From Gemmatimonas sp. (lineage in GTDB: Bacteria > Gemmatimonadota > Gemmatimonadetes > Longimicrobiales > Longimicrobiaceae), in NCBI GenBank assembly GCA_009380025.1, contig WHSP01000012.1, forward strand, positions 1 through 56,892: a DNA stretch of 56,892 bases. Direction: 5' to 3'. The position numbers were made by a program, and so were the translations under genes. Under the pieces are notes generated by a model. It did not search any database. It was not told where the DNA came from and saw only the letters and a list, made by a program, of their open reading frames with translations. Positions 1 through 56,892 of this stretch are shown piece after piece (positions within the stretch are counted from its first letter, which is position 1; every line of letters starts with the position of its first letter).

Positions 1-1
1 C

Positions 2-613
2 GGCAAGACGACCATTGTGAGCCTGATCGCGCGGTTCTACGACGTGACGGGCGGCGCGGTGAGGATCGACGGCGTCGACGTGCGCGAGCTGGATACGGGC
101 AGCCTGCGCCGCCAGATCGGGATGGTGCTCCAGGACCCGTACCTGTTCCACGGGACGCTGCTGCAGAACATCCGCTACGCCAAGCCGGAGGCTGGCCTGG
201 ACGAGGTGATCGTGGCCGCTCGGGCGGCGAACGCACACGATTTCATCGTCAAATTCCCGCACGGCTACGAGACGCTGGTGGGCGAGCGGGGGCAGACGTT
301 GTCGGGCGGCGAAAGGCAGCGGATCTCGATCGCGCGTGCCGTACTCCACGACCCGCGTATCCTCATCTTCGACGAGGCCACGAGTAGCGTGGACACCGAG
401 ACCGAGCGGCACATCCAGGACGCGTTGGATCGGTTGATTACGGGGCGGACGGTGTTCGCCATCGCGCACCGACTGTCGACCCTCCGCAAAGCTTCGCGGC
501 TGTTCGTCATCGAAAGCGGGCGGATCGTCGAGGAGGGCGCGCATGCGGAGCTGCTGGCGCGCGAGACGGGCCGTTACCGCCGGCTTGCGGAGATGCAGGC
601 GTCCCTCGCCTAA
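2..613 (+). CDS. ABC transporter ATP-binding domain, 3' part (5' end outside window)
   Basis: This is the nucleotide-binding domain of a multidrug/lipid-exporter type ABC protein; it hydrolyses ATP to drive export. The frame is open from the first bases and begins inside Walker A (GKTTIVSLI), so the membrane domain lies upstream of the window. In the 203 visible residues are the Q-loop (LQDPYLF, near 42), the signature LSGGERQR (near 100), Walker B ILIFDEATS (near 119) and the H-loop AHRLST (near 154), all intact. The next gene encodes a DUF1854 protein. From memory, such pairs occur beside cyanophycin metabolism genes, so this may be the cyanophycin-associated transporter; the substrate cannot be read from this fragment. 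The NBD call is very secure. Confidence 0.95.
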   Translation, partial: GKTTIVSLIARFYDVTGGAVRIDGVDVRELDTGSLRRQIGMVLQDPYLFHGTLLQNIRYAKPEAGLDEVIVAARAANAHDFIVKFPHGYETLVGERGQTLSGGERQRISIARAVLHDPRILIFDEATSSVDTETERHIQDALDRLITGRTVFAIAHRLSTLRKASRLFVIESGRIVEEGAHAELLARETGRYRRLAEMQASLA

Positions 614-659
614 CAACGGTCTCCCGCACCCGCACCATGTCCCTGTGAAGTAACGATGG

Positions 660-702
660 GGACCGGTACGGGGACGGGTACGGGTACGGGAACGGAACGG
701 CA
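660..702. repeat. short tandem repeat, GGTACGGG-type
   Basis: About four imperfect copies of a 6-8 base unit (GGTACGGG / GACGGGTACGGG) in the gap after the ABC gene. It codes for nothing credible. The rest of the 614-927 gap holds the palindromic repeat listed next and no gene. Confidence 0.7.
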
Positions 703-788
703 ACCAAAGAACGTATCGAAGATGTATTGATTTGCCGCCAGTAGTTCGTGGCTGAAGTCCTCGACGTATTCGAGGTCGACAAGAGCCG

Positions 789-872
789 TCGTCATCCCCG
801 CGGAGGCGGGGATCCAGCTGCTCCGTAGGCTCCCAGCCACTGGATTCCCGGGTTCGCGGGAATTGACGACTC
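789..872. repeat. REP-like palindromic repeat (GTCATCCCCGC family)
   Basis: A GTCATCCCCGCGGAGGCGGG hairpin is followed by a GGGATCCAG box, a spacer, and an inverted CTGGATTCCCGGGTTCGCGG arm. Related copies lie near 17071, 30720 and 44103, and a half copy near 25540. This is a common class of intergenic palindromic repeat in bacteria. Confidence 0.75.
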
Positions 873-927
873 TCGCGACGAAGATACGGTGCCGTACTTC
901 TGCCATCGCGGACGAAGGAAGTGCAAT

Positions 928-1431
928 ATGAACACGACAAGCTCGACGGAGGCCGAGTGGTTTCTGGATAACGACGCTCCGCGGCTGACGCGGGGCGCCG
1001 ACGGGCGACTCTGGCATGGCGCGGGCGACGATGCACGCCCGGTCACCGTGCGGCGCTGCTTTCCATGGTCAGAGCCGGGCCGCTTTGTCTCGCTTCGGGA
1101 CGATTCGGGCGCGGAGGTCGCTCTGGTCAGTCACCCGGCCGAGCTGGATCCGAGTTCGCGCGAGGCGCTCGAGAGTGCCCTTGCCGAAGCCGGTTTCCTG
1201 CTCGAGGTCACCCGCATCTTCGCGGTAAAGGATGAAGTGGAGGTCCGCCACTGGCGGGTTGAGACCCGCCAGGGCCCACGCCGCTTCCAGACTCGGCTGG
1301 ACGATTGGCCTCGGCTGCTTCCCGGGGGCGGTTTCCTCCTCCGCGACGTAAGTGGCGACCTCTACCGGATTCCGGAGCCGGAGGCGCTGGACAGACACGG
1401 CCAGTCGCTGCTTTCGCCGTTCGTGGACTGA
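928..1431 (+). CDS. DUF1854 family protein
   Basis: A 167-residue cytosolic protein with no signal peptide or membrane segment. Conserved-looking blocks are RRCFPWSEPGRFVSLRD (about residues 37-53), the LDPSSREALESALAEAGF helix, and WRVETRQGPRRFQTRLDDWP followed by GGFLLRDVSGDLYRIP. I recognise this as DUF1854, usually encoded beside an ABC exporter like the one just upstream; a role as a partner in cyanophycin-related transport follows from that association only. The ATG at 928 is preferred over an upstream in-frame start because GAAGGAAG lies 7 bases before it. The gap to the ABC gene holds repeats, so co-transcription is uncertain. Confidence 0.75.
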   Translation: MNTTSSTEAEWFLDNDAPRLTRGADGRLWHGAGDDARPVTVRRCFPWSEPGRFVSLRDDSGAEVALVSHPAELDPSSREALESALAEAGFLLEVTRIFAVKDEVEVRHWRVETRQGPRRFQTRLDDWPRLLPGGGFLLRDVSGDLYRIPEPEALDRHGQSLLSPFVD

Positions 1432-1505
1432 GGCTGCCACCTCGGCGAAACATCGGCCGGGGCGTTACGCCCCGCACTCGAGATCGTGCCGGAGGGCTCC
1501 ATCTC

Positions 1506-1685
1506 ATGACTCGCAGCGCCGCTGCGCCAACGCTGGTCTTCATCTTCGGGACGCCCGCCGTCGGCAAGATGACGGTGGGCTTCGCTCTGGCCGAACATCT
1601 CACCCCCGCGGTCGTGGCCGAGAGGATCGTCGAACACTTCGGCCTGCCGCGCGCGGAACCGGCGGCGGACCGGGCACGCTCGTAG
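1506..1685 (+). pseudogene. P-loop kinase remnant with an internal deletion
   Basis: Fifty-nine codons. The N-terminal part, PTLVFIFGTPAVGKMTVG, carries a Walker A typical of small P-loop kinase-like proteins of about 180 residues. It runs straight into LTPAVVAERIVEHFGLPR, which looks like the extreme C-terminus of the same family (the usual ending is ...AEVAERIVEHFGL). The roughly 130 residues between, which would hold the lid and the second substrate motif, are missing while the reading frame is kept. A functional enzyme is very unlikely. The family assignment rests on my recall of related sequences. Confidence 0.6.
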
Positions 1686-1934
1686 AGGCCCTCTCGAAAA
1701 CGGGCGCAGATATTGCCATAAATACCTATACAACAATAGGTTACGGCCATTGACAACCCGACCCATGCCGCGCAACGGCGACCGGCCGGAGATGGCCGGG
1801 CCAGATTCGGGAACCGAGTGCCGCCACGGGGCGCGCTCCGGGGGGGTCTCGGCCGCCACGCGGCGGGCAGGAGCGGCGGCAGCCCGCCGACAGACCCGGA
1901 TCGAAACCTCCGAGAAGTACTCAGGGAGGACCAC

Positions 1935-2597
1935 GTGATAGCAACTCATCGAAGCGAGAAGGCGGCCGGCGGGGTCGGACGGCGATCGCTCGGCGTCATA
2001 TTACTCGTCCTCGCCAGTGGGGCCGGCTGTTCGACGCTCCGCGTCGAGACCCTTCCGGCACCAGGCGCGGACTTGGGCGGGAGGACGACGTTTCGGATGA
2101 CCGGCGAGCCGGCGGAGGCACGGACCGTCCGACTCATCTCGCTCGACGATCCGGAGGTGCGGGCCGTCGAGGTCGAGTCGACCGTCGAGCCGATGCTCAA
2201 CAACTCGATCATGGACGACATCGTCCGGTACGACATCCAGCGAGCGTTCGAAGGGCGGGGGTACTCGATGACGACGGGGGATGCGGACCTCGAGATTGCG
2301 TACCATGTCCAGGCACGGGAGCGGCGGGAGCTGGAGGATTGTGATCGAAGGCACTACTATCGATACCGAAGCTGCCGAGTCGACGAGTTCACGGAAGGAA
2401 CGGTCGTGATCGACGTCCGCGACCCGGCCACGGAGGAGCTTCTCTGGCGAGGCAGCGGCGTCGCTGAGGTCTCCGACGATCCGCAGAAGTACCAGGAGCA
2501 GATGCGAGAGGCAATCAGCGAGATCGTTTCGCGCTTCCCAGCGGCGAACTACGCGCCGGCGACCGCCCCATCGTCTCCGAGCGGCGAGTCCATGTAG
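1935..2597 (+). CDS. DUF4136-like lipoprotein
   Basis: A 220-residue predicted lipoprotein. A basic N-terminus is followed by the hydrophobic stretch LGVILLVLASGAGC, with Cys32 as a plausible lipidation site, though the lipobox (GAG-C) is not ideal. The mature part has an N-terminal strand-rich segment (TFRMTGEP), a middle DIQRAFEGRGYSM with DADLEIAYHV, and a TVVIDVRDPATEELLWRGSG block, which is the usual layout of DUF4136 proteins of the cell envelope. GTG at 1935 is chosen because AGGGAGGA ends 4 bases upstream and the signal sequence begins right after it. The preceding 249 bases (1686-1934) hold no gene I recognise. Function unknown. Confidence 0.7.
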   Translation: MIATHRSEKAAGGVGRRSLGVILLVLASGAGCSTLRVETLPAPGADLGGRTTFRMTGEPAEARTVRLISLDDPEVRAVEVESTVEPMLNNSIMDDIVRYDIQRAFEGRGYSMTTGDADLEIAYHVQARERRELEDCDRRHYYRYRSCRVDEFTEGTVVIDVRDPATEELLWRGSGVAEVSDDPQKYQEQMREAISEIVSRFPAANYAPATAPSSPSGESM

Positions 2598-2613
2598 GGC
2601 GGGTTGCCAGTTG

Positions 2614-2647
2614 CCGGTTGCCGGTAAACCCCATACCTGGCAACCGG
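2614..2647. repeat. inverted repeat after the lipoprotein gene
   Basis: CCGGTTGCC (2614-2622) pairs perfectly with GGCAACCGG (2639-2647), 17 bases after the stop codon. No T-tract follows, so it is a weak terminator candidate. The rest of the gap, 2648-2978 (331 bases), holds no gene I can support; it has short GTCCG/CGGAC motifs that may be regulatory. Confidence 0.5.
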
Positions 2648-2978
2648 TCGCTGTCTTGCCCAGGGGCGCCGCCGAGGCACCGAATGCACGGCCAGATCGC
2701 CGTCCGAAAGCGGACACCAATTCCCAGAATCGGACACTTCCTCGACAGTCACGTTCGCCTGCACAGCCTACCGAATCTGGCTTTCCCCTTATGGGAGGCC
2801 GTGGTTTGACATGTCGGTCCGCCGACGCGACGTTGGCATCGTCCTTCCAGGTCGCTGGCAGGAAAACGCGCATCCGCAGCGTCCGCGGCACGACAGCGAA
2901 TGGCGAGTCCCCGTGCCGGGCGATGTGCGACCCCAGGTTCAGATCCGTCGCGAGTCGAAGGATCGCTGATAGCTCTCC

Positions 2979-5408
2979 ATGACTACCATTGCCAACGACT
3001 TCCGTTTCGCCTTTCGCCGGCTGGCTGGAGATCCCGGTTTCAGCGCCGCCGTTCTCCTCACACTGGCACTCGCGATCGGCGCCAACGTAGCGCTGTTCAC
3101 GGTAGTGAATGGGGTGTTGCTGCGCCCTCTTCCGTATCCGGAGGCGGACCGCATCGTGGAGATCCGCCACCACGCGCCAGGCTTGGACTTGCCCGAGTTG
3201 AGGTCCTCGGCTGGTTTGGTGGAGTTTTATCGCGACCGTGCGAATTCCGTGACGGAGGTGGCGGCGATCCAGACGGGGTCGCGGAATTTGAGCGGAGATG
3301 ATCGCCCCGAGCGCGTTCCGACAATCGAGGTCACCCCCGACTTCTTCGATGTTCTCGCTATTCAGCCCGTTCTGGGGCGGCAGCTCGTGGAGGCGGATGC
3401 CCAGGAGGGGGCGCCGCCCGTGGCGATCCTGACCTACCCGACCTGGCAAGCCAGCTTTGGTGGCGATCCCGAGATCGTCGGTCGAATGGTGGAGGTGAGC
3501 GGCACGACCACAGAAATCGCGGGCGTCATGTCCCGGAGTTTCGCCTATCCAGACCCCGAGACGGCGTTGTTGCTCCCTCTTTCGGTGGACCCGTCCGCCG
3601 AATTCGGAGCATTCGGCCTCACGTCGCTCGCTCGCTTGGGTCCGGGTGCGGACGTTGAGGCGACGCGCACTGAGTTGAACGCCTTACAGCAGAGTCTTCC
3701 GGAACGTTTTCCCGACCTGAGCGCCGACTTCTTCGAGTCGGCTGGCTGGTCTGTCAGTGTGGAGGCGCTACGGGACCGAATGGTGGGCGATGTCGCTCCT
3801 ACGCTCTGGGTGCTGCTTGGCACAGCGGGGCTGGTACTCCTCATCGCCGGGGCGAACGTCGCGAATCTCTTCCTCGTGCGGGCCGAATCTCGGCGGCGGG
3901 AGGTGGCGGTGCGCGGAGCACTCGGTGCGAGCGGCGCGCGGATCGCACGCACCTTCCTGGCTGAAAGCCTGTTGCTCGGCCTGTCCGCTGGCGTTCTGGG
4001 GGTGTTGTTCGCCGACGGCGTCGTCGAATTGTTGCGGGCACGGGGACCCGTCGATCTGTTGCCTCGCCTGCAGGAAGTCAGTGTCGATGCTACCGTGCTC
4101 GTGTTCGCCGCTGCCGTGAGCGTGCTCGCCGGTCTCGCGCTGGGCTTGTTGCCGGTACCGAGCATCATACGCCAGCCAGCCGCAGCCGTGTTGCATGGAG
4201 GGCGCGGCAGCACGGCCGGACCGGCGCGTCACCGGGCGCGACGACTGCTGATCGTGATCCAGATTGCCCTTGCACTCGTGCTCCTCGTCGGTGCGGGGCT
4301 CATGCTCCGCAGCGTGCTTCGGTTGCGGTCAGTCGACCCGGGCCTTCGGGCGGAAGGCGTGCTCAGCGTTGGCGTTGGCCTCGGGGAGGCGCCGGAGCGC
4401 TCCGCTGCCGTCGCCTTCTACCACCGCCTCCTCGAGGAGGTGGCCGGGCTTCCCGGTGTCGTCGACATGGGCGCGACAACCAGCCTGCCGGTTCAGCCAG
4501 TCGGTTACAATGGCGGATCATTCGAGATCGAATCCCGACCCCTCGCTGACGACGCGCTGCCGCTGGTCGCCATGTGGCATGTGGTCACGGACGGCTACTT
4601 CGAGACGGTGGGTATCCCGCTACTCGAAGGCCGCACGCCGGTCCGCGCCGATGCGGAGGGAGGACGGCCAGTCGCGTGGGTGAACGAAACGTTCGCCCAA
4701 AGGTACCTGGACGGCCGCGCACTCGGAGAACGCATACGAATCAGTCCCGACGCGGCCTGGACGGAGGTTGTTGGCGTGGTAGGCGATGTGCGCAACTTCG
4801 GGCTCGACGAGGCAGTCCAACCGTTCATCTCTTTACCCATGACCGCGACCGGGCCAGTCAGCGGACTGGAGGTGATGCAGTTCGTTGTCCGGACGAACGG
4901 GTCGCCTACGAATCTCGTACCTGTCATTCAGGACGCGGTGCGCCGTGTGGACGCGACGGTACCGATCACGGCGGTTCGCACCATGGAGGAGATCATCGCA
5001 TCGTCCACGGCACGGACGGCTCTGACGATGGTGCTCCTGACGATCGCCGCTGGGGTTGCGCTGGTGCTCGGCGTGGTCGGCCTCTACGGCGTGATCAGCT
5101 ACCTTGTTACGCTTCGGCGGGCCGAAATCGGGGTGCGGATTGCCCTCGGTGCGCGGCCCGAGTCAGTCCGCAGGATGATTTTGCGGCAAGGGATTGGGCT
5201 AACGCTGACGGGGGTTGTCGTCGGGCTGATCGCCGCAGTGGCCGTAACACGTGTGCTGGCCTCTCTGCTCTTCGAGGTCTCGGCACGCGACCCGGTCACG
5301 TTCGCAATCGTGGCCGGCGTGCTCACGCTGACGAGCCTGGTGGCCTCCTACGTGCCCGCACGTCGCGCCACGCGTCTCGATCCGATGGTTGCGCTCCGGA
5401 CGGAATGA
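2979..5408 (+). CDS. ADOP/MacB-type FtsX permease
   Basis: An 809-residue inner-membrane protein with the duplicated FtsX-permease layout. TM1 lies in a LLTLALAIGANVALFTVVNG context (about 28-47), followed by a large periplasmic MacB-PCD-like domain (50-260). Three TM helices follow (about 268-400, including LLIAGANVANLFLVRAESRR). A second half begins at RRLLIVIQIALALVLLVGAG with its own periplasmic domain, and the last three helices come before a VPARRATRLDPMVALR ending, the signature tail of this family. There is no N-terminal permease-prefix domain and no PadR gene next to it, unlike the copy at 22713. ADOP proteins are thought to act in lipoprotein or antimicrobial-peptide export with a separate ATPase. 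No ATPase gene is adjacent; substrate unknown. Confidence 0.88.
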   Translation: MTTIANDFRFAFRRLAGDPGFSAAVLLTLALAIGANVALFTVVNGVLLRPLPYPEADRIVEIRHHAPGLDLPELRSSAGLVEFYRDRANSVTEVAAIQTGSRNLSGDDRPERVPTIEVTPDFFDVLAIQPVLGRQLVEADAQEGAPPVAILTYPTWQASFGGDPEIVGRMVEVSGTTTEIAGVMSRSFAYPDPETALLLPLSVDPSAEFGAFGLTSLARLGPGADVEATRTELNALQQSLPERFPDLSADFFESAGWSVSVEALRDRMVGDVAPTLWVLLGTAGLVLLIAGANVANLFLVRAESRRREVAVRGALGASGARIARTFLAESLLLGLSAGVLGVLFADGVVELLRARGPVDLLPRLQEVSVDATVLVFAAAVSVLAGLALGLLPVPSIIRQPAAAVLHGGRGSTAGPARHRARRLLIVIQIALALVLLVGAGLMLRSVLRLRSVDPGLRAEGVLSVGVGLGEAPERSAAVAFYHRLLEEVAGLPGVVDMGATTSLPVQPVGYNGGSFEIESRPLADDALPLVAMWHVVTDGYFETVGIPLLEGRTPVRADAEGGRPVAWVNETFAQRYLDGRALGERIRISPDAAWTEVVGVVGDVRNFGLDEAVQPFISLPMTATGPVSGLEVMQFVVRTNGSPTNLVPVIQDAVRRVDATVPITAVRTMEEIIASSTARTALTMVLLTIAAGVALVLGVVGLYGVISYLVTLRRAEIGVRIALGARPESVRRMILRQGIGLTLTGVVVGLIAAVAVTRVLASLLFEVSARDPVTFAIVAGVLTLTSLVASYVPARRATRLDPMVALRTE

Positions 5409-5607
5409 GTAGTCCCCTCATCCCGTTTGCAGCATCGCCGCGCGAAGGGATTCTGGAAGGCGAACGGCACGGAGGTACGGGCTCGAAACAATGTCGATCT
5501 GGGGATGCTATATTCGATGTGTTTAAGGGCGGCGTTCCATGTCGCGCGGCCGTCCGAATAGCGGGAATCCACTTCCTGGCTCTCAACCATCCCAATCCGG
5601 AGGCATC

Positions 5608-6396
5608 ATGGCCACCACGCGAACCGGAGTCGAGCGGGGCCAATTTCTGTGGCACGAGCTCGTGACGAGCGATCTGGAGCCGGCGATCGACTTTTACACC
5701 AACGTGATCGGCTGGAGAACAGAGGCCTACGACTTTCAAGGACACGAGGGACCCGCCTACACGATGTGGATTGCCGGGGAATCACCGGTGGGGGGCGTCA
5801 TGCAGATCGATCGAGCGACGATGGGTGACATCCCTCCCGGCTGGATCGGGTATGTGCAGACGCCGGATGTCGACGCAACCGTCGAGCAGGCGAAGAACCT
5901 GGGCGGCAGCGTGATCGCGGAGCCCATGGATCTGCCGACCGTCGGCCGTATGGCCGGGCTGGCCGATCCACAGGGGGCCACGTTCTGGATACTGGCGCCC
6001 AGCGGCGAGCCCATGCGGGAGCCTCAGGAACCGGGAACCTTCTCCTGGAATGAGCTCGCTACGACGAACTACGGCGCCGCATTCGACTTCTACAGCCGTC
6101 TCTTCGGTTGGAGGCAGTGGGACGACGAAGACGTTGGCGGCGGAATGATCTACCGAATGTTTGGCCAGGGCGACAAGATGTACGGAGGCATATTCAACAA
6201 GACAGCCGATATGCCGGGCCCACCGCATTGGTTGTATTACGTGAAGGTCAGCGACATCGAGGCCGCCATCGTACGCGTGACGGAGCGCGGTGGAAAAGTA
6301 CTAAACGGTCCGATGGAGGTGCCCGGGGGTGACCGTGTGGCCGAGTGCGTGGACCCACAGGGCGCCGGCTTTGCGCTGCACGAGATCAAGAAGTAG
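5608..6396 (+). CDS. VOC family protein with two glyoxalase-like domains
   Basis: A 262-residue cytosolic protein made of two VOC (betaalphabetabetabeta) modules, about residues 10-130 and 138-258. Both begin with a W.EL.T.....DFY...FGW-type motif (LWHELVTSDLEPAIDFY and FSWNELATTNYGAAFDFYSR) and both end with a VADPQGA/FWIL or VDPQGAGFALHEI strand carrying a probable metal-ligand position. Proteins of this kind include hydroxylases, bleomycin-type binding proteins and enzymes of unknown role; no substrate can be assigned. ATG 5608 is preferred because CCGGAGG lies 5 bases upstream. The gene converges on the TerB-like gene, with an inverted repeat between them. Confidence 0.85.
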   Translation: MATTRTGVERGQFLWHELVTSDLEPAIDFYTNVIGWRTEAYDFQGHEGPAYTMWIAGESPVGGVMQIDRATMGDIPPGWIGYVQTPDVDATVEQAKNLGGSVIAEPMDLPTVGRMAGLADPQGATFWILAPSGEPMREPQEPGTFSWNELATTNYGAAFDFYSRLFGWRQWDDEDVGGGMIYRMFGQGDKMYGGIFNKTADMPGPPHWLYYVKVSDIEAAIVRVTERGGKVLNGPMEVPGGDRVAECVDPQGAGFALHEIKK

Positions 6397-6401
6397 AGGG
6401 C

Positions 6402-6487
6402 TATCGGCTATCGGCTTATCGGCTCCGACCATCGGTGGTGCCTTCCAAGCGGTGGGTCCGCTGAAATCTGAGAGCCGATAGCCGATC
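6402..6487. terminator. long inverted repeat between convergent genes
   Basis: TATCGGCTATCGGCT (6402-6416) pairs with AGCCGATAGCCGATC (6473-6487), 14 of 15 positions, enclosing 56 bases. It fills the whole gap between the stop codons of two convergent genes, so a bidirectional termination role is likely although no T-tract is present. Confidence 0.45.
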
Positions 6488-6489
6488 GC

Positions 6490-6957
6490 TCATTCCTTTT
6501 CCCCCCGCGCGGCCGCCTTCGCCGCGGCCAGATACCCTGGCTTGAGGCCGAGGAGGTTGGAGATCTTGCGGGTGAGATACTCCTCGTGTTCGGCGATGTC
6601 CCCGTCCGCCAGGACGAGACCCCACATGATCTCCGCCAGGACCATCTTCTGCCCGAGGTCGTAGCCTTCCTGGAGCTGAGACGTGAAGCGAAAGTAGTCG
6701 ACCGAGCTCTGCCGCTCTTTCTCGGCCAGCTCCATCAGCTTGTGTCCGGCATCGGGAGGCAGCGAGAAGTGCCTGGCGAGCACCGTTTCTAGATGACTTC
6801 GCTCCTCGCCGGAGAACTCGCCATCCGCATGCGCCACGTCCAGGAGCAGGACGCACGCTGCGAGGTGCAGGGGTTCGACACCCACAGCCGGTTCCGAGGG
6901 TTCCTCCAAAGGCGCGGATTTGGTGCCGAAGAGCGAGCGGATCGAGTCGATGAGCAT
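6490..6957 (-). CDS. TerB-like (tellurite resistance/cobalamin-type helical) protein
   Basis: A 155-residue all-helical cytosolic protein. The core HLAACVLLLDVAHADGEFSGEER (split here as HLAACVLLLDVAHADGEF and SGEER) has the DGEFS acidic loop typical of TerB domains, and a second acidic loop LVLADGDIAEHEEYL lies near residue 115, as expected for the TerB repeat fold. TerB proteins bind metal through these loops and are linked to stress responses; no ter operon is visible here, so tellurite resistance should not be assumed. ATG 6957 starts MLIDSIRSLFG, the usual beginning for this group; longer in-frame starts add an unconserved leader. The start lies back-to-back with the glycosyltransferase gene. 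Confidence 0.75.
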   Translation of the reverse strand: MLIDSIRSLFGTKSAPLEEPSEPAVGVEPLHLAACVLLLDVAHADGEFSGEERSHLETVLARHFSLPPDAGHKLMELAEKERQSSVDYFRFTSQLQEGYDLGQKMVLAEIMWGLVLADGDIAEHEEYLTRKISNLLGLKPGYLAAAKAAARGEKE

Positions 6958-7107
6958 AGGCCCAAGAGTGCAAGGGGAAAGAAGTCGTCGACAAACGCCC
7001 GTATCCGGCCACACCCTTCTTGCGGTTGCCGACCTCGAATCTGATATTGCCCCACGTCGGCAGCCTTCCGCCAGTCTTGGGCGCCCCCGCCGCCAACTCC
7101 GTCAAGA

Positions 7108-8880
7108 ATGCTTCTCCATCCGTCTGCTAGGCATTCCAAGGTCGATGCCGTGCACCTTGTCCTTTGCATGATCGTGCGGGACGAGTCGGCCGTCATCGAG
7201 CGCTGTCTGAAGAGTGCCTTCCCGATCGTGGACGGTTTCGTGATCTGCGACACGGGTTCACAGGACGACACCGTGGAGCGGGCCCGGGCGAGCGCCGAGC
7301 GCGCCGGGATACCGGGCCAGATGTTACGCCACCAATGGGTGGATTTCGGGCGGAACCGGACGATGGCGGCGATGGCGGCGCGCAGGTTCGTTCAGGAGTG
7401 CGGGTGGGCGCCGGACCGAACGTACCTGCTATTGCTGGACGCGGACATGGTCCTGCACGTCGATCCGGTGTTCGACTCGCAGTCACTCACCGAGAGCTGG
7501 TATGACGTGCTTCAAGATGACGGGGTGATCCAGTACCGGAACCCCCGGTTGATCTGCCTGCGCAGCGAGTGGGAGGCGGTCGGGCCGACTCACGAGTACT
7601 GGCGGCCAGTTGGGGCAGGGGCGACGGGCCGGCGCCTGGACACGCTGTTGATCGAGGACCGGGCGGACGGCGGGAACCGAGAGTCCAAGTACGAGCGTGA
7701 CATCAATCTCCTGCGCGAAGCGCTGCGAGCGGAGCCCGAGAACTCTCGCTGCGTCTTCTATCTTGCCCAATCGTTCTTCGAAACGGGTCGGTGGGCTGAG
7801 GCGGCCGACTGGTATGGGCAGCGTTGGAGGATGGAGGGGTGGGCCGAGGAAGGCTGGTACGCCCGCTATCGGGAAGGGTTGTGTCTTTTGAAGATGGGAG
7901 AACGGGAACGCGGAGCGGGGACGTTGTTGGAGGCGTTCGATGAGCGGCCAGAGCGGGCGGAACCCTTGTGGGCACTCGCGCGGCACTATCGAGAGCTCGG
8001 GAAACATCAGGCCGCACTGCCGCTCGTGCTCCGCGGCCTCGAGATCCCCTATCCCGCCGAGGACGTCCTCTTCGTCGAGAGACAGGTCTACGAGTGGCGG
8101 CTCTGGGAGGAGCTGATGATCTGCGCTTACCACTCCGGACCCCGCTACCTCCTGTTCGGATTGGAAGCGTGTGAGCGGCTGTTGGCGCAGCCGGGCCACA
8201 ACTCGGCGTTCTACGACTACGTGGCCGGCAACGAGGCCTTCTATCTCCCCGTTCTGGCGAGCCGGAAGGCGGGACGCCTCGCCCCCGCCAGCGACGGCTC
8301 CGCCCCGGACGTCGACGAGCATCGGCTTTCGGTCCCTGACGAGCCGGAGGTCGCCAAGGGGCTTTTCGTCTTCTCTTGCCGTCCCCTGGTGATCGGGCGC
8401 CGGGGCGAGTCGGCGGGGGAGACCGACCCGATTGCCCGCCGGGAGGTCGGGATCGGCCCACTCGAGGCACGATGCGACATCCCGATGGTGTCCCTGTCGG
8501 CAGCCGGGGAGCGCTGGATCACCCTGGTTCGGGAGATCCTGCCGGGTCCTGCCGGTCCGGTCCACGCCCACCGATGGCTGGAGTTCGATGCGGGCTCGGC
8601 CGTGGCGCGCGTGAGCCGACCGTTCGCCTTCGAGGCGCCGGCCGTCGAGTCGGCGGATGCGCTGCAGGACGTGGATGGATTGAGCGTACGGATCGAGTAC
8701 CAGGTGACCGGCGGCGCGCGAGCGTACGTCGAATGCGCCTGGAAGAGCGTGCGCTCCGCCGTGGCCGAAGGACGGCAGTTCCAGCTCCAACGAAATGCGT
8801 CGGCTTCCGGTGCTGGCGCCGATGAAGACGCCGTGCAGGAGAGCAGGCCTATCGTGCACACCTCCGCGGCGGGTCGATGA
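7108..8880 (+). CDS. glycosyltransferase family 2 protein with TPR repeats
   Basis: A 590-residue protein. The N-terminal GT-A domain starts LCMIVRDESAVIERCLKS (about 19-36), has the nucleotide-sugar binding segment ICDTGSQDDT (about 45-54), and a DXD-type motif in LLLLDADMVL (about 106-115). Residues about 195-330 form TPR-like helices (LREALRAEPENSRCVFYLAQ, FFETGRWAEAADWYGQRW), and the last 200 residues are an uncharacterised beta-rich region ending in a low-complexity tail. GT2-TPR proteins transfer sugar to proteins or peptides, or act in surface-polysaccharide synthesis; the acceptor is unknown. The start is uncertain: ATG 7108 has no clear ribosome site, and GTG 7150 is an alternative that removes 14 residues. 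The protein stands alone, with no polysaccharide cluster visible. Confidence 0.8.
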   Translation: MLLHPSARHSKVDAVHLVLCMIVRDESAVIERCLKSAFPIVDGFVICDTGSQDDTVERARASAERAGIPGQMLRHQWVDFGRNRTMAAMAARRFVQECGWAPDRTYLLLLDADMVLHVDPVFDSQSLTESWYDVLQDDGVIQYRNPRLICLRSEWEAVGPTHEYWRPVGAGATGRRLDTLLIEDRADGGNRESKYERDINLLREALRAEPENSRCVFYLAQSFFETGRWAEAADWYGQRWRMEGWAEEGWYARYREGLCLLKMGERERGAGTLLEAFDERPERAEPLWALARHYRELGKHQAALPLVLRGLEIPYPAEDVLFVERQVYEWRLWEELMICAYHSGPRYLLFGLEACERLLAQPGHNSAFYDYVAGNEAFYLPVLASRKAGRLAPASDGSAPDVDEHRLSVPDEPEVAKGLFVFSCRPLVIGRRGESAGETDPIARREVGIGPLEARCDIPMVSLSAAGERWITLVREILPGPAGPVHAHRWLEFDAGSAVARVSRPFAFEAPAVESADALQDVDGLSVRIEYQVTGGARAYVECAWKSVRSAVAEGRQFQLQRNASASGAGADEDAVQESRPIVHTSAAGR

Positions 8881-8999
8881 CCAAGGTCGCGAATGAGCAA
8901 CGACAGAATGGAATTACCTCTGAGACGAGAGTACTACTCATGTTGCAGTTCTCTGTGCTCTCGGCGTCTTAGCGGTAAAATTCTGGCTGAATGTTGCGC

Positions 9000-9527
9000 T
9001 CAGCCGAATTCGGAGCGTGGAGGAGGCTGTTCGATGGCTGTGTTCCCCTCGACGATCTCGGCGCGCGCATAGTTCTCAGGACGTACCGGCTTGCTCGCCA
9101 GACGCCGCAGCAGCGCCAGCTGTCCGGTATGTGTCAGCGCGTCCGCGACGGGACCCTGAAAGAGGCGCCGGATGACCTTCGGCTCCGGCGAGTCGACCGA
9201 GGCCAGGTAGGCATCGAGCGCGCTCAGTCCCGCAAAGAAGCGATCGACCTCCTCAGGCCAAGGTCGAGGTTCCACTTCTCGCCACCGGACCTGACCCTGG
9301 GCCATCGTCAAAGCCCAGTCCATCAAGTCTCCCATGTGCGCGAGGATCGCCAGCGGCGTACGCGTCGTGGTCCCCACCCGGAAGTCAGCGAACTCTTGTG
9401 GAGCGTCCCGAAGCACCTTGCTCGCGCGATAGGCGAGCGTGGCAAGAGTATGCCGTAGCGGGACGGACTTGGGGTCGGTTGGTGCCGTCGGTGACTCGAG
9501 GATCGTCACTGTGTCGTTGTCGGCCAT
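9000..9527 (-). CDS. DinB-like four-helix protein
   Basis: A 175-residue protein with the DinB/YfiT fold pattern: a first helix with LRHTLATLAYRASKVL, then TTTRTPLAILAHMGDLMDWAL, which supplies the first conserved His (AH), a middle RFFAGLSALDAYL helix, and a DALTHTGQLALLRRL helix supplying the HTGQ motif. DinB-family proteins are metal-dependent thiol transferases or are of unknown function. The C-terminus (RAEIVEGNTAIEQPPPRSEFG) is unconserved. It is not in an operon with the broken peptidase genes upstream on the same strand; 139 non-coding bases separate them. Confidence 0.75.
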   Translation of the reverse strand: MADNDTVTILESPTAPTDPKSVPLRHTLATLAYRASKVLRDAPQEFADFRVGTTTRTPLAILAHMGDLMDWALTMAQGQVRWREVEPRPWPEEVDRFFAGLSALDAYLASVDSPEPKVIRRLFQGPVADALTHTGQLALLRRLASKPVRPENYARAEIVEGNTAIEQPPPRSEFG

Positions 9528-9666
9528 TGGGACTCGTGGATGAGGTGAAGCAAGCGCAGTAGAACGGATATCTGGCGCTACTCATCAGCGCCAGACCTGC
9601 CCGAAAGAACTACTCTTTCACCGCGAGATCCACGTGACGGGAGGAACGTTGAGATCAGCCCAGCAG

Positions 9667-11015
9667 TCAGACCGCGTCTGAAACCGATGTGAAGTTGAAG
9701 TCACGGACTTTGAGCGCCGGTACGATCACCGACGCGCTGGCCGAGCCGTCCTCGGCGCGGAGGACGCGTTGGGATTCGCCCATCATTTCGATGTTGTTGA
9801 GGATGTGGATCGGGGACTCGTTCCAGCGGAGGTTCTGAACCGCGCCGGCGACCTGACCGTTCTCGATGAGGAACGTGCCGTCACGGGTGAGGCCGGTGTA
9901 GAGGATGGTTCGCGGACCGACCGAGCGCATGTACCAGAAGCGCGTCACGAGAAGGCCGCGTTCCGTGCTCGCGATCATCTCCTCGAGGGTGGCATTGCCG
10001 CCTTCCATCATGAACGAGCCGGAGGCGAAGCCGGTGGGGGAGACGCCCTGCTGGTCTGCCCAGTAGCGGTCAAAGACCAGGTTCCGGAGAACGCCATCCT
10101 CGACCCAGACCATGCGCCGATTCGGCAGGCCTTCACCGTTGAAAGGGTCGGTCAGGAGCCTTGGATCGGTCGGATCCGAATAGAGGGTGACGCGTTATCG
10201 ACGATGCGTTCGCCGATGCGGGTGCCCTCATCGGGTCGGGCGAAATAGGAGCGGCCCTCGGCGGCGGAGCGCGCCTGGAGTTGGCCGAACGTGAAGCCGA
10301 CGAGGCTTCCGACCGCTTCGGGTTCCAGGATGACAGTCCACGGGCCGGGGTCGATCGGCTGCGGGTTCTGGGATAGCTCGGCCTTCCGCAGCGCCCTCTC
10401 CGCGAGCTGGGCGGCGTCTACAGCGGACCAGTCGTGCTGGCTCGTTCCCGCCCACCCGGAACCCGTTCCGTCGGGCGTTCGCACGGTGGTGCTGAGCGCG
10501 ACACCGGTCGAGCGGGTGTAGGCGAAGAGGCCGTGCGAGTTGGCGACGGCTTCCGAGCGTGCGCGCATGGGAAGGAACCCGGTCGAGACGAAGCCCCGGG
10601 CCTGCGCCTCGCGGGTCATGGAGCGTACGGCCTCCGCGCGGCCTTCGGCCTCTAAGCTCGCGGTCGTCTCGAACCAGCGCTGGCCCTCCGCGGGATAGGT
10701 CTGGGGCTCCAACTGGCCCATGTACTCGGGGTCTTCTGGTGCCAGGCGGGCGATGCGCTCGCTCGTCTCTACTGCCCGGCGGAGTGAATCATCATCAAAC
10801 GCGTTGGTCGTCGCCGAGCCCAGCCGAGTTCCGAACGCGCTGGTCAGGCTCACGGTCGCGTTCCGCGTCTCGCCCGACGTCGAGATCTGGTTCACGGCGA
10901 AGCGGGTGTTGCCGTCGAGCCCGCTGGAGATGTTGACCCGGGCCTCGTCCGCTTGGGACATAGCGAGCGCACGCTCGGCGAGCTCGCGAGCTTCGGCTTC
11001 GGTGAGGTATGGCAT
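9667..11015 (-). pseudogene. TldE/PmbA-like metalloprotease subunit, broken by a one-base frameshift
   Basis: Two reading frames together encode one TldE/PmbA-type protein of about 450 residues. The first (11015 down to about 10190) covers the N-terminal domain (TLSTSGETRNATVSLTSAF-like strands) and the start of the barrel domain, and reads into a stop after RIVDNASP. The second continues from TLYSDPTDPRLLTDPFNGEG through MVWVEDGVLRNLVFDRYWA to ALKVRDFNFTSVSDAV. Adding one G at about 10190-10193 (GCGTCACC to GCGGTCACC) joins them perfectly. With TldD, these proteins form a heterodimeric peptidase that cuts small unfolded peptides and matures some RiPPs; here the TldD partner just upstream is also broken. 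ATG 11015 (MPYLTEAEARELAE) is the likely start. Confidence 0.75.
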
Positions 11016-11080
11016 CAGACGTAGAAGGTGCCAGTTGTCGTGCCAAAAGTGCGCAAACACCAATGGCGATGGGAATCAGC

Positions 11081-11153
11081 TTCCTGGGACGCGGGCCTCT
11101 GGCCCGCATGGACGCTTCGTGTTGTGCGGGCGAGACGCCCCCGTTCCCAGGGG
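11081..11153. repeat. interspersed GCGGGC-type palindromic repeat
   Basis: Two hairpins are arranged in tandem: GCGGGCCTCTGGCCCGC and GCGGGCGAGACGCCC, bracketed by CCTGGGA and TTCCCAGG. Such 'GCGGGCGTCTCGCCCGC' units are widespread intergenic repeats in several bacterial phyla. A related piece (GCGGGCCCGAGGCCCGC ... CCAGGAA) is embedded in the repeat at 36001-36178. Confidence 0.7.
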
Positions 11154-11156
11154 GAA

Positions 11157-12237
11157 CTACGCCCCCGTATTGATCACCGAAACACCGCGGAACCGCGACG
11201 GAACGCAGCCGTGGGAGACGGCGTTCGACTGCGATGGCTGCCCCTTACCATCGTTGAAAGCCCCGCCCATCGCATAGGTACTGGGTCCACCGATCAGGTC
11301 CATCGAGTTCCAGAACTCGGGTGTCCGAAGCTGGTACGAGACGTCCTTCAGCATGCCCCCGATCCGGCCGTTCCGGATCTCGTGGAAGACCTGCCCGCCG
11401 AATTGCGCGTTGAAACGCTGCTGATCGATCGAGAACGATCCATCACCATCGATCAAGATCCCGTTCTCGACGCCGTCGATCAACTCCTCGAGGGACACAT
11501 CGCGTTCCGGATGCGGAAGCAGGTTCATGTTCGGCATCCTGTGGAACTGGACGTCAGCCCAGCTCTGTGCGTACGACTGGCCATGTGAGGTCGCCGGCTG
11601 GCCACTCTCCCGATACCAATCGTCCAGGTAGTGAACCAGCTCGCGCGTCGTCTGCAGGTCCCACAAGACCCCGTCCTTGACGATGAGGTATTCGCGCGGA
11701 GCGACCCCTTCGTCGTCCCATCCGGCGACCGAGAGGGCCCCCGGCGTGGAGCGCTCCGCCTGGATGTTCATGAGGTCGCGGCCATAGCGGAAGCGGCCGA
11801 GATACTCCTCGAGCGGCCAGATGAAGGAAGTGCCGGCGTAGTTGGCTTCGAAGCCCATGATCCGGTCGAGCTCGGTCAGCAGCCCGTGCCGTCGCCTCCA
11901 CCTCTTCGACGCCCAGCTCACGAGTCGCCGCGAAGCCCCACGCGCCGTTCGCCAGTACGCGGACCCCAAGGCCGATCGTCTCGCTGTCCCCGATCGACTG
12001 GACCCGGTTCTCCCGTGTTACGATCGATTGGTTCCGGTTGCGGCTGACCCGCACATCTGCGTACTCGGCACCGGCCATTCGGGCGGCATCGAGGGCCCGC
12101 ATCATCAGGTCGCGAGCCACTGCGTCGGCCGTCGGGAGCACCCCCCCACGCGCGGGTCGACGAACTGAGGCGCGCAACCGGCGGCCAGCCCGGCGCCGAT
12201 CAACGTCCCGTGTCGGATGAAGTCGCGGCGTTTCAAT
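11157..12237 (-). pseudogene. TldD-like peptidase with Tat signal; frameshift plus large internal deletion
   Basis: Pieces of one gene lie in three frames. A TTG at 12237, with GAGGA 6 bases upstream, starts a twin-arginine leader (KRRDFIRHGTLIGAGLAAG). After DPRVGG a run of seven G (minus strand; 12141-12147) shifts the frame; eight G would restore it into VLPTADAVARDLMM, the TldD N-terminal region. After RELGVEEVEATA (near 11900) the sequence jumps into TELDRIMGFEANYAGTSF, the segment that normally follows the HExxxH metal site. Roughly 270 residues, including the metal-binding motif, are gone and the frame is changed. The C-terminal part down to FRGVSVINTGA is intact. The Tat signal suggests an exported TldD of the kind found in this phylum. 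Function is certainly lost. Confidence 0.8.
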
Positions 12238-12518
12238 GGCAGTCCTCGATGACGGTTCGTCCGTGAGCGTATCCAGCGGAGAGGTCTACCGCAGAGTCGC
12301 CGAGTACGCAGAGTTGCCGGCACCCGGGAACTCTGACAAAACCTACGCACCGAGGAGGATACGGAGCTGGTGTTCGGGGATCAAGGAGAACGTGCCAACC
12401 GGGTGACGTACCACCCCTCCCTCACCGGCGGCCCAATGGCTACCTTATCCGAGCAAGCAGCGGCACGGGCGCAAGTGTGCTGCCTCGTTCCCAATCCTCG
12501 ACACTTCCCAAGGAACCG
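12238..12518. other. divergent intergenic region
   Basis: 281 bases separate the divergent starts of the broken TldD-like and M20 genes. There is no ORF of note. It carries a CGCAGAGTCGCCGAGTACGC-type scrap of the 'cgcggag' repeats seen elsewhere in the window. Promoters for both flanking genes would be here, but I see no convincing -35/-10 pair. Confidence 0.4.
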
Positions 12519-13806
12519 ATGCACCGGATCTTGGTCGCCGCTGTCGTTGTTCTCGTCGCTGCGTCGGAATCGACCGCTCAGACGGTCGAGCCTCGGTACG
12601 CCAGCGAGATCGAGACCCTCGCGAGTACACCGACGGTTGAGGCCGCGATGCAAAGGATCGAAGCCCTCGATCCGTGGGGGATGGAGCGTCTCGTGGAGTT
12701 GAACGAGATCCCGGCCCCTCCCTTCGGCGAGGAAGCGCGGGCCGAACGTTTCGCGGAGCTACTTCGGGAGGCGGGTGCCGACTCGGTCTGGATCGATGCC
12801 GAGGGGAACGCCGTCGGGCTACTGAGGGGGCGCATTGGCGATCGCACGGTCGCTCTGGGCGGGCACCTCGACACCGTCTTCCCCGAGGGTACGGACGTGA
12901 CCGTCCGCGAGGTCGGGGATACCCTCTTCGCCCCCGGAATCGGGGACGACACGCGCGGCTTGGTTGTGGTCCTCACGGTGCTCCGCACCATGGCCGAGAC
13001 CGACCTTCAGACCGATGACGACGTCTGGTTCGTAGGTACAGTGGGTGAGGAGGGGTTAGGAGACCTTCGTGGGATGAAGTACCTGTTTCGCGAAGGGGTG
13101 GCGCCGATCGATTCGTGGATCGAGATCGACGGCGGGGGTATCGGCGGCGTGACCAGCATGGCGCTCGGATCGGTCCGCTACCGGGCGACGTTCGAGGGCC
13201 CGGGTGGCCACTCCTGGGGGGCCTTCGGCGGCGCCAATCCCGCGCACGCCCTCGCTCGCGGGATCCGCCACTTCCAGGATGTCGCCGACGCTCACGCGCT
13301 CGGGTCCGCCAACCAGCTACAACGTCGGGGTCATCGGAGGCGGCACCTCGGTGAACGCCATTCCATTCGAGGCATGGGCAGAGGTGGACATGCGCTCGGA
13401 GAGCCCGGCGAGCCTGCAGCGAATCGAGGAGGTGCTCCTGACCGCGATGCGTCACGCGCTCGATGAAGAAAACACTCTCCGTCGACGTGGCGACCCGCTC
13501 ACCGTGAAGCTGGATAAAGTTGGCGACAGGCCTTCTGGCGAGATGCAGCACAACGCGCCACTCGTGCAGCGTGCGTTGGCGACGTCGCAATTCTTCGGCG
13601 CGCCACCCGCGACCCGCCGCTCGTCAACCAATTCGAACGTCCCGATCGCGCTGGGCATCCCCGCGGTCACGATCGGGCGAGGCGGCATCGGCGGCGAGAG
13701 CCATTCTCCCGGTGAGTGGTGGATGAACCGCGACGGGCACCTCGCAGTTCAGCGCGCCCTCCTGCTCCTGGTGGCCGAGGCCGGTCTGGCCGAGGACGAT
13801 CCGTGA
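12519..13806 (+). pseudogene. secreted M20 family metallopeptidase, frameshifted
   Basis: A signal peptide (HRILVAAVVVLVAASESTAQ) starts at ATG 12519, with AAGGAA 5 bases upstream. The M20 di-zinc domain follows in order: GGHLDTVFPEG (His/Asp), APGIGDDTRG (bridging Asp), GTVGEEGLGD (catalytic and ligand Glu), WIEIDGGG (Asp) and, in the other frame, GGESHSPGEWW (last His). The first frame is lost in FQDVADAHALG at about 13293. The second frame resumes at RSGPPTSYNVGVIGGG, so a net two-base loss (for example GCTTTCACG to GCTCACG) or one-base gain has occurred inside the dimerisation domain. All metal ligands are present across the two frames, so the lesion is either recent or an assembly indel. 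Predicted role of the ancestral gene: periplasmic or secreted peptide hydrolysis. Confidence 0.8.
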
Positions 13807-14069
13807 CCGCTGCACACGTCCGCCCGCCTAGCGTCTCTGATGGGCGGTCAGCGCTGAGCTCCACGCGGTCGTCCTTTCCGAGGAGGACAGTTGGCATCCG
13901 GAAAGTCGGATACCAACGGCGTGGTTTCCGGACGGAAACAAGCTACTCCTGTCATACAGTCAAGACGATATCACCCGGAGACGCGAAGGGCACGGAGGTC
14001 GAGCCGGACGTTTCCTCCTTTGTCCTCCGCGTGCGCGTGAGGATAGTCGTTGCTGTTGTGACCCGTGAA
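13807..14069. other. intergenic region with palindromic scraps
   Basis: 263 bases between the convergent ends of the M20 and M14 genes. GTCCTTTCCGAGGAGGAC forms a small hairpin (13868-13885), and the ACGCGAAGGGCACGGAGG / CCTCCTTTGTCCTCCGCG pair is a degenerate copy of the 'cgcggag' inverted repeats. No gene seen. Confidence 0.5.
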
Positions 14070-16874
<2,805 letters not shown>

Positions 16875-17070
16875 CCATCCCTCCTTGGGTGTTGGGATCC
16901 GAACGGGGACCGTCGCCCTCGTTCGGAACAGGGCAAACTTTCCGATAGTTACTTCTCGCCAGAAGTCCGGCGACTTATTCCACATGGACCTGGCCTTCGC
17001 GCAACCTGTTTTTCAACAGCCTTCCATACCTCTGCCAGATTTCCTCCACGTCTACGCGAGTCGACACCGG

Positions 17071-17110
17071 TCGTCATCCCTGCGAAGTCTGCCCCCGCGG
17101 GAATGACCAC
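17071..17110. repeat. REP-like repeat (GTCATCCC family), short copy
   Basis: GTCATCCCTGCGAAGTC and the inverted CCCGCGGGAATGACCAC arm form a compact copy of the palindromic repeat at 789-872. It lies between the lipoprotein stop and the M14 start on the minus strand. Confidence 0.65.
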
Positions 17111-17158
17111 TTGGGGGGAGAACCACGAATACGTCGTCACAGTTCAGACACGACGTAC

Positions 17159-17665
17159 TCAATGGCCCCGTTCCGCGCGCAACGGAATCAGCGCTTCTTC
17201 CGACCCGCCGCCGGGGAACTCCGGGCTCGATCCGCTTTCGCCACTGAAGAGTGCAACGCCGACGGCAATGGCGCCGATCGCCACGGCCGCGGCCGACAGC
17301 CCGGTTCTGCCCCGGCTGAACTCCAGCCGCTGCACGCCCAGAATGTCGTCCCGGTCGACGTAGACCTCCTGAAAGAGGTTGCGGCGACCGCTGATCGGGT
17401 CTCCGTGCGCCGAGGGCAATAACAGAGATACGCTGGTCGGGCCTACGTCCGCCACGCGGGCGGTGACCGTCGACTGACGGAGTCCGATGACCTCCATGAC
17501 GGCGTCGGTTGCGGCGGGTGAGAGAGAAACCCGGACGCGACTCGAGGGCCCGACGTTCTCGAGCGAGACTGGCACTTGTCGATAACATCCCGCCAACAGG
17601 ACCGTGAACAGAAGGGCGGCGGTCCACCGCCTGCCGGGAAAGTCAACGATGCGCGGCTTCATCAT
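17159..17665 (-). CDS. predicted lipoprotein of unknown function
   Basis: A 168-residue protein with a lipoprotein signal: RRWTAALLFTVLLAGC, an exact LAGC lipobox with Cys27. The mature N-terminal part is a beta-rich domain (RVRVSLSPAATDAVMEVIGL, then TARVADVGPTSVSLLLP) that resembles small periplasmic beta-barrel folds. It is followed by YVDRDDILGVQRLEFSR and a single hydrophobic helix (GLSAAAVAIGAIAVGVALFSG, about residues 122-142), so it may be anchored at both ends. It overlaps the upstream M14 gene by four bases (ATGA), a strong sign of translational coupling. This arrangement of exporter-side lipoprotein and peptidase suggests a shared envelope role; no function is known to me. Confidence 0.75.
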   Translation of the reverse strand: MMKPRIVDFPGRRWTAALLFTVLLAGCYRQVPVSLENVGPSSRVRVSLSPAATDAVMEVIGLRQSTVTARVADVGPTSVSLLLPSAHGDPISGRRNLFQEVYVDRDDILGVQRLEFSRGRTGLSAAAVAIGAIAVGVALFSGESGSSPEFPGGGSEEALIPLRAERGH

Positions 17666-19986
17666 TCCGCTACCATTGCATTGAAGAGTAGCGGCCAGGT
17701 CGCGATTGTCTGCGCGCGATAGTTCGGCTGGAATCCGAAGAGCACGATCGAGCCGTCGCCCACCTGTGTCTCGAGGATCGCCGGCTTCCCGCCGATGAGC
17801 TCGGATCCGAGCACCCAGCCCGAGAGGCGGGGCGCCCCCTCACCGTACCACGCGACAACCTCGATCTCCGGATCGCTCACCTCCCATGCACGGCTGCTCC
17901 CCCAGTACCAGGCGATCGTTTCCGCACCCACGCCCGCGGCAATCGCACTAGCAGGATCGAGTGACAGCCGCAGGATCGAGCCGGGGATGTAGAAATCCTG
18001 AGGTGGGACCCCCTGGGTCACGTCGTTGATGTCGAGCTCGAAGACATCCCGGATGTAGTCGGTCGCCGACTCGATGGCGATGACCCGACCGCCCGAGCGA
18101 ACGAACTCGCGAAGGGCCTCGGCACCCTCGGGCCCGAGTCCGCCGACATACTCTTCCGGCATGCTCTCACTGGAGAAGCCCTCCGCGATCGACCGGGCGC
18201 TCTGATCCTGGAAGAGGATCACGTCATACCGGCTGTGGAGATCGCCCGCTCGGATGTCGGCGTTGTGAAGAGTGTCGTAGGCGATCCCGTGCTGGTCCAA
18301 CACCCAACGGGTCCAACCCGCCGGCATGCTCTCGTTCCACCCCTTGTATGTGGCCAGACGCGGGGCATTTCCGCCCGTGAGCGCGTCCGGCGCTGCGTAC
18401 TCGATGGGTGGGGCGGGGACCGGATCGGAGAGCGCTGCCTGGATCGGCTCCTCGACCGGGACGGCCTCCATGTTCATCAGCAAAGGCAGGGTGTGCGCAG
18501 TCACATCATAGGGGCGGATCGGCGGACCGCCGGGGTACTGCAGCAGGTTCGGGTAGTCCTGCACGGTGAGCATCGCCTGGGCGAAGGAGGCGTACGGCTG
18601 CTGCATCGGGATCACGTACGAGCCAGCGGGGAACTCGCGTCCCGCGGCGGAGAAGGCAGCGTCCGCCCGATGTACCTCAACATCCGCCGTCCGCAGGATG
18701 CGAAGCACGGCGTTCACGCCGTCCGCGTTATCCTGCCCCTCGGGGATCACCCAGGCCTGCGGCCAGCTCGGCCAGCCATCAACCGCCCTCTGGTTCACGC
18801 GATAGAAGTTCCGCAGCCAGTATTCGCGGTTGCTGGCGGCATTCTTGAGTAACGCGAAGGCCGCGGTCTCCTGATAGTCGACGATCTGCGGCAACCCCCA
18901 TTCGCCGCCTTCCCACGGCGCCGAGAAGTTCCAGGTCGGCTGCGTATAGTCCCTCCCGCCGCGTCCCGCGGCGAGGTCCTCGGGAGTGACGGTGTCCGGT
19001 GTGGCGAGGCGGGCCGAGGCGGTCTCGGTGAGGATCCGCGCGCCCCCGTGATAGTGCATGTACGCCCTCGCCGGTGTGAACATGTCGTACTGGGCGTTGC
19101 TGACCACACCCTTCTTCCCGTCCGAGATCAGCTCGGCCGCCATGTACATCCCGAGCTGGTTGACACCGGCGATCAGGAGGGGGTCGATATTCGGCTCCGC
19201 CGGGTCGGTATAGGGCGGCGTGAAGATCCGCGCGCCGTTGCCGCCCATCTGGTGGACGTCGTGCACGATCTGCGGATGCCAGTCGTTCTGGGCCGCGACC
19301 GTCAGCTGCGTTTCCTTCTGCGTGAACGTGTACCAGTCGCGGTTGTTGTCGTGACCGACGTAGGGGTGATACAGCTCGACCAGTCCGGCTGCTTCGAAGG
19401 GCGTTCCCACGTACTTCCGATACCAGTTCGACACCAGCTCAGTCCCGTCCGGGTTTAGTGACGGAATGTGGAGCAGGATCACGGTGTCGAGGATATCGAG
19501 GACGTCCTCGTCGTTCGACGCCGCCAGCCGGTAGAGGAGGTTCGGCGCCATCTGGGCGGCGCCCACCTCCGTGCTGTGGATGTTCTGCGTGATCATCACC
19601 ACCGTGCGCCCCTCTTCGATGAGCCCCTCAGCCTCTTCCGGACCGCTCACGCTCCGCGGATCGGCGAGCCTGAGCTGGATATCCTTCAGCTCGCTGAGCC
19701 GCCCGTGATTCTCCTGGCTGGTGATGGTGAGCATCACGAAGGGCAGCCCGTTGGTCGAGAGGCCGAGTGTGTCGGCTTCGACGCGCGGACTCGTCTGGGC
19801 GACCAGATCGTAGTAGGCCGACAGCTCGCTCCAATTGGCCAGTTCCCGGTCGGAGCCGGGCTTGAAGCCGAAGTACGAAGTGGGAGTCGGCACGCCGTCC
19901 AGGAAGTCGGACTCGGCCTGCCCGAATGCCGACGGTGCGATGGCGACGGTGGCCAGGATCGTGGCGATGATCGACGATAGGCGCAT
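17662..19986 (-). CDS. secreted M14 family zinc carboxypeptidase
   Basis: A 774-residue exported peptidase related to the 934-residue one downstream. A signal peptide (SSIIATILATVAIAPSAFGQ, cleavage after FGQ likely) follows ATG 19986. Zinc ligands are in QNIHSTEVGAAQ (HxxE) and IVHDVHQMGG, and the catalytic Glu is in RILTETASARLA. Both proteins share LVSNWY followed by a VGHDNNRD substrate-site segment. The C-terminal half again carries an amidotransferase-like region (SGGRVIAIESATDYI). It is the first gene of a two-gene unit with the lipoprotein. Remnants of a SusC/SusD importer immediately upstream suggest the ancestral locus imported and trimmed peptides; that is inference from order. Confidence 0.88.
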   Translation of the reverse strand: MRLSSIIATILATVAIAPSAFGQAESDFLDGVPTPTSYFGFKPGSDRELANWSELSAYYDLVAQTSPRVEADTLGLSTNGLPFVMLTITSQENHGRLSELKDIQLRLADPRSVSGPEEAEGLIEEGRTVVMITQNIHSTEVGAAQMAPNLLYRLAASNDEDVLDILDTVILLHIPSLNPDGTELVSNWYRKYVGTPFEAAGLVELYHPYVGHDNNRDWYTFTQKETQLTVAAQNDWHPQIVHDVHQMGGNGARIFTPPYTDPAEPNIDPLLIAGVNQLGMYMAAELISDGKKGVVSNAQYDMFTPARAYMHYHGGARILTETASARLATPDTVTPEDLAAGRGGRDYTQPTWNFSAPWEGGEWGLPQIVDYQETAAFALLKNAASNREYWLRNFYRVNQRAVDGWPSWPQAWVIPEGQDNADGVNAVLRILRTADVEVHRADAAFSAAGREFPAGSYVIPMQQPYASFAQAMLTVQDYPNLLQYPGGPPIRPYDVTAHTLPLLMNMEAVPVEEPIQAALSDPVPAPPIEYAAPDALTGGNAPRLATYKGWNESMPAGWTRWVLDQHGIAYDTLHNADIRAGDLHSRYDVILFQDQSARSIAEGFSSESMPEEYVGGLGPEGAEALREFVRSGGRVIAIESATDYIRDVFELDINDVTQGVPPQDFYIPGSILRLSLDPASAIAAGVGAETIAWYWGSSRAWEVSDPEIEVVAWYGEGAPRLSGWVLGSELIGGKPAILETQVGDGSIVLFGFQPNYRAQTIATWPLLFNAMVAE

Positions 19987-20066
19987 GGTTTTCTTGCTCC
20001 AGACGTGGTTACCACACCGAGGAACGAAGTAGGGAGGAAGCCGGGATTCGGCTTCCTCCCTGAACT

Positions 20067-20696
20067 CTACGAGATGTTCGGATTCGTCTCCCGCTCCGCG
20101 TCGGGGATCGGGAAACAGACGGCCTGCTCTTCGAGGTGGGAGTCAGACATGACACCGTTGGCCGTCTCCAGGATGTCCAGCGTGATGCCCGGTGTATCCT
20201 CGGCCAGCCAGCGGCGGACGTCGTACATGCGCCGTGCCTCGAGCCACAACTCGATGCCACGCTCCCGCTTGAGGTGTGTCCACGCATCCTCGGAGCTCGC
20301 CGCCATGCGGGGCTCGACTCCGGTCTCGCTGCGAAGCGAGTTCACGAGCGTCAACGCGCCCTCCCAATTGCCCGACCTGAGAAGCGACTCCGCCTCGATC
20401 AGCCGCATCTCTCGCCCACTGGCGAGGTTGATCGGAGCATCGCGGCCAGGATACTTGTTCTGACGGTACCATGGCACTCGGCCGAGGTGCAGGACCGCGG
20501 CATCCCCGGTCGGCTGGTCTTCGTCTGCCTCCCACGCCACTCGCGGATCTCTGGTCTCGACAAAGTACTCGTCGTAGTACGTATTCCAAACACTGTGGGC
20601 GCGGAACGTCCCGACCGATGCCTCCCAAACCTCATGGTAGAGGGCCGACTCGCTGTCGAAGTAAGAGAGCTGGTACTGGAACGACGTGTCGCTGAG
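20067..20696 (-). pseudogene. SusD/RagB-like lipoprotein, C-terminal remnant
   Basis: An open frame without a start codon reads ...SLSDTSFQYQLSYFDSESAL, then YDEYFVETRDPRVAWEAD and on to NLASGREMRLIEAESLLRSG, RERGIELWLEARRMYDVRRWL and a CFPIPDAERETNPNIS end. The RLIEAE...L and RR.YDLRRW motifs are the C-terminal signature of SusD/RagB nutrient-binding lipoproteins of the outer membrane. About the first 60% of the protein, including the lipobox, is absent. At the 5' side the sequence continues directly into SusC-like coding sequence, so a deletion has fused the pair. Not functional. Confidence 0.8.
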
Positions 20697-21040
20697 TGAC
20701 GTAATCCACCTGCAAGTTGGACGACTGACAGACCGAACGTTCCCACGCCGTCAGGTCGTCCTCGCTACCTGTCTCGATCAACTGGTAGGCGTTGCAGCAC
20801 GTCGGCCATTCGACTGCACGATTGAGTGACTGTGCGGACCCCGTTGTCGTTGATGAAGTGCCCGCCCATGTACTCGCCACGTGCTGACACCTGAATCCCG
20901 TGCGGCAGGGTGAACGACGTGGAGAGACCGATCGTGCGTGTGGGCTGGTTCGGGCCCCAGACGTAGTCCTCCTCGATGATCGGCTCTTCGACCTCATCGG
21001 GGTTCATGATGCGGTCGGCAACGATGACGGGTGCAGGCTA
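20697..21040 (-). pseudogene. SusC/RagA-type TonB-dependent receptor, near-C-terminal remnant
   Basis: Two frames share one match. The first reads NPDEVEEPIIEEDYVWGPNQ, then PTRTIGLSTSFTLPHGIQVS and ARGEYMGGHFINDNG. A one-base shift near 20820 leads to NRAVEWPTCCNAYQLIETG and DLTAWERSVCQSSNLQVDYV. I recognise these as the barrel end of SusC-like receptors of Gemmatimonadota, where a W..C..AY.....G....LTA.ER..C segment is typical. The TonB box, plug, most of the barrel and the extreme C-terminus are missing. It joins the SusD remnant at about 20697. Confidence 0.65.
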
Positions 21041-21073
21041 CCCCTCCTTGACCCAGCCGAAGCTGCCGAGGCT

Positions 21074-21122
21074 GAAAGAAAAAGGGCCGGCGGGACCGGA
21101 TTCTCTCGCTTCCGGTCCCGCC
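21074..21122 (-). terminator. strong intrinsic terminator (minus strand)
   Basis: Read on the minus strand: GGCGGGACCGGA, a 10-base loop, TCCGGTCCCGCC (a perfect 12-bp stem), then GGCCCTTTTTCTTT. It lies about 250 bases beyond the PIN toxin stop, so it probably ends the toxin-antitoxin transcript and shields the SusC remnant from transcription. Confidence 0.85.
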
Positions 21123-21221
21123 GACCCCACGGCTACAACGCCGCTTCCGCTCTATTGGCTGGGGATCGCCGGGAGAGTAGGGGATTGCCGCTGGCCCTTC
21201 AACGAACAGGCGCATGGCGCG

Positions 21222-21257
21222 CCCGAGACGTTCGCGCACAACAACCTGCTCGGTTGG
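21222..21257 (+). pseudogene. ADOP permease scrap
   Basis: Twelve codons read PETFAHNNLLGW, matching AETFAHNNMLGW inside the intact ADOP permease at 22713-25337 at 10 of 12 positions, with synonymous differences at the DNA level. Flanking sequence does not align, so this is a small leftover of a related gene. The surrounding 21123-21367 region holds no intact gene. Confidence 0.45.
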
Positions 21258-21367
21258 AGGGGAGATCGCTGATCTCCGGCTAGCGATTTCGGCTGTCGTT
21301 GACCTCTAGGTTGAGATGGCACAACGTTGTGCGCCATATCGCGTGCAAGTCGATCGACCGCGCTCGG

Positions 21368-21793
21368 TCAAGGCTTTCCCAACTCATCGAGCAGCTGCCG
21401 CGGCGTGAGAACGCGTATCGGATCGAGCGCAGCTTCGGGGAAATGGCTCGTATTTCCGGTAACGATCGCCTCGGCCGCGGCGCTGACCGCGACCTCCATG
21501 AACGGGCGGTCGTCTGGGTCCTTCAAAGCGAAACTGCCGAGAACGGAAACGGCTTCCTCGGTCACGATCACCCTTTCCGCAACATCCCCCAACAGCCGAA
21601 GAAAATCAGATGCCCGGACGCCCGGAATCTTCAGCTTTGGCCGTGCAAGAACCTCGTGGTACTCGTTGAGAACGCGCAGGTCGATCACGGGCTGAATCCG
21701 GGTATCGTAGACGAGAAGGAGGACCCGCGCTGGAACACTCGACGGGTGCATCACGCCCGAGACTACAACGTTCGTGTCCAGCACGACGCGCAT
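21368..21793 (-). CDS. PIN-domain toxin of a type II toxin-antitoxin pair
   Basis: A 141-residue PIN-fold protein. Acidic catalytic residues are placed as expected: Asp6 in VVLDTNVVVSG, Glu44 in LRVLNEYHEVL, Asp in LKDPDDRPFMEVA (about 92-95), and GNTSHF near 112. PIN toxins are Mg-dependent ribonucleases that cut RNA when the antitoxin is degraded. The length fits the family of 'putative toxin-antitoxin system toxin component, PIN family' (about 140 residues). It starts 11 bases after the antitoxin stop on the same strand, so the pair is one operon. All catalytic residues are intact. Confidence 0.88.
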   Translation of the reverse strand: MRVVLDTNVVVSGVMHPSSVPARVLLLVYDTRIQPVIDLRVLNEYHEVLARPKLKIPGVRASDFLRLLGDVAERVIVTEEAVSVLGSFALKDPDDRPFMEVAVSAAAEAIVTGNTSHFPEAALDPIRVLTPRQLLDELGKP

Positions 21794-21804
21794 GACGAGC
21801 TGGG

Positions 21805-22101
21805 CTAGGAAACCCGTCGCGTGCGCGCCCGGCGGACTGCGGCAATCTCCTCTTCGATCTCCTCATCGCTGATCCGGTCGGCCCCGCTCTCTCGCGCCGC
21901 AGCCCATGCCCGCTCGAGCGCCAGCTGATAACGCACTCGACGCAACACATCCATGACTTGCTCGAACTCCCCTTCCGACGTCGGTAGAATGATGCCGCGC
22001 GGCTTTCCCTCGGCGGTCAGCACCACCGTCTCCCCCTCTTCCAGCGCGGCCCAGAACTCCCCGGGATTGTTCCGCAGAATACGTGTGCCGAAGAACCGCA
22101 T
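21805..22101 (-). CDS. antitoxin of the PIN pair (Phd/VapB-like)
   Basis: A 98-residue protein placed directly upstream of the PIN toxin. The N-terminal half (RILRNNPGEFWAALEEGETV followed by VLTAEGKPRGIILP) resembles the Phd/YefM DNA-binding fold, where a ..V..R.......L..GE.V.LT..G.PV..L.P pattern is typical. The C-terminal helix is charged (SDEEIEEEIAAVRRARTRR) and is the likely toxin-wrapping segment. A perfect palindrome 22 bases before the start codon fits autorepression. First gene of the operon. Confidence 0.82.
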   Translation of the reverse strand: MRFFGTRILRNNPGEFWAALEEGETVVLTAEGKPRGIILPTSEGEFEQVMDVLRRVRYQLALERAWAAARESGADRISDEEIEEEIAAVRRARTRRVS

Positions 22102-22122
22102 ATTGACCCTACCTTCCGCTAT

Positions 22123-22143
22123 ATGTAGCCCATTTGGCTACAT
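22123..22143. promoter_or_regulatory. palindromic operator of the toxin-antitoxin operon
   Basis: ATGTAGCC-CATTT-GGCTACAT: perfect 8-bp arms with a 5-base spacer, 22 bases upstream of the antitoxin ATG on the minus strand. Position and symmetry fit an autoregulated antitoxin operator; which protein binds is not proven. Confidence 0.65.
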
Positions 22144-22368
22144 TATGGATAGCCGATTGCGACGTGTCCGGCAAGGGACCGCTGGCGGGCCCTGAAGGGC
22201 GAGCGATTGATGTTCTCCGTCGACGCCCTCAGTCCGGCAGGCTCGAACCATGGGCGGCCTCGGACAAAGATCGCCTTCCTTCCCGCTTGATCTCTTGACA
22301 GACCCAGTGCGGCTGCCCATCCTTTCTTCAGATTGCCTGAAGTTAATGCGGTTGCCTATGAACCAGCC

Positions 22369-22716
22369 ATGATGTCCACAGACCGATCCGACCTGCTCCA
22401 AGGCACCCTCGAGCTCCTCGTCCTCAAGACCCTCTCCCTCGAGCCGATGCACGGGTGGGGGATTGCGCAGCGGATCGAGCAGATGTCGAGCGGGATCTTC
22501 GAGGTGAGCCAGGGCTCGCTCTACCCAGCACTCCAGCGGATGAAGAACCGAGGGCTCATCAAGTCTGAATGGCGGGTGACGAAGAACAACCGCCGGGCGC
22601 GCTACTACCTATTGACTCCTGCGGGGCATCGTCAGCTCCAGGCTGAGAGCCGCGCGTGGGAGCGGAGCTCGGGAGCCGTGAACCAGGTGCTGGGCTGGGA
22701 AAGGGGGTCGGCATGA
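22369..22716 (+). CDS. PadR family transcriptional regulator
   Basis: A 115-residue winged-helix regulator. It opens STDRSDLLQGTLELLVLKTL, the usual start of PadR proteins that control ADOP permeases. Helix-turn-helix and wing follow: HGWGIAQRIEQMSSGIFEVS, then GSLYPALQRM, GLIKSEWR and ARYYLLTPAGHRQL. ATG 22369 or ATG 22372 is the start; longer frames add an unconserved leader. Its stop overlaps the ATG of the permease by four bases (ATGA), so the two are translated together. PadR proteins usually repress their own operon; I see no clear palindrome close upstream. Confidence 0.9.
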   Translation: MMSTDRSDLLQGTLELLVLKTLSLEPMHGWGIAQRIEQMSSGIFEVSQGSLYPALQRMKNRGLIKSEWRVTKNNRRARYYLLTPAGHRQLQAESRAWERSSGAVNQVLGWERGSA

Positions 22717-25337
22717 GTTGGCGGGATGGCGTGTGGTCGCGTCTGCGGGGCTTCTTCCTGCGCCGACGGGAAGAGCGCGAGATGGACGAGGAGCTCGCCT
22801 TCCACCTGGAGATGCAGGTCGAGGAAAATGTGACGGCCGGGATGTCACCGAAGGAGGCTCGCCGGCGGGCGATACTCGAGTTCGGTGGGGTCGAGCGATA
22901 CCGGGAAGCCGTGCGTGACGAGCGACGGGTTCCGGTTGTCGATGATCTGTGGCGCGACTTCCGACAGGCGTGGCGCACCCTCCTCCGGACACCGGGCTAC
23001 TACAGCGCGGTGATCGTTCTGACGCTGTCGCTTGCGATGGGTACGAGCGTGGCCATCGCGACGATCGTGCGGGGGTTGATCACAGATCCGATCCCGGTTC
23101 CCGAGGCGGACCGGCTCTTTGCGTTCGGCCGTACCACGTCACGAAGTTTCAGCTCCAATCCGACTTACGAGGACTTCCGCGTCTGGGAATCGGAGGTCGA
23201 AAGGCTCGTAGAGCTCGGCGGTTCCACCTACGGTAGCCTGACGATCGGGGACGGTTCGACGACCTCCTACGCACGCGGCTTTCGCGTGACAGAGGGGTTC
23301 TTTCCGGCACTTTCTCTCCGGCCGCGGCTCGGCCGAGTACTCTTGCCGTCGGACCACGAGCCGTCGAGCGAGCCCGTCGTGGTGCTTAGCCACCGGGTCT
23401 GGGAACGGGTCCTGGACGGGGACCCGGAGGCCGTCGGAAGGACGGTATTGCTCGACGGCCGACCCCATACGGTCGCAGGAGTTCTCGAGACGGGCGCCGA
23501 GTTCCCCGCGCCGGTCGACCTGTGGTACCCACTTCAGCCGGCTGGGGACGAGGCTGCCGGGCTTTACCTCGACGTGATTGGCCGGCTCCGACCGGGCGTG
23601 GTGGCAGAGGAGGTTGGTGCTGCGCTGACGGCCATTCAGCAGGGTCTCGAGGCCGACCGATCAACGGACGAGCGGACGACTGGAGCGTACATCGGTCCCT
23701 GGACGGGCCGATTCACGGACGAGGCCATCCAGGCGACGAGGATGTTGCACATCGCCGTCCTCCTTCTGCTCCTCATCGGTGCGGCCAACTCGTCCGGGCT
23801 GATGTTGACGAAGGGGATCACGCGAAGTCGAGAATTTGCGATCCGCGCTTCGCTCGGCGCCACTCGGTGGCGGCTCGGGCGTCAGCTCCTGGCCGAGAGC
23901 GTCATTCTCGCGACACTCGCCGGGTTGCTGGGGCTGCTCGTCGCGTACGTGACGATTCGACTGGTTCGGCTCGGTCCGGCCGAGACCTTCGCCCATAACA
24001 ATATGCTCGGCTGGGAGCGGCTCGGACTGGACGGGAGGTCGCTCACTTACGCCCTCGTCCTCTCGGCCCTGGTCGGCATCGTCTTCGGGATGACCCCAGC
24101 ACTGAAGGCGACCGGCCGCGACCTGGTAACCGGTCTTCGCGATGGCACACCGGCGAGCACGACCGACCGCGGTCGAAGCCGTATCCTGCGTTTTCTTCTC
24201 TGCGGGGAGGTCGCCTTTGCTCTCGTGCTCCTGACAACAGGAGGGCTGCTTGCACGCAGCGTCTTCGAGATCGTGCGACTCGATCCGGGGCATGCGGAGG
24301 AGGGCGTGTTGACCGTTCGGTGGACGTTGCCGGCGGACAGCGCGCTTCCCGATGACCGGACCGTCACGTTCCAGAGCCTGCTCCTCGACCGTCTCGGGGC
24401 GATGCCGGGGGTCGAAACAGTCGCGGTCACCTCGAATCTACCGGCAACGCGGTTTGGCCGTTGGAGCCGTCAATACCAGGTCGCGGATTCCGGATCCGCC
24501 GCGGGGACGGGCCGCGCGTCATGGCGGTCGATCACGCCGGGGTATCTGGGATCGATGGGGATCACGCTCGTCGTCGGGCGCGATATCGACGGAACGGATC
24601 GCGAAGGATCGCCCCCGATCGCTCTAGTCAGCGAGACCCTCGCGCGCCGGCACTGGCCAAATCTGATCGAGTCGATCGGCCGGAGAATCACGCTGGAGGA
24701 AGAAGGCTGGACGATCGTCGGCGTCGTGAGAGACGTGCTGGGCCCCAACCGCGACCCGGCGCCCGCCGTCTATATCCCGCAGAGCCAATCGCCGATCTCG
24801 ACCGGCTTCGTCGTTGCGCGGATCGGCGGCAATCCCGTTTCGTTGGCCGCGCAGCTCCGTGCGGAGATCTGGCGAATCGATCCGGCGATCGCGGTGGGCG
24901 AGGTGGAAACGATCGAGAGGATCCTCCGCGATACCTGGGCGAACGAGCGCACGCTCGCCCTCCTGGTCGGTGTGTTCGCCGTCCTGGCCCTCGTCATCAC
25001 GGTCATCTCTCTCTATGCGCTGATCGCACATTCGGTCGCTCGTCGGAAGCAGGAGATCGGGATCCGGCTCGCGCTCGGCGCACTGCCACGACAGATCCTT
25101 CAAGCGGCCATGTGGGACGGACTGTTTGCCGTGGTTGTTGGGACCACGATCGGAGCTGTGCTCGGCTTCGGCGCGAGCCGTCTGATGGCCGGGATGGTCT
25201 ACGGCTTCAATCCGAACGACTCTCTCGTGCTCATGCTCGCAACGGCCGGCCTCCTGCTCGTCGTCGTGCTCACCAGCTACCTCCCGGCCCGCAATGCAGC
25301 GCGTACGGATCCCTTGATCTCGCTGCGAGCGGAATAG
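22713..25337 (+). CDS. ADOP permease with permease-prefix domain
   Basis: An 874-residue inner-membrane protein. The N-terminal prefix (residues 1-75) has MDEELAFHLEMQVEENVTAG and PKEARRRAILEFGG, the soluble domain found in PadR-linked ADOP proteins. It then follows the duplicated FtsX plan: LLRTPGYYSAVIVLTLSLAM, a large periplasmic domain, TM helices around ANSSGLMLTKGITRSREFAI, a second module starting LCGEVAFALVLLTTGGLLAR, and the family tail YLPARNAARTDPLISLRAE. It is co-translated with PadR. One oddity is the substitution AANSSG where most relatives have the CANVAN helix. ADOP function is inferred from FtsX/MacB homologues (envelope transport or lipoprotein handling). Confidence 0.9.
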   Translation: MSWRDGVWSRLRGFFLRRREEREMDEELAFHLEMQVEENVTAGMSPKEARRRAILEFGGVERYREAVRDERRVPVVDDLWRDFRQAWRTLLRTPGYYSAVIVLTLSLAMGTSVAIATIVRGLITDPIPVPEADRLFAFGRTTSRSFSSNPTYEDFRVWESEVERLVELGGSTYGSLTIGDGSTTSYARGFRVTEGFFPALSLRPRLGRVLLPSDHEPSSEPVVVLSHRVWERVLDGDPEAVGRTVLLDGRPHTVAGVLETGAEFPAPVDLWYPLQPAGDEAAGLYLDVIGRLRPGVVAEEVGAALTAIQQGLEADRSTDERTTGAYIGPWTGRFTDEAIQATRMLHIAVLLLLLIGAANSSGLMLTKGITRSREFAIRASLGATRWRLGRQLLAESVILATLAGLLGLLVAYVTIRLVRLGPAETFAHNNMLGWERLGLDGRSLTYALVLSALVGIVFGMTPALKATGRDLVTGLRDGTPASTTDRGRSRILRFLLCGEVAFALVLLTTGGLLARSVFEIVRLDPGHAEEGVLTVRWTLPADSALPDDRTVTFQSLLLDRLGAMPGVETVAVTSNLPATRFGRWSRQYQVADSGSAAGTGRASWRSITPGYLGSMGITLVVGRDIDGTDREGSPPIALVSETLARRHWPNLIESIGRRITLEEEGWTIVGVVRDVLGPNRDPAPAVYIPQSQSPISTGFVVARIGGNPVSLAAQLRAEIWRIDPAIAVGEVETIERILRDTWANERTLALLVGVFAVLALVITVISLYALIAHSVARRKQEIGIRLALGALPRQILQAAMWDGLFAVVVGTTIGAVLGFGASRLMAGMVYGFNPNDSLVLMLATAGLLLVVVLTSYLPARNAARTDPLISLRAE

Positions 25338-25396
25338 CGGCCCGCGGCGAGCACTGGCTCCTGACACCCGTGCGCAGCGGGCTTCCGGATCCAGAT

Positions 25397-25532
25397 CCTC
25401 ACGCGGAGAACGCGGAGTCGCGGAACCAAACGCACCCGAGGAAACGGTGAGGAGGTGAAGGTCAAGGTAGCGTTCCTCTCTCATAAGGAGGGGGTTGGGG
25501 GGCTCCGCTTTCTCCGCGCTCTCCGCGTGAGG
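25397..25532. repeat. long inverted repeat ('cgcggag' family)
   Basis: CCTCACGCGGAGAACGCGGA at 25397-25416 is mirrored by TCCGCGCTCTCCGCGTGAGG at 25513-25532, enclosing about 95 bases. Similar 'cgcggag' or 'ctccgcg' pieces occur near 8920, 12290, 13975, 38055 and 38185. The rest of 25338-25715 has a half REP unit near 25540 and no supported gene. Confidence 0.7.
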
Positions 25533-25715
25533 CTCCTGCTGGATCCCCGGGTGCACGGGAATGAAGGTCGGGGAACGAGTCGAATATGTCGGCAGAGTTC
25601 AGCCATCATGGACGTGAGCCAGTGGTCGCGGGGAAACCCCAACGCTAACTTGATATCGTTGACGACAACCTCCGGCGGAATAGCGGATCTAGCTTGTGGA
25701 GAGGAGGAATTCGAT

Positions 25716-26279
25716 ATGGCAACCCAGCCGGAAGAGAAGCGCTGGACGTACTCCGAGTTCGCCCGGTTGCCCGACGACGGCAAACGGTATGAGGTGATTG
25801 CCGGAGAACTCTACGTGTCGCCTTCACCACGAACGCTTCACCAGCTCATATCCTCTCGGCTGAGTCGTGCGCTAGGTGGTTTCGTTGAGAAACACGGGCT
25901 GGGCTGGGTGCTCGCAGCTCCAGTGGACGTCCTCTTCGCCGAGGGCAACTACATGGTGCCAGACCTGGTCTTCGTCCCCCGTGAGCGGGTAGGGATCGTC
26001 TCGGATCGGGGGATCGAGGCCGCTCCGGATCTGATCGTCGAGATCGTTTCACCCTCGAGCGCCAGGGTCGATCGCGGTCCGAAGCTCCAACAGTACATGC
26101 GCTTCGGCGTCCCGCTCTACTGGGTAGTGGATCCGGACGCCGGTCACGTCGAGGTCCACCAATTACTGGGCAGTCACGCCGAGCCGTTGATCGAGGCTGA
26201 GATACTCGCCTGGAGGCCTGTGCCCGCGGGGCCGACCCTAACGATCGAGATTCCTCCGCTGTTTCGCGGGTTCGAGTAG
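25716..26279 (+). CDS. Uma2 family (PD-(D/E)XK) endonuclease-like protein, copy 1
   Basis: A 187-residue Uma2-type protein. It has WTYSEFARLPDDGKRYEVIA at the N-terminus, the catalytic-type strands VPDLVFV and PDLIVEIVSPSSARVDR (Asp, Glu-x-x), and the LQQYMRFGVPLYWVVDPD block that carries the conserved Lys/Tyr region. Uma2 proteins have a restriction-endonuclease fold; their role is unknown and many are thought to be mobile or linked to stress. ATG 25716 has GGAGGA 7 bases upstream. It is the first of a tandem pair; the copies differ at about 25 of 187 residues by my count and share upstream sequence as well. Confidence 0.88.
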   Translation: MATQPEEKRWTYSEFARLPDDGKRYEVIAGELYVSPSPRTLHQLISSRLSRALGGFVEKHGLGWVLAAPVDVLFAEGNYMVPDLVFVPRERVGIVSDRGIEAAPDLIVEIVSPSSARVDRGPKLQQYMRFGVPLYWVVDPDAGHVEVHQLLGSHAEPLIEAEILAWRPVPAGPTLTIEIPPLFRGFE

Positions 26280-26500
26280 ATCCCGGTCGCTCATCCAGAT
26301 CTTGAATGCGGGCGAGCGTCCAATTGGACCGGAAGCTCGGCCACTCCATGTCCGAAGACCGGACGTGATGCGATAGTCAGTTTGCCGCAGGCCACATTGT
26401 GTTTCCGGCGGTCGCGCGGGTGGGGACCGCTAACTTGTTGTCGACTGCGACAACGTGGGGAGGGTTGGCGGAGCTAGCTTGTAGAGAGGAGGGGTTCGAT

Positions 26501-27064
26501 ATGGCAACCCGGCCGGAAGAGAAGCGCTGGACGTATTCGGAGTTCGCCCGGCTGCCCGACGACGGCAAACGTTACGAGGTGATCGCCGGAGAACTCTACG
26601 TGTCCCCATCACCACTGACCCGGCATCAACTCGTATCGCAGAGACTGAACCGCCAGTTGGACGAGTTCGTGGAGCAGCACGACCTGGGTTGGGTGCTTGG
26701 CGCCCCGGTGGACGTCCTCTTCGCGGAGGGCAATTACATGGTCCCAGATCTGATCTTCGTGCGCCGTGAGCGGGTCGGGATCATCTCGGATCGGGGGATC
26801 GAGGCCGCTCCGGATCTGATCATCGAGATCGCATCACCCTCCAGCGCCAGGATCGATCGCGGTCCGAAGCTCCAACAGTACATGCGCTTCGGCGTGCCAC
26901 TCTACTGGGTGGTCGATCCCGACGCCGGTCACGTCGAGGTGCACGAACTGTTGGGCAGTCAGGCCGAGCCGCTGATCGAGGCCGAGACGCTCACCTGGAC
27001 GCCAGTGCCCTCGGGGCCGACCCTAACGATCGAGGTTCCTCCGCTGTTTCGCGGGTTCGAGTAG
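26501..27064 (+). CDS. Uma2 family (PD-(D/E)XK) endonuclease-like protein, copy 2
   Basis: The second tandem Uma2 gene, also 187 residues, with the same motifs (VPDLIFV, PDLIIEIASPSSARIDR, LQQYMRFGVPLYWVVDPD). It starts at ATG 26501 with GAGAGGAGGGG upstream. The duplicated unit includes roughly 80 bases before the gene: a CTAACTTG, then CTAGCTTGTRGAGAGGAGG and TTCGATATGGCAACC block is shared with copy 1. The 221 bases between the two genes hold no other gene. Differences cluster in the region of residues 38-66 and near the C-terminus, and conserved active-site residues are kept in both, which suggests both remain under selection. Confidence 0.88.
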   Translation: MATRPEEKRWTYSEFARLPDDGKRYEVIAGELYVSPSPLTRHQLVSQRLNRQLDEFVEQHDLGWVLGAPVDVLFAEGNYMVPDLIFVRRERVGIISDRGIEAAPDLIIEIASPSSARIDRGPKLQQYMRFGVPLYWVVDPDAGHVEVHELLGSQAEPLIEAETLTWTPVPSGPTLTIEVPPLFRGFE

Positions 27065-27110
27065 ATCTCCGGACGTTCAACCAGGTTGAGTGCGGACGCC
27101 AAAGCACGAG

Positions 27111-27191
27111 ATGGAGGTAGTGCGGGTCCGGCTGAAAGAAGCCGCCCGACGGCACGAAGAGCATCTGAAGAAACCAGGGGAGCATGAGTGA
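27111..27191 (+). pseudogene. possible toxin C-terminal scrap upstream of the antitoxin
   Basis: A 26-codon frame (MEVVRVRLKEAARRHEEHLK ...) ends at 27191, overlapping the start of the HTH antitoxin gene by 8 bases. In HigA-type loci the position directly upstream and overlapping normally belongs to the Gp49/RelE-like toxin, whose C-terminus is a charged helix like this one. The rest of a toxin is absent. Weak evidence. Confidence 0.25.
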
Positions 27192-27514
27192 AGAGATCGA
27201 ATTTGAGATGGGCAGCGGCAACGTCTTCGCGGACCTGGGCCGCCCCAATGCCGAGCAGATGCTGGTCAAAGCGGAGCTCGTGCATCACATCTCCAACATC
27301 GTGCGTCGGCGGCACCTGTCGCAGGGTGCAGACCGCGGAGATTCTCGGGATCTCTCAGCCGAAAGTGAGCGAACTGCTGCGGGGCAACCTCCGAGGCTTC
27401 TCCCTGGAGCGCATCGCCCGCTTCTTGAACGCGCTCGGGCGAGATGTCGAGATCCGGGTGAAGCCAAAGCCGCGAAGTCGCAAAATGGGTCGCTTATCGG
27501 TGGTCGCGGGCTGA
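27184..27514 (+). pseudogene. HigA-like HTH (XRE) antitoxin, frameshifted
   Basis: The first frame begins MSEEIEFEMGSGNVFADLG and reads to HISNIVRRRHLSQ. A second frame resumes VQTAEILGISQPKVSELLRG and LERIARFLNALGRDVEIRVK to the end. Removing one G from CAGGGTGCAG at about 27327 joins them into a protein of about 109 residues that looks like the XRE-type antitoxin with a C-terminal 'RDVEI.V.PK' segment. The helix-turn-helix (TAEILGISQPKVSELLRG) is complete. The toxin gene expected upstream is not present. One-base lesion, so an assembly error is possible. Confidence 0.65.
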
Positions 27515-27562
27515 AAACTCGCGTCTGTGCGATTTTCCCGTGAGGGTGACATCACCGGCTAA

Positions 27563-27952
27563 CAACAGCAGCTAAAGGAGAAATTACAACAGGATCGGAG
27601 CCTCTACCTGCCGGAACTCGCGGCATGCGGAGGAAGGCCCATCAACTTCTCCGATCCGTTTGGGCTGCGTCCGTTCGACGAAGAAATAGAGGATTGTCCT
27701 GAGGAGGTGTCGGCCCGGGTGAATGGTGGGGCGAACCCGGATCCGTTTCTTGATCCTCCGGCGCTCATTCCACTCGGCGCGGCTCGGTCCCGACGGCCGC
27801 CGCTACCGCGTGTCGCTCGTCCAGGAGCCCTTCGACGGGCGCCAGAGCGTCGTCTTTCGGCGCGAGGAGCTCGGCTGGACGGGCGTCGCTTCGACGATGG
27901 CCGGGTACGACCTGCTCGAATACGCCGGTCGACTTCTGGAACGAAGCAATAG
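27563..27952 (+). pseudogene. RHS-repeat core scrap and decayed sequence
   Basis: The frame opens just after a stop at 27560 with no start codon. It reads RSLYLPELAACGGRPINFSD then PFGLRPFDEEIEDCPEEVS. The ending [N/R]PINFSDPFGL is the hallmark of the RHS-repeat-associated core domain; the normal Y.YA.NNP spacing before it has been altered. Beyond it I see no toxin domain. A shifted frame (27723-28025) reads VSLVQEPFDGRQSVVFRREE and TMAGYDLLEYAGRLLER, which looks protein-like but is unrecognised. This fills most of the 27515-28045 gap. Confidence 0.4.
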
Positions 27953-28045
27953 GCCACGTCCGTCTACCTCCTCGCGGTCCGAGGAGCCGAACGCTCATCC
28001 CGTACGCCTTTGGGCCCGGTCCTGATCTCCGACCTCCCCACGACC

Positions 28046-30556
28046 ATGGCTTCGATCGGCAGAGATCTTCGCATCGCGCTTCGTTCTCTCCTGAGGACGC
28101 CCGGGTTCACAGCTGCCGCCGTGCTTACGCTGGCGTTGGGGATCGGAGCGCCCACCGCGATCTACACCGTGTTGAAGCGGGTCGTCCTGGATCCGCTTCC
28201 GTATCCGGAGGCGGAACGGCTGGTACGGCTTATCAACCACGTGCCCGGTGTGGAGCCCGACGCGCAGTGGGACATGGCCGCCGCCCAGTATTTCTACCTC
28301 GGCGAGCAGGCGAGCTCGTTCGAGGAGATTGGTGCGTACAACGCCGTCGCGTTCAACGTTCAGACCCCTGAGGGTCCGCGCCGGGTGCGCGGCGCAATGG
28401 TGTCGTTCAGCGCGATGGGCATGATCGGGGCGCGGTCGGCGCTTGGTCGCAGCATTGCCGAGAGCGATGACAACCCCGGTGCGACACCGGTGGCGGTTCT
28501 CTCGGATGGCTTCTGGCGTCGGGAGTTCGGAGGGGATCCCGACGTGGTGGGAAGCACGCTCGAGATTTTCAGTATGCCGATCGAGATCGTGGGGGTCCTG
28601 GAGCCGGGGGTGGAGCTACCCGCGGAACCCGGCACCCCATTGGGCGAAGGCACGGACCTGTGGATCCCGATCGCCTCCATCGACTCGCGCTTCAACCCGG
28701 AGGGGCCGTTCCAAAACAACCACACGACGCCGATGTTCGCGCGACTTGCCCCAGGTGTCTCGCTCGATCAGGCCCAGGCGGAGCTGGACCGCCTGACCAT
28801 ACGGTTGCCGGAGGCGTTCCCGAATGTCTATTCACAGGAATTCTTCGAGCGATACGGCTTCCGAACCCAGCTGTACCCGATGAAGGAGTACGTCGTGGGC
28901 CGCGTCGCGGAGTCCTTGTGGGTTCTGCTCGGCGCGGTCGCGATCGTCCTGCTGATCGCGTGCGCCAACGTGGCCAACCTGCTGCTGGTTCGGGTCGAAA
29001 GTCGCCGTCGAGAGCTGGCGATTCGTTCGGCGCTGGGGGCGAGCCCGGGTGCGATCGCGAGACGTCTCCTCGCCGAGGGTTTCGCGCTCGCACTGCTCGG
29101 CGGGATCCTGGGGGTGCTCCTGACTCTAGCCGGCACGCGCGCCCTGGTTGGGCTCGCTCCCGATGACTTCCCCCGCCTTGGCGATCTCCGGGTGGACGGT
29201 GGCGTGGCGCTCTTTGGATTCGGCCTCTCACTCCTGGCCACGCTGATGGTGGGAATCTTCCCGATTGTCCGGGCCAGATCGGAAACCTCGTCTGCCGCAC
29301 TCGCGGACGGTGGACGGGCGACCACGACAGGGCGGGAGCGCCAACGCGTACGGTCCGGCTTGGTCATCGCGCAGGTGGCGCTCGCCCTCGTTCTCATCAT
29401 CGGAGCCGGTCTACTGGTCGAGAGCTTCCGACGACTTCGGGCTCTCGATCCGGGTGTCGACCCCGACGGGGTAGTCGTCGTGGAGCTGAATATCGCTGGC
29501 GAACGTTACCCGGACAGCCGATCGAGGTGGCGCTTCTACGATGCGGTTCTCGAGGGCATGCGCTCCTTGCCGGGGGTGACCTCCGTCGGGATATCGCAGA
29601 CGGTGCCGTTCACCGGTGGCTACGGCTGCACGGTCCAGGGCTTCGAGGATCAACGGGTGTACGAGCGACTGGCGGCCTCGGAGATGACCACCTGCGCTGG
29701 GCAGGAACCGACTTCGCCCGGCTACTTCGAAGCCATGGGCATTCCGTTGTTGCGGGGCCGGACGTTCACCGACGCCGACAACGACCAGCCGAGCACAGGC
29801 GCCGTGATCGTGAGCGAAGCCTTTGCCAACCGCTTCTGGCCCGGCGAAGACCCGATCGGCAAGGGGGTCGGACCCAGCGGACAGACCGATCAGCCGTTCT
29901 ACCGCGTCGTTGGGGTGGTCGGCGACGTGTACAGCAATTCTCCGACGGAGGAACCCGCGGTCGCGATCTACTACCCGATCGTTCCCATCCCGGAGACCAC
30001 CGGCTGGTCGGCCAGTACGATGAACCTCGTCGTCCGGACGGAGCGGGGCAGCCCGACGTCGCTGCTGCCTGAGATCCGCCAGGCGGTGCAGGAGGTGGAT
30101 CCGACCATCCCGCTGGCCAACGCCCGGGAGATGCAGTCTCTCGTGGACGGCTCCATGAGCCGGGTCACGTTTGCTATGACCCTGCTCGGCATCGCCGCCG
30201 CGATGGCCCTGTTGTTGGCTGGCATCGGCATCTACGGCGTGGTCTCGTACATGGCGGCGCGACGTACGACAGAGATCGGCGTGCGGATGGCGCTGGGTGC
30301 CCGGAAGGGCCAAGTGGAGCGACTGGTGCTCGGTGGCTCTGCGAAGCTTGTGACCGTCGGTCTCGTCGTTGGTGGCGGTGCGGCGCTCCTGCTCACACGC
30401 CTGATGCGCGGGCTTCTCTACGGCGTGGAGCCGACGCACCCGGTGAGCTTCCTCTCGGCCGCCCTGTTACTCCTGGCGGTCGGCCTGCTCGCCACCTACC
30501 TGCCCGCACGACGCGCCACCCGGGTGGATCCGATCGCCGCTCTGCGGGCTGAGTAG
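28046..30556 (+). CDS. ADOP/MacB-type FtsX permease
   Basis: An 836-residue duplicated permease, the third in the window and closest in plan to that at 2979. TM1 is in LLRTPGFTAAAVLTLALGIG, the periplasmic domain spans about 50-280, and the central helices include AIVLLIACANVANLLLVRVE and a SRRRELAIRSALGAS loop. The second module starts SGLVIAQVALALVLIIGAGL, and the C-terminus is LPARRATRVDPIAALRAE. There is no prefix domain and no neighbouring PadR or ATPase. Start ATG 28046 (MASIGRDLRIALRS) is preferred over an upstream in-frame GTG/ATG because the conserved N-terminus begins there. Substrate unknown. Confidence 0.88.
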   Translation: MASIGRDLRIALRSLLRTPGFTAAAVLTLALGIGAPTAIYTVLKRVVLDPLPYPEAERLVRLINHVPGVEPDAQWDMAAAQYFYLGEQASSFEEIGAYNAVAFNVQTPEGPRRVRGAMVSFSAMGMIGARSALGRSIAESDDNPGATPVAVLSDGFWRREFGGDPDVVGSTLEIFSMPIEIVGVLEPGVELPAEPGTPLGEGTDLWIPIASIDSRFNPEGPFQNNHTTPMFARLAPGVSLDQAQAELDRLTIRLPEAFPNVYSQEFFERYGFRTQLYPMKEYVVGRVAESLWVLLGAVAIVLLIACANVANLLLVRVESRRRELAIRSALGASPGAIARRLLAEGFALALLGGILGVLLTLAGTRALVGLAPDDFPRLGDLRVDGGVALFGFGLSLLATLMVGIFPIVRARSETSSAALADGGRATTTGRERQRVRSGLVIAQVALALVLIIGAGLLVESFRRLRALDPGVDPDGVVVVELNIAGERYPDSRSRWRFYDAVLEGMRSLPGVTSVGISQTVPFTGGYGCTVQGFEDQRVYERLAASEMTTCAGQEPTSPGYFEAMGIPLLRGRTFTDADNDQPSTGAVIVSEAFANRFWPGEDPIGKGVGPSGQTDQPFYRVVGVVGDVYSNSPTEEPAVAIYYPIVPIPETTGWSASTMNLVVRTERGSPTSLLPEIRQAVQEVDPTIPLANAREMQSLVDGSMSRVTFAMTLLGIAAAMALLLAGIGIYGVVSYMAARRTTEIGVRMALGARKGQVERLVLGGSAKLVTVGLVVGGGAALLLTRLMRGLLYGVEPTHPVSFLSAALLLLAVGLLATYLPARRATRVDPIAALRAE

Positions 30557-30719
30557 CAGATCGGTCGGGATCCGCGAGTACGTCGCGTAAACGGCTGTAC
30601 TGGACGTGGATGATGGCTCACGCACAGGTTTAGTCACAACGCGTCGCTGGATGCGCAACGACGGGGACTCCGTACACGATGGCTGAAGCATGGCGATGTA
30701 TTCGGGTGGCCTCGCCAGC

Positions 30720-30838
30720 CGTCATTCCCGCGACAGCGGGAATCCAGAAGGCTTGAAACCGACGGGGCGACTGGATCGTGACTGGATCCCCGCTCCCGGC
30801 TTACAGCCCGCCGGGACAGGCTTCGCGGGGATGACGAC
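30720..30838. repeat. REP-like repeat (GTCATTCCCGC family), full palindrome
   Basis: GTCATTCCCGCGACAGCGGG, then AATCCAG opens the element, and CTGGATCCCC ... GCGGGGATGACGAC closes it in inverted orientation, so the 119 bases can fold as one long hairpin. This is the most complete of four copies. The rest of the 30557-30909 gap (353 bases) holds no gene. Confidence 0.75.
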
Positions 30839-30909
30839 TCGGAACACGTCGCCGCAACCGTAGCCAGGAGGGACCGAGGCCGGGCATTGCCGTCAGGGCA
30901 AGTCAGGCC

Positions 30910-33444
30910 TTAATTGGCTGCCACCTGCCACCACCACGCTGCTCGCCGGAGGTGACGATCCATCTCGGATCGTTCGCCCGCCCGCGCGTGCGTTTCGCCC
31001 GCGACGTAATGGGCATACGCGTACTGCCTCGGAATGCCGCTCGATGCGGCGTCCGCCCACGGTGCGTCCTGCTTCAGGATCCTGCCCCTCCGGATGTAGA
31101 CGTCCCATAGGAGCGTATCGGTCAGAGGAAGATCGATCGCGGCGCCGGCTATGGCCGACAGTTGGCTATTCTCGATACGGACGACGCCATCTTCGCTGTC
31201 GTCCGGAAGCGGTCCATTGTGAATCTTCCAGGTAAGACCCTGTCGAATGGCGTAGTCCTCGATCCCCAGCGTGGAGACGATGGAAGACCCGGGCATGAAG
31301 TGAACCGGTCGCTCGCCCAACGTCGATCGCAGCATCGTAGCGACGAAGGTATCGGCGGGAGCCAGGTAGGTTCCTGAGGCTATGGTTGCTTCTATGTCAC
31401 CCGCGCGCAGGGTCATCGGGGAGTCGGTGACGAAGTAGCTGCCCGCGATCGTTTCAATCTCCTCATCAGAGAGCGGAAAGATCGAATCGGGAGGCGGTTC
31501 GGTCGCCTGTAGCCAACCCGCGCGCGCGAGCGGAAGTGGCAAGTCCCCAGGCTTCATCGCTCGCTGGCAGACGATCCTAGTTGGGGTGGCGTCCGGATCG
31601 ACACCGGCAGGGCACGGCTCCGTGAGCTGTCTCAGCTGCTTCACGTACCACGATGTGTTCAGGTATTCGCTTACCATCACCGTGACGTCCCTGCGAAGCC
31701 CCTCGACTTCCTGCAGATACCACAGCGGGAAGGTGTCGTTGTCGCCGTTCGTGACGAGCACGCCGTAGGGCTCGACGCTCATGAGCGCGTTATACGCGAA
31801 GTCGCGTGCGGCGAAATCGTCGGCCCGCGACGCCCACGACCAGTTCAGCGCCAGTGGGATGACGGCAAGCGCGAGCACCGGGGAGGTAGCGAGTCGAGGC
31901 ACTGGCACCTTCGCGCGGGCGATCCCAGCCATGCGCGACCAGAGCGCGACCAAGCCGATCCCTGCCCAGAGACCCCAGACGCTGAAGCCGATCACGAAGA
32001 AGTAATCGCGCTCACGCACCTCGTGCATCGAGACGGCCGGGAACCGATCCCACGCGATCGCAAAGCCGTAGCGGAAGTTCAGGTATCCAACGAGCCCGAG
32101 GGAGAGCGTCAGAAAGAGTGTGCCCATGTAGATCGCCGTCTCACGATCGGCTTTCCAGTTCGTCCTCGCCCCGAACAGGCCAAGGAGGACGAAGAGCACC
32201 GTAAGGGCTGGTCGCATACCGCCGAAGAGAGGATCGGCGCCCGCGAGCCCTCGTCCCCATTGCCAGTCGAAGTATTGCAGGTAGTTGAGAAGTTGGAGGC
32301 CGATCAGCTCTGCGCTGCGTGGCGCCTGCTTCGCCGGATAGAGCGTGGGGTCCAACAGAAGGGGCGGCTTGCCGTATTGGTCGCGCGACAGCACCGCCGA
32401 CAGAGCATCGCATCCGCTCGCGCCCCAGGTATAGATGCTCTGCACGGCCCCGACGATCGACGCGCATTCGGGTTGACCTTCGGCGAGGATCGGGTCCTGT
32501 GCCGCCCGGAGCGGTAGAAGGAGTTGAGTGGAAAGGGCGAGCGCGACTACGGGCAATGCGACGAGCCAGAACGTCGGGCGCTTGAGCGCACGCCGATCGA
32601 CGAGGACTACGAATGCCGCGAGCGCCGGAACGACGAGCACGCCCATCAAGTGATTTGTTGCCGTCAGCGCCACGACGAAGACGATGGTAACGAGACGTCG
32701 TAGCCCGCATCCGGTGTCACGCCATCGCAGAATCAGCCAACTCACCAGGGCAGAAGTGAAGAAGGAGACCGCATATACCTTCTCGCTGACGTTCGACTGA
32801 TTCCAGACCGTGAACGCCGTCGCCGAGAGCGCGACGGCAGCCGCGGCACCGATCCAGCGAACCTTCCGATCCTCGATCGTACCCGCGAGCACTCGATCGA
32901 CGACCAGAAACCACAGGGCATGGGAACCTGCGGAGAGGAACGCGCTGAACAGATTGATGCTCACCACGGGCGTCAGGCCCGTCGGTGCGAGCACGACTTC
33001 CCACAGATGCGCCAGGAGGACGAAAAGCGAACTGCCTGGGGGATGTGGTATCCCGAGCGTATGCGCCACCGCGGTGTACTCACCGGAATCCCAGAAGCCG
33101 ATCGACGGGGCCAGGGTGACCACGTAGAGCACGAAGACCAGCAGGCCAGCGATGAATGCAGCCGCATAGGGTGGGCGGCGATCGTCCTCCAGCAGGTCGT
33201 GCGAGGATCGGTATCGACGCAGCGCGCCCGCCCATTGGTGCGGAACGCTGCGGGCAAGGTCGAGCAGTACTTCACCGAGGAAGACGAGCAATCCCGCCGT
33301 ACCCGCCTGTCGCACACGGTACCAGTCAGAAAACGTACGGCGGAGCTCCTGGCCGTACTCGTTCCGGAATCCCGGCGGATAGAGAAACAGTAAGAGCCCA
33401 TAAACGCGCTCCAGAGACGAGCCACCGGATGCCCGCGTGCTCAT
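30910..33444 (-). CDS. DUF2723 (TMEM260-like) membrane protein with an N-terminal permease-type prefix
   Basis: An 844-residue polytopic membrane protein. Residues about 10-85 (YGLLLFLYPPGFRNEYGQEL, RRTFSDWYRV, then a VFLGEVLLDLARSVPHQW helix) are the short domain usually found at the front of PadR-controlled ADOP permeases. From about residue 95 it is DUF2723: the luminal/periplasmic motif GFWDSGEYTAVAHTLGIPHP followed by PG, about ten TM helices, then a soluble C-terminal domain with LVTNGDNDTFPLWYLQEVEG. DUF2723 is related to protein O-mannosyltransferases, where the Asp-Glu pair of DSGE is catalytic. The start is ATG 33444 or GTG 33447, overlapping the PadR stop. Combination of a regulator-linked prefix with a glycosyltransferase-like body is unusual. 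Confidence 0.85.
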   Translation of the reverse strand: MSTRASGGSSLERVYGLLLFLYPPGFRNEYGQELRRTFSDWYRVRQAGTAGLLVFLGEVLLDLARSVPHQWAGALRRYRSSHDLLEDDRRPPYAAAFIAGLLVFVLYVVTLAPSIGFWDSGEYTAVAHTLGIPHPPGSSLFVLLAHLWEVVLAPTGLTPVVSINLFSAFLSAGSHALWFLVVDRVLAGTIEDRKVRWIGAAAAVALSATAFTVWNQSNVSEKVYAVSFFTSALVSWLILRWRDTGCGLRRLVTIVFVVALTATNHLMGVLVVPALAAFVVLVDRRALKRPTFWLVALPVVALALSTQLLLPLRAAQDPILAEGQPECASIVGAVQSIYTWGASGCDALSAVLSRDQYGKPPLLLDPTLYPAKQAPRSAELIGLQLLNYLQYFDWQWGRGLAGADPLFGGMRPALTVLFVLLGLFGARTNWKADRETAIYMGTLFLTLSLGLVGYLNFRYGFAIAWDRFPAVSMHEVRERDYFFVIGFSVWGLWAGIGLVALWSRMAGIARAKVPVPRLATSPVLALAVIPLALNWSWASRADDFAARDFAYNALMSVEPYGVLVTNGDNDTFPLWYLQEVEGLRRDVTVMVSEYLNTSWYVKQLRQLTEPCPAGVDPDATPTRIVCQRAMKPGDLPLPLARAGWLQATEPPPDSIFPLSDEEIETIAGSYFVTDSPMTLRAGDIEATIASGTYLAPADTFVATMLRSTLGERPVHFMPGSSIVSTLGIEDYAIRQGLTWKIHNGPLPDDSEDGVVRIENSQLSAIAGAAIDLPLTDTLLWDVYIRRGRILKQDAPWADAASSGIPRQYAYAHYVAGETHARAGERSEMDRHLRRAAWWWQVAAN

Positions 33445-33809
33445 CACGCCATCCCCCGCTGTGGCAGGAGCTTCTTCTGCCGGGCGCCCATGAGGAGCCG
33501 CTCCAACCGACGCGCCTCGAGCGTCGCTAGCTCCCGACCGAGAGCCGTCAGGTGATAGTAACGACGCCTTTCATCATCGGCCGCGCGCCAATCGGCCTCC
33601 ACTTCCTCGATCAGTCCCTGCCCGCGAAGCCGCTTGATCGCACCATACAGCGTCCCCGGACCGAGGCGGAGCCTGCCGTCGGTACGCTCTCCCACTTCCT
33701 GAATGATCCCATAGCCGTGGCGGTCCTCGTCCGCGAGCGACAGCAGAATCTGAAAGACCGCCTCGCTCAGGGGTACGAGCGCTTTCGGATCGTCGAGAGT
33801 TCGTGTCAT
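33444..33809 (-). CDS. PadR family transcriptional regulator
   Basis: A 121-residue winged-helix regulator: LVPLSEAVFQILLSLADEDR, HGYGIIQEVGERTDGRLRLG, PGTLYGAIKRL, LIEEVEADWRAADDERRRYY and LTALGRELA. It belongs to the PadR subgroup with a short C-terminal helix. ATG 33809 has GGAAG 4 bases upstream; a longer in-frame start would place the N-terminus across the operator palindrome, which argues against it. Its stop overlaps the start of the DUF2723 gene, so the two are co-translated. A perfect 21-base palindrome 38 bases before the start is the probable autoregulatory site. Confidence 0.9.
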   Translation of the reverse strand: MTRTLDDPKALVPLSEAVFQILLSLADEDRHGYGIIQEVGERTDGRLRLGPGTLYGAIKRLRGQGLIEEVEADWRAADDERRRYYHLTALGRELATLEARRLERLLMGARQKKLLPQRGMA

Positions 33810-33847
33810 CCGCTTCCGTTTCTGGGAGGGTTCTGGGACCGAGGTCG

Positions 33848-33868
33848 CTATATCGTGACACGATATAG
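33848..33868. promoter_or_regulatory. perfect palindromic PadR operator
   Basis: CTATATCGTG-A-CACGATATAG: 10-bp perfect arms around one base, 38 bases upstream of the padR ATG. TATATCGTGACACGATATA-type palindromes are typical operators upstream of PadR/ADOP loci. It lies between this gene and the divergent fur gene. Confidence 0.75.
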
Positions 33869-33930
33869 TTTCCTGCGCTGGCGTCAAGCCTCTCCGAGGC
33901 GTGGAGCCGATTTTTGACTTGGTCTGTTAC

Positions 33931-33943
33931 TTGACATAGTCAA
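33931..33943. promoter_or_regulatory. candidate Fur-family box
   Basis: TTGAC-ATA-GTCAA is a perfect palindrome 23 bases before the fur start codon, with a second TTGACTT half-site at 33914. Position fits peroxide-responsive autoregulation. It also overlaps a TTGACA -35-like hexamer. Confidence 0.5.
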
Positions 33944-33966
33944 ATCTAGTCGTAGGTTTCGGCCCC

Positions 33967-34473
33967 ATGGATTTCGCCAGGCACGACTTCAGCCAATCCC
34001 TCCGTAACGCGGGCCTACGGGTCACGGTACCGCGACTCGCGGTGCTCACGGCAATGGCCGAGGGATCGCCGCATGTGGACGCCGATGCGATTGCGGAAGC
34101 AATGCGTGCTCGGATCGGCGATGTTCCCCGCCAGACGGTCTACAATGTCCTCCGTGCGTTCCTGGAAGCTGGGCTCGTACGTCGCATCGAGCCGGCCGGA
34201 AGCCGGGGGCTATACGAGCTTCGTGTCGGGGACAATCACCACCACGTGGTGTGTCGGCGGTGCGGCGCCACAGCCGACATCGACTGTGTGGCGGGCAGGG
34301 CGCCATGCCTGGAGCCCGAGGAGACGGGTGGGTTCCTGATCGACGAGGCAGAGGTGACGTTCTGGGGATTGTGTCCCGCGTGCCGAGGGCTGACATCCGA
34401 GGGGGGCGACGCGACGGGTCGCCGTGAATCGGCCACAAACCATATTGGGAGGGGAGAATCAGATGTCGGATGA
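33967..34473 (+). CDS. Fur family regulator (PerR/FurA-like)
   Basis: A 168-residue Fur-family repressor. The N-terminal winged helix contains [20 protein letters not shown] and [20 protein letters not shown]. The dimerisation domain has the regulatory metal site [16 protein letters not shown] (about 92-107), and the structural zinc Cys pairs are CRRC and CPAC (near 137-140). Residues after about 145 ([15 protein letters not shown]...) are an unconserved tail. The gene overlaps the catalase start by 11 bases, an arrangement like the actinobacterial furA-katG pair, so a peroxide-sensing role is likely; the sequence does not settle Mn, Fe or Zn use. Confidence 0.87.
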
Positions 34474-35945
34474 ACGAAAGCCCACCACCACGACGGATGC
34501 AGGCATTCCCGCAGCGAGTGACGACCATTCGCTATCCGCAGGGCCCAATGGTCCGTTGCTGTTACAGGACCACTACCTGATTCAGAAGATGGCGCAGTTC
34601 AACCGGGAACGTGTGCCCGAGCGAGTCGTGCACGCCAAAGGAGGCGGCGCGCACGGCTTCTTCGAGGTCACCGCTGAAGTGACGCCGTATACGAAGGCGG
34701 CGTTCCTCAACCGGGTCGGTAAGAGGACGCCGGTCTTCATCCGCTTCTCCACTGTGGCAGGCGAGCTGGGATCGGCCGATACCATGCGTGACCCACGGGG
34801 CTTCGCCATCAAGTTCTACACGGAGGAGGGGAACTACGACCTCGTCGGCAACAACACACCGATCTTCTTCATCCGAGATCCCCAGAAGTTTTCGGATTTC
34901 ATCCACTCGCAGAAGCGCCACCCGGTCACCAACACGCGTGATCACGACATGCAGTGGGACTTCTGGGCGCAGTCGCCCGAATCGGCGCACCAGGTCGCTT
35001 TTCTGATGACGGATCGGGGGACGCCACGCAGCTGGCGCCACATGAACGGCTATTCCAGCCACACGTTCATGTGGATCAACGCCCAGGGCAATCGGTTCTG
35101 GGTCAAGTACCACTTCAAGACGGACCAGGGCATCGACAACTTCGCCGATGGCGAGGCGAAGGCGATGGTATCGGAGGATCCCGACCACCACATGCGGGAT
35201 CTGTTCAATGCAATCGAAGGCGGCGACCATCCTTCCTGGACTCTGCAGATGCAGATCATGCCGTTCGACGCGGCGAAGGAATATCGGTTCAACCCGTTCG
35301 ACCTGACCAAGGTGTGGCCGCACGGGGATTTCCCGCCGATCACGATCGGGAGGCTCGTGCTAGACCGGAACCCGGCGAACTACTTCGCCGAGGTCGAGCA
35401 GGCGGCGTTCGAACCATCGAACATGGTACCGGGCATCGGACCCAGCCCGGACAAGATGTTGATCGGCCGTTTGTTCAGTTATCCGGACACGCACCGCCAC
35501 CGAATCGGCACGAACTATCAGCAGTTGCCGATCAATCTGCCGCACTCCGAGGTGCACAGCTACAACAAGGACGGCGGCATGCGGTATCGCCACAACGGCG
35601 ATCAGCCGGTCTACGCGCCCAACAGTTATGGTGGGCCTGTGGCGGATCCGCAGCATGAGGAGCCGGGATGGTTCGTCAGCGGGGAGATCGTGCGAAGCGC
35701 CTCTCAGCCGCACAGCGATGACGACGACTACCGTTCAGCCTCGGACGCTGTGGACAGATGTGCTCTCGGAGACGGATCGCGACCACATGATTGCGAACAT
35801 CGTCGGCCATCTGAAGGGGGGTGTCCGGCCGGAGACCCTCGAGCGGGCCGTCGACTACTGGCGGAAGATCCACCCCGATCTCGGCGACCGCGTCGCTGCG
35901 GGCGTGGGACTGCCGACTATATCGGCGGTGATCGCCAGCCGGTAG
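34463..35945 (+). CDS. monofunctional haem catalase, frameshifted near the C-terminus
   Basis: Clade-3-type catalase (2 H2O2 to O2 and water). Catalytic His57 is in [12 protein letters not shown], Asn130/131 in [10 protein letters not shown], and the haem-ligand Tyr340 in [16 protein letters not shown]. Conserved VRFSTV-like [16 protein letters not shown] is present. The frame is intact to about residue 423; then one extra base in GACTACCGTTCAGCC (about 35731) shifts it. The true end ([20 protein letters not shown] ... [14 protein letters not shown]) continues in the next frame to 35945, restoring about 493 residues. If translated without correction, an aberrant tail runs to 36349. The core haem domain is complete, so some activity is possible. 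ATG 34463 has GGGAGGGGAG upstream. Confidence 0.85.
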
Positions 35946-36000
35946 GACCGCAGGGGTCCGCAAGAAGGCTCATTAAAAGGCTTGATAAGAGGGGCCCCTG

Positions 36001-36178
36001 CGAAAGGCCGAAGAGATCGTGCTCCGAACGAAAGGATCGCTTGCGGGCCCGAGGCCCGCGCCCCAGGAAAGCGCGACGCCAACCGCAGCCGGCCTCGGTA
36101 CCCCTGGGAGCGCAGTCGTCCTCGCCCGTCGTAGGTTTCGCCATTCCCACGCAGCGCGCGATTAATCAAGGGCCTTTT
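36001..36178. repeat. interspersed TIR repeat, diverged copy E
   Basis: Starts CGAAAGGCCGAAGAGATCGT and ends GCGCGATTAATCAAGGGCCT, the same terminal pattern as the element at 41900-42047, and also has the TTCCCACGCAG box. Its middle contains a GCGGGCCCGAGGCCCGCG unit like that at 11081, so it looks composite. The whole 35946-36464 gap otherwise holds no gene. Confidence 0.6.
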
Positions 36179-36464
36179 GAAGAAGACCACACCGCGCGAA
36201 TCATCGTCGTGAAACCGCGTGGCCCAAATTCTGGCGGCCGGAGTCATCCAGTGGGCGATCATTTAGGGTGCCAACGATTCCCGGTTGGACGCGGTACCGG
36301 CCCAAGTAGTGGGTACGCTTCACACCCGCGTGCGGGATTAGGGGGATAGGATCCATTCCCAACTCCGACTAATTTTGTCCGAGCCAGACAACTCCGTACC
36401 GCCCGAACGGCATTATGGATACGCTCGGATCCGGATGCGGACCGATGGAAGGAGGACGGTTGGC

Positions 36465-37043
36465 ATGGCCATCTCACTGACCAAGCGGCTGTTTACGGTG
36501 GCTGACTACTACCGGATGGCCGCAACAGGCATTCTGAGCCCGGATGATCGAGTCGAGTTGCTCGAGGGCGAAGTCGTGGAAATGACGCCAATCAGCAGTC
36601 GCCACGCAGGCTGCGTCAACTACCTCGGTCGTGAGCTTCAACGACTGATCGGATCACGCGCCGTGGTGGCCATACAGAATCCGGTGCAGCTCAGCGACCT
36701 ATCAGAGCCGCAGCCGGACCTGAGCGTGCTGAAACCTCGCCCGGACCTCTACCGCGAATCTCATCCACGCCCGGAGGACACCTGGCTGGTCATCGAGGTG
36801 GCGGACACGTCGGTGGAAACAGACCGTACGGTCAAGGGTTTCCTTTACGCCCGGGCGGGGGTTCCCGAGTTCTGGTTGGTCGACCTCTCGTCCGCGACGA
36901 TCGAGGTCTATCGAAATCCAGGTGAGGGCGGGTGGGCCGAAGGGTCGCTTGCCCGTTCCAGCGAACGATTGAGCCCTGCTGCCCTACCGGATGTTGGGTT
37001 GGATGTAGCAGAAGTGTTCGGCGAAACGCGGGTACCCGACTGA
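36465..37043 (+). CDS. Uma2 family (PD-(D/E)XK) endonuclease-like protein
   Basis: A 192-residue Uma2 protein, not a close copy of the tandem pair. It has the usual order: YYRMAATGILSPDDRVELLE then GEVVEMTPISSRHAG, QPDLSVLKPRPDLY, the acidic strand WLVIEVADTSVETDRTVK, and YARAGVPEFWLVDLSSATIE. This is the subgroup with 'Y.M...GIL..DDRVELLEGE'. ATG 36465 (MAISLTKRLFTVADYY) is selected because AAGGAGG lies 10 bases upstream and conservation begins there; an upstream frame starts at 36375. The gene follows a repeat-rich gap after the catalase and stands alone. Confidence 0.85.
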   Translation: MAISLTKRLFTVADYYRMAATGILSPDDRVELLEGEVVEMTPISSRHAGCVNYLGRELQRLIGSRAVVAIQNPVQLSDLSEPQPDLSVLKPRPDLYRESHPRPEDTWLVIEVADTSVETDRTVKGFLYARAGVPEFWLVDLSSATIEVYRNPGEGGWAEGSLARSSERLSPAALPDVGLDVAEVFGETRVPD

Positions 37044-37213
37044 TGGGATCACGCCCATCAACGGCCGGCGGGTATCAGCCGTCCGGCGACGATGGCCCCT
37101 TCCCAATTCCTTCCGCCCGTACGCGACAGTGGGCGAAAGCCTACGCTTCAAGGACGAGGCAGTTTCAATCTCATGGTCGACTCGCACGGCCAAACCTTGG
37201 AAGTCGTTCACAG

Positions 37214-37966
37214 TTAACGATATAGCAGGATGGCTGATCCTCCAAAAGGGAAGACACGCTGAGCCGAGCCGAAGTAAGGTTCGACCTCCGCAATCAACCA
37301 GGCAGTTGCCGAGGCCAGCGTTTCGCCCGTCCGCTCCAATTCCGCGCTCACGTTGGACTGCGTTGTCAGGTAGGTAGCGAGGAGCTCACGTGACATCGAA
37401 ACGTCGCGCTGAATCTCCCAGCGGTCGCGGATTGAGAACCCGAGGTGGGCCACATTCTCATCGGTAACGGCGTCGTCCTTCCTCTGCCGATTCGGGTATC
37501 GCTGCAAGTAGCCTTCTCTGCTCCAGACACTGAACTCGGGCACGTCTCTCATCGTCCCACCGAACCAGGTGTTGACGATGAACACCCACCCGTCAGGACG
37601 CAGCACCCTTGAGGCCTCGGACAGGAATGCCTCGCGACCGACCCAATGGAGGGCCAGTCCGACTCCAACAAGATCGAAGGAGCCAGGGGCGTATGGAAGC
37701 CTCTCGGCGACCGCACTGCAGTAGGCGATCTCCGCGTCGGGAATGCCCTGGGAAAGCATGGCCCAGGATGGATCAACGGCGTGGACTTGTCGCACGACGC
37801 CAGCCAGTGCCCGGGCGGAAATCCCAGTGCCACAGCCAACGTCCAGGGCGCGATCGAGGGGTCCGGTATGCTCGAGGAGGCGGCCGTTGAACTCGCCGTT
37901 CAGCTCAGGCCGGGCCCGCGCATAGCGCTCTGCCGTGTCGCAGTTGAGGAAGTAGTTAGTCGACAT
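37214..37966 (-). CDS. class I SAM-dependent methyltransferase
   Basis: A 250-residue cytosolic methyltransferase of the type-11 group. Motif I is ALDVGCGTGISARALAG (about 40-56) for SAM binding, motif II is VHAVDPSWAML, a mid motif is EIAYCSAVAERLPYAPGSFD, and the post-motif block is LVGVGLALHWVGREAFLSEA, then RVLRPDGWVFI. The C-terminal part (RDVSMSRELLATYLTTQSNV) matches the proteins that act on small molecules with a 'Y..T.SN' helix. Substrate unknown. It converges on the Uma2 gene with a 170-base gap; a start at 37966 is followed by MSTNYFLNCDTAERYARAR, which fits the usual N-terminus of this family. Confidence 0.85.
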   Translation of the reverse strand: MSTNYFLNCDTAERYARARPELNGEFNGRLLEHTGPLDRALDVGCGTGISARALAGVVRQVHAVDPSWAMLSQGIPDAEIAYCSAVAERLPYAPGSFDLVGVGLALHWVGREAFLSEASRVLRPDGWVFIVNTWFGGTMRDVPEFSVWSREGYLQRYPNRQRKDDAVTDENVAHLGFSIRDRWEIQRDVSMSRELLATYLTTQSNVSAELERTGETLASATAWLIAEVEPYFGSAQRVFPFGGSAILLYR

Positions 37967-38274
37967 TCAGACTCTGTAGTATTGCAGTCTCATCGACCTG
38001 GCCGGAGTTCTGGCTGAGCCTGGGTTCCAGAGGGAACCGCCAGGAAATACCGCAGAGCCGCTGAGGAGGCAGAGAACTCAACTGAAGAAGGATCCTAAGC
38101 GGTTGACGTGACCCAGGGTTTCATAAATCAATCGATCCCGACTATCGATAATTGGCAGGTCCTTGCTATCTAAGAGGAATCCTCTGCGACCTCCGCGGCT
38201 CAGCGGTACATCCCCGTAGTGGACGCCGATGTGCCAAGTGAGGCACCTTGGAGATGGAGCCCGGGGAGATCCGA

Positions 38275-38361
38275 ATGAATGACGTGACCGATAAGATCAT
38301 CGGGTCGGCGATCGAAGCTCACCGAACTATCAGTCCTCGGAGTCGCACGGCACCCCGATAA
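38275..38361 (+). pseudogene. GxxExxY protein N-terminal scrap
   Basis: Twenty-eight codons starting MNDVTDKIIGSAIEAHRTI match the opening of GxxExxY proteins (normally M..IT..IIGAAIEVHR.LGPGLLESAY), which have a PD-(D/E)XK nuclease fold. It then diverges and hits a stop inside the 3' end of the opposing MerR gene, with which it overlaps by 32 bases. The catalytic part is absent. The rest of the 37967-38329 region holds diverged 'cgcagag'/'ctccgcg' repeat pieces and no gene. Confidence 0.55.
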
Positions 38362-38725
38362 CGCAGTCCTCCAGCCGCACACACCCACAGCCTAGCCCCA
38401 CCTCGATGGCCCGGCGCATGCAATGCGCCCGTTCGATCAGTTCGTCGAGCTCTCGAAGCTTCGCCTCAGCGAGCGCCTGCCACCGCTCGTTCATCGGTGT
38501 CTCGGTACCGAAACCATGGAAGAGCGTGCGGATCTCGTTCAGGGTGAATCCGGCGCGCTGTGCGAACTGCATCACCTCCAGCATCCGCAACACCACCGGC
38601 TCATACCGTCGCCGGCCATTCACACGCCGCGCGGCCGGTAGGAGCCCGATCTCCTCGTAGTAGCGCAAGGCGGAGGTCCGGAGCCCCGTCTCGCGTGCCA
38701 CCTGTCCAATCGTCAGCTCACTCAT
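38330..38725 (-). CDS. SoxR-like MerR family regulator
   Basis: A 131-residue MerR regulator. Helix-turn-helix: LTIGQVARETGLRTSALRYY, then EEIGLLPAARRVNGRRRYE. The dimer helix is LRELDELIERAHCMRRAIEV. The C-terminal Cys cluster is GLGCGCVRLEDC plus a final VPC. In SoxR the iron-sulfur motif is C-x2-C-x-C-x5-C; here the last three positions are present but the first Cys is Gly, and an extra Cys lies five residues on. It is divergent from the Cys-rich protein and thioredoxin genes with a shared SoxR-box-like palindrome in between, so it likely controls them. Ligand could be redox stress, a metal or an electrophile. Confidence 0.82.
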   Translation of the reverse strand: MSELTIGQVARETGLRTSALRYYEEIGLLPAARRVNGRRRYEPVVLRMLEVMQFAQRAGFTLNEIRTLFHGFGTETPMNERWQALAEAKLRELDELIERAHCMRRAIEVGLGCGCVRLEDCVIGVPCDSED

Positions 38726-38738
38726 CTTCGCTCCCTTG

Positions 38739-38758
38739 ACTTCAAGTCAACTTGAAGT
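38739..38758. promoter_or_regulatory. MerR/SoxR-type operator-promoter
   Basis: ACTTCAAGT-CA-ACTTGAAGT is a perfect 9-bp inverted repeat overlapping a TTGACT -35 (38736-38741) and lying 14 bases upstream of merR. It resembles the soxS operator (CCTCAAGTTAACTTGAGG) known from Escherichia coli, and a stretched spacer to a TAGCCT-like -10 fits MerR-type activation of the rightward genes. Confidence 0.75.
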
Positions 38759-38807
38759 TGTAGCCTTCGAACGGCAGCCGCAACAACCCGCTGACCGGAG
38801 AGAGGCA

Positions 38808-39161
38808 ATGACGGAGCAGATCGGCAGAAGAGAGTACGCGTGCGACGCATCGGCGATCCCGCGGGAACAGCGGGAGTCTCATCTATCCCTCACCAAATGG
38901 CTGTCCGGCGCCGTCGTCGAGCGACGGGGCCTTGCCGAGGGTTACACGTACCGTCTCCCCGCCGCCGCGTTGGTCAACATCACCGCCTTCGTCGCAAACG
39001 AGCGCCGGTGTTGTCCGTACCTCGGTTTCGAGCTCGAGCCGGCCAGAGGCGAGGCTTTCGTATGGCTGCGCGTCACGGGGCCGCCGGGGGCAACTGGGCT
39101 CCTGGACGACGTTCTCACCACATCAGGAGGCCAGGATGAATCTTTTCCAGCAGGTAGATGA
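38808..39161 (+). CDS. small Cys-containing protein in a MerR-controlled operon
   Basis: A 117-residue cytosolic protein with no membrane segment. Key features are YACDASAIPREQRESHLSLT near the N-terminus and VNITAFVANERRCCPYLGFE (about 62-81), with an adjacent Cys pair, followed by VWLRVTGPPGATGLL. I have seen proteins with this 'F...ER.CCPFL.FEL' motif next to mercury or MerR loci; their biochemical role is unknown to me. ATG 38808 has GAGAGAGG 4 bases upstream. It overlaps the thioredoxin gene by 26 bases and is the first gene after the SoxR-box-like operator. A role in thiol or metal binding is plausible but unproven. Confidence 0.7.
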   Translation: MTEQIGRREYACDASAIPREQRESHLSLTKWLSGAVVERRGLAEGYTYRLPAAALVNITAFVANERRCCPYLGFELEPARGEAFVWLRVTGPPGATGLLDDVLTTSGGQDESFPAGR

Positions 39162-39477
39162 TCGGTCGATCGATACGGTGATCGAGGAGACCGAAGAATT
39201 GATCGCGCTTGAGTTCACGGCGGCGTGGTGCGGCCCGTGCCGGGTGCTCGCCCCGATTCTTGAGCGGCTGGCTGCCGAGTACGAGGGCAGGCTGCGCGTG
39301 TTGAGTCTCGACGCCGACGAGAATCCACATACCGTCACGCGTTTCAGCGTTCGCGGGATGCCGACGATCGTTTTCCTCCGGGAGGGTCTCGACGTCGATC
39401 GGTCGATCGGCGCGGTGCCCGAGAAGATCCTACGATCGAGGATCGATGCGAACCTCGGGGGAGTCGCTACAGAGTAA
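39136..39477 (+). CDS. thioredoxin
   Basis: A 113-residue cytosolic thioredoxin. The active site WCGPC is Trp31-Cys32-Gly-Pro-Cys35 in EFTAAWCGPCRVLAPILERL, the conserved cis-Pro is in VRGMPTIVFL (about 75), and the length is normal. Start ATG 39136 has AGGAGG upstream; the gene starts inside the preceding one, so translational coupling is likely. It reduces protein disulfides, probably as part of the MerR-controlled response upstream. A dedicated thioredoxin in a two-gene MerR operon suggests redox or metal stress. No thioredoxin reductase is encoded nearby. Confidence 0.93.
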   Translation: MNLFQQVDDRSIDTVIEETEELIALEFTAAWCGPCRVLAPILERLAAEYEGRLRVLSLDADENPHTVTRFSVRGMPTIVFLREGLDVDRSIGAVPEKILRSRIDANLGGVATE

Positions 39478-39638
39478 CGGCGTTGTCGTGGCCGTTGTGA
39501 GCCCGGAGTCAGGCGCCGTTCGAGGCGATCGACCGTACACAGTGTCCACCCTGTCGCGCTGCTCTTGGCGAGGTATCTTGTAGGCGACGAACCAGCCGCT
39601 CGTCCTTCCAGATAACCTGACGTCCTCGAGGTGAATCG

Positions 39639-41876
39639 ATGAAGCTTGGAAGCGGATTCTTGCTGGCCGCTGCTCTGATCGTGCCCGGGTTGGCGAGCGG
39701 GCAGGAGGCACTCGACCCCATTGAAGTGACAGCGACGAGGTCGGGGGTTGCGGTGCACGTCGAGGTGGGGCCGACGATCGACGGGCGCCTCGACGAGGAG
39801 GTCTGGACGGCCGCGGAGCCGCTGGGAGACTTCGTTCAGCACGAGCCGCTGGAAGGCAGGCCGGCGACGGAGCGGACCGAGGTACGAATCGTCTACGATT
39901 CCGCGGCGGTGTACGTCGGCGCCTGGCTCTTCGACACGGAAGCGGAGCGCATCATCGTCGGGGAGCGCCGACGGGATGCAAACCTTCCCGATTCCGATGC
40001 GTTCATGGTGGTGCTGGATACGTATCGGGATCTCCAGAACGGGTTCGTCTTCGGGACGAACCCGGGCGGAATCGAGTACGACGGACAGGTTCGAGGCGAG
40101 GGTGGCGCGGACACGAACTGGGATGGCGGTTGGACCGTACGCACCTCGCGGGATGGCGAGGGATGGTACGCCGAGATACGGATTCCCTTCTCGACAGTAC
40201 GCTACGGGCCTGGTGAGGAGCAAACCTGGGGGTTGAACCTCGTCCGCTACATCGGCCGGAAGAACGAGCAGGTGGTATGGTCGCCGGTTGCGCAGCAATT
40301 CGGGTTCTATCGTTTGACGGAGGCGGGGCTGCTAGAGGGACTACAACCTCCGCCACGGCGGATAACCACCGTGACGCCGTACGCGCTCGGCGCCGCACAA
40401 CGGATTCCGCCGATCGATGCCGACGTCACCTACCCCTTCGAGATGGGTGCCGACGCGAAGTTGGGGATCACTCCGAGCCTGAGCCTCGACCTCACGGTGA
40501 ACACCGACTTCGCCCAGGTCGAGGCCGACGACCAGCAGGTCGACCTATCCCGCTTCAGCCTCTTCTTTCCCGAGAAACGCCCCTTCTTCCTCGAGAACGC
40601 CGGCGTGTTCTCCGTTGGTCTGAACTCGTTCCCAGCCCGAACGAGTGGCCGGACGCAGCTCTTCCACAGCAGACGAATCGGCGTCGCCGGCGGGCAGCAG
40701 GTGCCAATCGACTGGGGGAGCCGGCTGTCCGGCCGGGTCGTCGGCATGGACGTGGGGATATTGCACATGCGAACCGAGGGGCTGACCGACGTGCAGGATG
40801 CGACGGGGTGGACGGTAGCGAGGGTCGCCCGCGAGCTGCCGAACCGCTCCCGCATCGGAGGCATCTTCACCTCCCGCGGCTCGACGGACGTCTCGGGCGA
40901 CTACAATCGCACCTATGGACTCGACGCGCGTGTGGGGATCGGGGAGGAGTGGACGTTCAACGGCGTCGCGGGGCTCACGGAGACGCCCGATGCCGATGGG
41001 GGGCAGGAGCTGCTCAGCTTCGTCGGCGAGTACCTGACCCGTGACTGGTATCTGCGGGGGTACTACGACCAGGTCGGGAGGAACTTCAACCCCGAAGTCG
41101 GATTCGTGCCGTACTCGGGGTTCAGGGAGGCGAACCTTCGTGTCGAGCGGATTTATCGGCCGCGGGCATCGTGGCTCCGTGAGTTCCGGACGCACACCCG
41201 TCAGACGCTCACCTTCGACATCGACTCCGGCTTCAAGGAGTCCCACATCGCCCATCTGCACAGCAACTTCAACTTCGAGGACGGGAGCAACTTCAGCCCC
41301 GCCGTGAACTGGGTGGTCGAGGGACTGGACGAGCCGTTCCAGATCAGTGGGACCGATATCGTCGTACCGGCAGGCACGTACTCAGGGTGGAACTCGTACG
41401 CGACGGCGAGGACGAATCCAGCGGCTCCCCTCTCCTTCAACGGACGCTACGACGTCGGGAGCTTCTTGAGCGGCGATCGGGTTGGCGGGTCTCTTGGGTT
41501 GTCTGTACGCCGCGGTGCGACCATGACTAGCAGCTTCAACGTCTCCCACAACCGGATCCGGCTGCCCGAGGGGGACTTCAACACTACTCTTACCCGCTTC
41601 GGCCTACGCTACGCCTTTACGCCGGGCATCTTCCTCCAGTCGTTACTCCAATATAGCGACCAGACCGGTGTCTGGTCGGGGAACGTTCGCTTCGGGTGGT
41701 TGGATACGGCCGGAACGGGGCTGTTTCTCGTCTACAACGAGCGCCAGACGATGGACGTGCTGGGGATGTCGGGGTTGCTGCCGAGGAACCCGCTCGAGCT
41801 GCCGGAACGTACCTTCGCGATCAAGTATACCCGACAGTTCGACCTGTCGGAGCTGACGGACGGATTCGGCGAATGA
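39639..41876 (+). CDS. DUF5916 outer-membrane protein with CBM9-like domain
   Basis: A 745-residue exported protein. Signal peptide: KLGSGFLLAAALIVPGLASG (cleaved near 21-23). Residues about 48-230 are a carbohydrate-binding family 9-like beta domain (TIDGRLDEEVWTAAEPLGDF, VRIVYDSAAVYVGAWLFD). Then comes the DUF5916 region (GITPSLSLDLTVNTDFAQVE, FSLFFPEKRPFFLENAGVF) and a membrane beta-barrel ending in GGSLGLSVRRGATMTSSFNV and a terminal ..RTFAIKYTRQFD. DUF5916 proteins are common in Bacteroidota and Gemmatimonadota outer membranes; substrate unknown. It is monocistronic and converges on the acyl-AMP ligase with an interspersed repeat between. A start upstream of ATG 39639 is not supported. 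Confidence 0.87.
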   Translation: MKLGSGFLLAAALIVPGLASGQEALDPIEVTATRSGVAVHVEVGPTIDGRLDEEVWTAAEPLGDFVQHEPLEGRPATERTEVRIVYDSAAVYVGAWLFDTEAERIIVGERRRDANLPDSDAFMVVLDTYRDLQNGFVFGTNPGGIEYDGQVRGEGGADTNWDGGWTVRTSRDGEGWYAEIRIPFSTVRYGPGEEQTWGLNLVRYIGRKNEQVVWSPVAQQFGFYRLTEAGLLEGLQPPPRRITTVTPYALGAAQRIPPIDADVTYPFEMGADAKLGITPSLSLDLTVNTDFAQVEADDQQVDLSRFSLFFPEKRPFFLENAGVFSVGLNSFPARTSGRTQLFHSRRIGVAGGQQVPIDWGSRLSGRVVGMDVGILHMRTEGLTDVQDATGWTVARVARELPNRSRIGGIFTSRGSTDVSGDYNRTYGLDARVGIGEEWTFNGVAGLTETPDADGGQELLSFVGEYLTRDWYLRGYYDQVGRNFNPEVGFVPYSGFREANLRVERIYRPRASWLREFRTHTRQTLTFDIDSGFKESHIAHLHSNFNFEDGSNFSPAVNWVVEGLDEPFQISGTDIVVPAGTYSGWNSYATARTNPAAPLSFNGRYDVGSFLSGDRVGGSLGLSVRRGATMTSSFNVSHNRIRLPEGDFNTTLTRFGLRYAFTPGIFLQSLLQYSDQTGVWSGNVRFGWLDTAGTGLFLVYNERQTMDVLGMSGLLPRNPLELPERTFAIKYTRQFDLSELTDGFGE

Positions 41877-41899
41877 GCCGTTAGATAACAGGTCGGAGC

Positions 41900-42047
41900 G
41901 AAGGCCGAAGAGATCGTGCAGGTCAAGGCGCGCGACGAGCCGCGAGTGAGGCGTACATTCGTATGCCGCAGGGAGCGGCGAGGAAGCGGGCGCCCGAAGG
42001 AAGCATCCGTTCCCACGCAGAGATGCACGATTTATCAAACGGCCTTC
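41900..42047. repeat. MITE-like interspersed repeat with terminal inverted repeats, copy A
   Basis: A 148-base element. It opens GAAGGCCG-AAGAG-ATCGTGCA and closes TGCACGAT-TTATCAAA-CGGCCTTC, so both outer (GAAGGCCG/CGGCCTTC) and inner (ATCGTGCA/TGCACGAT) segments pair exactly. The internal part has AAGGCGCGCGACGAGCCGCG, then AGTGAGGCGTAC and GGAGCGGCGAGGAAGCGGG. It sits between convergent stop codons, and its right end overlaps the stop codon of the acyl-AMP ligase. Other copies: 36001, 49129, 55690, 56777. Confidence 0.75.
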
Positions 42048-43632
42048 AACCACGGCCGATCAACCGTAGAAGAGCCGGCATGTCCGTCTTCGAAGCATGC
42101 CGCGGATCGCGCGGGATATGGCGGAGGATGTGGACGACGTCGACGGGGATCGGTTCCAGCCGTCCGACGAGGACAAATTCGGGCGCCGTGCCGAAGGTTC
42201 CTGGCGGCGCCTCGATGCACAGGACGGCGCGGTGGCCGAGGATCGGGTCCGGGATGCCGAAGTAGCTGGCGTGGCGAACACCGGGAAAGTCGAGCGCCTT
42301 GAGCTCCGCCGGGGCACTCCACCAGGTGAAGCCACTGCGCACGACGCGCGTTGCGACCCGTCCTAGTAACCAGAGGGTGCCGTCTTCGGCGAGCCGACCC
42401 GCGTCCCCGGTGCGGTGCCAGGTCCGGTCGCCATCCTGGATCTTGTGGAGGGCGGTCTCTTCGGGTGAGTCGAGATACGCTCCGACGACATGGTCGCCCG
42501 TCACCACGATCTCACCGGTTGCCCCACGCTCGAGTTCCCACTCTTGCCAACCGCCATCGCCCAACTGGATCGGGCCGTCCGCAACGCGGACGATCCGCAC
42601 GGAGATCTCCGGCACCGTGACACCGCAGCACAGGCCTGCCTCCGGCCCCTCCCTGCTCATCGCTCGGACCATCGCATCCGCACTGATCCCGGCGATCGGC
42701 TCGGCCTCCGTGCTTCCGTAGACGACGTTGGCTCCCTCGCGGGTGAGCTGGCCCAGGGCCCTCGCGAGCCGGGGATAAACGGGGGACCCGCCCGCCCACA
42801 GCCGTACGTCAAGCGTACGTCTGTTTTCGCGACACCAGTCTGCGAGGTGTTGGTAGAACGCGGGCGAACCGCTCGTCGTCGTGACCCCCTCCTCTTTGAT
42901 CTGTGCGACGATACGCTGCGGGTCGACCTCTGCCGGCCTGGCGGGGTCGAAGTCGGGAAGGACGGTCGTGATGCCGGAGGCGAGGTTGTTGAGCACGAAT
43001 ACCGGCAGGGTCGGCATGTCGACGTCGTCCGGCGCGAGGCGCAGATGATTCGCGAGGGCGAGGTGCTGCGCCCAGAGAAGATCGTGAGAGCGGGGAACAG
43101 CCTTGGGAGTTCCTGTGCTCCCTGTCGTGAACGTGATCAGGGCAGGCACGGAGGCGTCGACATCCGCTGGGGGCGCTGCGTCCTCCCTCTCGAACCGCTC
43201 CAGCGCGAGGAACCTCCCAGTCACGATCCAATGGTGTGCGATGGACCGGAGCGCGGGGCTGATGAGTCGGAAGGCGTGCGCGGCCGGCATCGCGATGAAC
43301 AGATTGGGCCGTGCGACTCGCACCACCGCGTCGAGCCTATGTCGATCCGTCCACGCGTCGACCAGGACGACCGCCGCTCCGGTGTGGAGTGCTCCCATCA
43401 TGGCCAGGTACAGGTCGATCGACATCGGGACGAAGATCAGGACGCGGCTTCCCGGGCCGATACCGACTTCCCGCATGCCCGCCGCGAGCCTAGCCACTCG
43501 CCTCGCCAGCTCGCCGAAGGTAATCTCTCGGCGATCGCCCTCCCCTGCCTCGACGATTGCGGGCCGGTCAGGGAGGGCGGCAGCGCGCTCGATCAGCCGA
43601 TTCGGGATGCTCCCGGTCACGATTCGCACCAT
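42046..43632 (-). CDS. AMP-dependent fatty acyl synthetase/ligase
   Basis: A 528-residue ANL-superfamily enzyme that activates a carboxylic acid with ATP. The AMP-binding P-loop is TFTTGSTGTPKAVPRSHDLL (about 170-190), the adenine motif is VVYGSTEAEPIAG (about 308-320), and a core region TWHRTGDAGRLAEDGTLWLL (about 430-450) carries the catalytic Asp and hinge. The family looks closest to the fatty-acyl-AMP/CoA ligases of olefin or lipid loci (OleC-like), but no other ole genes are visible, so this should be taken as an acyl ligase only. The usual C-terminal Lys lies in RDPRHASKTDMP. It starts inside the DUF3419 remnant (16-base overlap). Confidence 0.82.
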   Translation of the reverse strand: MVRIVTGSIPNRLIERAAALPDRPAIVEAGEGDRREITFGELARRVARLAAGMREVGIGPGSRVLIFVPMSIDLYLAMMGALHTGAAVVLVDAWTDRHRLDAVVRVARPNLFIAMPAAHAFRLISPALRSIAHHWIVTGRFLALERFEREDAAPPADVDASVPALITFTTGSTGTPKAVPRSHDLLWAQHLALANHLRLAPDDVDMPTLPVFVLNNLASGITTVLPDFDPARPAEVDPQRIVAQIKEEGVTTTSGSPAFYQHLADWCRENRRTLDVRLWAGGSPVYPRLARALGQLTREGANVVYGSTEAEPIAGISADAMVRAMSREGPEAGLCCGVTVPEISVRIVRVADGPIQLGDGGWQEWELERGATGEIVVTGDHVVGAYLDSPEETALHKIQDGDRTWHRTGDAGRLAEDGTLWLLGRVATRVVRSGFTWWSAPAELKALDFPGVRHASYFGIPDPILGHRAVLCIEAPPGTFGTAPEFVLVGRLEPIPVDVVHILRHIPRDPRHASKTDMPALLRLIGRG

Positions 43633-44042
43633 TCGTAGAGGCGGTAGCGGCGAAATAGCTCACTTCCGGTTCGTCCTGAGATCCGCTTCGACGCGTTCGA
43701 GGCGTGCATGAGTGCGTGGAGTACGGACGCTCCGTGCCCGCCAGCGGCTCTGTTCACGTCTTCCACGAGGACGCCGCCGAGGCCGATCCCCCGCGCCTCC
43801 GGGCGCGCACGCTCCAGCAGCTTGCCGTAGATCCTCGCGTGCTTCGCGGGAGCCATATATTCGATGATGTCGGAGAGGTTGAAGCCGTCGAATTCGCCTT
43901 GAACCGAGTCGACGCCGACGTGATGCCGTGAGAGTCGAGCCAGATTCTCGCGAATGCGTGCGGTCGAGATCGGGCAAAGGTAGAGCGGTAGGGCCTCGGG
44001 AGTAAAGCCACTGGTCATGATAGAGACGAGATAGGGCTCGAC
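43617..44042 (-). pseudogene. DUF3419 (BtaA-like) protein, C-terminal fragment
   Basis: About 140 residues match the C-terminal third of DUF3419 proteins: PYLVSIMTSGFTPEALPLYL, then HHVGVDSVQGEFDGFNLSDI and IEYMAPAKHARIYGKLLERA. DUF3419 includes BtaA, the SAM:diacylglycerol 3-amino-3-carboxypropyl transferase of betaine-lipid synthesis. About 220 N-terminal residues are missing; upstream the sequence is a REP-like repeat (44103-44152), so a rearrangement removed the 5' part. The frame runs on into it but has no credible start. The tail (SELFRRYRLYEWCES) is plausible as the real C-terminus. Overlaps the next gene's start by 16 bases. Confidence 0.65.
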
Positions 44043-44102
44043 CCTGTCATCCTGGAGGGCCTTTTTCATCCCGCCCACTGTTACTATCCCGGGGGCCATT
44101 TT

Positions 44103-44152
44103 CGTCATCCCGGGGCCACACCCCGTCATCCCCGCCTACGCGGGAATGACGG
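44103..44152. repeat. REP-like repeat (GTCATCCC family)
   Basis: Two GTCATCCC units in direct order are followed by GCCTACGCGGGAATGACGGA, which inverts the second one (GTCATCCCCGCCTACGCGGG). It lies at the broken 5' end of the DUF3419 fragment. Confidence 0.7.
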
Positions 44153-44247
44153 AGAAGAACAAGGAATGATGGAGAAGGAAAGCCGGAATGGGCGGAAAGC
44201 GTGCTGGAAGGGATCGTGACGCCAGAACCCTCAGGGTCCCGGCGCGT

Positions 44248-45438
44248 TCAAGGGCGTGACCCGGAAGACAAGGCCTTCTCGAGTGGCGTCCGGAACCGCG
44301 GGATCACCGTCGCCCCGGCCATCCAGCGCGTCAGCTCGTTTGCCTCTTCCGCCGCGAGGCTCCGGACCTCCGCTCCGACGTCCTCCAGCAGTCGGACTAC
44401 GACCTCACCGTCTGGCCGCTGTGCCCAACCGCCGATGATCCGACCGTCGAACCAGACGGAAGGCCCGATGTTGCCGTTCGTGTCGAAGAGGGCCTCGGAG
44501 TGCGGACCGAGATACCAATCACGTGACTTCCACCCCATTGGCGTGGAATCGAGAGCGGGGAGGAGAGCGACACCGGCAGCCTCCGGGACGACCGGATCGA
44601 CGTCATCAGCGAGGATCATCCCCTCGTCGCCACCATCGAACCGAACCGGAACAGTCTCGAGCTTGGCCAAAGCTGCTTTCGCTTCCCGCGCCGTCCAACC
44701 CGTCCACCAGCGAAGGTCGGTCAGACTCACCGGTCCATAGGCCGACAGATAGCGGCGCGCGATCTCGACCTGTCCTTCCCCCGGCTCTCTTCGATCGAAC
44801 GCCTGGCCGAACCATCTGGTGGTACTCGCCCAGTGGTACTGACTGGATCGCCAGGAGCCCGCGCTTCGCGTTCGCACGATCGAGCCGTCCATCGCCATCA
44901 AGAAAAGAAACCGCGACGACAACTTCGTTCGTGTCGACCACGTTCCGGATCCCAGCGTCACCTGTGTCCCGAGCCCCGGAATCTTCTCCGTCAGCTCCTG
45001 CGTGCGCAACTCGACCGGCTCGCCCAGCACTTCCAGAACCTGTGACTCGAGATCACTGACTAACCTAGCGAACTCCTCCCGCGACACCTCGGCCTCGAGC
45101 CACTTCTCCACCCTCCGCCGCTCCTGGCCGGCGATCTGACGCGTGGCGCCTGCCTCGAAGATCTCCGCATCCTCACGCGGAACGAGGAAAAGGGTCCCCC
45201 GCATTGCGTGCAGACGCCACAACGTCCGATCCTCGCACAGGGCGCGATCCAGGTCAGAGGTCTCGAATCCGGCCAGCCGTGCCCGCATCGACAGATACGG
45301 CGTCGACGGATCGGTCGAGTGGACCGCGACCAGACTTCTCGCTAGATCCATCACGTCGGCCGCGGTTCGGCCCAGATGGTGGCGCCGGACCAACCGCCTC
45401 CGCCGCTCGTCATCCGTCATCCGGACCGCGGACGACAT
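44248..45438 (-). CDS. winged-helix DNA-binding domain protein (HTH_42/AlkZ-like)
   Basis: A 396-residue cytosolic protein of the family with tandem winged helices (PF06224, 'winged helix DNA-binding domain'). Visible blocks are VAVHSTDPSTPYLSMRARLA, CEDRTLWRLHAMRGTLFLVP, ARRYLSAYGPVSLTDLRWWT, and C-terminal LPALDSTPMGWKSRDWYLGP and NGNIGPSVWFDGRIIGGWAQ. The family includes AlkZ/YcaQ-type DNA glycosylases that unhook crosslinks or alkylated bases, whose key QxQ/QxD motif I do not see here, so glycosylase activity is unproven. ATG 45438 is chosen (MSSAVRMTDDERR). It is downstream of the PhnB-like VOC gene with a 12-base gap, so the two may be co-transcribed. Confidence 0.82.
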   Translation of the reverse strand: MSSAVRMTDDERRRRLVRRHHLGRTAADVMDLARSLVAVHSTDPSTPYLSMRARLAGFETSDLDRALCEDRTLWRLHAMRGTLFLVPREDAEIFEAGATRQIAGQERRRVEKWLEAEVSREEFARLVSDLESQVLEVLGEPVELRTQELTEKIPGLGTQVTLGSGTWSTRTKLSSRFLFLMAMDGSIVRTRSAGSWRSSQYHWASTTRWFGQAFDRREPGEGQVEIARRYLSAYGPVSLTDLRWWTGWTAREAKAALAKLETVPVRFDGGDEGMILADDVDPVVPEAAGVALLPALDSTPMGWKSRDWYLGPHSEALFDTNGNIGPSVWFDGRIIGGWAQRPDGEVVVRLLEDVGAEVRSLAAEEANELTRWMAGATVIPRFRTPLEKALSSGSRP

Positions 45439-45450
45439 CGATCCCTGTCC

Positions 45451-45897
45451 TCAGCTAGAGCTCGATGCCTTGTATTCCTCGCCACGCCTGGCGGTCTCCT
45501 CCGGGTCCACATCCTCTACGTGGGTGGAAATCCACCACTGGTTGCCCGCGACGTCCTGTACGCCACCTGATCGGTCGCCGTAGAACTGATCCGCCACCTC
45601 CTGGACCGAGGTCGCACCGGCATCCAGCGCCTTGCGATAGACCGCGTCACAGTCCTCGACGTAGAGGTGGAGCATGCACTGCATCGGCTCGTAGCGTCCC
45701 CCCGCCTCCGAGATCATGACACGCGAATCGCCGACCTGAAGATCCGCGTGCGTGACCGTGCCGTCATCGTTGTCCATCCGGCTCTTCACTTCCGCAGAGA
45801 AGGCCGCCTTCATGAAATCGATCACCTGGTCCGCTCCCTTACAGATCAGGTAAGGCGTCACCGTGTGAAAGCCTTCGGGTATCGGTTGGACCGCCAT
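45451..45897 (-). CDS. VOC family protein (PhnB/glyoxalase-like)
   Basis: A 148-residue single-VOC protein: IPEGFHTVTPYLICKGADQV, then AIDFMKAAF-like VIDFMKAAFSAEVKSRM, HADLQVGDSRVMISEAG, and LHLYVEDCDAVYRKALDAGA. The C-terminal QEVADQFYGDRSGGVQDVAG (followed by NQWWISTHVED) is the classic PhnB ending. These proteins share the fold of glyoxalase and antibiotic-binding proteins, and no substrate can be given. ATG 45897 is preferred over longer frames because GGAGG lies 6 bases upstream and conservation begins there. Likely in one transcript with the winged-helix gene that starts 12 bases downstream. Confidence 0.9.
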   Translation of the reverse strand: MAVQPIPEGFHTVTPYLICKGADQVIDFMKAAFSAEVKSRMDNDDGTVTHADLQVGDSRVMISEAGGRYEPMQCMLHLYVEDCDAVYRKALDAGATSVQEVADQFYGDRSGGVQDVAGNQWWISTHVEDVDPEETARRGEEYKASSSS

Positions 45898-46024
45898 CGT
45901 TGCCTCCAACGTTCCAGGTTGAAAAGTACGCGGGTAAGACGAGTAGCCGAACAAAAGCCGAAGTGCGCTTCCCAGAGTAAGAGCGGCTCGAGCCGATGTC
46001 AACGTCGTTGATTTCAGCCTGATG

Positions 46025-46994
46025 TCAGGGTTGTACCGCCTCCCTACGCTCCTCGACGCCGGAATAGCACAGGTCTCCCTCGCATCCCGCCTCGACATCA
46101 GAATGGTGAACGCCCATGATCACCGCGCCACCGGTATCACTGTCGCCGATCTGCGCGTTGACGGGACCGGTGCCGCGGATGACGACGTTCGAGTCGTCGT
46201 AGCTGACGACGTGGCCGCTGCCTTCCGATCGAATCGAGACGTCGTCGAACCCGTCGGCTCCCACGACGAAGGTATTGTTTACCGATCGCTATGGATGCCC
46301 CCTCGTCGGTGACCGTGGCAAACGATCGACTCTCCTCCAGGTAGGGGAGCGGCACCTTCTCCTCATCGCCTTCCTCCGGATCCGGATCGCCCTCGGACGG
46401 GTTGGCTTCTGATGGCAGCTGCATTCCGAAGACCTGGCGAGAAACCCTCGGTTCGCCCATCAGGCCACCCATCTCTCCCTCGAGCACAACCGGCTCCTCG
46501 ACGGCCGCATCCTCCTCATCCTCGACTTCCTCGTCCTCTTCATCGCCGTTTCCTTCTGCGTCGCCCGAATTGCCGGATCTAATCCGAGAATGGGTAACGT
46601 CCACAACGTTCAAGCCACTGGAATCCGTGTCCCCGGTATTGGTGTTGATCTGACCGCTGCGCTCCACGAAGACGTTGGAATCATCGTACGTAACGATCTG
46701 GTCGTTGCCCATGACACTGACCGAATGATCCTCGAATCCGCTGATGGCGACTCCCTGACCTCCCCACTCGTCCTTCTGAGGGAAGACGCCCAGGAAGGAG
46801 GTGTTCGCATGTGGTATCGTATCAACGGCCTCCTGGGGCACCCCGCTTGGACGAAGCGCAGGCTCGAGGAGGGCTCGCTTGACGGCTGGCACTCGGGAAA
46901 GCGTTCCCCAGGAGAGAAGCGCGTCCTCAGAGCCAACGCGAACGTTCCTGGCTGACCCGCCCGCCCTTCTCTCGGGTGCGCTCCGACGTGTCAC
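46025..46994 (-). pseudogene. unrecognised protein with two YDDSNV repeats, frameshifted
   Basis: Two related modules occur. Module 1: GFEDHSVSVMGNDQIVTYDD then SNVFVERSGQINTNTGDTDS and SGLNVVDVTHSRIRSGNSGD. Module 2, in a second frame, has GFDDVSIRSEGSGHVVSYDD then SNVVIRGTGPVNAQIGDSDT and GGAVIMGVHHSDVEAGCEGD. They are joined by an acidic linker (EEDEEVEDEEDAAVEE) and PLPYLEESRSFATVTDEGAS. The frame breaks at SIAIG (about 46275); removing one G gives VNNTFVVGADGFDD. The nominal start at 46994 has an unlikely Arg-rich N-terminus and no signal peptide, so the true 5' end may also be lost. The alternating polar/hydrophobic pattern suggests repeated beta structure. I recognise no family. Confidence 0.5.
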
Positions 46995-47178
46995 AAAACG
47001 ACCCTCCGGAGATACCCGAGAGTATCAGGTCTCTCGCTGCCTACTTCAAACGCGGGTATCGAACTGGTGCCGCCGAGAACCAGCTTGTCTTCGTCCGTGG
47101 AAGAGCCTACCGTGCGGGAGTCGTCACGCGTAGAAGTTCTGCCGCTCCGCGGCGTTTGAGCTAAAAGGGGAGAACCGA

Positions 47179-47874
47179 ATGGGGAAGAGACGTTTCTTGG
47201 TGACGGGTGGCAGTCAGGGAATCGGTGCGGCGGTGGTCGAGCAGGCGCGAGGAGCGGGGCACGACGTGGTATTCACAGGTCGGGATCAGGGTCGGATCGA
47301 CGAGGTCACGTCCAAGACCGGCGGGTTCGGCCTGGCTGCCGACATCGCCGATCCCGCGGCGAATGCCCACACCGTCGAAGTCTGCGACGACCGCATGGGC
47401 GGAGTGGACGTGCTGATCAACAATGCGGGCTACGCCTATCGAGCAAACATCGGCGAGCTCGACCTCGATGCGATGCGTCGGATGTTCGACGTCAACGTTT
47501 TCGGGCTCGTCGACCTGACGAACCGGATCGTCCCGTCGATGAAGGAGCGAGGGGGCGGGGACGTCATCAACATCGCGTCGACGTCGGGAATGAAGGGAGG
47601 GGCCGGAGGAACGGCGTATGGGGGCAGCAAATGGGCTCTTCGCGGGATCAGCCAGTGCTGGCAAGCGGAGCTTCGGCCGCACAGCATTCGGGTGGTCTGT
47701 ATCTGTCCGTCCGAGGTGCAGACGAACTTCGGCGGTCTCAAGGGGCGCAACAATCCGAACAAGCTGTTCGCCGACGACATCGCCTCGACAATCATGGCTG
47801 CTCTCGAGATGCCTCGTCGTGCCCTGTGGCCCGAGCTGGCCGTCTTCGCGGCCAATCCATGGAAGGAGGGGTAG
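47179..47874 (+). CDS. short-chain dehydrogenase/reductase
   Basis: A 231-residue classical SDR. The NAD(P) site is FLVTGGSQGIGAAVVEQARG (Gly-rich TGxxxGxG), the NNAG motif is VLINNAGYAYRANIG, and the catalytic triad is Ser134 (INIASTSG), Tyr147 and Lys151 (TAYGGSKWAL). Arg34/Asp37 in FTGRDQGRID suggest NADP preference. ATG 47179 has AGGGGAGAA 5 bases upstream. Product and substrate cannot be inferred. The 304 bases before it (46995-47178) hold no supported gene; a 62-codon frame at 46976-47164 is unrecognised. Confidence 0.93.
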   Translation: MGKRRFLVTGGSQGIGAAVVEQARGAGHDVVFTGRDQGRIDEVTSKTGGFGLAADIADPAANAHTVEVCDDRMGGVDVLINNAGYAYRANIGELDLDAMRRMFDVNVFGLVDLTNRIVPSMKERGGGDVINIASTSGMKGGAGGTAYGGSKWALRGISQCWQAELRPHSIRVVCICPSEVQTNFGGLKGRNNPNKLFADDIASTIMAALEMPRRALWPELAVFAANPWKEG

Positions 47875-48008
47875 GGAGGCCACATGCCGTCGAGAGTCGT
47901 GACGGTACAGGTCGTTCGGGACGGGAGCGCGTGCTACCTACTGGTGCCGTCGAGACGCTCGCCCGTGCCAGGCCGAAGGCGAATATCCGATCCACGAAGG
48001 AGTAGGCG

Positions 48009-49127
48009 ATGACGACTTCTGCCGTGCTGACGGAAGGATCCCCCCTGGGTGCGTTTCGGGCCGTCCTCAAGAGCCAGTATCACGCTGGTCTCGCGATGCT
48101 TCGCCAGACGATCGATCAATGCCCCGAGGAGCTCTGGTCCGATGACGAGCCGGTCAACGCATTCTGGCAGGTCGCGTATCACGCGCTCTACTTCACGCAC
48201 CTCTACCTGCAGCCAGACGAGGCCTTTTTCCGACCGTGGCCCGGCCACCAACCTGACGTCCAGCATGAGGACGGGATCGCCGGCACACCCGACCCCGCCA
48301 GCGACCTCCCATTGATCCCGAGACCCTACACGAAGGAGCAGACCCTCGCCTACTGGCAATTCTGCGACGACATGGTCGATGATGCAGTGGCCGCGCTCGA
48401 TCTGCAGAGGCCGACGAGCGGCTTCAGCTGGTACAGGGTGTCCAAACTGGAACACCAGATCATCAACTTGAGACACCTTCAGCACCGCCTGGCCCAGCTC
48501 GCGGATCGCTTGCGGTCGAAGGAGGGTGTGGGGACGAGGTGGGTCGCCGCTAGGCGGGTGACCGCCGATGAATTTCCGATCCCGATCACCCCACGTTCCC
48601 CTATGATGACGTTTTCGTCGACGATGAGGAGTTCCTTCCTCCGCGAGTTGGAGAGTGTTCGCCGCGAGATCGAAGCATATTCCGACGAATCGCTGATCTG
48701 GTCGCTACCGCCGGGAGTGCCCAACTCCGCCGGAACGCTGGCGCTGCACATCGCAGGTAACCTGCAACATTATTTCGGCGCCGTCCTGGGCGGAACTGCG
48801 TACATTCGGGATCGTCCGGCGGAGTTCTCGACTCGCGACGTCTCTCGCTCGGAACTGCTCGTCCGGATCGCCGCGGCCGAGGCGGCCGTCGCAGGGGCCC
48901 TGGACGCCAGCACGCAGCTCGACCTCGCCCAGCCCTTTTCCGAACCGCTGGGGGGAGCCGCGCTCACGACGGCCGAGGTCATCATCCACCTCGCGGTACA
49001 CCTCGCGTATCACCTCGGCCAGATCGACTATCATCGACGTCTCGTGACCGGCGATCCGGCCGGCATCAACGCGGTCGACCCCTCGCGACTCGCTAGTCGC
49101 CTCCCGCCTGGGGCGTCATCCCCCTAG
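48009..49127 (+). CDS. protein with two DinB-like domains
   Basis: A 372-residue protein. Residues 10-170 form one DinB-like four-helix domain (FWQVAYHALYFTHLYLQPDE, KLEHQIINLRHLQHRLAQLA); residues about 198-350 form a second one (TMRSSFLRELESVRREIEAY, LALHIAGNLQHYFGAVLGGT, HLAVHLAYHLGQIDYHRRLV), with His residues in the expected first, second and fourth helices in each. The linker VAARRVTADEFPIPITPRSP contains a Met pair that could be the start of a once separate gene, so this may be a fusion of two neighbouring genes. DinB proteins bind a divalent metal; substrate unknown. The adjacent SDR gene is 134 bases upstream. Confidence 0.78.
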   Translation: MTTSAVLTEGSPLGAFRAVLKSQYHAGLAMLRQTIDQCPEELWSDDEPVNAFWQVAYHALYFTHLYLQPDEAFFRPWPGHQPDVQHEDGIAGTPDPASDLPLIPRPYTKEQTLAYWQFCDDMVDDAVAALDLQRPTSGFSWYRVSKLEHQIINLRHLQHRLAQLADRLRSKEGVGTRWVAARRVTADEFPIPITPRSPMMTFSSTMRSSFLRELESVRREIEAYSDESLIWSLPPGVPNSAGTLALHIAGNLQHYFGAVLGGTAYIRDRPAEFSTRDVSRSELLVRIAAAEAAVAGALDASTQLDLAQPFSEPLGGAALTTAEVIIHLAVHLAYHLGQIDYHRRLVTGDPAGINAVDPSRLASRLPPGASSP

Positions 49128-49128
49128 A

Positions 49129-49291
49129 ACGCCGTTGATAAATCGCGCAGCTCTGCGTGTTAACAGATGCTTCCTTCGGGCGCCCGCTTCCTCGCCGCTC
49201 CCTGCGGCGTACGAACGTACGCCTCACTCGCGGCTCGTCGCGCGCCTTGATCTGCACGATTTCTCTGCGGCCGTCGCTCCGACCTGTTATT
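49129..49291. repeat. MITE-like TIR repeat, copy B (reverse orientation)
   Basis: The same element as 41900-42047, reversed: it starts ACGCCGTTGATAAATCGCGC and ends GCCGTCGCTCCGACCTGTTA, with CTTCCTCGCCGCTCCCTGCG and GCGGCTCGTCGCGCGCCTTG inside. It begins two bases after the stop codon of the DinB-like gene. Confidence 0.75.
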
Positions 49292-49352
49292 CAACAGTCC
49301 TATAGCCCATAGCCGACTAGCACGGGCGCTTCCATCGGCGTATCTTCGGGCG

Positions 49353-50612
49353 ATGAACGCCCCCGATACGAAGCGCGAGGGACGGGTCCGGGTGAGCTCC
49401 GAGATCGGTCCGCTGCAAGAAGTTATCTGCCATACGCCAGGACGTGAGCTGCTTGCTGTCACGCCTACCAATCGCGAGCAGTTTCTCTACGCCGACATCA
49501 TCGATCTGGAGCAGGCGGGGCGGGAGCACCACCGCTTCCGAGCAGTGCTGTCCCGCTTCTGTCATGTGCACGAGTTGCAGGAGCTGCTGGAGGAGATCGT
49601 CGACGAGGCCGAAGTCAGGGAGTTTCTGACGGGTCGAGTACTGCAGGTCTCGGCCTCGGAGCCGCTGGCGGGCGAGCTTGCCGAGATGCCCGGTCCGGAC
49701 CTGTTGCGGCTTTTCATCGAGGGTAAAGAGGCCCCGCAGGGACCGATGGCCCGGCTCCTCCACAAGGTGGGGTACGAGCTGCCGCCGTTGCCGAATCTCT
49801 TCTTCACCCGCGACGCGGCGATGGTGGTCAACAGCGGCGTGATCATCGGTGCGATGAAGTACGCGGTCCGCTGGTCGGAGGAACTCCTGATGAAGGCCCT
49901 CTTTCGCTATCATCCCCACTTCCGTACCGACGGGATGATCTACGACGGAGCCGAGGAGTACCGGAACGACTTCACCATCGAGGGTGGGGACGTACAGATC
50001 CTTCGGCCGGACATCGCCATGATCGGGCTGTCGGAGCGCTCGAGCCCAGCCGCCATCGAGGTCTTGGTGCAGGGTCTGCAGCAGCACGCGGGCCTGGAGC
50101 ACGTGATCGTTGTGGTCCTTCCGAACCAGAGCCCGGCGATCCACCTGGACATGATCCTGACGATGGTGGATCGGGAGCACTGTGTGGTCTTCCCGCCCTA
50201 TTTCTTCGGTCCGGCGCGTCTCCCGATCCTTCACTATCGCCCGGGCGAAGGAGTCCGCGAGTCGTCGGATCTATTCGGCGCCCTGCGGGCGGCGGGGCTG
50301 CCGCTGTCGGCACTGCGTTGCGGAGGAGAGCACCCGGTCACACAGGAGCGGGAGCAATGGTCCAGCGGCTGCAACTTCGTCGCGGTCCGCCCGGGTGTCG
50401 TGGTCGGTTATACGAGAAACGAAGCGACGATGCGGGAGTTGGAATCAGAGGCCGGGTATCGGATCGTCGAGGCGATCGACTTTCTGACGGGTGACGTTCA
50501 GATCGAGGATGGAGACAGGGCCGTGATCGCCTTCGAGGGGGGCGAATTGGTTCGGGGCGGAGGTGGCGCCCGGTGCATGACGCTTCCCGTGGTGCGCGAA
50601 GAGGTTTGGTGA
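49353..50612 (+). CDS. arcA: arginine deiminase
   Basis: A 419-residue guanidine-modifying enzyme that converts arginine to citrulline and ammonia. Catalytic residues are all visible: Asp154 in LFFTRDAAM, Glu210 and Asp213 in TIEGGDVQIL, His264 in SPAIHLDMILT, and the nucleophile Cys408 in GGGGARCMTLPV. Length matches bacterial ArcA (about 410). No arcB, arcC or arcD is seen, so it is not a standard fermentative arc operon; an isolated deiminase may feed nitrogen or pH homeostasis. ATG 49353 has no strong ribosome site. Its stop overlaps the start of the exonuclease gene (GTGA), so these are translated together. Confidence 0.93.
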   Translation: MNAPDTKREGRVRVSSEIGPLQEVICHTPGRELLAVTPTNREQFLYADIIDLEQAGREHHRFRAVLSRFCHVHELQELLEEIVDEAEVREFLTGRVLQVSASEPLAGELAEMPGPDLLRLFIEGKEAPQGPMARLLHKVGYELPPLPNLFFTRDAAMVVNSGVIIGAMKYAVRWSEELLMKALFRYHPHFRTDGMIYDGAEEYRNDFTIEGGDVQILRPDIAMIGLSERSSPAAIEVLVQGLQQHAGLEHVIVVVLPNQSPAIHLDMILTMVDREHCVVFPPYFFGPARLPILHYRPGEGVRESSDLFGALRAAGLPLSALRCGGEHPVTQEREQWSSGCNFVAVRPGVVVGYTRNEATMRELESEAGYRIVEAIDFLTGDVQIEDGDRAVIAFEGGELVRGGGGARCMTLPVVREEVW

Positions 50613-51487
50613 GGCTCCCGAATCCTTCGATCGGTCTGGGGATCGAGCTGCGGGGCAGCAGCGGCTTGCTCTGGACGTCTCTGAAGACGCTCGCCGACGG
50701 CCCAAGGACCACGGACGAGCTGGCGGCCGAGGTACTCTCGCTGCGAGGGAATCGTCGTGCTGCCACGGCGGCGGTCTATACCCTGCTCGGTGAGGAAGCG
50801 AGCGTGCAGGTGGACGCGCACGGAGTTTGGTCGCTGGTCGAACCGGAAGTTGGACCGGGTCTCGAACCGCTTCGCGAGCAGGAGTGGGTCGTCGTTGATG
50901 TGGAAACAACGGGGGGGGCACCCGGTCGCGGACACCGGATCATCGAGTTCGCCGCGGTGCACGTGGGCGGCGGTGAGATCCGTGGGGAGTACTCGACCCT
51001 CGTGAACCCGTACCGGTGGATCCCCGGCACGGTCTCTTCGGTGACTGGCATTGCCGGGTCGATGGTGGCGGACGCGCCGAGCTTTGCCGAGATCGCGCCA
51101 CGGGTTGTCGAAGCGCTCCGGGGACGGGTGTTCGTGGGTCATAACGCGAGGTACGATTGGGCATTCGTATCGACCGAGCTCGATCGTTGCCTTGGCCGTC
51201 GGCTTTCCGGACGGCGTCTTTGCACCCTACGCATTGCCCATCGGCTCTACCCGAACCTGTATTCCCGCTCCCTCGGAGCGCTCGCCGAGCATTTCGGGAT
51301 CCCCATGGAAGTTCACCATCGAGCTCTTGAGGACGCGGCCGCGACCGCCAGGCTCCTGATCCTCCTGCTGGGTTGCCTCGAGGAGGAGGGGGTCGTCGAC
51401 TGGGCTGGACTCGATCAGTTCATCCGGCGGCGGAAGAAGGGACGGCGGCGTCGCACGGCACGGCCCGTTTCGATGGATCGCGCATGA
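50609..51487 (+). CDS. DEDDh 3'-5' exonuclease (DnaQ/PolC-like) with N-terminal extension
   Basis: A 292-residue protein. The DEDDh exonuclease domain (about 98-265) has EWVVVDVETTGGAPGRGHRI then IEFAAVHV (motif I, Asp and Glu), VFVGHNARYDWAFV (motif II, Asp), and EVHHRALEDAAATARLL (motif III, His and Asp). The N-terminal 95 residues form a winged-helix-like domain (SLKTLADGPRTTDELAAEVL, RAATAAVYTLLGEEASVQV). The C-terminus is highly basic (RRRKKGRRRRTARP). GTG 50609 is chosen because it overlaps the arcA stop (GTGA); an upstream frame exists within arcA. Its tail overlaps the MBL gene by 4 bases. Role of a DNA or RNA exonuclease in this operon is unclear. Confidence 0.86.
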   Translation: MRLPNPSIGLGIELRGSSGLLWTSLKTLADGPRTTDELAAEVLSLRGNRRAATAAVYTLLGEEASVQVDAHGVWSLVEPEVGPGLEPLREQEWVVVDVETTGGAPGRGHRIIEFAAVHVGGGEIRGEYSTLVNPYRWIPGTVSSVTGIAGSMVADAPSFAEIAPRVVEALRGRVFVGHNARYDWAFVSTELDRCLGRRLSGRRLCTLRIAHRLYPNLYSRSLGALAEHFGIPMEVHHRALEDAAATARLLILLLGCLEEEGVVDWAGLDQFIRRRKKGRRRRTARPVSMDRA

Positions 51488-52413
51488 GCACTCCGGCCAT
51501 TCCGCCGCTCAGCGCCGAGGAGTTGCCGCTGGTGCGATCGATCTCCCTCGGGGACCTACGAGTCCACGCCATCGAGGCCGGGCTGCAGCGGCTGGACGGC
51601 GGGGCGATGTTCGGCGTCGTTCCGAAGCCTCTCTGGCAGCGTCGAATCCCACCGGATCCGAAGAACCGGATCACACTCGCCCTCCGCTGTCTGCTCGTCG
51701 AGACGCCCGATGAGCTCGTGTTGATCGAGACCGGGCTCGGGAATAAGGAGGACGAGAAGTTCGCTCAGATCTACGGCGTCGAGAACGGACCTCCCCCCGA
51801 TGCCGCGGGTGCCGATCGGCTCCAGGCCGCCATTCGCAGCCTCGGTTTTTCGCTGGACGAGGTCGGCGTGGTGATCAATACCCATCTCCATTTCGATCAT
51901 GCGGGCGGGAACACCTACCGCGATGAAGAAGGCCAAATCCGTATCTCCTTCCCGCGCGCGACGTACCACGTGCAGGGCGGAGAGTGGGAGTATGCGCACC
52001 GAGCAAACGAGCGAACCCGCGCCAGCTACCTGCCACACAACTTCGATCCGCCCTACGAGGATGGTCGATTGAACCTGCTGGATGGGCCGGCCGAGATCGT
52101 TCCCGGTGTTTCGGTGATCCTCACTCCTGGCCATACGCCCTACCATCAGTCCGTTCTGGTGGCCTCTCGCGACGAGACGGCTTGCTTTCTGGCTGACCTC
52201 GTGCCGACGATGGCCCATCTGCCGCTGCCGTGGATCATGGGGTACGATGTCGAGCCGCTCGTCACCCTCGAGTCGAAGCGGACCTTGCTGCCGAGGGCGG
52301 CGGAGGAAGCGTGGTTGCTCGTCTCGGTCCACGATTCGGTGGAACCCTGGGGGCGTATTCGGATGGACGGGAAGGCGATGACGTTCGAGCCGATCGAGGA
52401 GTCGGCGGGGTAG
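51484..52413 (+). CDS. MBL-fold metallohydrolase
   Basis: A 309-residue cytosolic metallo-beta-lactamase-fold enzyme. The metal site is VVINTHLHFDHAGGNTYRD (HxHxDH, about 135-142), followed by SVILTPGHTPYHQSVLV (third metal His), TACFLADLVPTMAHLPLP (bridging Asp) and a final VSVHDS (His). These enzymes cleave lactones, thioesters or phosphodiesters; this subgroup with 'HLHFDHAGGNT' is often an MBL hydrolase of unknown substrate. ATG 51484 overlaps the exonuclease stop (ATGA). Third and last gene of the coupled set; 84 bases separate it from the thiolase. Confidence 0.92.
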   Translation: MSTPAIPPLSAEELPLVRSISLGDLRVHAIEAGLQRLDGGAMFGVVPKPLWQRRIPPDPKNRITLALRCLLVETPDELVLIETGLGNKEDEKFAQIYGVENGPPPDAAGADRLQAAIRSLGFSLDEVGVVINTHLHFDHAGGNTYRDEEGQIRISFPRATYHVQGGEWEYAHRANERTRASYLPHNFDPPYEDGRLNLLDGPAEIVPGVSVILTPGHTPYHQSVLVASRDETACFLADLVPTMAHLPLPWIMGYDVEPLVTLESKRTLLPRAAEEAWLLVSVHDSVEPWGRIRMDGKAMTFEPIEESAG

Positions 52414-52497
52414 GAACGTCGAACGAGTCGCGGTTCCGACTTGGAGGCGCGACATTCGCGGGCGGCTCAGTGGGAGTCCCCGGGAAGGGTGGCAACG

Positions 52498-53727
52498 ATG
52501 AACACGGAGAGTAGGAGTTTGGATCCGCAATCGACAGCTGTCATCGTCAGCGCCGTCCGCACGCCGGTCGGGCGTTTTCTCGGCGGTCTCGCCCCCCTTT
52601 CGGCGCCCCAACTCGGAGCCGTTGCGGTTCGCGAGGCCCTGGAGCGCTCCGGCGTGCCGGCCGACGCCGTGGACGAGGTCATCCTGGGCAACGTCATTCA
52701 GGCGGGAACCGGGCAGGCACCGGCCCGTCAGGCGGCGATTCTCGGGGGCGTTCCCGCCACCGTGCCTGCCCTGACGATCAACAAGGTATGCGGTTCCGGT
52801 CTGAAGGCCGTGATGCTGGCCGCGCAAGCGATCAGGGCAGGTGATGCAGACGTGCTGGTTGCAGGGGGGATGGAGTCGATGTCGAACGCTCCGCACCTGC
52901 TTCGCGGGCTTCGAGAGGGAGTCAAGTTTGGCAATCAGCAACTGATCGACGGGCTGATCCACGACGGGCTCTGGTGCTCGTTCGGCGAGTGCCACATGGG
53001 CGGGCACGCCGAGTATACCGCCGATAAGGCCGGGATCTCCCGGCAGGCCGCGGATGAGTACGCCCTCGAATCGCATCGCAAGGCCATCGCAGCGATGGAG
53101 GGCGGGAAGTTCGACGCGGAGATCGTTAGCGTCGAGATATCCGGCCGGAAGGGAACCACGACAGTGTCACGCGATGAGTCCCCTCGCGCCGATACGTCCC
53201 TCGAATCTCTGGCTCGTCTTCGTCCCGCCTTCCCGCAGGACGCGCCGGAGCACATCAAGGAACTCGTCGTGACGGCCGGCAACGCACCCGGCCTCAACGA
53301 CGGCGCGAGCGCTCTGGTCGTGACATCGGAGGCCTACGCTCGCGACGCGGGGCTACGAATTCGCGCGCGGATCAACGGCTACGCTTCCGGCGCCATGGAA
53401 CCTCGCGACCTCTTCTTCGCGCCCGTCGACGCGGTGCGTCGGCTGCTGGAGAAGGACGATACCACGATAGGCGACTACGACCTGATCGAGGCGAACGAAG
53501 CCTTCGCGGTGCAGGCGTTGGCCAATGGCCAGGAGCTCGGCTGGGACTGGGAACGCGTCAACGTTCACGGTGGGGCGGTCGCGCTCGGTCATCCGATCGG
53601 TGCCTCGGGTGCTCGGGTCCTCACCACGCTGATTCATGCCCTCGAGGACCGCGACCTTCGCACCGGTTTGGCGACCCTCTGCCTCGGAGGCGGCAATGCC
53701 GTCGCCCTTTCGATCGAACGCGTTTAA
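52498..53727 (+). CDS. acetyl-CoA acetyltransferase (thiolase)
   Basis: A 409-residue biosynthetic/degradative thiolase that condenses or cleaves acetoacetyl-CoA. Active-site residues are Cys98 (TINKVCGSGLKAVML), His365 (GGAVALGHPIGASGAR) and Cys395 (LATLCLGGGNAV); LIEANEAFAVQAL is also conserved. Start ATG 52498 has GGGAAGGG 8 bases upstream. Length and motifs match AtoB/PhaA-type enzymes, and the family cannot be narrowed to one role from the sequence. Together with the 3-hydroxyacyl-CoA dehydrogenase at 55860 it points to short-chain acyl-CoA metabolism, though three unrelated membrane-protein genes lie between them. Confidence 0.94.
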   Translation: MNTESRSLDPQSTAVIVSAVRTPVGRFLGGLAPLSAPQLGAVAVREALERSGVPADAVDEVILGNVIQAGTGQAPARQAAILGGVPATVPALTINKVCGSGLKAVMLAAQAIRAGDADVLVAGGMESMSNAPHLLRGLREGVKFGNQQLIDGLIHDGLWCSFGECHMGGHAEYTADKAGISRQAADEYALESHRKAIAAMEGGKFDAEIVSVEISGRKGTTTVSRDESPRADTSLESLARLRPAFPQDAPEHIKELVVTAGNAPGLNDGASALVVTSEAYARDAGLRIRARINGYASGAMEPRDLFFAPVDAVRRLLEKDDTTIGDYDLIEANEAFAVQALANGQELGWDWERVNVHGGAVALGHPIGASGARVLTTLIHALEDRDLRTGLATLCLGGGNAVALSIERV

Positions 53728-53777
53728 TCGGATACTACCGCAAGTAACGACCACGAAACCATGACGACGGAACATTG

Positions 53778-54341
53778 ATGAGCACAGAGCGGAGCACGCC
53801 CAGCACCCTCAGCCGGTTCGACGCGATCGCCTCTCCCGGGATGAGAAGTGCCATTGGCGTCGTGACCTTTGCCCTCCTCACCGCCATCGGCGCGAGACTC
53901 TCCGTCCCGATCGCGGGGACGGCGGTTCCGTTCACATTCCAGCCCCTGGCCGTGCTTCTCACTGGCGCGTTGCTCGGTGCCCGTCTCGGTGCCCTCAGCC
54001 AGGTTGTCTACCTGGCCGCCGGAATGGCCGGGCTCCCGGTCTTTGCGACTGGGGCACTCTTCGCACCGACCGGTGGCTACTTGATGGCGTATCCGTTCGC
54101 CGCGTTCGTGGTCGGCGCGCTCGCCTCCGGAGGTGCGGTTCGAAATCTCCTTGCGCTGCTCGCGGGTCTCGCCGTCATCTACACCGGTGGAGCTGCCTGG
54201 CTCGCGATCCTCACCAACTGGTCGACGGCCGTCGTCACGGGCGTCCTCCCGTTCGTCCTACCCGACCTCGTGAAGGTGGTGATGGCCTGGGTGATCGCCG
54301 GTCGACTTCGGGAGCGCAGCCGGGAATTCTTCGCGGCCTGA
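53778..54341 (+). CDS. bioY: biotin transporter BioY
   Basis: A 187-residue S-component protein with about six TM helices, matching BioY length. Signature parts are IAGTAVPFTFQPLAVLLTGA (the substrate-binding loop), LGARLGALSQVVYLAAGMAG, LPVFATGALFAPTGGYLMAY and WSTAVVTGVLPFVLPDLVKV. It imports biotin alone or with an ECF energy module (none is encoded here). ATG 53778 (MSTERSTPS) is the start; a TTG one codon upstream is possible. Next to thiolase this may serve biotin supply for acyl-CoA carboxylases, which is inference. Confidence 0.93.
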   Translation: MSTERSTPSTLSRFDAIASPGMRSAIGVVTFALLTAIGARLSVPIAGTAVPFTFQPLAVLLTGALLGARLGALSQVVYLAAGMAGLPVFATGALFAPTGGYLMAYPFAAFVVGALASGGAVRNLLALLAGLAVIYTGGAAWLAILTNWSTAVVTGVLPFVLPDLVKVVMAWVIAGRLRERSREFFAA

Positions 54342-54374
54342 TTCGATTCACGACACCGGTCTGCCTGGCGGCCC

Positions 54375-55289
54375 GTGACCGTGTCGGGGTGGTTGAAGAG
54401 TCTCACGCATCGCGATGGACGCATCCGACCCCCGTGGCGTATCGCCCTGTACTTCCTCCTTTTCGCGTTTCTCACCCTGGTCGGGCAGATCGTCATCATC
54501 GTTCTCCCCCGCCACCCGCTCGAGTGGGGCAGTCTGATCGTGACGACGTCTGCGGCCATTGTGGCTGGCTGGATCCTGATCTCCCGTCTCGACGGCCGGC
54601 CGTTCGGTGCTCTCGGATTCCCCCTGCACGGACGCGTCCGCAGCGAAATCGCGCTCGGTCTCGCGATCGGAGCCGCTCTGCTGACGGGTGCAGTCCTGCT
54701 CCTCCTGATTTCGGGGAGTGCCGGATTCGCAGCCGATCGCGGCTCCCCGCCCGGCTATGTCTTCTTCCTCCTCTGGACGTTCGTCTTCTTCGCGATTGCA
54801 GCGGCGTGGGAGGAGGCAGTCTTCCGTGGATATCCGTTCCAGGCGCTCGTCGAGTGGGTAGGCCCATGGCCCGCGACGATCGTGGCCTCTTTGCTGTTCG
54901 CGTACCTCCACGCCCAGAATCCGAACGTAACCTCCCTCGCCCTTGCCAATATCTTCCTGGCAGGCGTCCTGCTCTCGATCGCATACCTGAAGACACGGTC
55001 CCTCTGGTTCGCTACTGCCGTACACCTCGGTTGGAACTGGAGCATGGCGACGCTCTTCGACTTCCCCGTCAGTGGCCTGATCTTCGACACGCCGCTCTAC
55101 ACCGGGGTGCCGACGGGGGAGGACTGGTGGACCGGTGGTGCCTTCGGACCCGAGGCGGGCGTCGCCGGTACCTTCGTGCTCGTCGTGGGAACCGTGTGCC
55201 TCGTCCGGTCTCGCCGTCTGTCCGAGGATCCCGAGCTCGAGCGACTCGGACCGATCGTCGACCAAAGGATTCAAGGAGGGCCCTTCTGA
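54375..55289 (+). CDS. CPBP family intramembrane metalloprotease
   Basis: A 304-residue membrane protein with about eight TM helices. The CPBP (CAAX protease and bacteriocin-processing) motifs are all present: AWEEAVFRGYPFQAL (EExxxR), LLFAYLHAQNPN (FxxxH) and AVHLGWNWSMAT (HxxxN). These enzymes cut near membranes; some process prenylated or bacteriocin substrates, and others have immunity roles. GTG 54375 or GTG 54381 is the start; the first keeps the TVSGWLKSLTHRDGRIRPPW leader. Its stop overlaps the CTG start of the next small gene. Substrate not known. Confidence 0.9.
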   Translation: MTVSGWLKSLTHRDGRIRPPWRIALYFLLFAFLTLVGQIVIIVLPRHPLEWGSLIVTTSAAIVAGWILISRLDGRPFGALGFPLHGRVRSEIALGLAIGAALLTGAVLLLLISGSAGFAADRGSPPGYVFFLLWTFVFFAIAAAWEEAVFRGYPFQALVEWVGPWPATIVASLLFAYLHAQNPNVTSLALANIFLAGVLLSIAYLKTRSLWFATAVHLGWNWSMATLFDFPVSGLIFDTPLYTGVPTGEDWWTGGAFGPEAGVAGTFVLVVGTVCLVRSRRLSEDPELERLGPIVDQRIQGGPF

Positions 55290-55666
55290 ATCGCCAAGCG
55301 TCGTTCTGGGCCGGGAGCTTCCTGGGGGCAGCCGTCTTTGCGGTGCTGGTCCGGCTGTTCCTGCCGTACGACGCACTCGGCATCGAGACCGCCGATGATC
55401 GATTCCTCGCCTGGCTCCTCACCACCTGGACGGCCGGCGTGATGGCAATCTGTTTCGGGGCCGCCGGCCTCCTCTCGGCCGTCTCTGTCGTCGGGTTCCG
55501 CGACGTCCATGACATTGGATCGGTATCGGCGGCCATCGACGTCCACCGCGACGAGCTCCGTCGGCGCCGCCAGAGTGGGATCTACAACTTCGCGGGATGG
55601 ACCTTGTGCACCGGGGGATGGCTCATCCTGGTCTACTTCTTTGCCTGGCTCATCACCGGACGCTGA
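55286..55666 (+). CDS. small membrane protein with a CTG start
   Basis: A 126-residue protein with three likely TM helices: FWAGSFLGAAVFAVLVRLFL, AWLLTTWTAGVMAICFGAAG with LLSAVSVVG, and FAGWTLCTGGWLILVYFFAW. A soluble stretch between helices 2 and 3 is charged (DVHRDELRRRRQSGIYN). No ATG, GTG or TTG occurs before the first helix; CTG 55286 follows AAGGAGGG by 5 bases and overlaps the CPBP stop (CTGA), so I call it as the start. Function unknown; the coupled position suggests it works with the CPBP protease. Confidence 0.7.
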   Translation: MNRQASFWAGSFLGAAVFAVLVRLFLPYDALGIETADDRFLAWLLTTWTAGVMAICFGAAGLLSAVSVVGFRDVHDIGSVSAAIDVHRDELRRRRQSGIYNFAGWTLCTGGWLILVYFFAWLITGR

Positions 55667-55689
55667 AAGACGAATCGACAACCAGCCTT

Positions 55690-55838
55690 CTGCGAGGGCG
55701 AAGCGATCGTGCAAGGTCAAGGCGCGAGGAGCCGCGACTGAGGCGTAGGTTCGACGCTGGAGGGAAAGGGCGTGGAAGCGGCCGACAGGAAACAGTCGTT
55801 CCCACGCGGAGATGCACGATCATCAACGGCCGTCTGAG
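55690..55838. repeat. MITE-like TIR repeat, diverged copy C
   Basis: Aligned with 41900-42047: it starts CTGCGAGGGCGAAGCGATCG (TGCAAGGTCAAGGCG follows) and ends GATGCACGATCATCAACGGC. It is diverged and slightly rearranged inside, but the GCACGAT box and the TTCCCACGCGGAGATGCACG tail are clear. It lies 23 bases after the stop of the small membrane protein gene. Confidence 0.6.
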
Positions 55839-55859
55839 CCCGGGAACCCAGAGAGCAAT

Positions 55860-56714
55860 ATGTCGGACAACCTCGAGATCGCGGTGATCGGAGCCGGAAC
55901 AATGGGTAACGGGATCGCCCACGTCTTCGCGGTGGGTGGCTACCGCGTCACTATGGTCGATGTGGTAGAGGAGGCGCTGCAGCGGGCGCTCGCGACGATC
56001 TCGGCCAATATGGACCGTCAGATCAAGAAGGGCGGCCTCGCACCGGCCGAAAAGGAAGCGGCCCTCGCCCGAATCGAGACGGAGCGCGATCTAGCCGCGT
56101 CGAGCGGCGCGGACCTCGTCATCGAGGCCGCGACTGAGAACCGCGATCTAAAGTTCGAGATCTTCCGTCAGTTGGACGAATCGGCGAAGCGCGATGCGAT
56201 CCTCGCCACCAATACCTCCTCCATCTCGATTACTGAGATCGCGGCCCAAACGACCCGCCCGGAGCGGGTCGTCGGGATGCACTTCATGAATCCAGTCCCG
56301 GTGATGAAGCTGGTCGAGGTCATTCGTGGTCTCGGAACCTCCGATGAAACCACCAACCTCGTCACCGAGGTCGCCCAGGGCCTGGGCAAAACCGTCGCCA
56401 CCGTCGAGGACTATCCGGGCTTCGTTTCGAACCGCGTCCTCATGCCGATGATCAACGAGGCCGTCTTCTGTTTGATGGAGGGGGTCGCGGACCGCGAGTC
56501 CATCGATACCGTCATGAAGCTCGGTATGAACCACCCGCTCGGCCCGCTCGCGCTGGCCGACCTGATCGGCCTCGACACCTGCCTCGCAATCATGGAAGTG
56601 CTGCACCAGGGACTTGGGGACGGCAAGTATCGACCCTGCCCTTTACTGCGGAAGTATGTGGCGGCGGGTAAGTTGGGACGCAAGAGCGGGGAAGGGTTCT
56701 ATTCGTACTCGTGA
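55860..56714 (+). CDS. 3-hydroxyacyl-CoA dehydrogenase (3-hydroxybutyryl-CoA type)
   Basis: A 284-residue single-domain-type HADH that oxidises (S)-3-hydroxyacyl-CoA with NAD. The Rossmann motif is [20 protein letters not shown], the catalytic His141 is in [20 protein letters not shown], and Glu153 follows in that segment. [63 protein letters not shown] and a [13 protein letters not shown] end are all typical of Hbd/PaaH. Start ATG 55860 with weak GAGAG upstream; the preceding repeat excludes a longer leader. Forms a plausible pathway step with the thiolase. Confidence 0.94.
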
Positions 56715-56776
56715 ACTTCGTCTCGAACGGCGCGGGCGTTGCGGACCAGCCGCGCGGCAGGGTCGAGGTTGGACTA

Positions 56777-56892
56777 AAAGACCGTTGATCAATCGCGCAT
56801 CTCTGGCACTTCCTCGCCGCTCCTTGCGGCGTACGAAAGTACGCCTCACTCGCGGCTCGTCGCGCGCCTTGACCTGCACGATTTCTCTTCGG
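56777..56892. repeat. MITE-like TIR repeat, copy D (reverse, cut by window end)
   Basis: From AAAGACCGTTGATCAATCGC through CTTCCTCGCCGCTCCTTGCG and GCGGCTCGTCGCGCGCCTTG to CTGCACGATTTCTCTTCGG at the window edge. Same orientation as the copy at 49129, lacking an internal block of about 25 bases present there. It starts about 60 bases after the dehydrogenase stop. Confidence 0.75.

Follow-up and report, generated by a model that had tools for sequence, protein, structure and literature searches.

In the window, by which is meant the whole stretch of 56,892 nucleotides that was analysed, the gene of a PadR-family regulator overlaps a gene in which a short N-terminal domain, the prefix, is joined to a TMEM260-like membrane-enzyme body, a fusion confirmed here as real, conserved and rare. 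The prefix marks a PadR circuit rather than a permease, and the TMEM260 fusion is one of several swaps of the body that follows it. The features of the locus are the following.

33848-33868, no strand applicable: operator-like palindrome, CTATATCGTG-A-CACGATATAG, which includes the 19-bp consensus TATATCSNNNNNSGATATA
33444-33809, minus strand: padR, encoding a PadR-family winged-helix regulator of 121 aa with a PF03551 match
30910-33444, minus strand: prefix-TMEM260 fusion gene, an open frame of 844 aa with a PF11028 match
33205-33417, minus strand: PadR-linked prefix domain, approximately residues 10-80 of the fusion, with homologues elsewhere
32602-33090, minus strand: TMEM260-like Pfam domain, fusion residues 119-281 (PF11028, E 3.4e-33)
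33079-33090, minus strand: D119-x-x-E122 motif in the first loop after TM1, a candidate GT-C catalytic site

On the minus strand the palindrome is followed, 38 bp downstream, by padR (ATG at 33809, stop at 33446-33444) and then by the fusion gene, which may start at ATG 33444, with a TGATG junction and an overlap of one base, or at GTG 33447, with an overlap of four; the overlap between padR and the next gene described in the first-pass annotation thus holds for either start, and its coordinates, 30910-33868, are correct, the end point being the end of the palindrome at 33868. PadR matches PF03551 with 62.8 bits (cut-off 27) and stays under the cut-off of padR_acidobact TIGR03433 (58.7 bits against 101.8). 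The source genome assembly comprises 5.02 Mb in 478 contigs, with a completeness of 97.21.

The TMEM260-like body is near universal in the phylum, with a match in 291 of 298 genomes, and nearly all of the body matches listed begin at about residue 70-100; among those listed, only the ones from the source genome, G283 and G196 run from the start of the fusion. A profile of residues 1-200 adds G359 and G360, and with it the fusion is found, among the matches listed, in at least 5 of the 154 genomes of the order, with padR directly upstream in all five cases. The PadR homologues upstream of two of these fusions, L064 and L065, have 55 and 59% identity. At 80 named TMEM260-like loci, from relatives mostly titled Gemmatimonadota/Gemmatimonadetes or their orders (together with two Gammaproteobacteria and one BD2-11 clade), prefix and padR are both present in 3 and both absent in 77. 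In this survey the fusion is therefore uncommon among DUF2723 (TMEM260-like) proteins, as had been supposed. The possibility of a chance frame or single-genome artefact was rejected on account of the four further fusions with padR. Further candidates in genus g10, with matches from residue 22 or 42, were also rejected, the loci concerned (L066-L069) being without prefix and padR. In a tree of 77 bodies, the five fused ones form one clade with a starred support of 100.

Profile matches and structural modelling support the assignment of the fusion body to the GT-C/O-mannosyltransferase type, presumably with transferase activity. Residues 119-281 match PF11028 with 115.4 bits (cut-off 24.2), and the body profile matches human TMEM260 (9rql) by sequence (E 3.5e-22), although human TMEM260 is absent among the structural matches listed for the body. 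The AlphaFold2 model of the fusion, built from 45 rows (mean pLDDT 83.2, pTM 0.83), predicts a helix at residues 93-110, after the prefix, which is taken as TM1. The body model has a GT-C fold, superposing on Pmt4 (9i5l; Z 21.0, rmsd 4.0, 352 residues) and also on OST, PglB (Foldseek E 1.8e-5) and ArnT, in structural alignments that start at about residue 78 or later. These results bear out the TMEM260/O-mannosyltransferase-like body that had been read from the sequence; to the ADOP permease model TIGR03434 the fusion has no match at E up to 1. With the TMEM260 protein O-mannosyltransferase (PF11028; PDB 9rql) the fusion shares a homologous body and the D/E motif, D119 and E122 aligning with a D and an E in the human protein; it differs from human TMEM260 in being bacterial and in bearing a PadR-linked prefix, and the two sequences align in two body stretches only. 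GT-C enzymes have a cytoplasmic N-terminus and an acidic motif in the first extracytoplasmic loop; the prefix would thus face the side on which PadR resides.

D119 and E122 are invariant in all 45 aligned rows, from fused and unfused bodies alike. This bears on the idea that the fused protein, having lost its activity, acts as a sensor: on binding of a polyprenyl-linked sugar it would signal to PadR through the prefix, the chemistry being left to an ordinary copy of the enzyme. Such a division of labour would be in keeping with the prefix-less TMEM260-like copy that is also present in all five fusion genomes, and with the long branches of the fused bodies (0.58-0.9, against a median of 0.13). 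Nevertheless, the fused bodies retain both acidic residues and much of the invariant core, and an altered substrate could also give long branches; we regard an inactive sensor as improbable.

The prefix has the consensus RxYRxLLRLYPxxFRxxxGxEMxxxF...D, and the name LYP-type prefix is taken from its core, RxLLRLYPxxFR. Helices are predicted at residues 10-20, 24-45 and 49-89, prefix and linker together, with a pLDDT of approximately 50-75 in the model of the whole fusion, and folding the prefix alone gives a model of low confidence (pLDDT 63, pTM 0.38). The first-pass annotation had described it as the N-terminal domain of ADOP permeases, and this stands insofar as the prefix is homologous to a domain found mostly on ADOPs (82 of 97 matches in 150 genomes). 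One of these homologues is in a disrupted ADOP gene of the source genome, whose open reading frame spans the prefix into the first ADOP TM and shares residues 3-82 with the fusion at 35% identity (E 1.8e-5). The domain is not, however, the modelled ADOP prefix: perm_prefix_1 (NF038403) matches neither the fusion (E up to 1) nor any of 53 prefix members (E up to 0.1), and matches instead the other padR-linked ADOP of the window. More generally, the first 90 residues of the fusion match no Pfam or NCBIfam model. The HAAS model PF22564 matches none of 53 LYP-type members at E up to 0.1, and the prefix alignment (53 of the 91 listed prefix sequences plus that of the window) has no conserved GxP column, the hallmark of HAAS being three helices with GxP in the third. 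An identity with perm_prefix_1 or HAAS was rejected as being without profile support. Solved structures match the prefix only at E above 0.3, a plasmid search with one ADOP prefix as query gave no match, and nothing was found in the open-access literature on the LYP-type prefix domain, nor any paper for DUF2723.

In 150 genomes, a sample of the larger phylum group, the prefix profile has 97 matches in 32 genomes (one weak match of the 97 was not re-found), and padR lies directly before 89 of them. The padR-linked share is 76/82 for ADOP bodies, 12/13 for other bodies and 1/1 for TMEM260; among the other bodies are two that resemble LptF/LptG (PF03739, E 3.5e-22 and 7.2e-28) and, at L116-L120 and L129, small proteins of some 200 aa that contain hydrophobic stretches. 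The median gap from the padR stop to the start of the prefix domain is 9 nt over 97 padR-linked places, a figure that counts a few places twice where loci overlap, duplicates having been removed for the 89 of 97. Among the eight matches without an adjacent padR, one is near a mobile element, one is at a contig start, two are probably false and four are unexplained. Conversely, padR precedes none of the prefix-less TMEM260-like genes in either of two sets (0/34 and 0/77), which overlap in genomes and in which some upstream stretches are short. The source genome has 43 padR and 69 ADOP matches, and among the best 30 of the latter padR is present at 14 of 18 ADOPs with a recognised prefix versus 2 of 11 without one; L214, which has padR and was scored as prefix-less, presumably bears a further prefix type. 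Since most prefixes adjoin padR across all body types, it is padR, and not the permease, that constantly accompanies the prefix.

Alternatively, the prefix might be a helper in the membrane targeting, folding or assembly of the protein that it precedes, with no relation to PadR, the two being neighbours through block inheritance. The predicted helical nature of the prefix, its position immediately before TM1 and the eight prefixed genes without an adjacent padR are compatible with a helper. Nevertheless, TMEM260-like and ADOP proteins without a prefix are common and lack padR, in the proportions given above, and a single prefix is common to very different bodies. A helper is unlikely on these grounds, to which the phylogenies described below add a further one.

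A second system in the window, of padR (22420-22641) and an ADOP (22710-25337) with a perm_prefix_1 domain (NF038403, E 9.7e-19), likewise has padR immediately ahead of a membrane protein that bears a prefix. Such systems of padR, perm_prefix_1 and ADOP (TIGR03434) differ from the fusion locus in prefix class, PadR group and operator. They predominate in the source genome, where the best 30 of the 43 padR matches comprise 23 before perm_prefix_1, 3 before LYP-type prefixes and 4 before neither. perm_prefix_1 resembles HAAS, PF22564 being matched at E up to 0.1 by 11 of its 35 members (best E 1.6e-4), and its profile comparison (hhalign) with the LYP-type prefix gives a probability of 0.7%. A PadR tree of 148 tips (95 LYP-type and 53 perm_prefix_1, of which 30 loci come from six genomes and are not a random sample) requires one change of prefix class, against a mean of 43.5 after shuffling; the nearest tip is of the same class in 148 of 148 cases, and the split between the classes has a support of 94, just below the starred level. 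This is not a split by genome, because the five LYP-type PadRs of the source genome lie far in the tree from its 23 perm_prefix_1 PadRs. The five TMEM260-linked PadRs cluster on the LYP side, with a support of 73 only.

In the tree of ADOP bodies (121 tips), prefix class changes 30 times against a shuffled mean of 37.7, at least seven changes are forced by starred branches, and the nearest tip is of the same class in 84 of 121 cases; with 59 of its 118 inner branches open, this tree offers little resolution, so that 30 is the upper reading and seven the supported minimum. Both trees have many unresolved forks. From these counts, breaks between prefix and permease have happened repeatedly, and no break between padR and prefix is seen. 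A helper unrelated to PadR would sit poorly with the absence of any padR/prefix exchange across 148 tips, when prefix and permease have been exchanged, although co-segregation of adjacent genes could also reflect the inheritance of a cassette without contact between PadR and prefix. Given that it follows padR on any body and segregates with PadR, the prefix is better called a PadR-partner domain than a permease domain, as it had first been taken to be.

The palindrome before padR, CTATATCGTGACACGATATAG, is the perfect 21-base palindrome originally reported, with two perfect 10-bp arms flanking one base. It is the sole match in the window at up to three mismatches (0 expected from 100 shuffles), and at the same threshold it occurs at one site only in the 5.0-Mb genome, a scan that tallies the site once per strand. 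It is at the same time of a conserved operator type, TATATC-S-N5-S-GATATA, found upstream of padR at 0-1 mismatch in all five TMEM260-fusion loci: the window site, L115, L064, L065 and L114 match the consensus TATATCSNNNNNSGATATA within this limit. At up to one mismatch, this consensus is present at 25 of the 95 padR loci of the LYP-type prefix class and absent from the other 70, a count that is partly circular because the consensus was derived from palindromes of the same loci that were later counted; the controls at one mismatch give 0.0/95 expected from shuffles and 0/92 in gene bodies. Upstream of perm_prefix_1 padR genes, the LYP-class operator is found in 0 of 52 stretches at up to one mismatch, the best having four mismatches. 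A location of the operator within a sigma-70 promoter was considered and rejected, the -35 box not being enriched at the 25 sites (0.16 versus 0.147). In two fusion loci, TTGACG precedes TATATC by 14 and 17 bases.

The prefix thus follows padR on varied bodies, PadR and prefix co-segregate and the operators separate in the same way, which suggests a regulatory cassette of operator, PadR and prefix that is exchanged as a unit. The same succession of bodies could be accommodated by a PadR that senses a small soluble ligand alone, the enzyme being a mere target and the prefix a relic, left from a gene of ADOP type in which the glycosyltransferase body had taken the place of the permease: most prefixes are on ADOPs, and bodies have changed beneath one PadR class. 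A relic should decay, and the prefix is retained in all five fusions, although these have diverged deeply (48-55% whole-protein identity), with P23, R27, E33 and D62 invariant; we therefore give this explanation little credence.

The reading that we consider probable is that of a self-regulated operon of padR and the fusion gene, in which the prefix would be the dedicated partner of PadR. PadR would bind the palindrome before its own gene and repress both padR and the overlapping glycosyltransferase gene, and the cytoplasmic N-terminal prefix would retain PadR, let it go or alter its shape, depending on the state that the enzyme is in. The signal may be donor or acceptor engagement or envelope stress, and enzyme supply would thereby track demand. 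The cassette would have been joined once to a second TMEM260-like copy, in the ancestry shared by a small number of Gemmatimonadota lineages.

Autorepression is proposed by analogy with two groups of systems. In Listeria, LltR, LstR and LftR are described as experimentally tested PadR repressors of their own operons, which contain membrane-protein genes, the LltR gene being followed by that of a DUF1700 membrane protein (Hauf et al. 2019, PMC6624303); the partner domain and the bacteria differ from those of the fusion locus, where repression is proposed on the strength of the analogy. In HAAS-PadR pairs, a stand-alone PadR accompanies a helical domain located N-terminally on multi-TM proteins, including FtsX/MacB-type permeases, and the pairs have been proposed as an alternative to two-component systems (Ravi et al. 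2024, PMC11237479), with the sensor-fused helical domain relaying the signal to PadR (PMC11237479; PMC12419801). The fusions and the prefix matches at large share with these pairs the adjacency of a stand-alone padR (5/5 and 89/97, respectively), whereas a GT-C glycosyltransferase body is not among the bodies described in the sections of PMC11237479 consulted.

More tentatively, and with slightly less than an even chance in our estimation, the LYP-type prefix may be an undescribed PadR-partner domain, and the portable operator-PadR-prefix cassette, in at least two mutually exclusive wirings, may make self-sensors of permeases, small TM proteins, LPS-export-like proteins and glycosyltransferases; at the present locus, an enzyme of the protein-glycosylation type would report its workload to its own gene. 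Gemmatimonadota genomes can carry dozens of padR genes beside ADOP permeases of unknown role. The class split between PadRs and prefixes offers cognate and non-cognate pairs that can be tested, together with a defined operator. Should the prefix prove to be the partner of the regulator, the padR-ADOP loci of these bacteria could be read as numerous membrane-to-gene circuits in parallel, and the transfer to a glycosyltransferase body would serve as a naturally occurring control by which the contributions of prefix and permease can be told apart.

Further features besides the fusion locus are the following, in window coordinates unless a fetched locus is named:

2979-5408, ADOP permease with no recognised prefix (locus L220)
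22420-25337, second padR-prefix-ADOP unit, of the perm_prefix_1 (HAAS-like) class
28010-30556, ADOP permease with no recognised prefix (locus L216)
30715-30840, separating the ADOP from the fusion gene, a repeat-like stretch whose core is an inverted 'attcccgc...gcgggaat'
within 33967-36349, divergent Fur/PerR-like gene (PF01475)
L003 1291-1731 (own-genome contig G000:C39), minus strand, truncated ADOP gene with a prefix of the same class as the fusion's

The fusion's prefix class is also borne by LptF/LptG-like proteins (PF03739) in L127 and L128, where they follow padR, a placement hinting at an LPS-export-type permease under PadR control. The truncated ADOP gene of L003 is adjoined by transposase-like ORFs. 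No padR was found upstream of the two window ADOPs that have no recognised prefix, and most own-genome ADOPs of this kind lack it too.

Among the neighbours of the fusion locus, the stretch at 30715-30840 resembles dispersed palindromic repeats in its inverted core. The Fur/PerR-like gene is followed, within 33967-36349, by an ORF that we take to be catalase-like, whose frame seems broken near 35650 and whose remainder past about 35650 appears in a different frame; this break could represent either a genuine lesion or an assembly error.

The regions upstream of perm_prefix_1 padR genes (L339, L355, L338 and L051) carry palindromes unlike that of the fusion locus, including ones of the TCCAGTAGACATTCTACTGGA kind; these may serve the other PadR class as operators. 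The unit at 22420-25337, which shares the window with the fusion locus, provides a built-in comparison for it.
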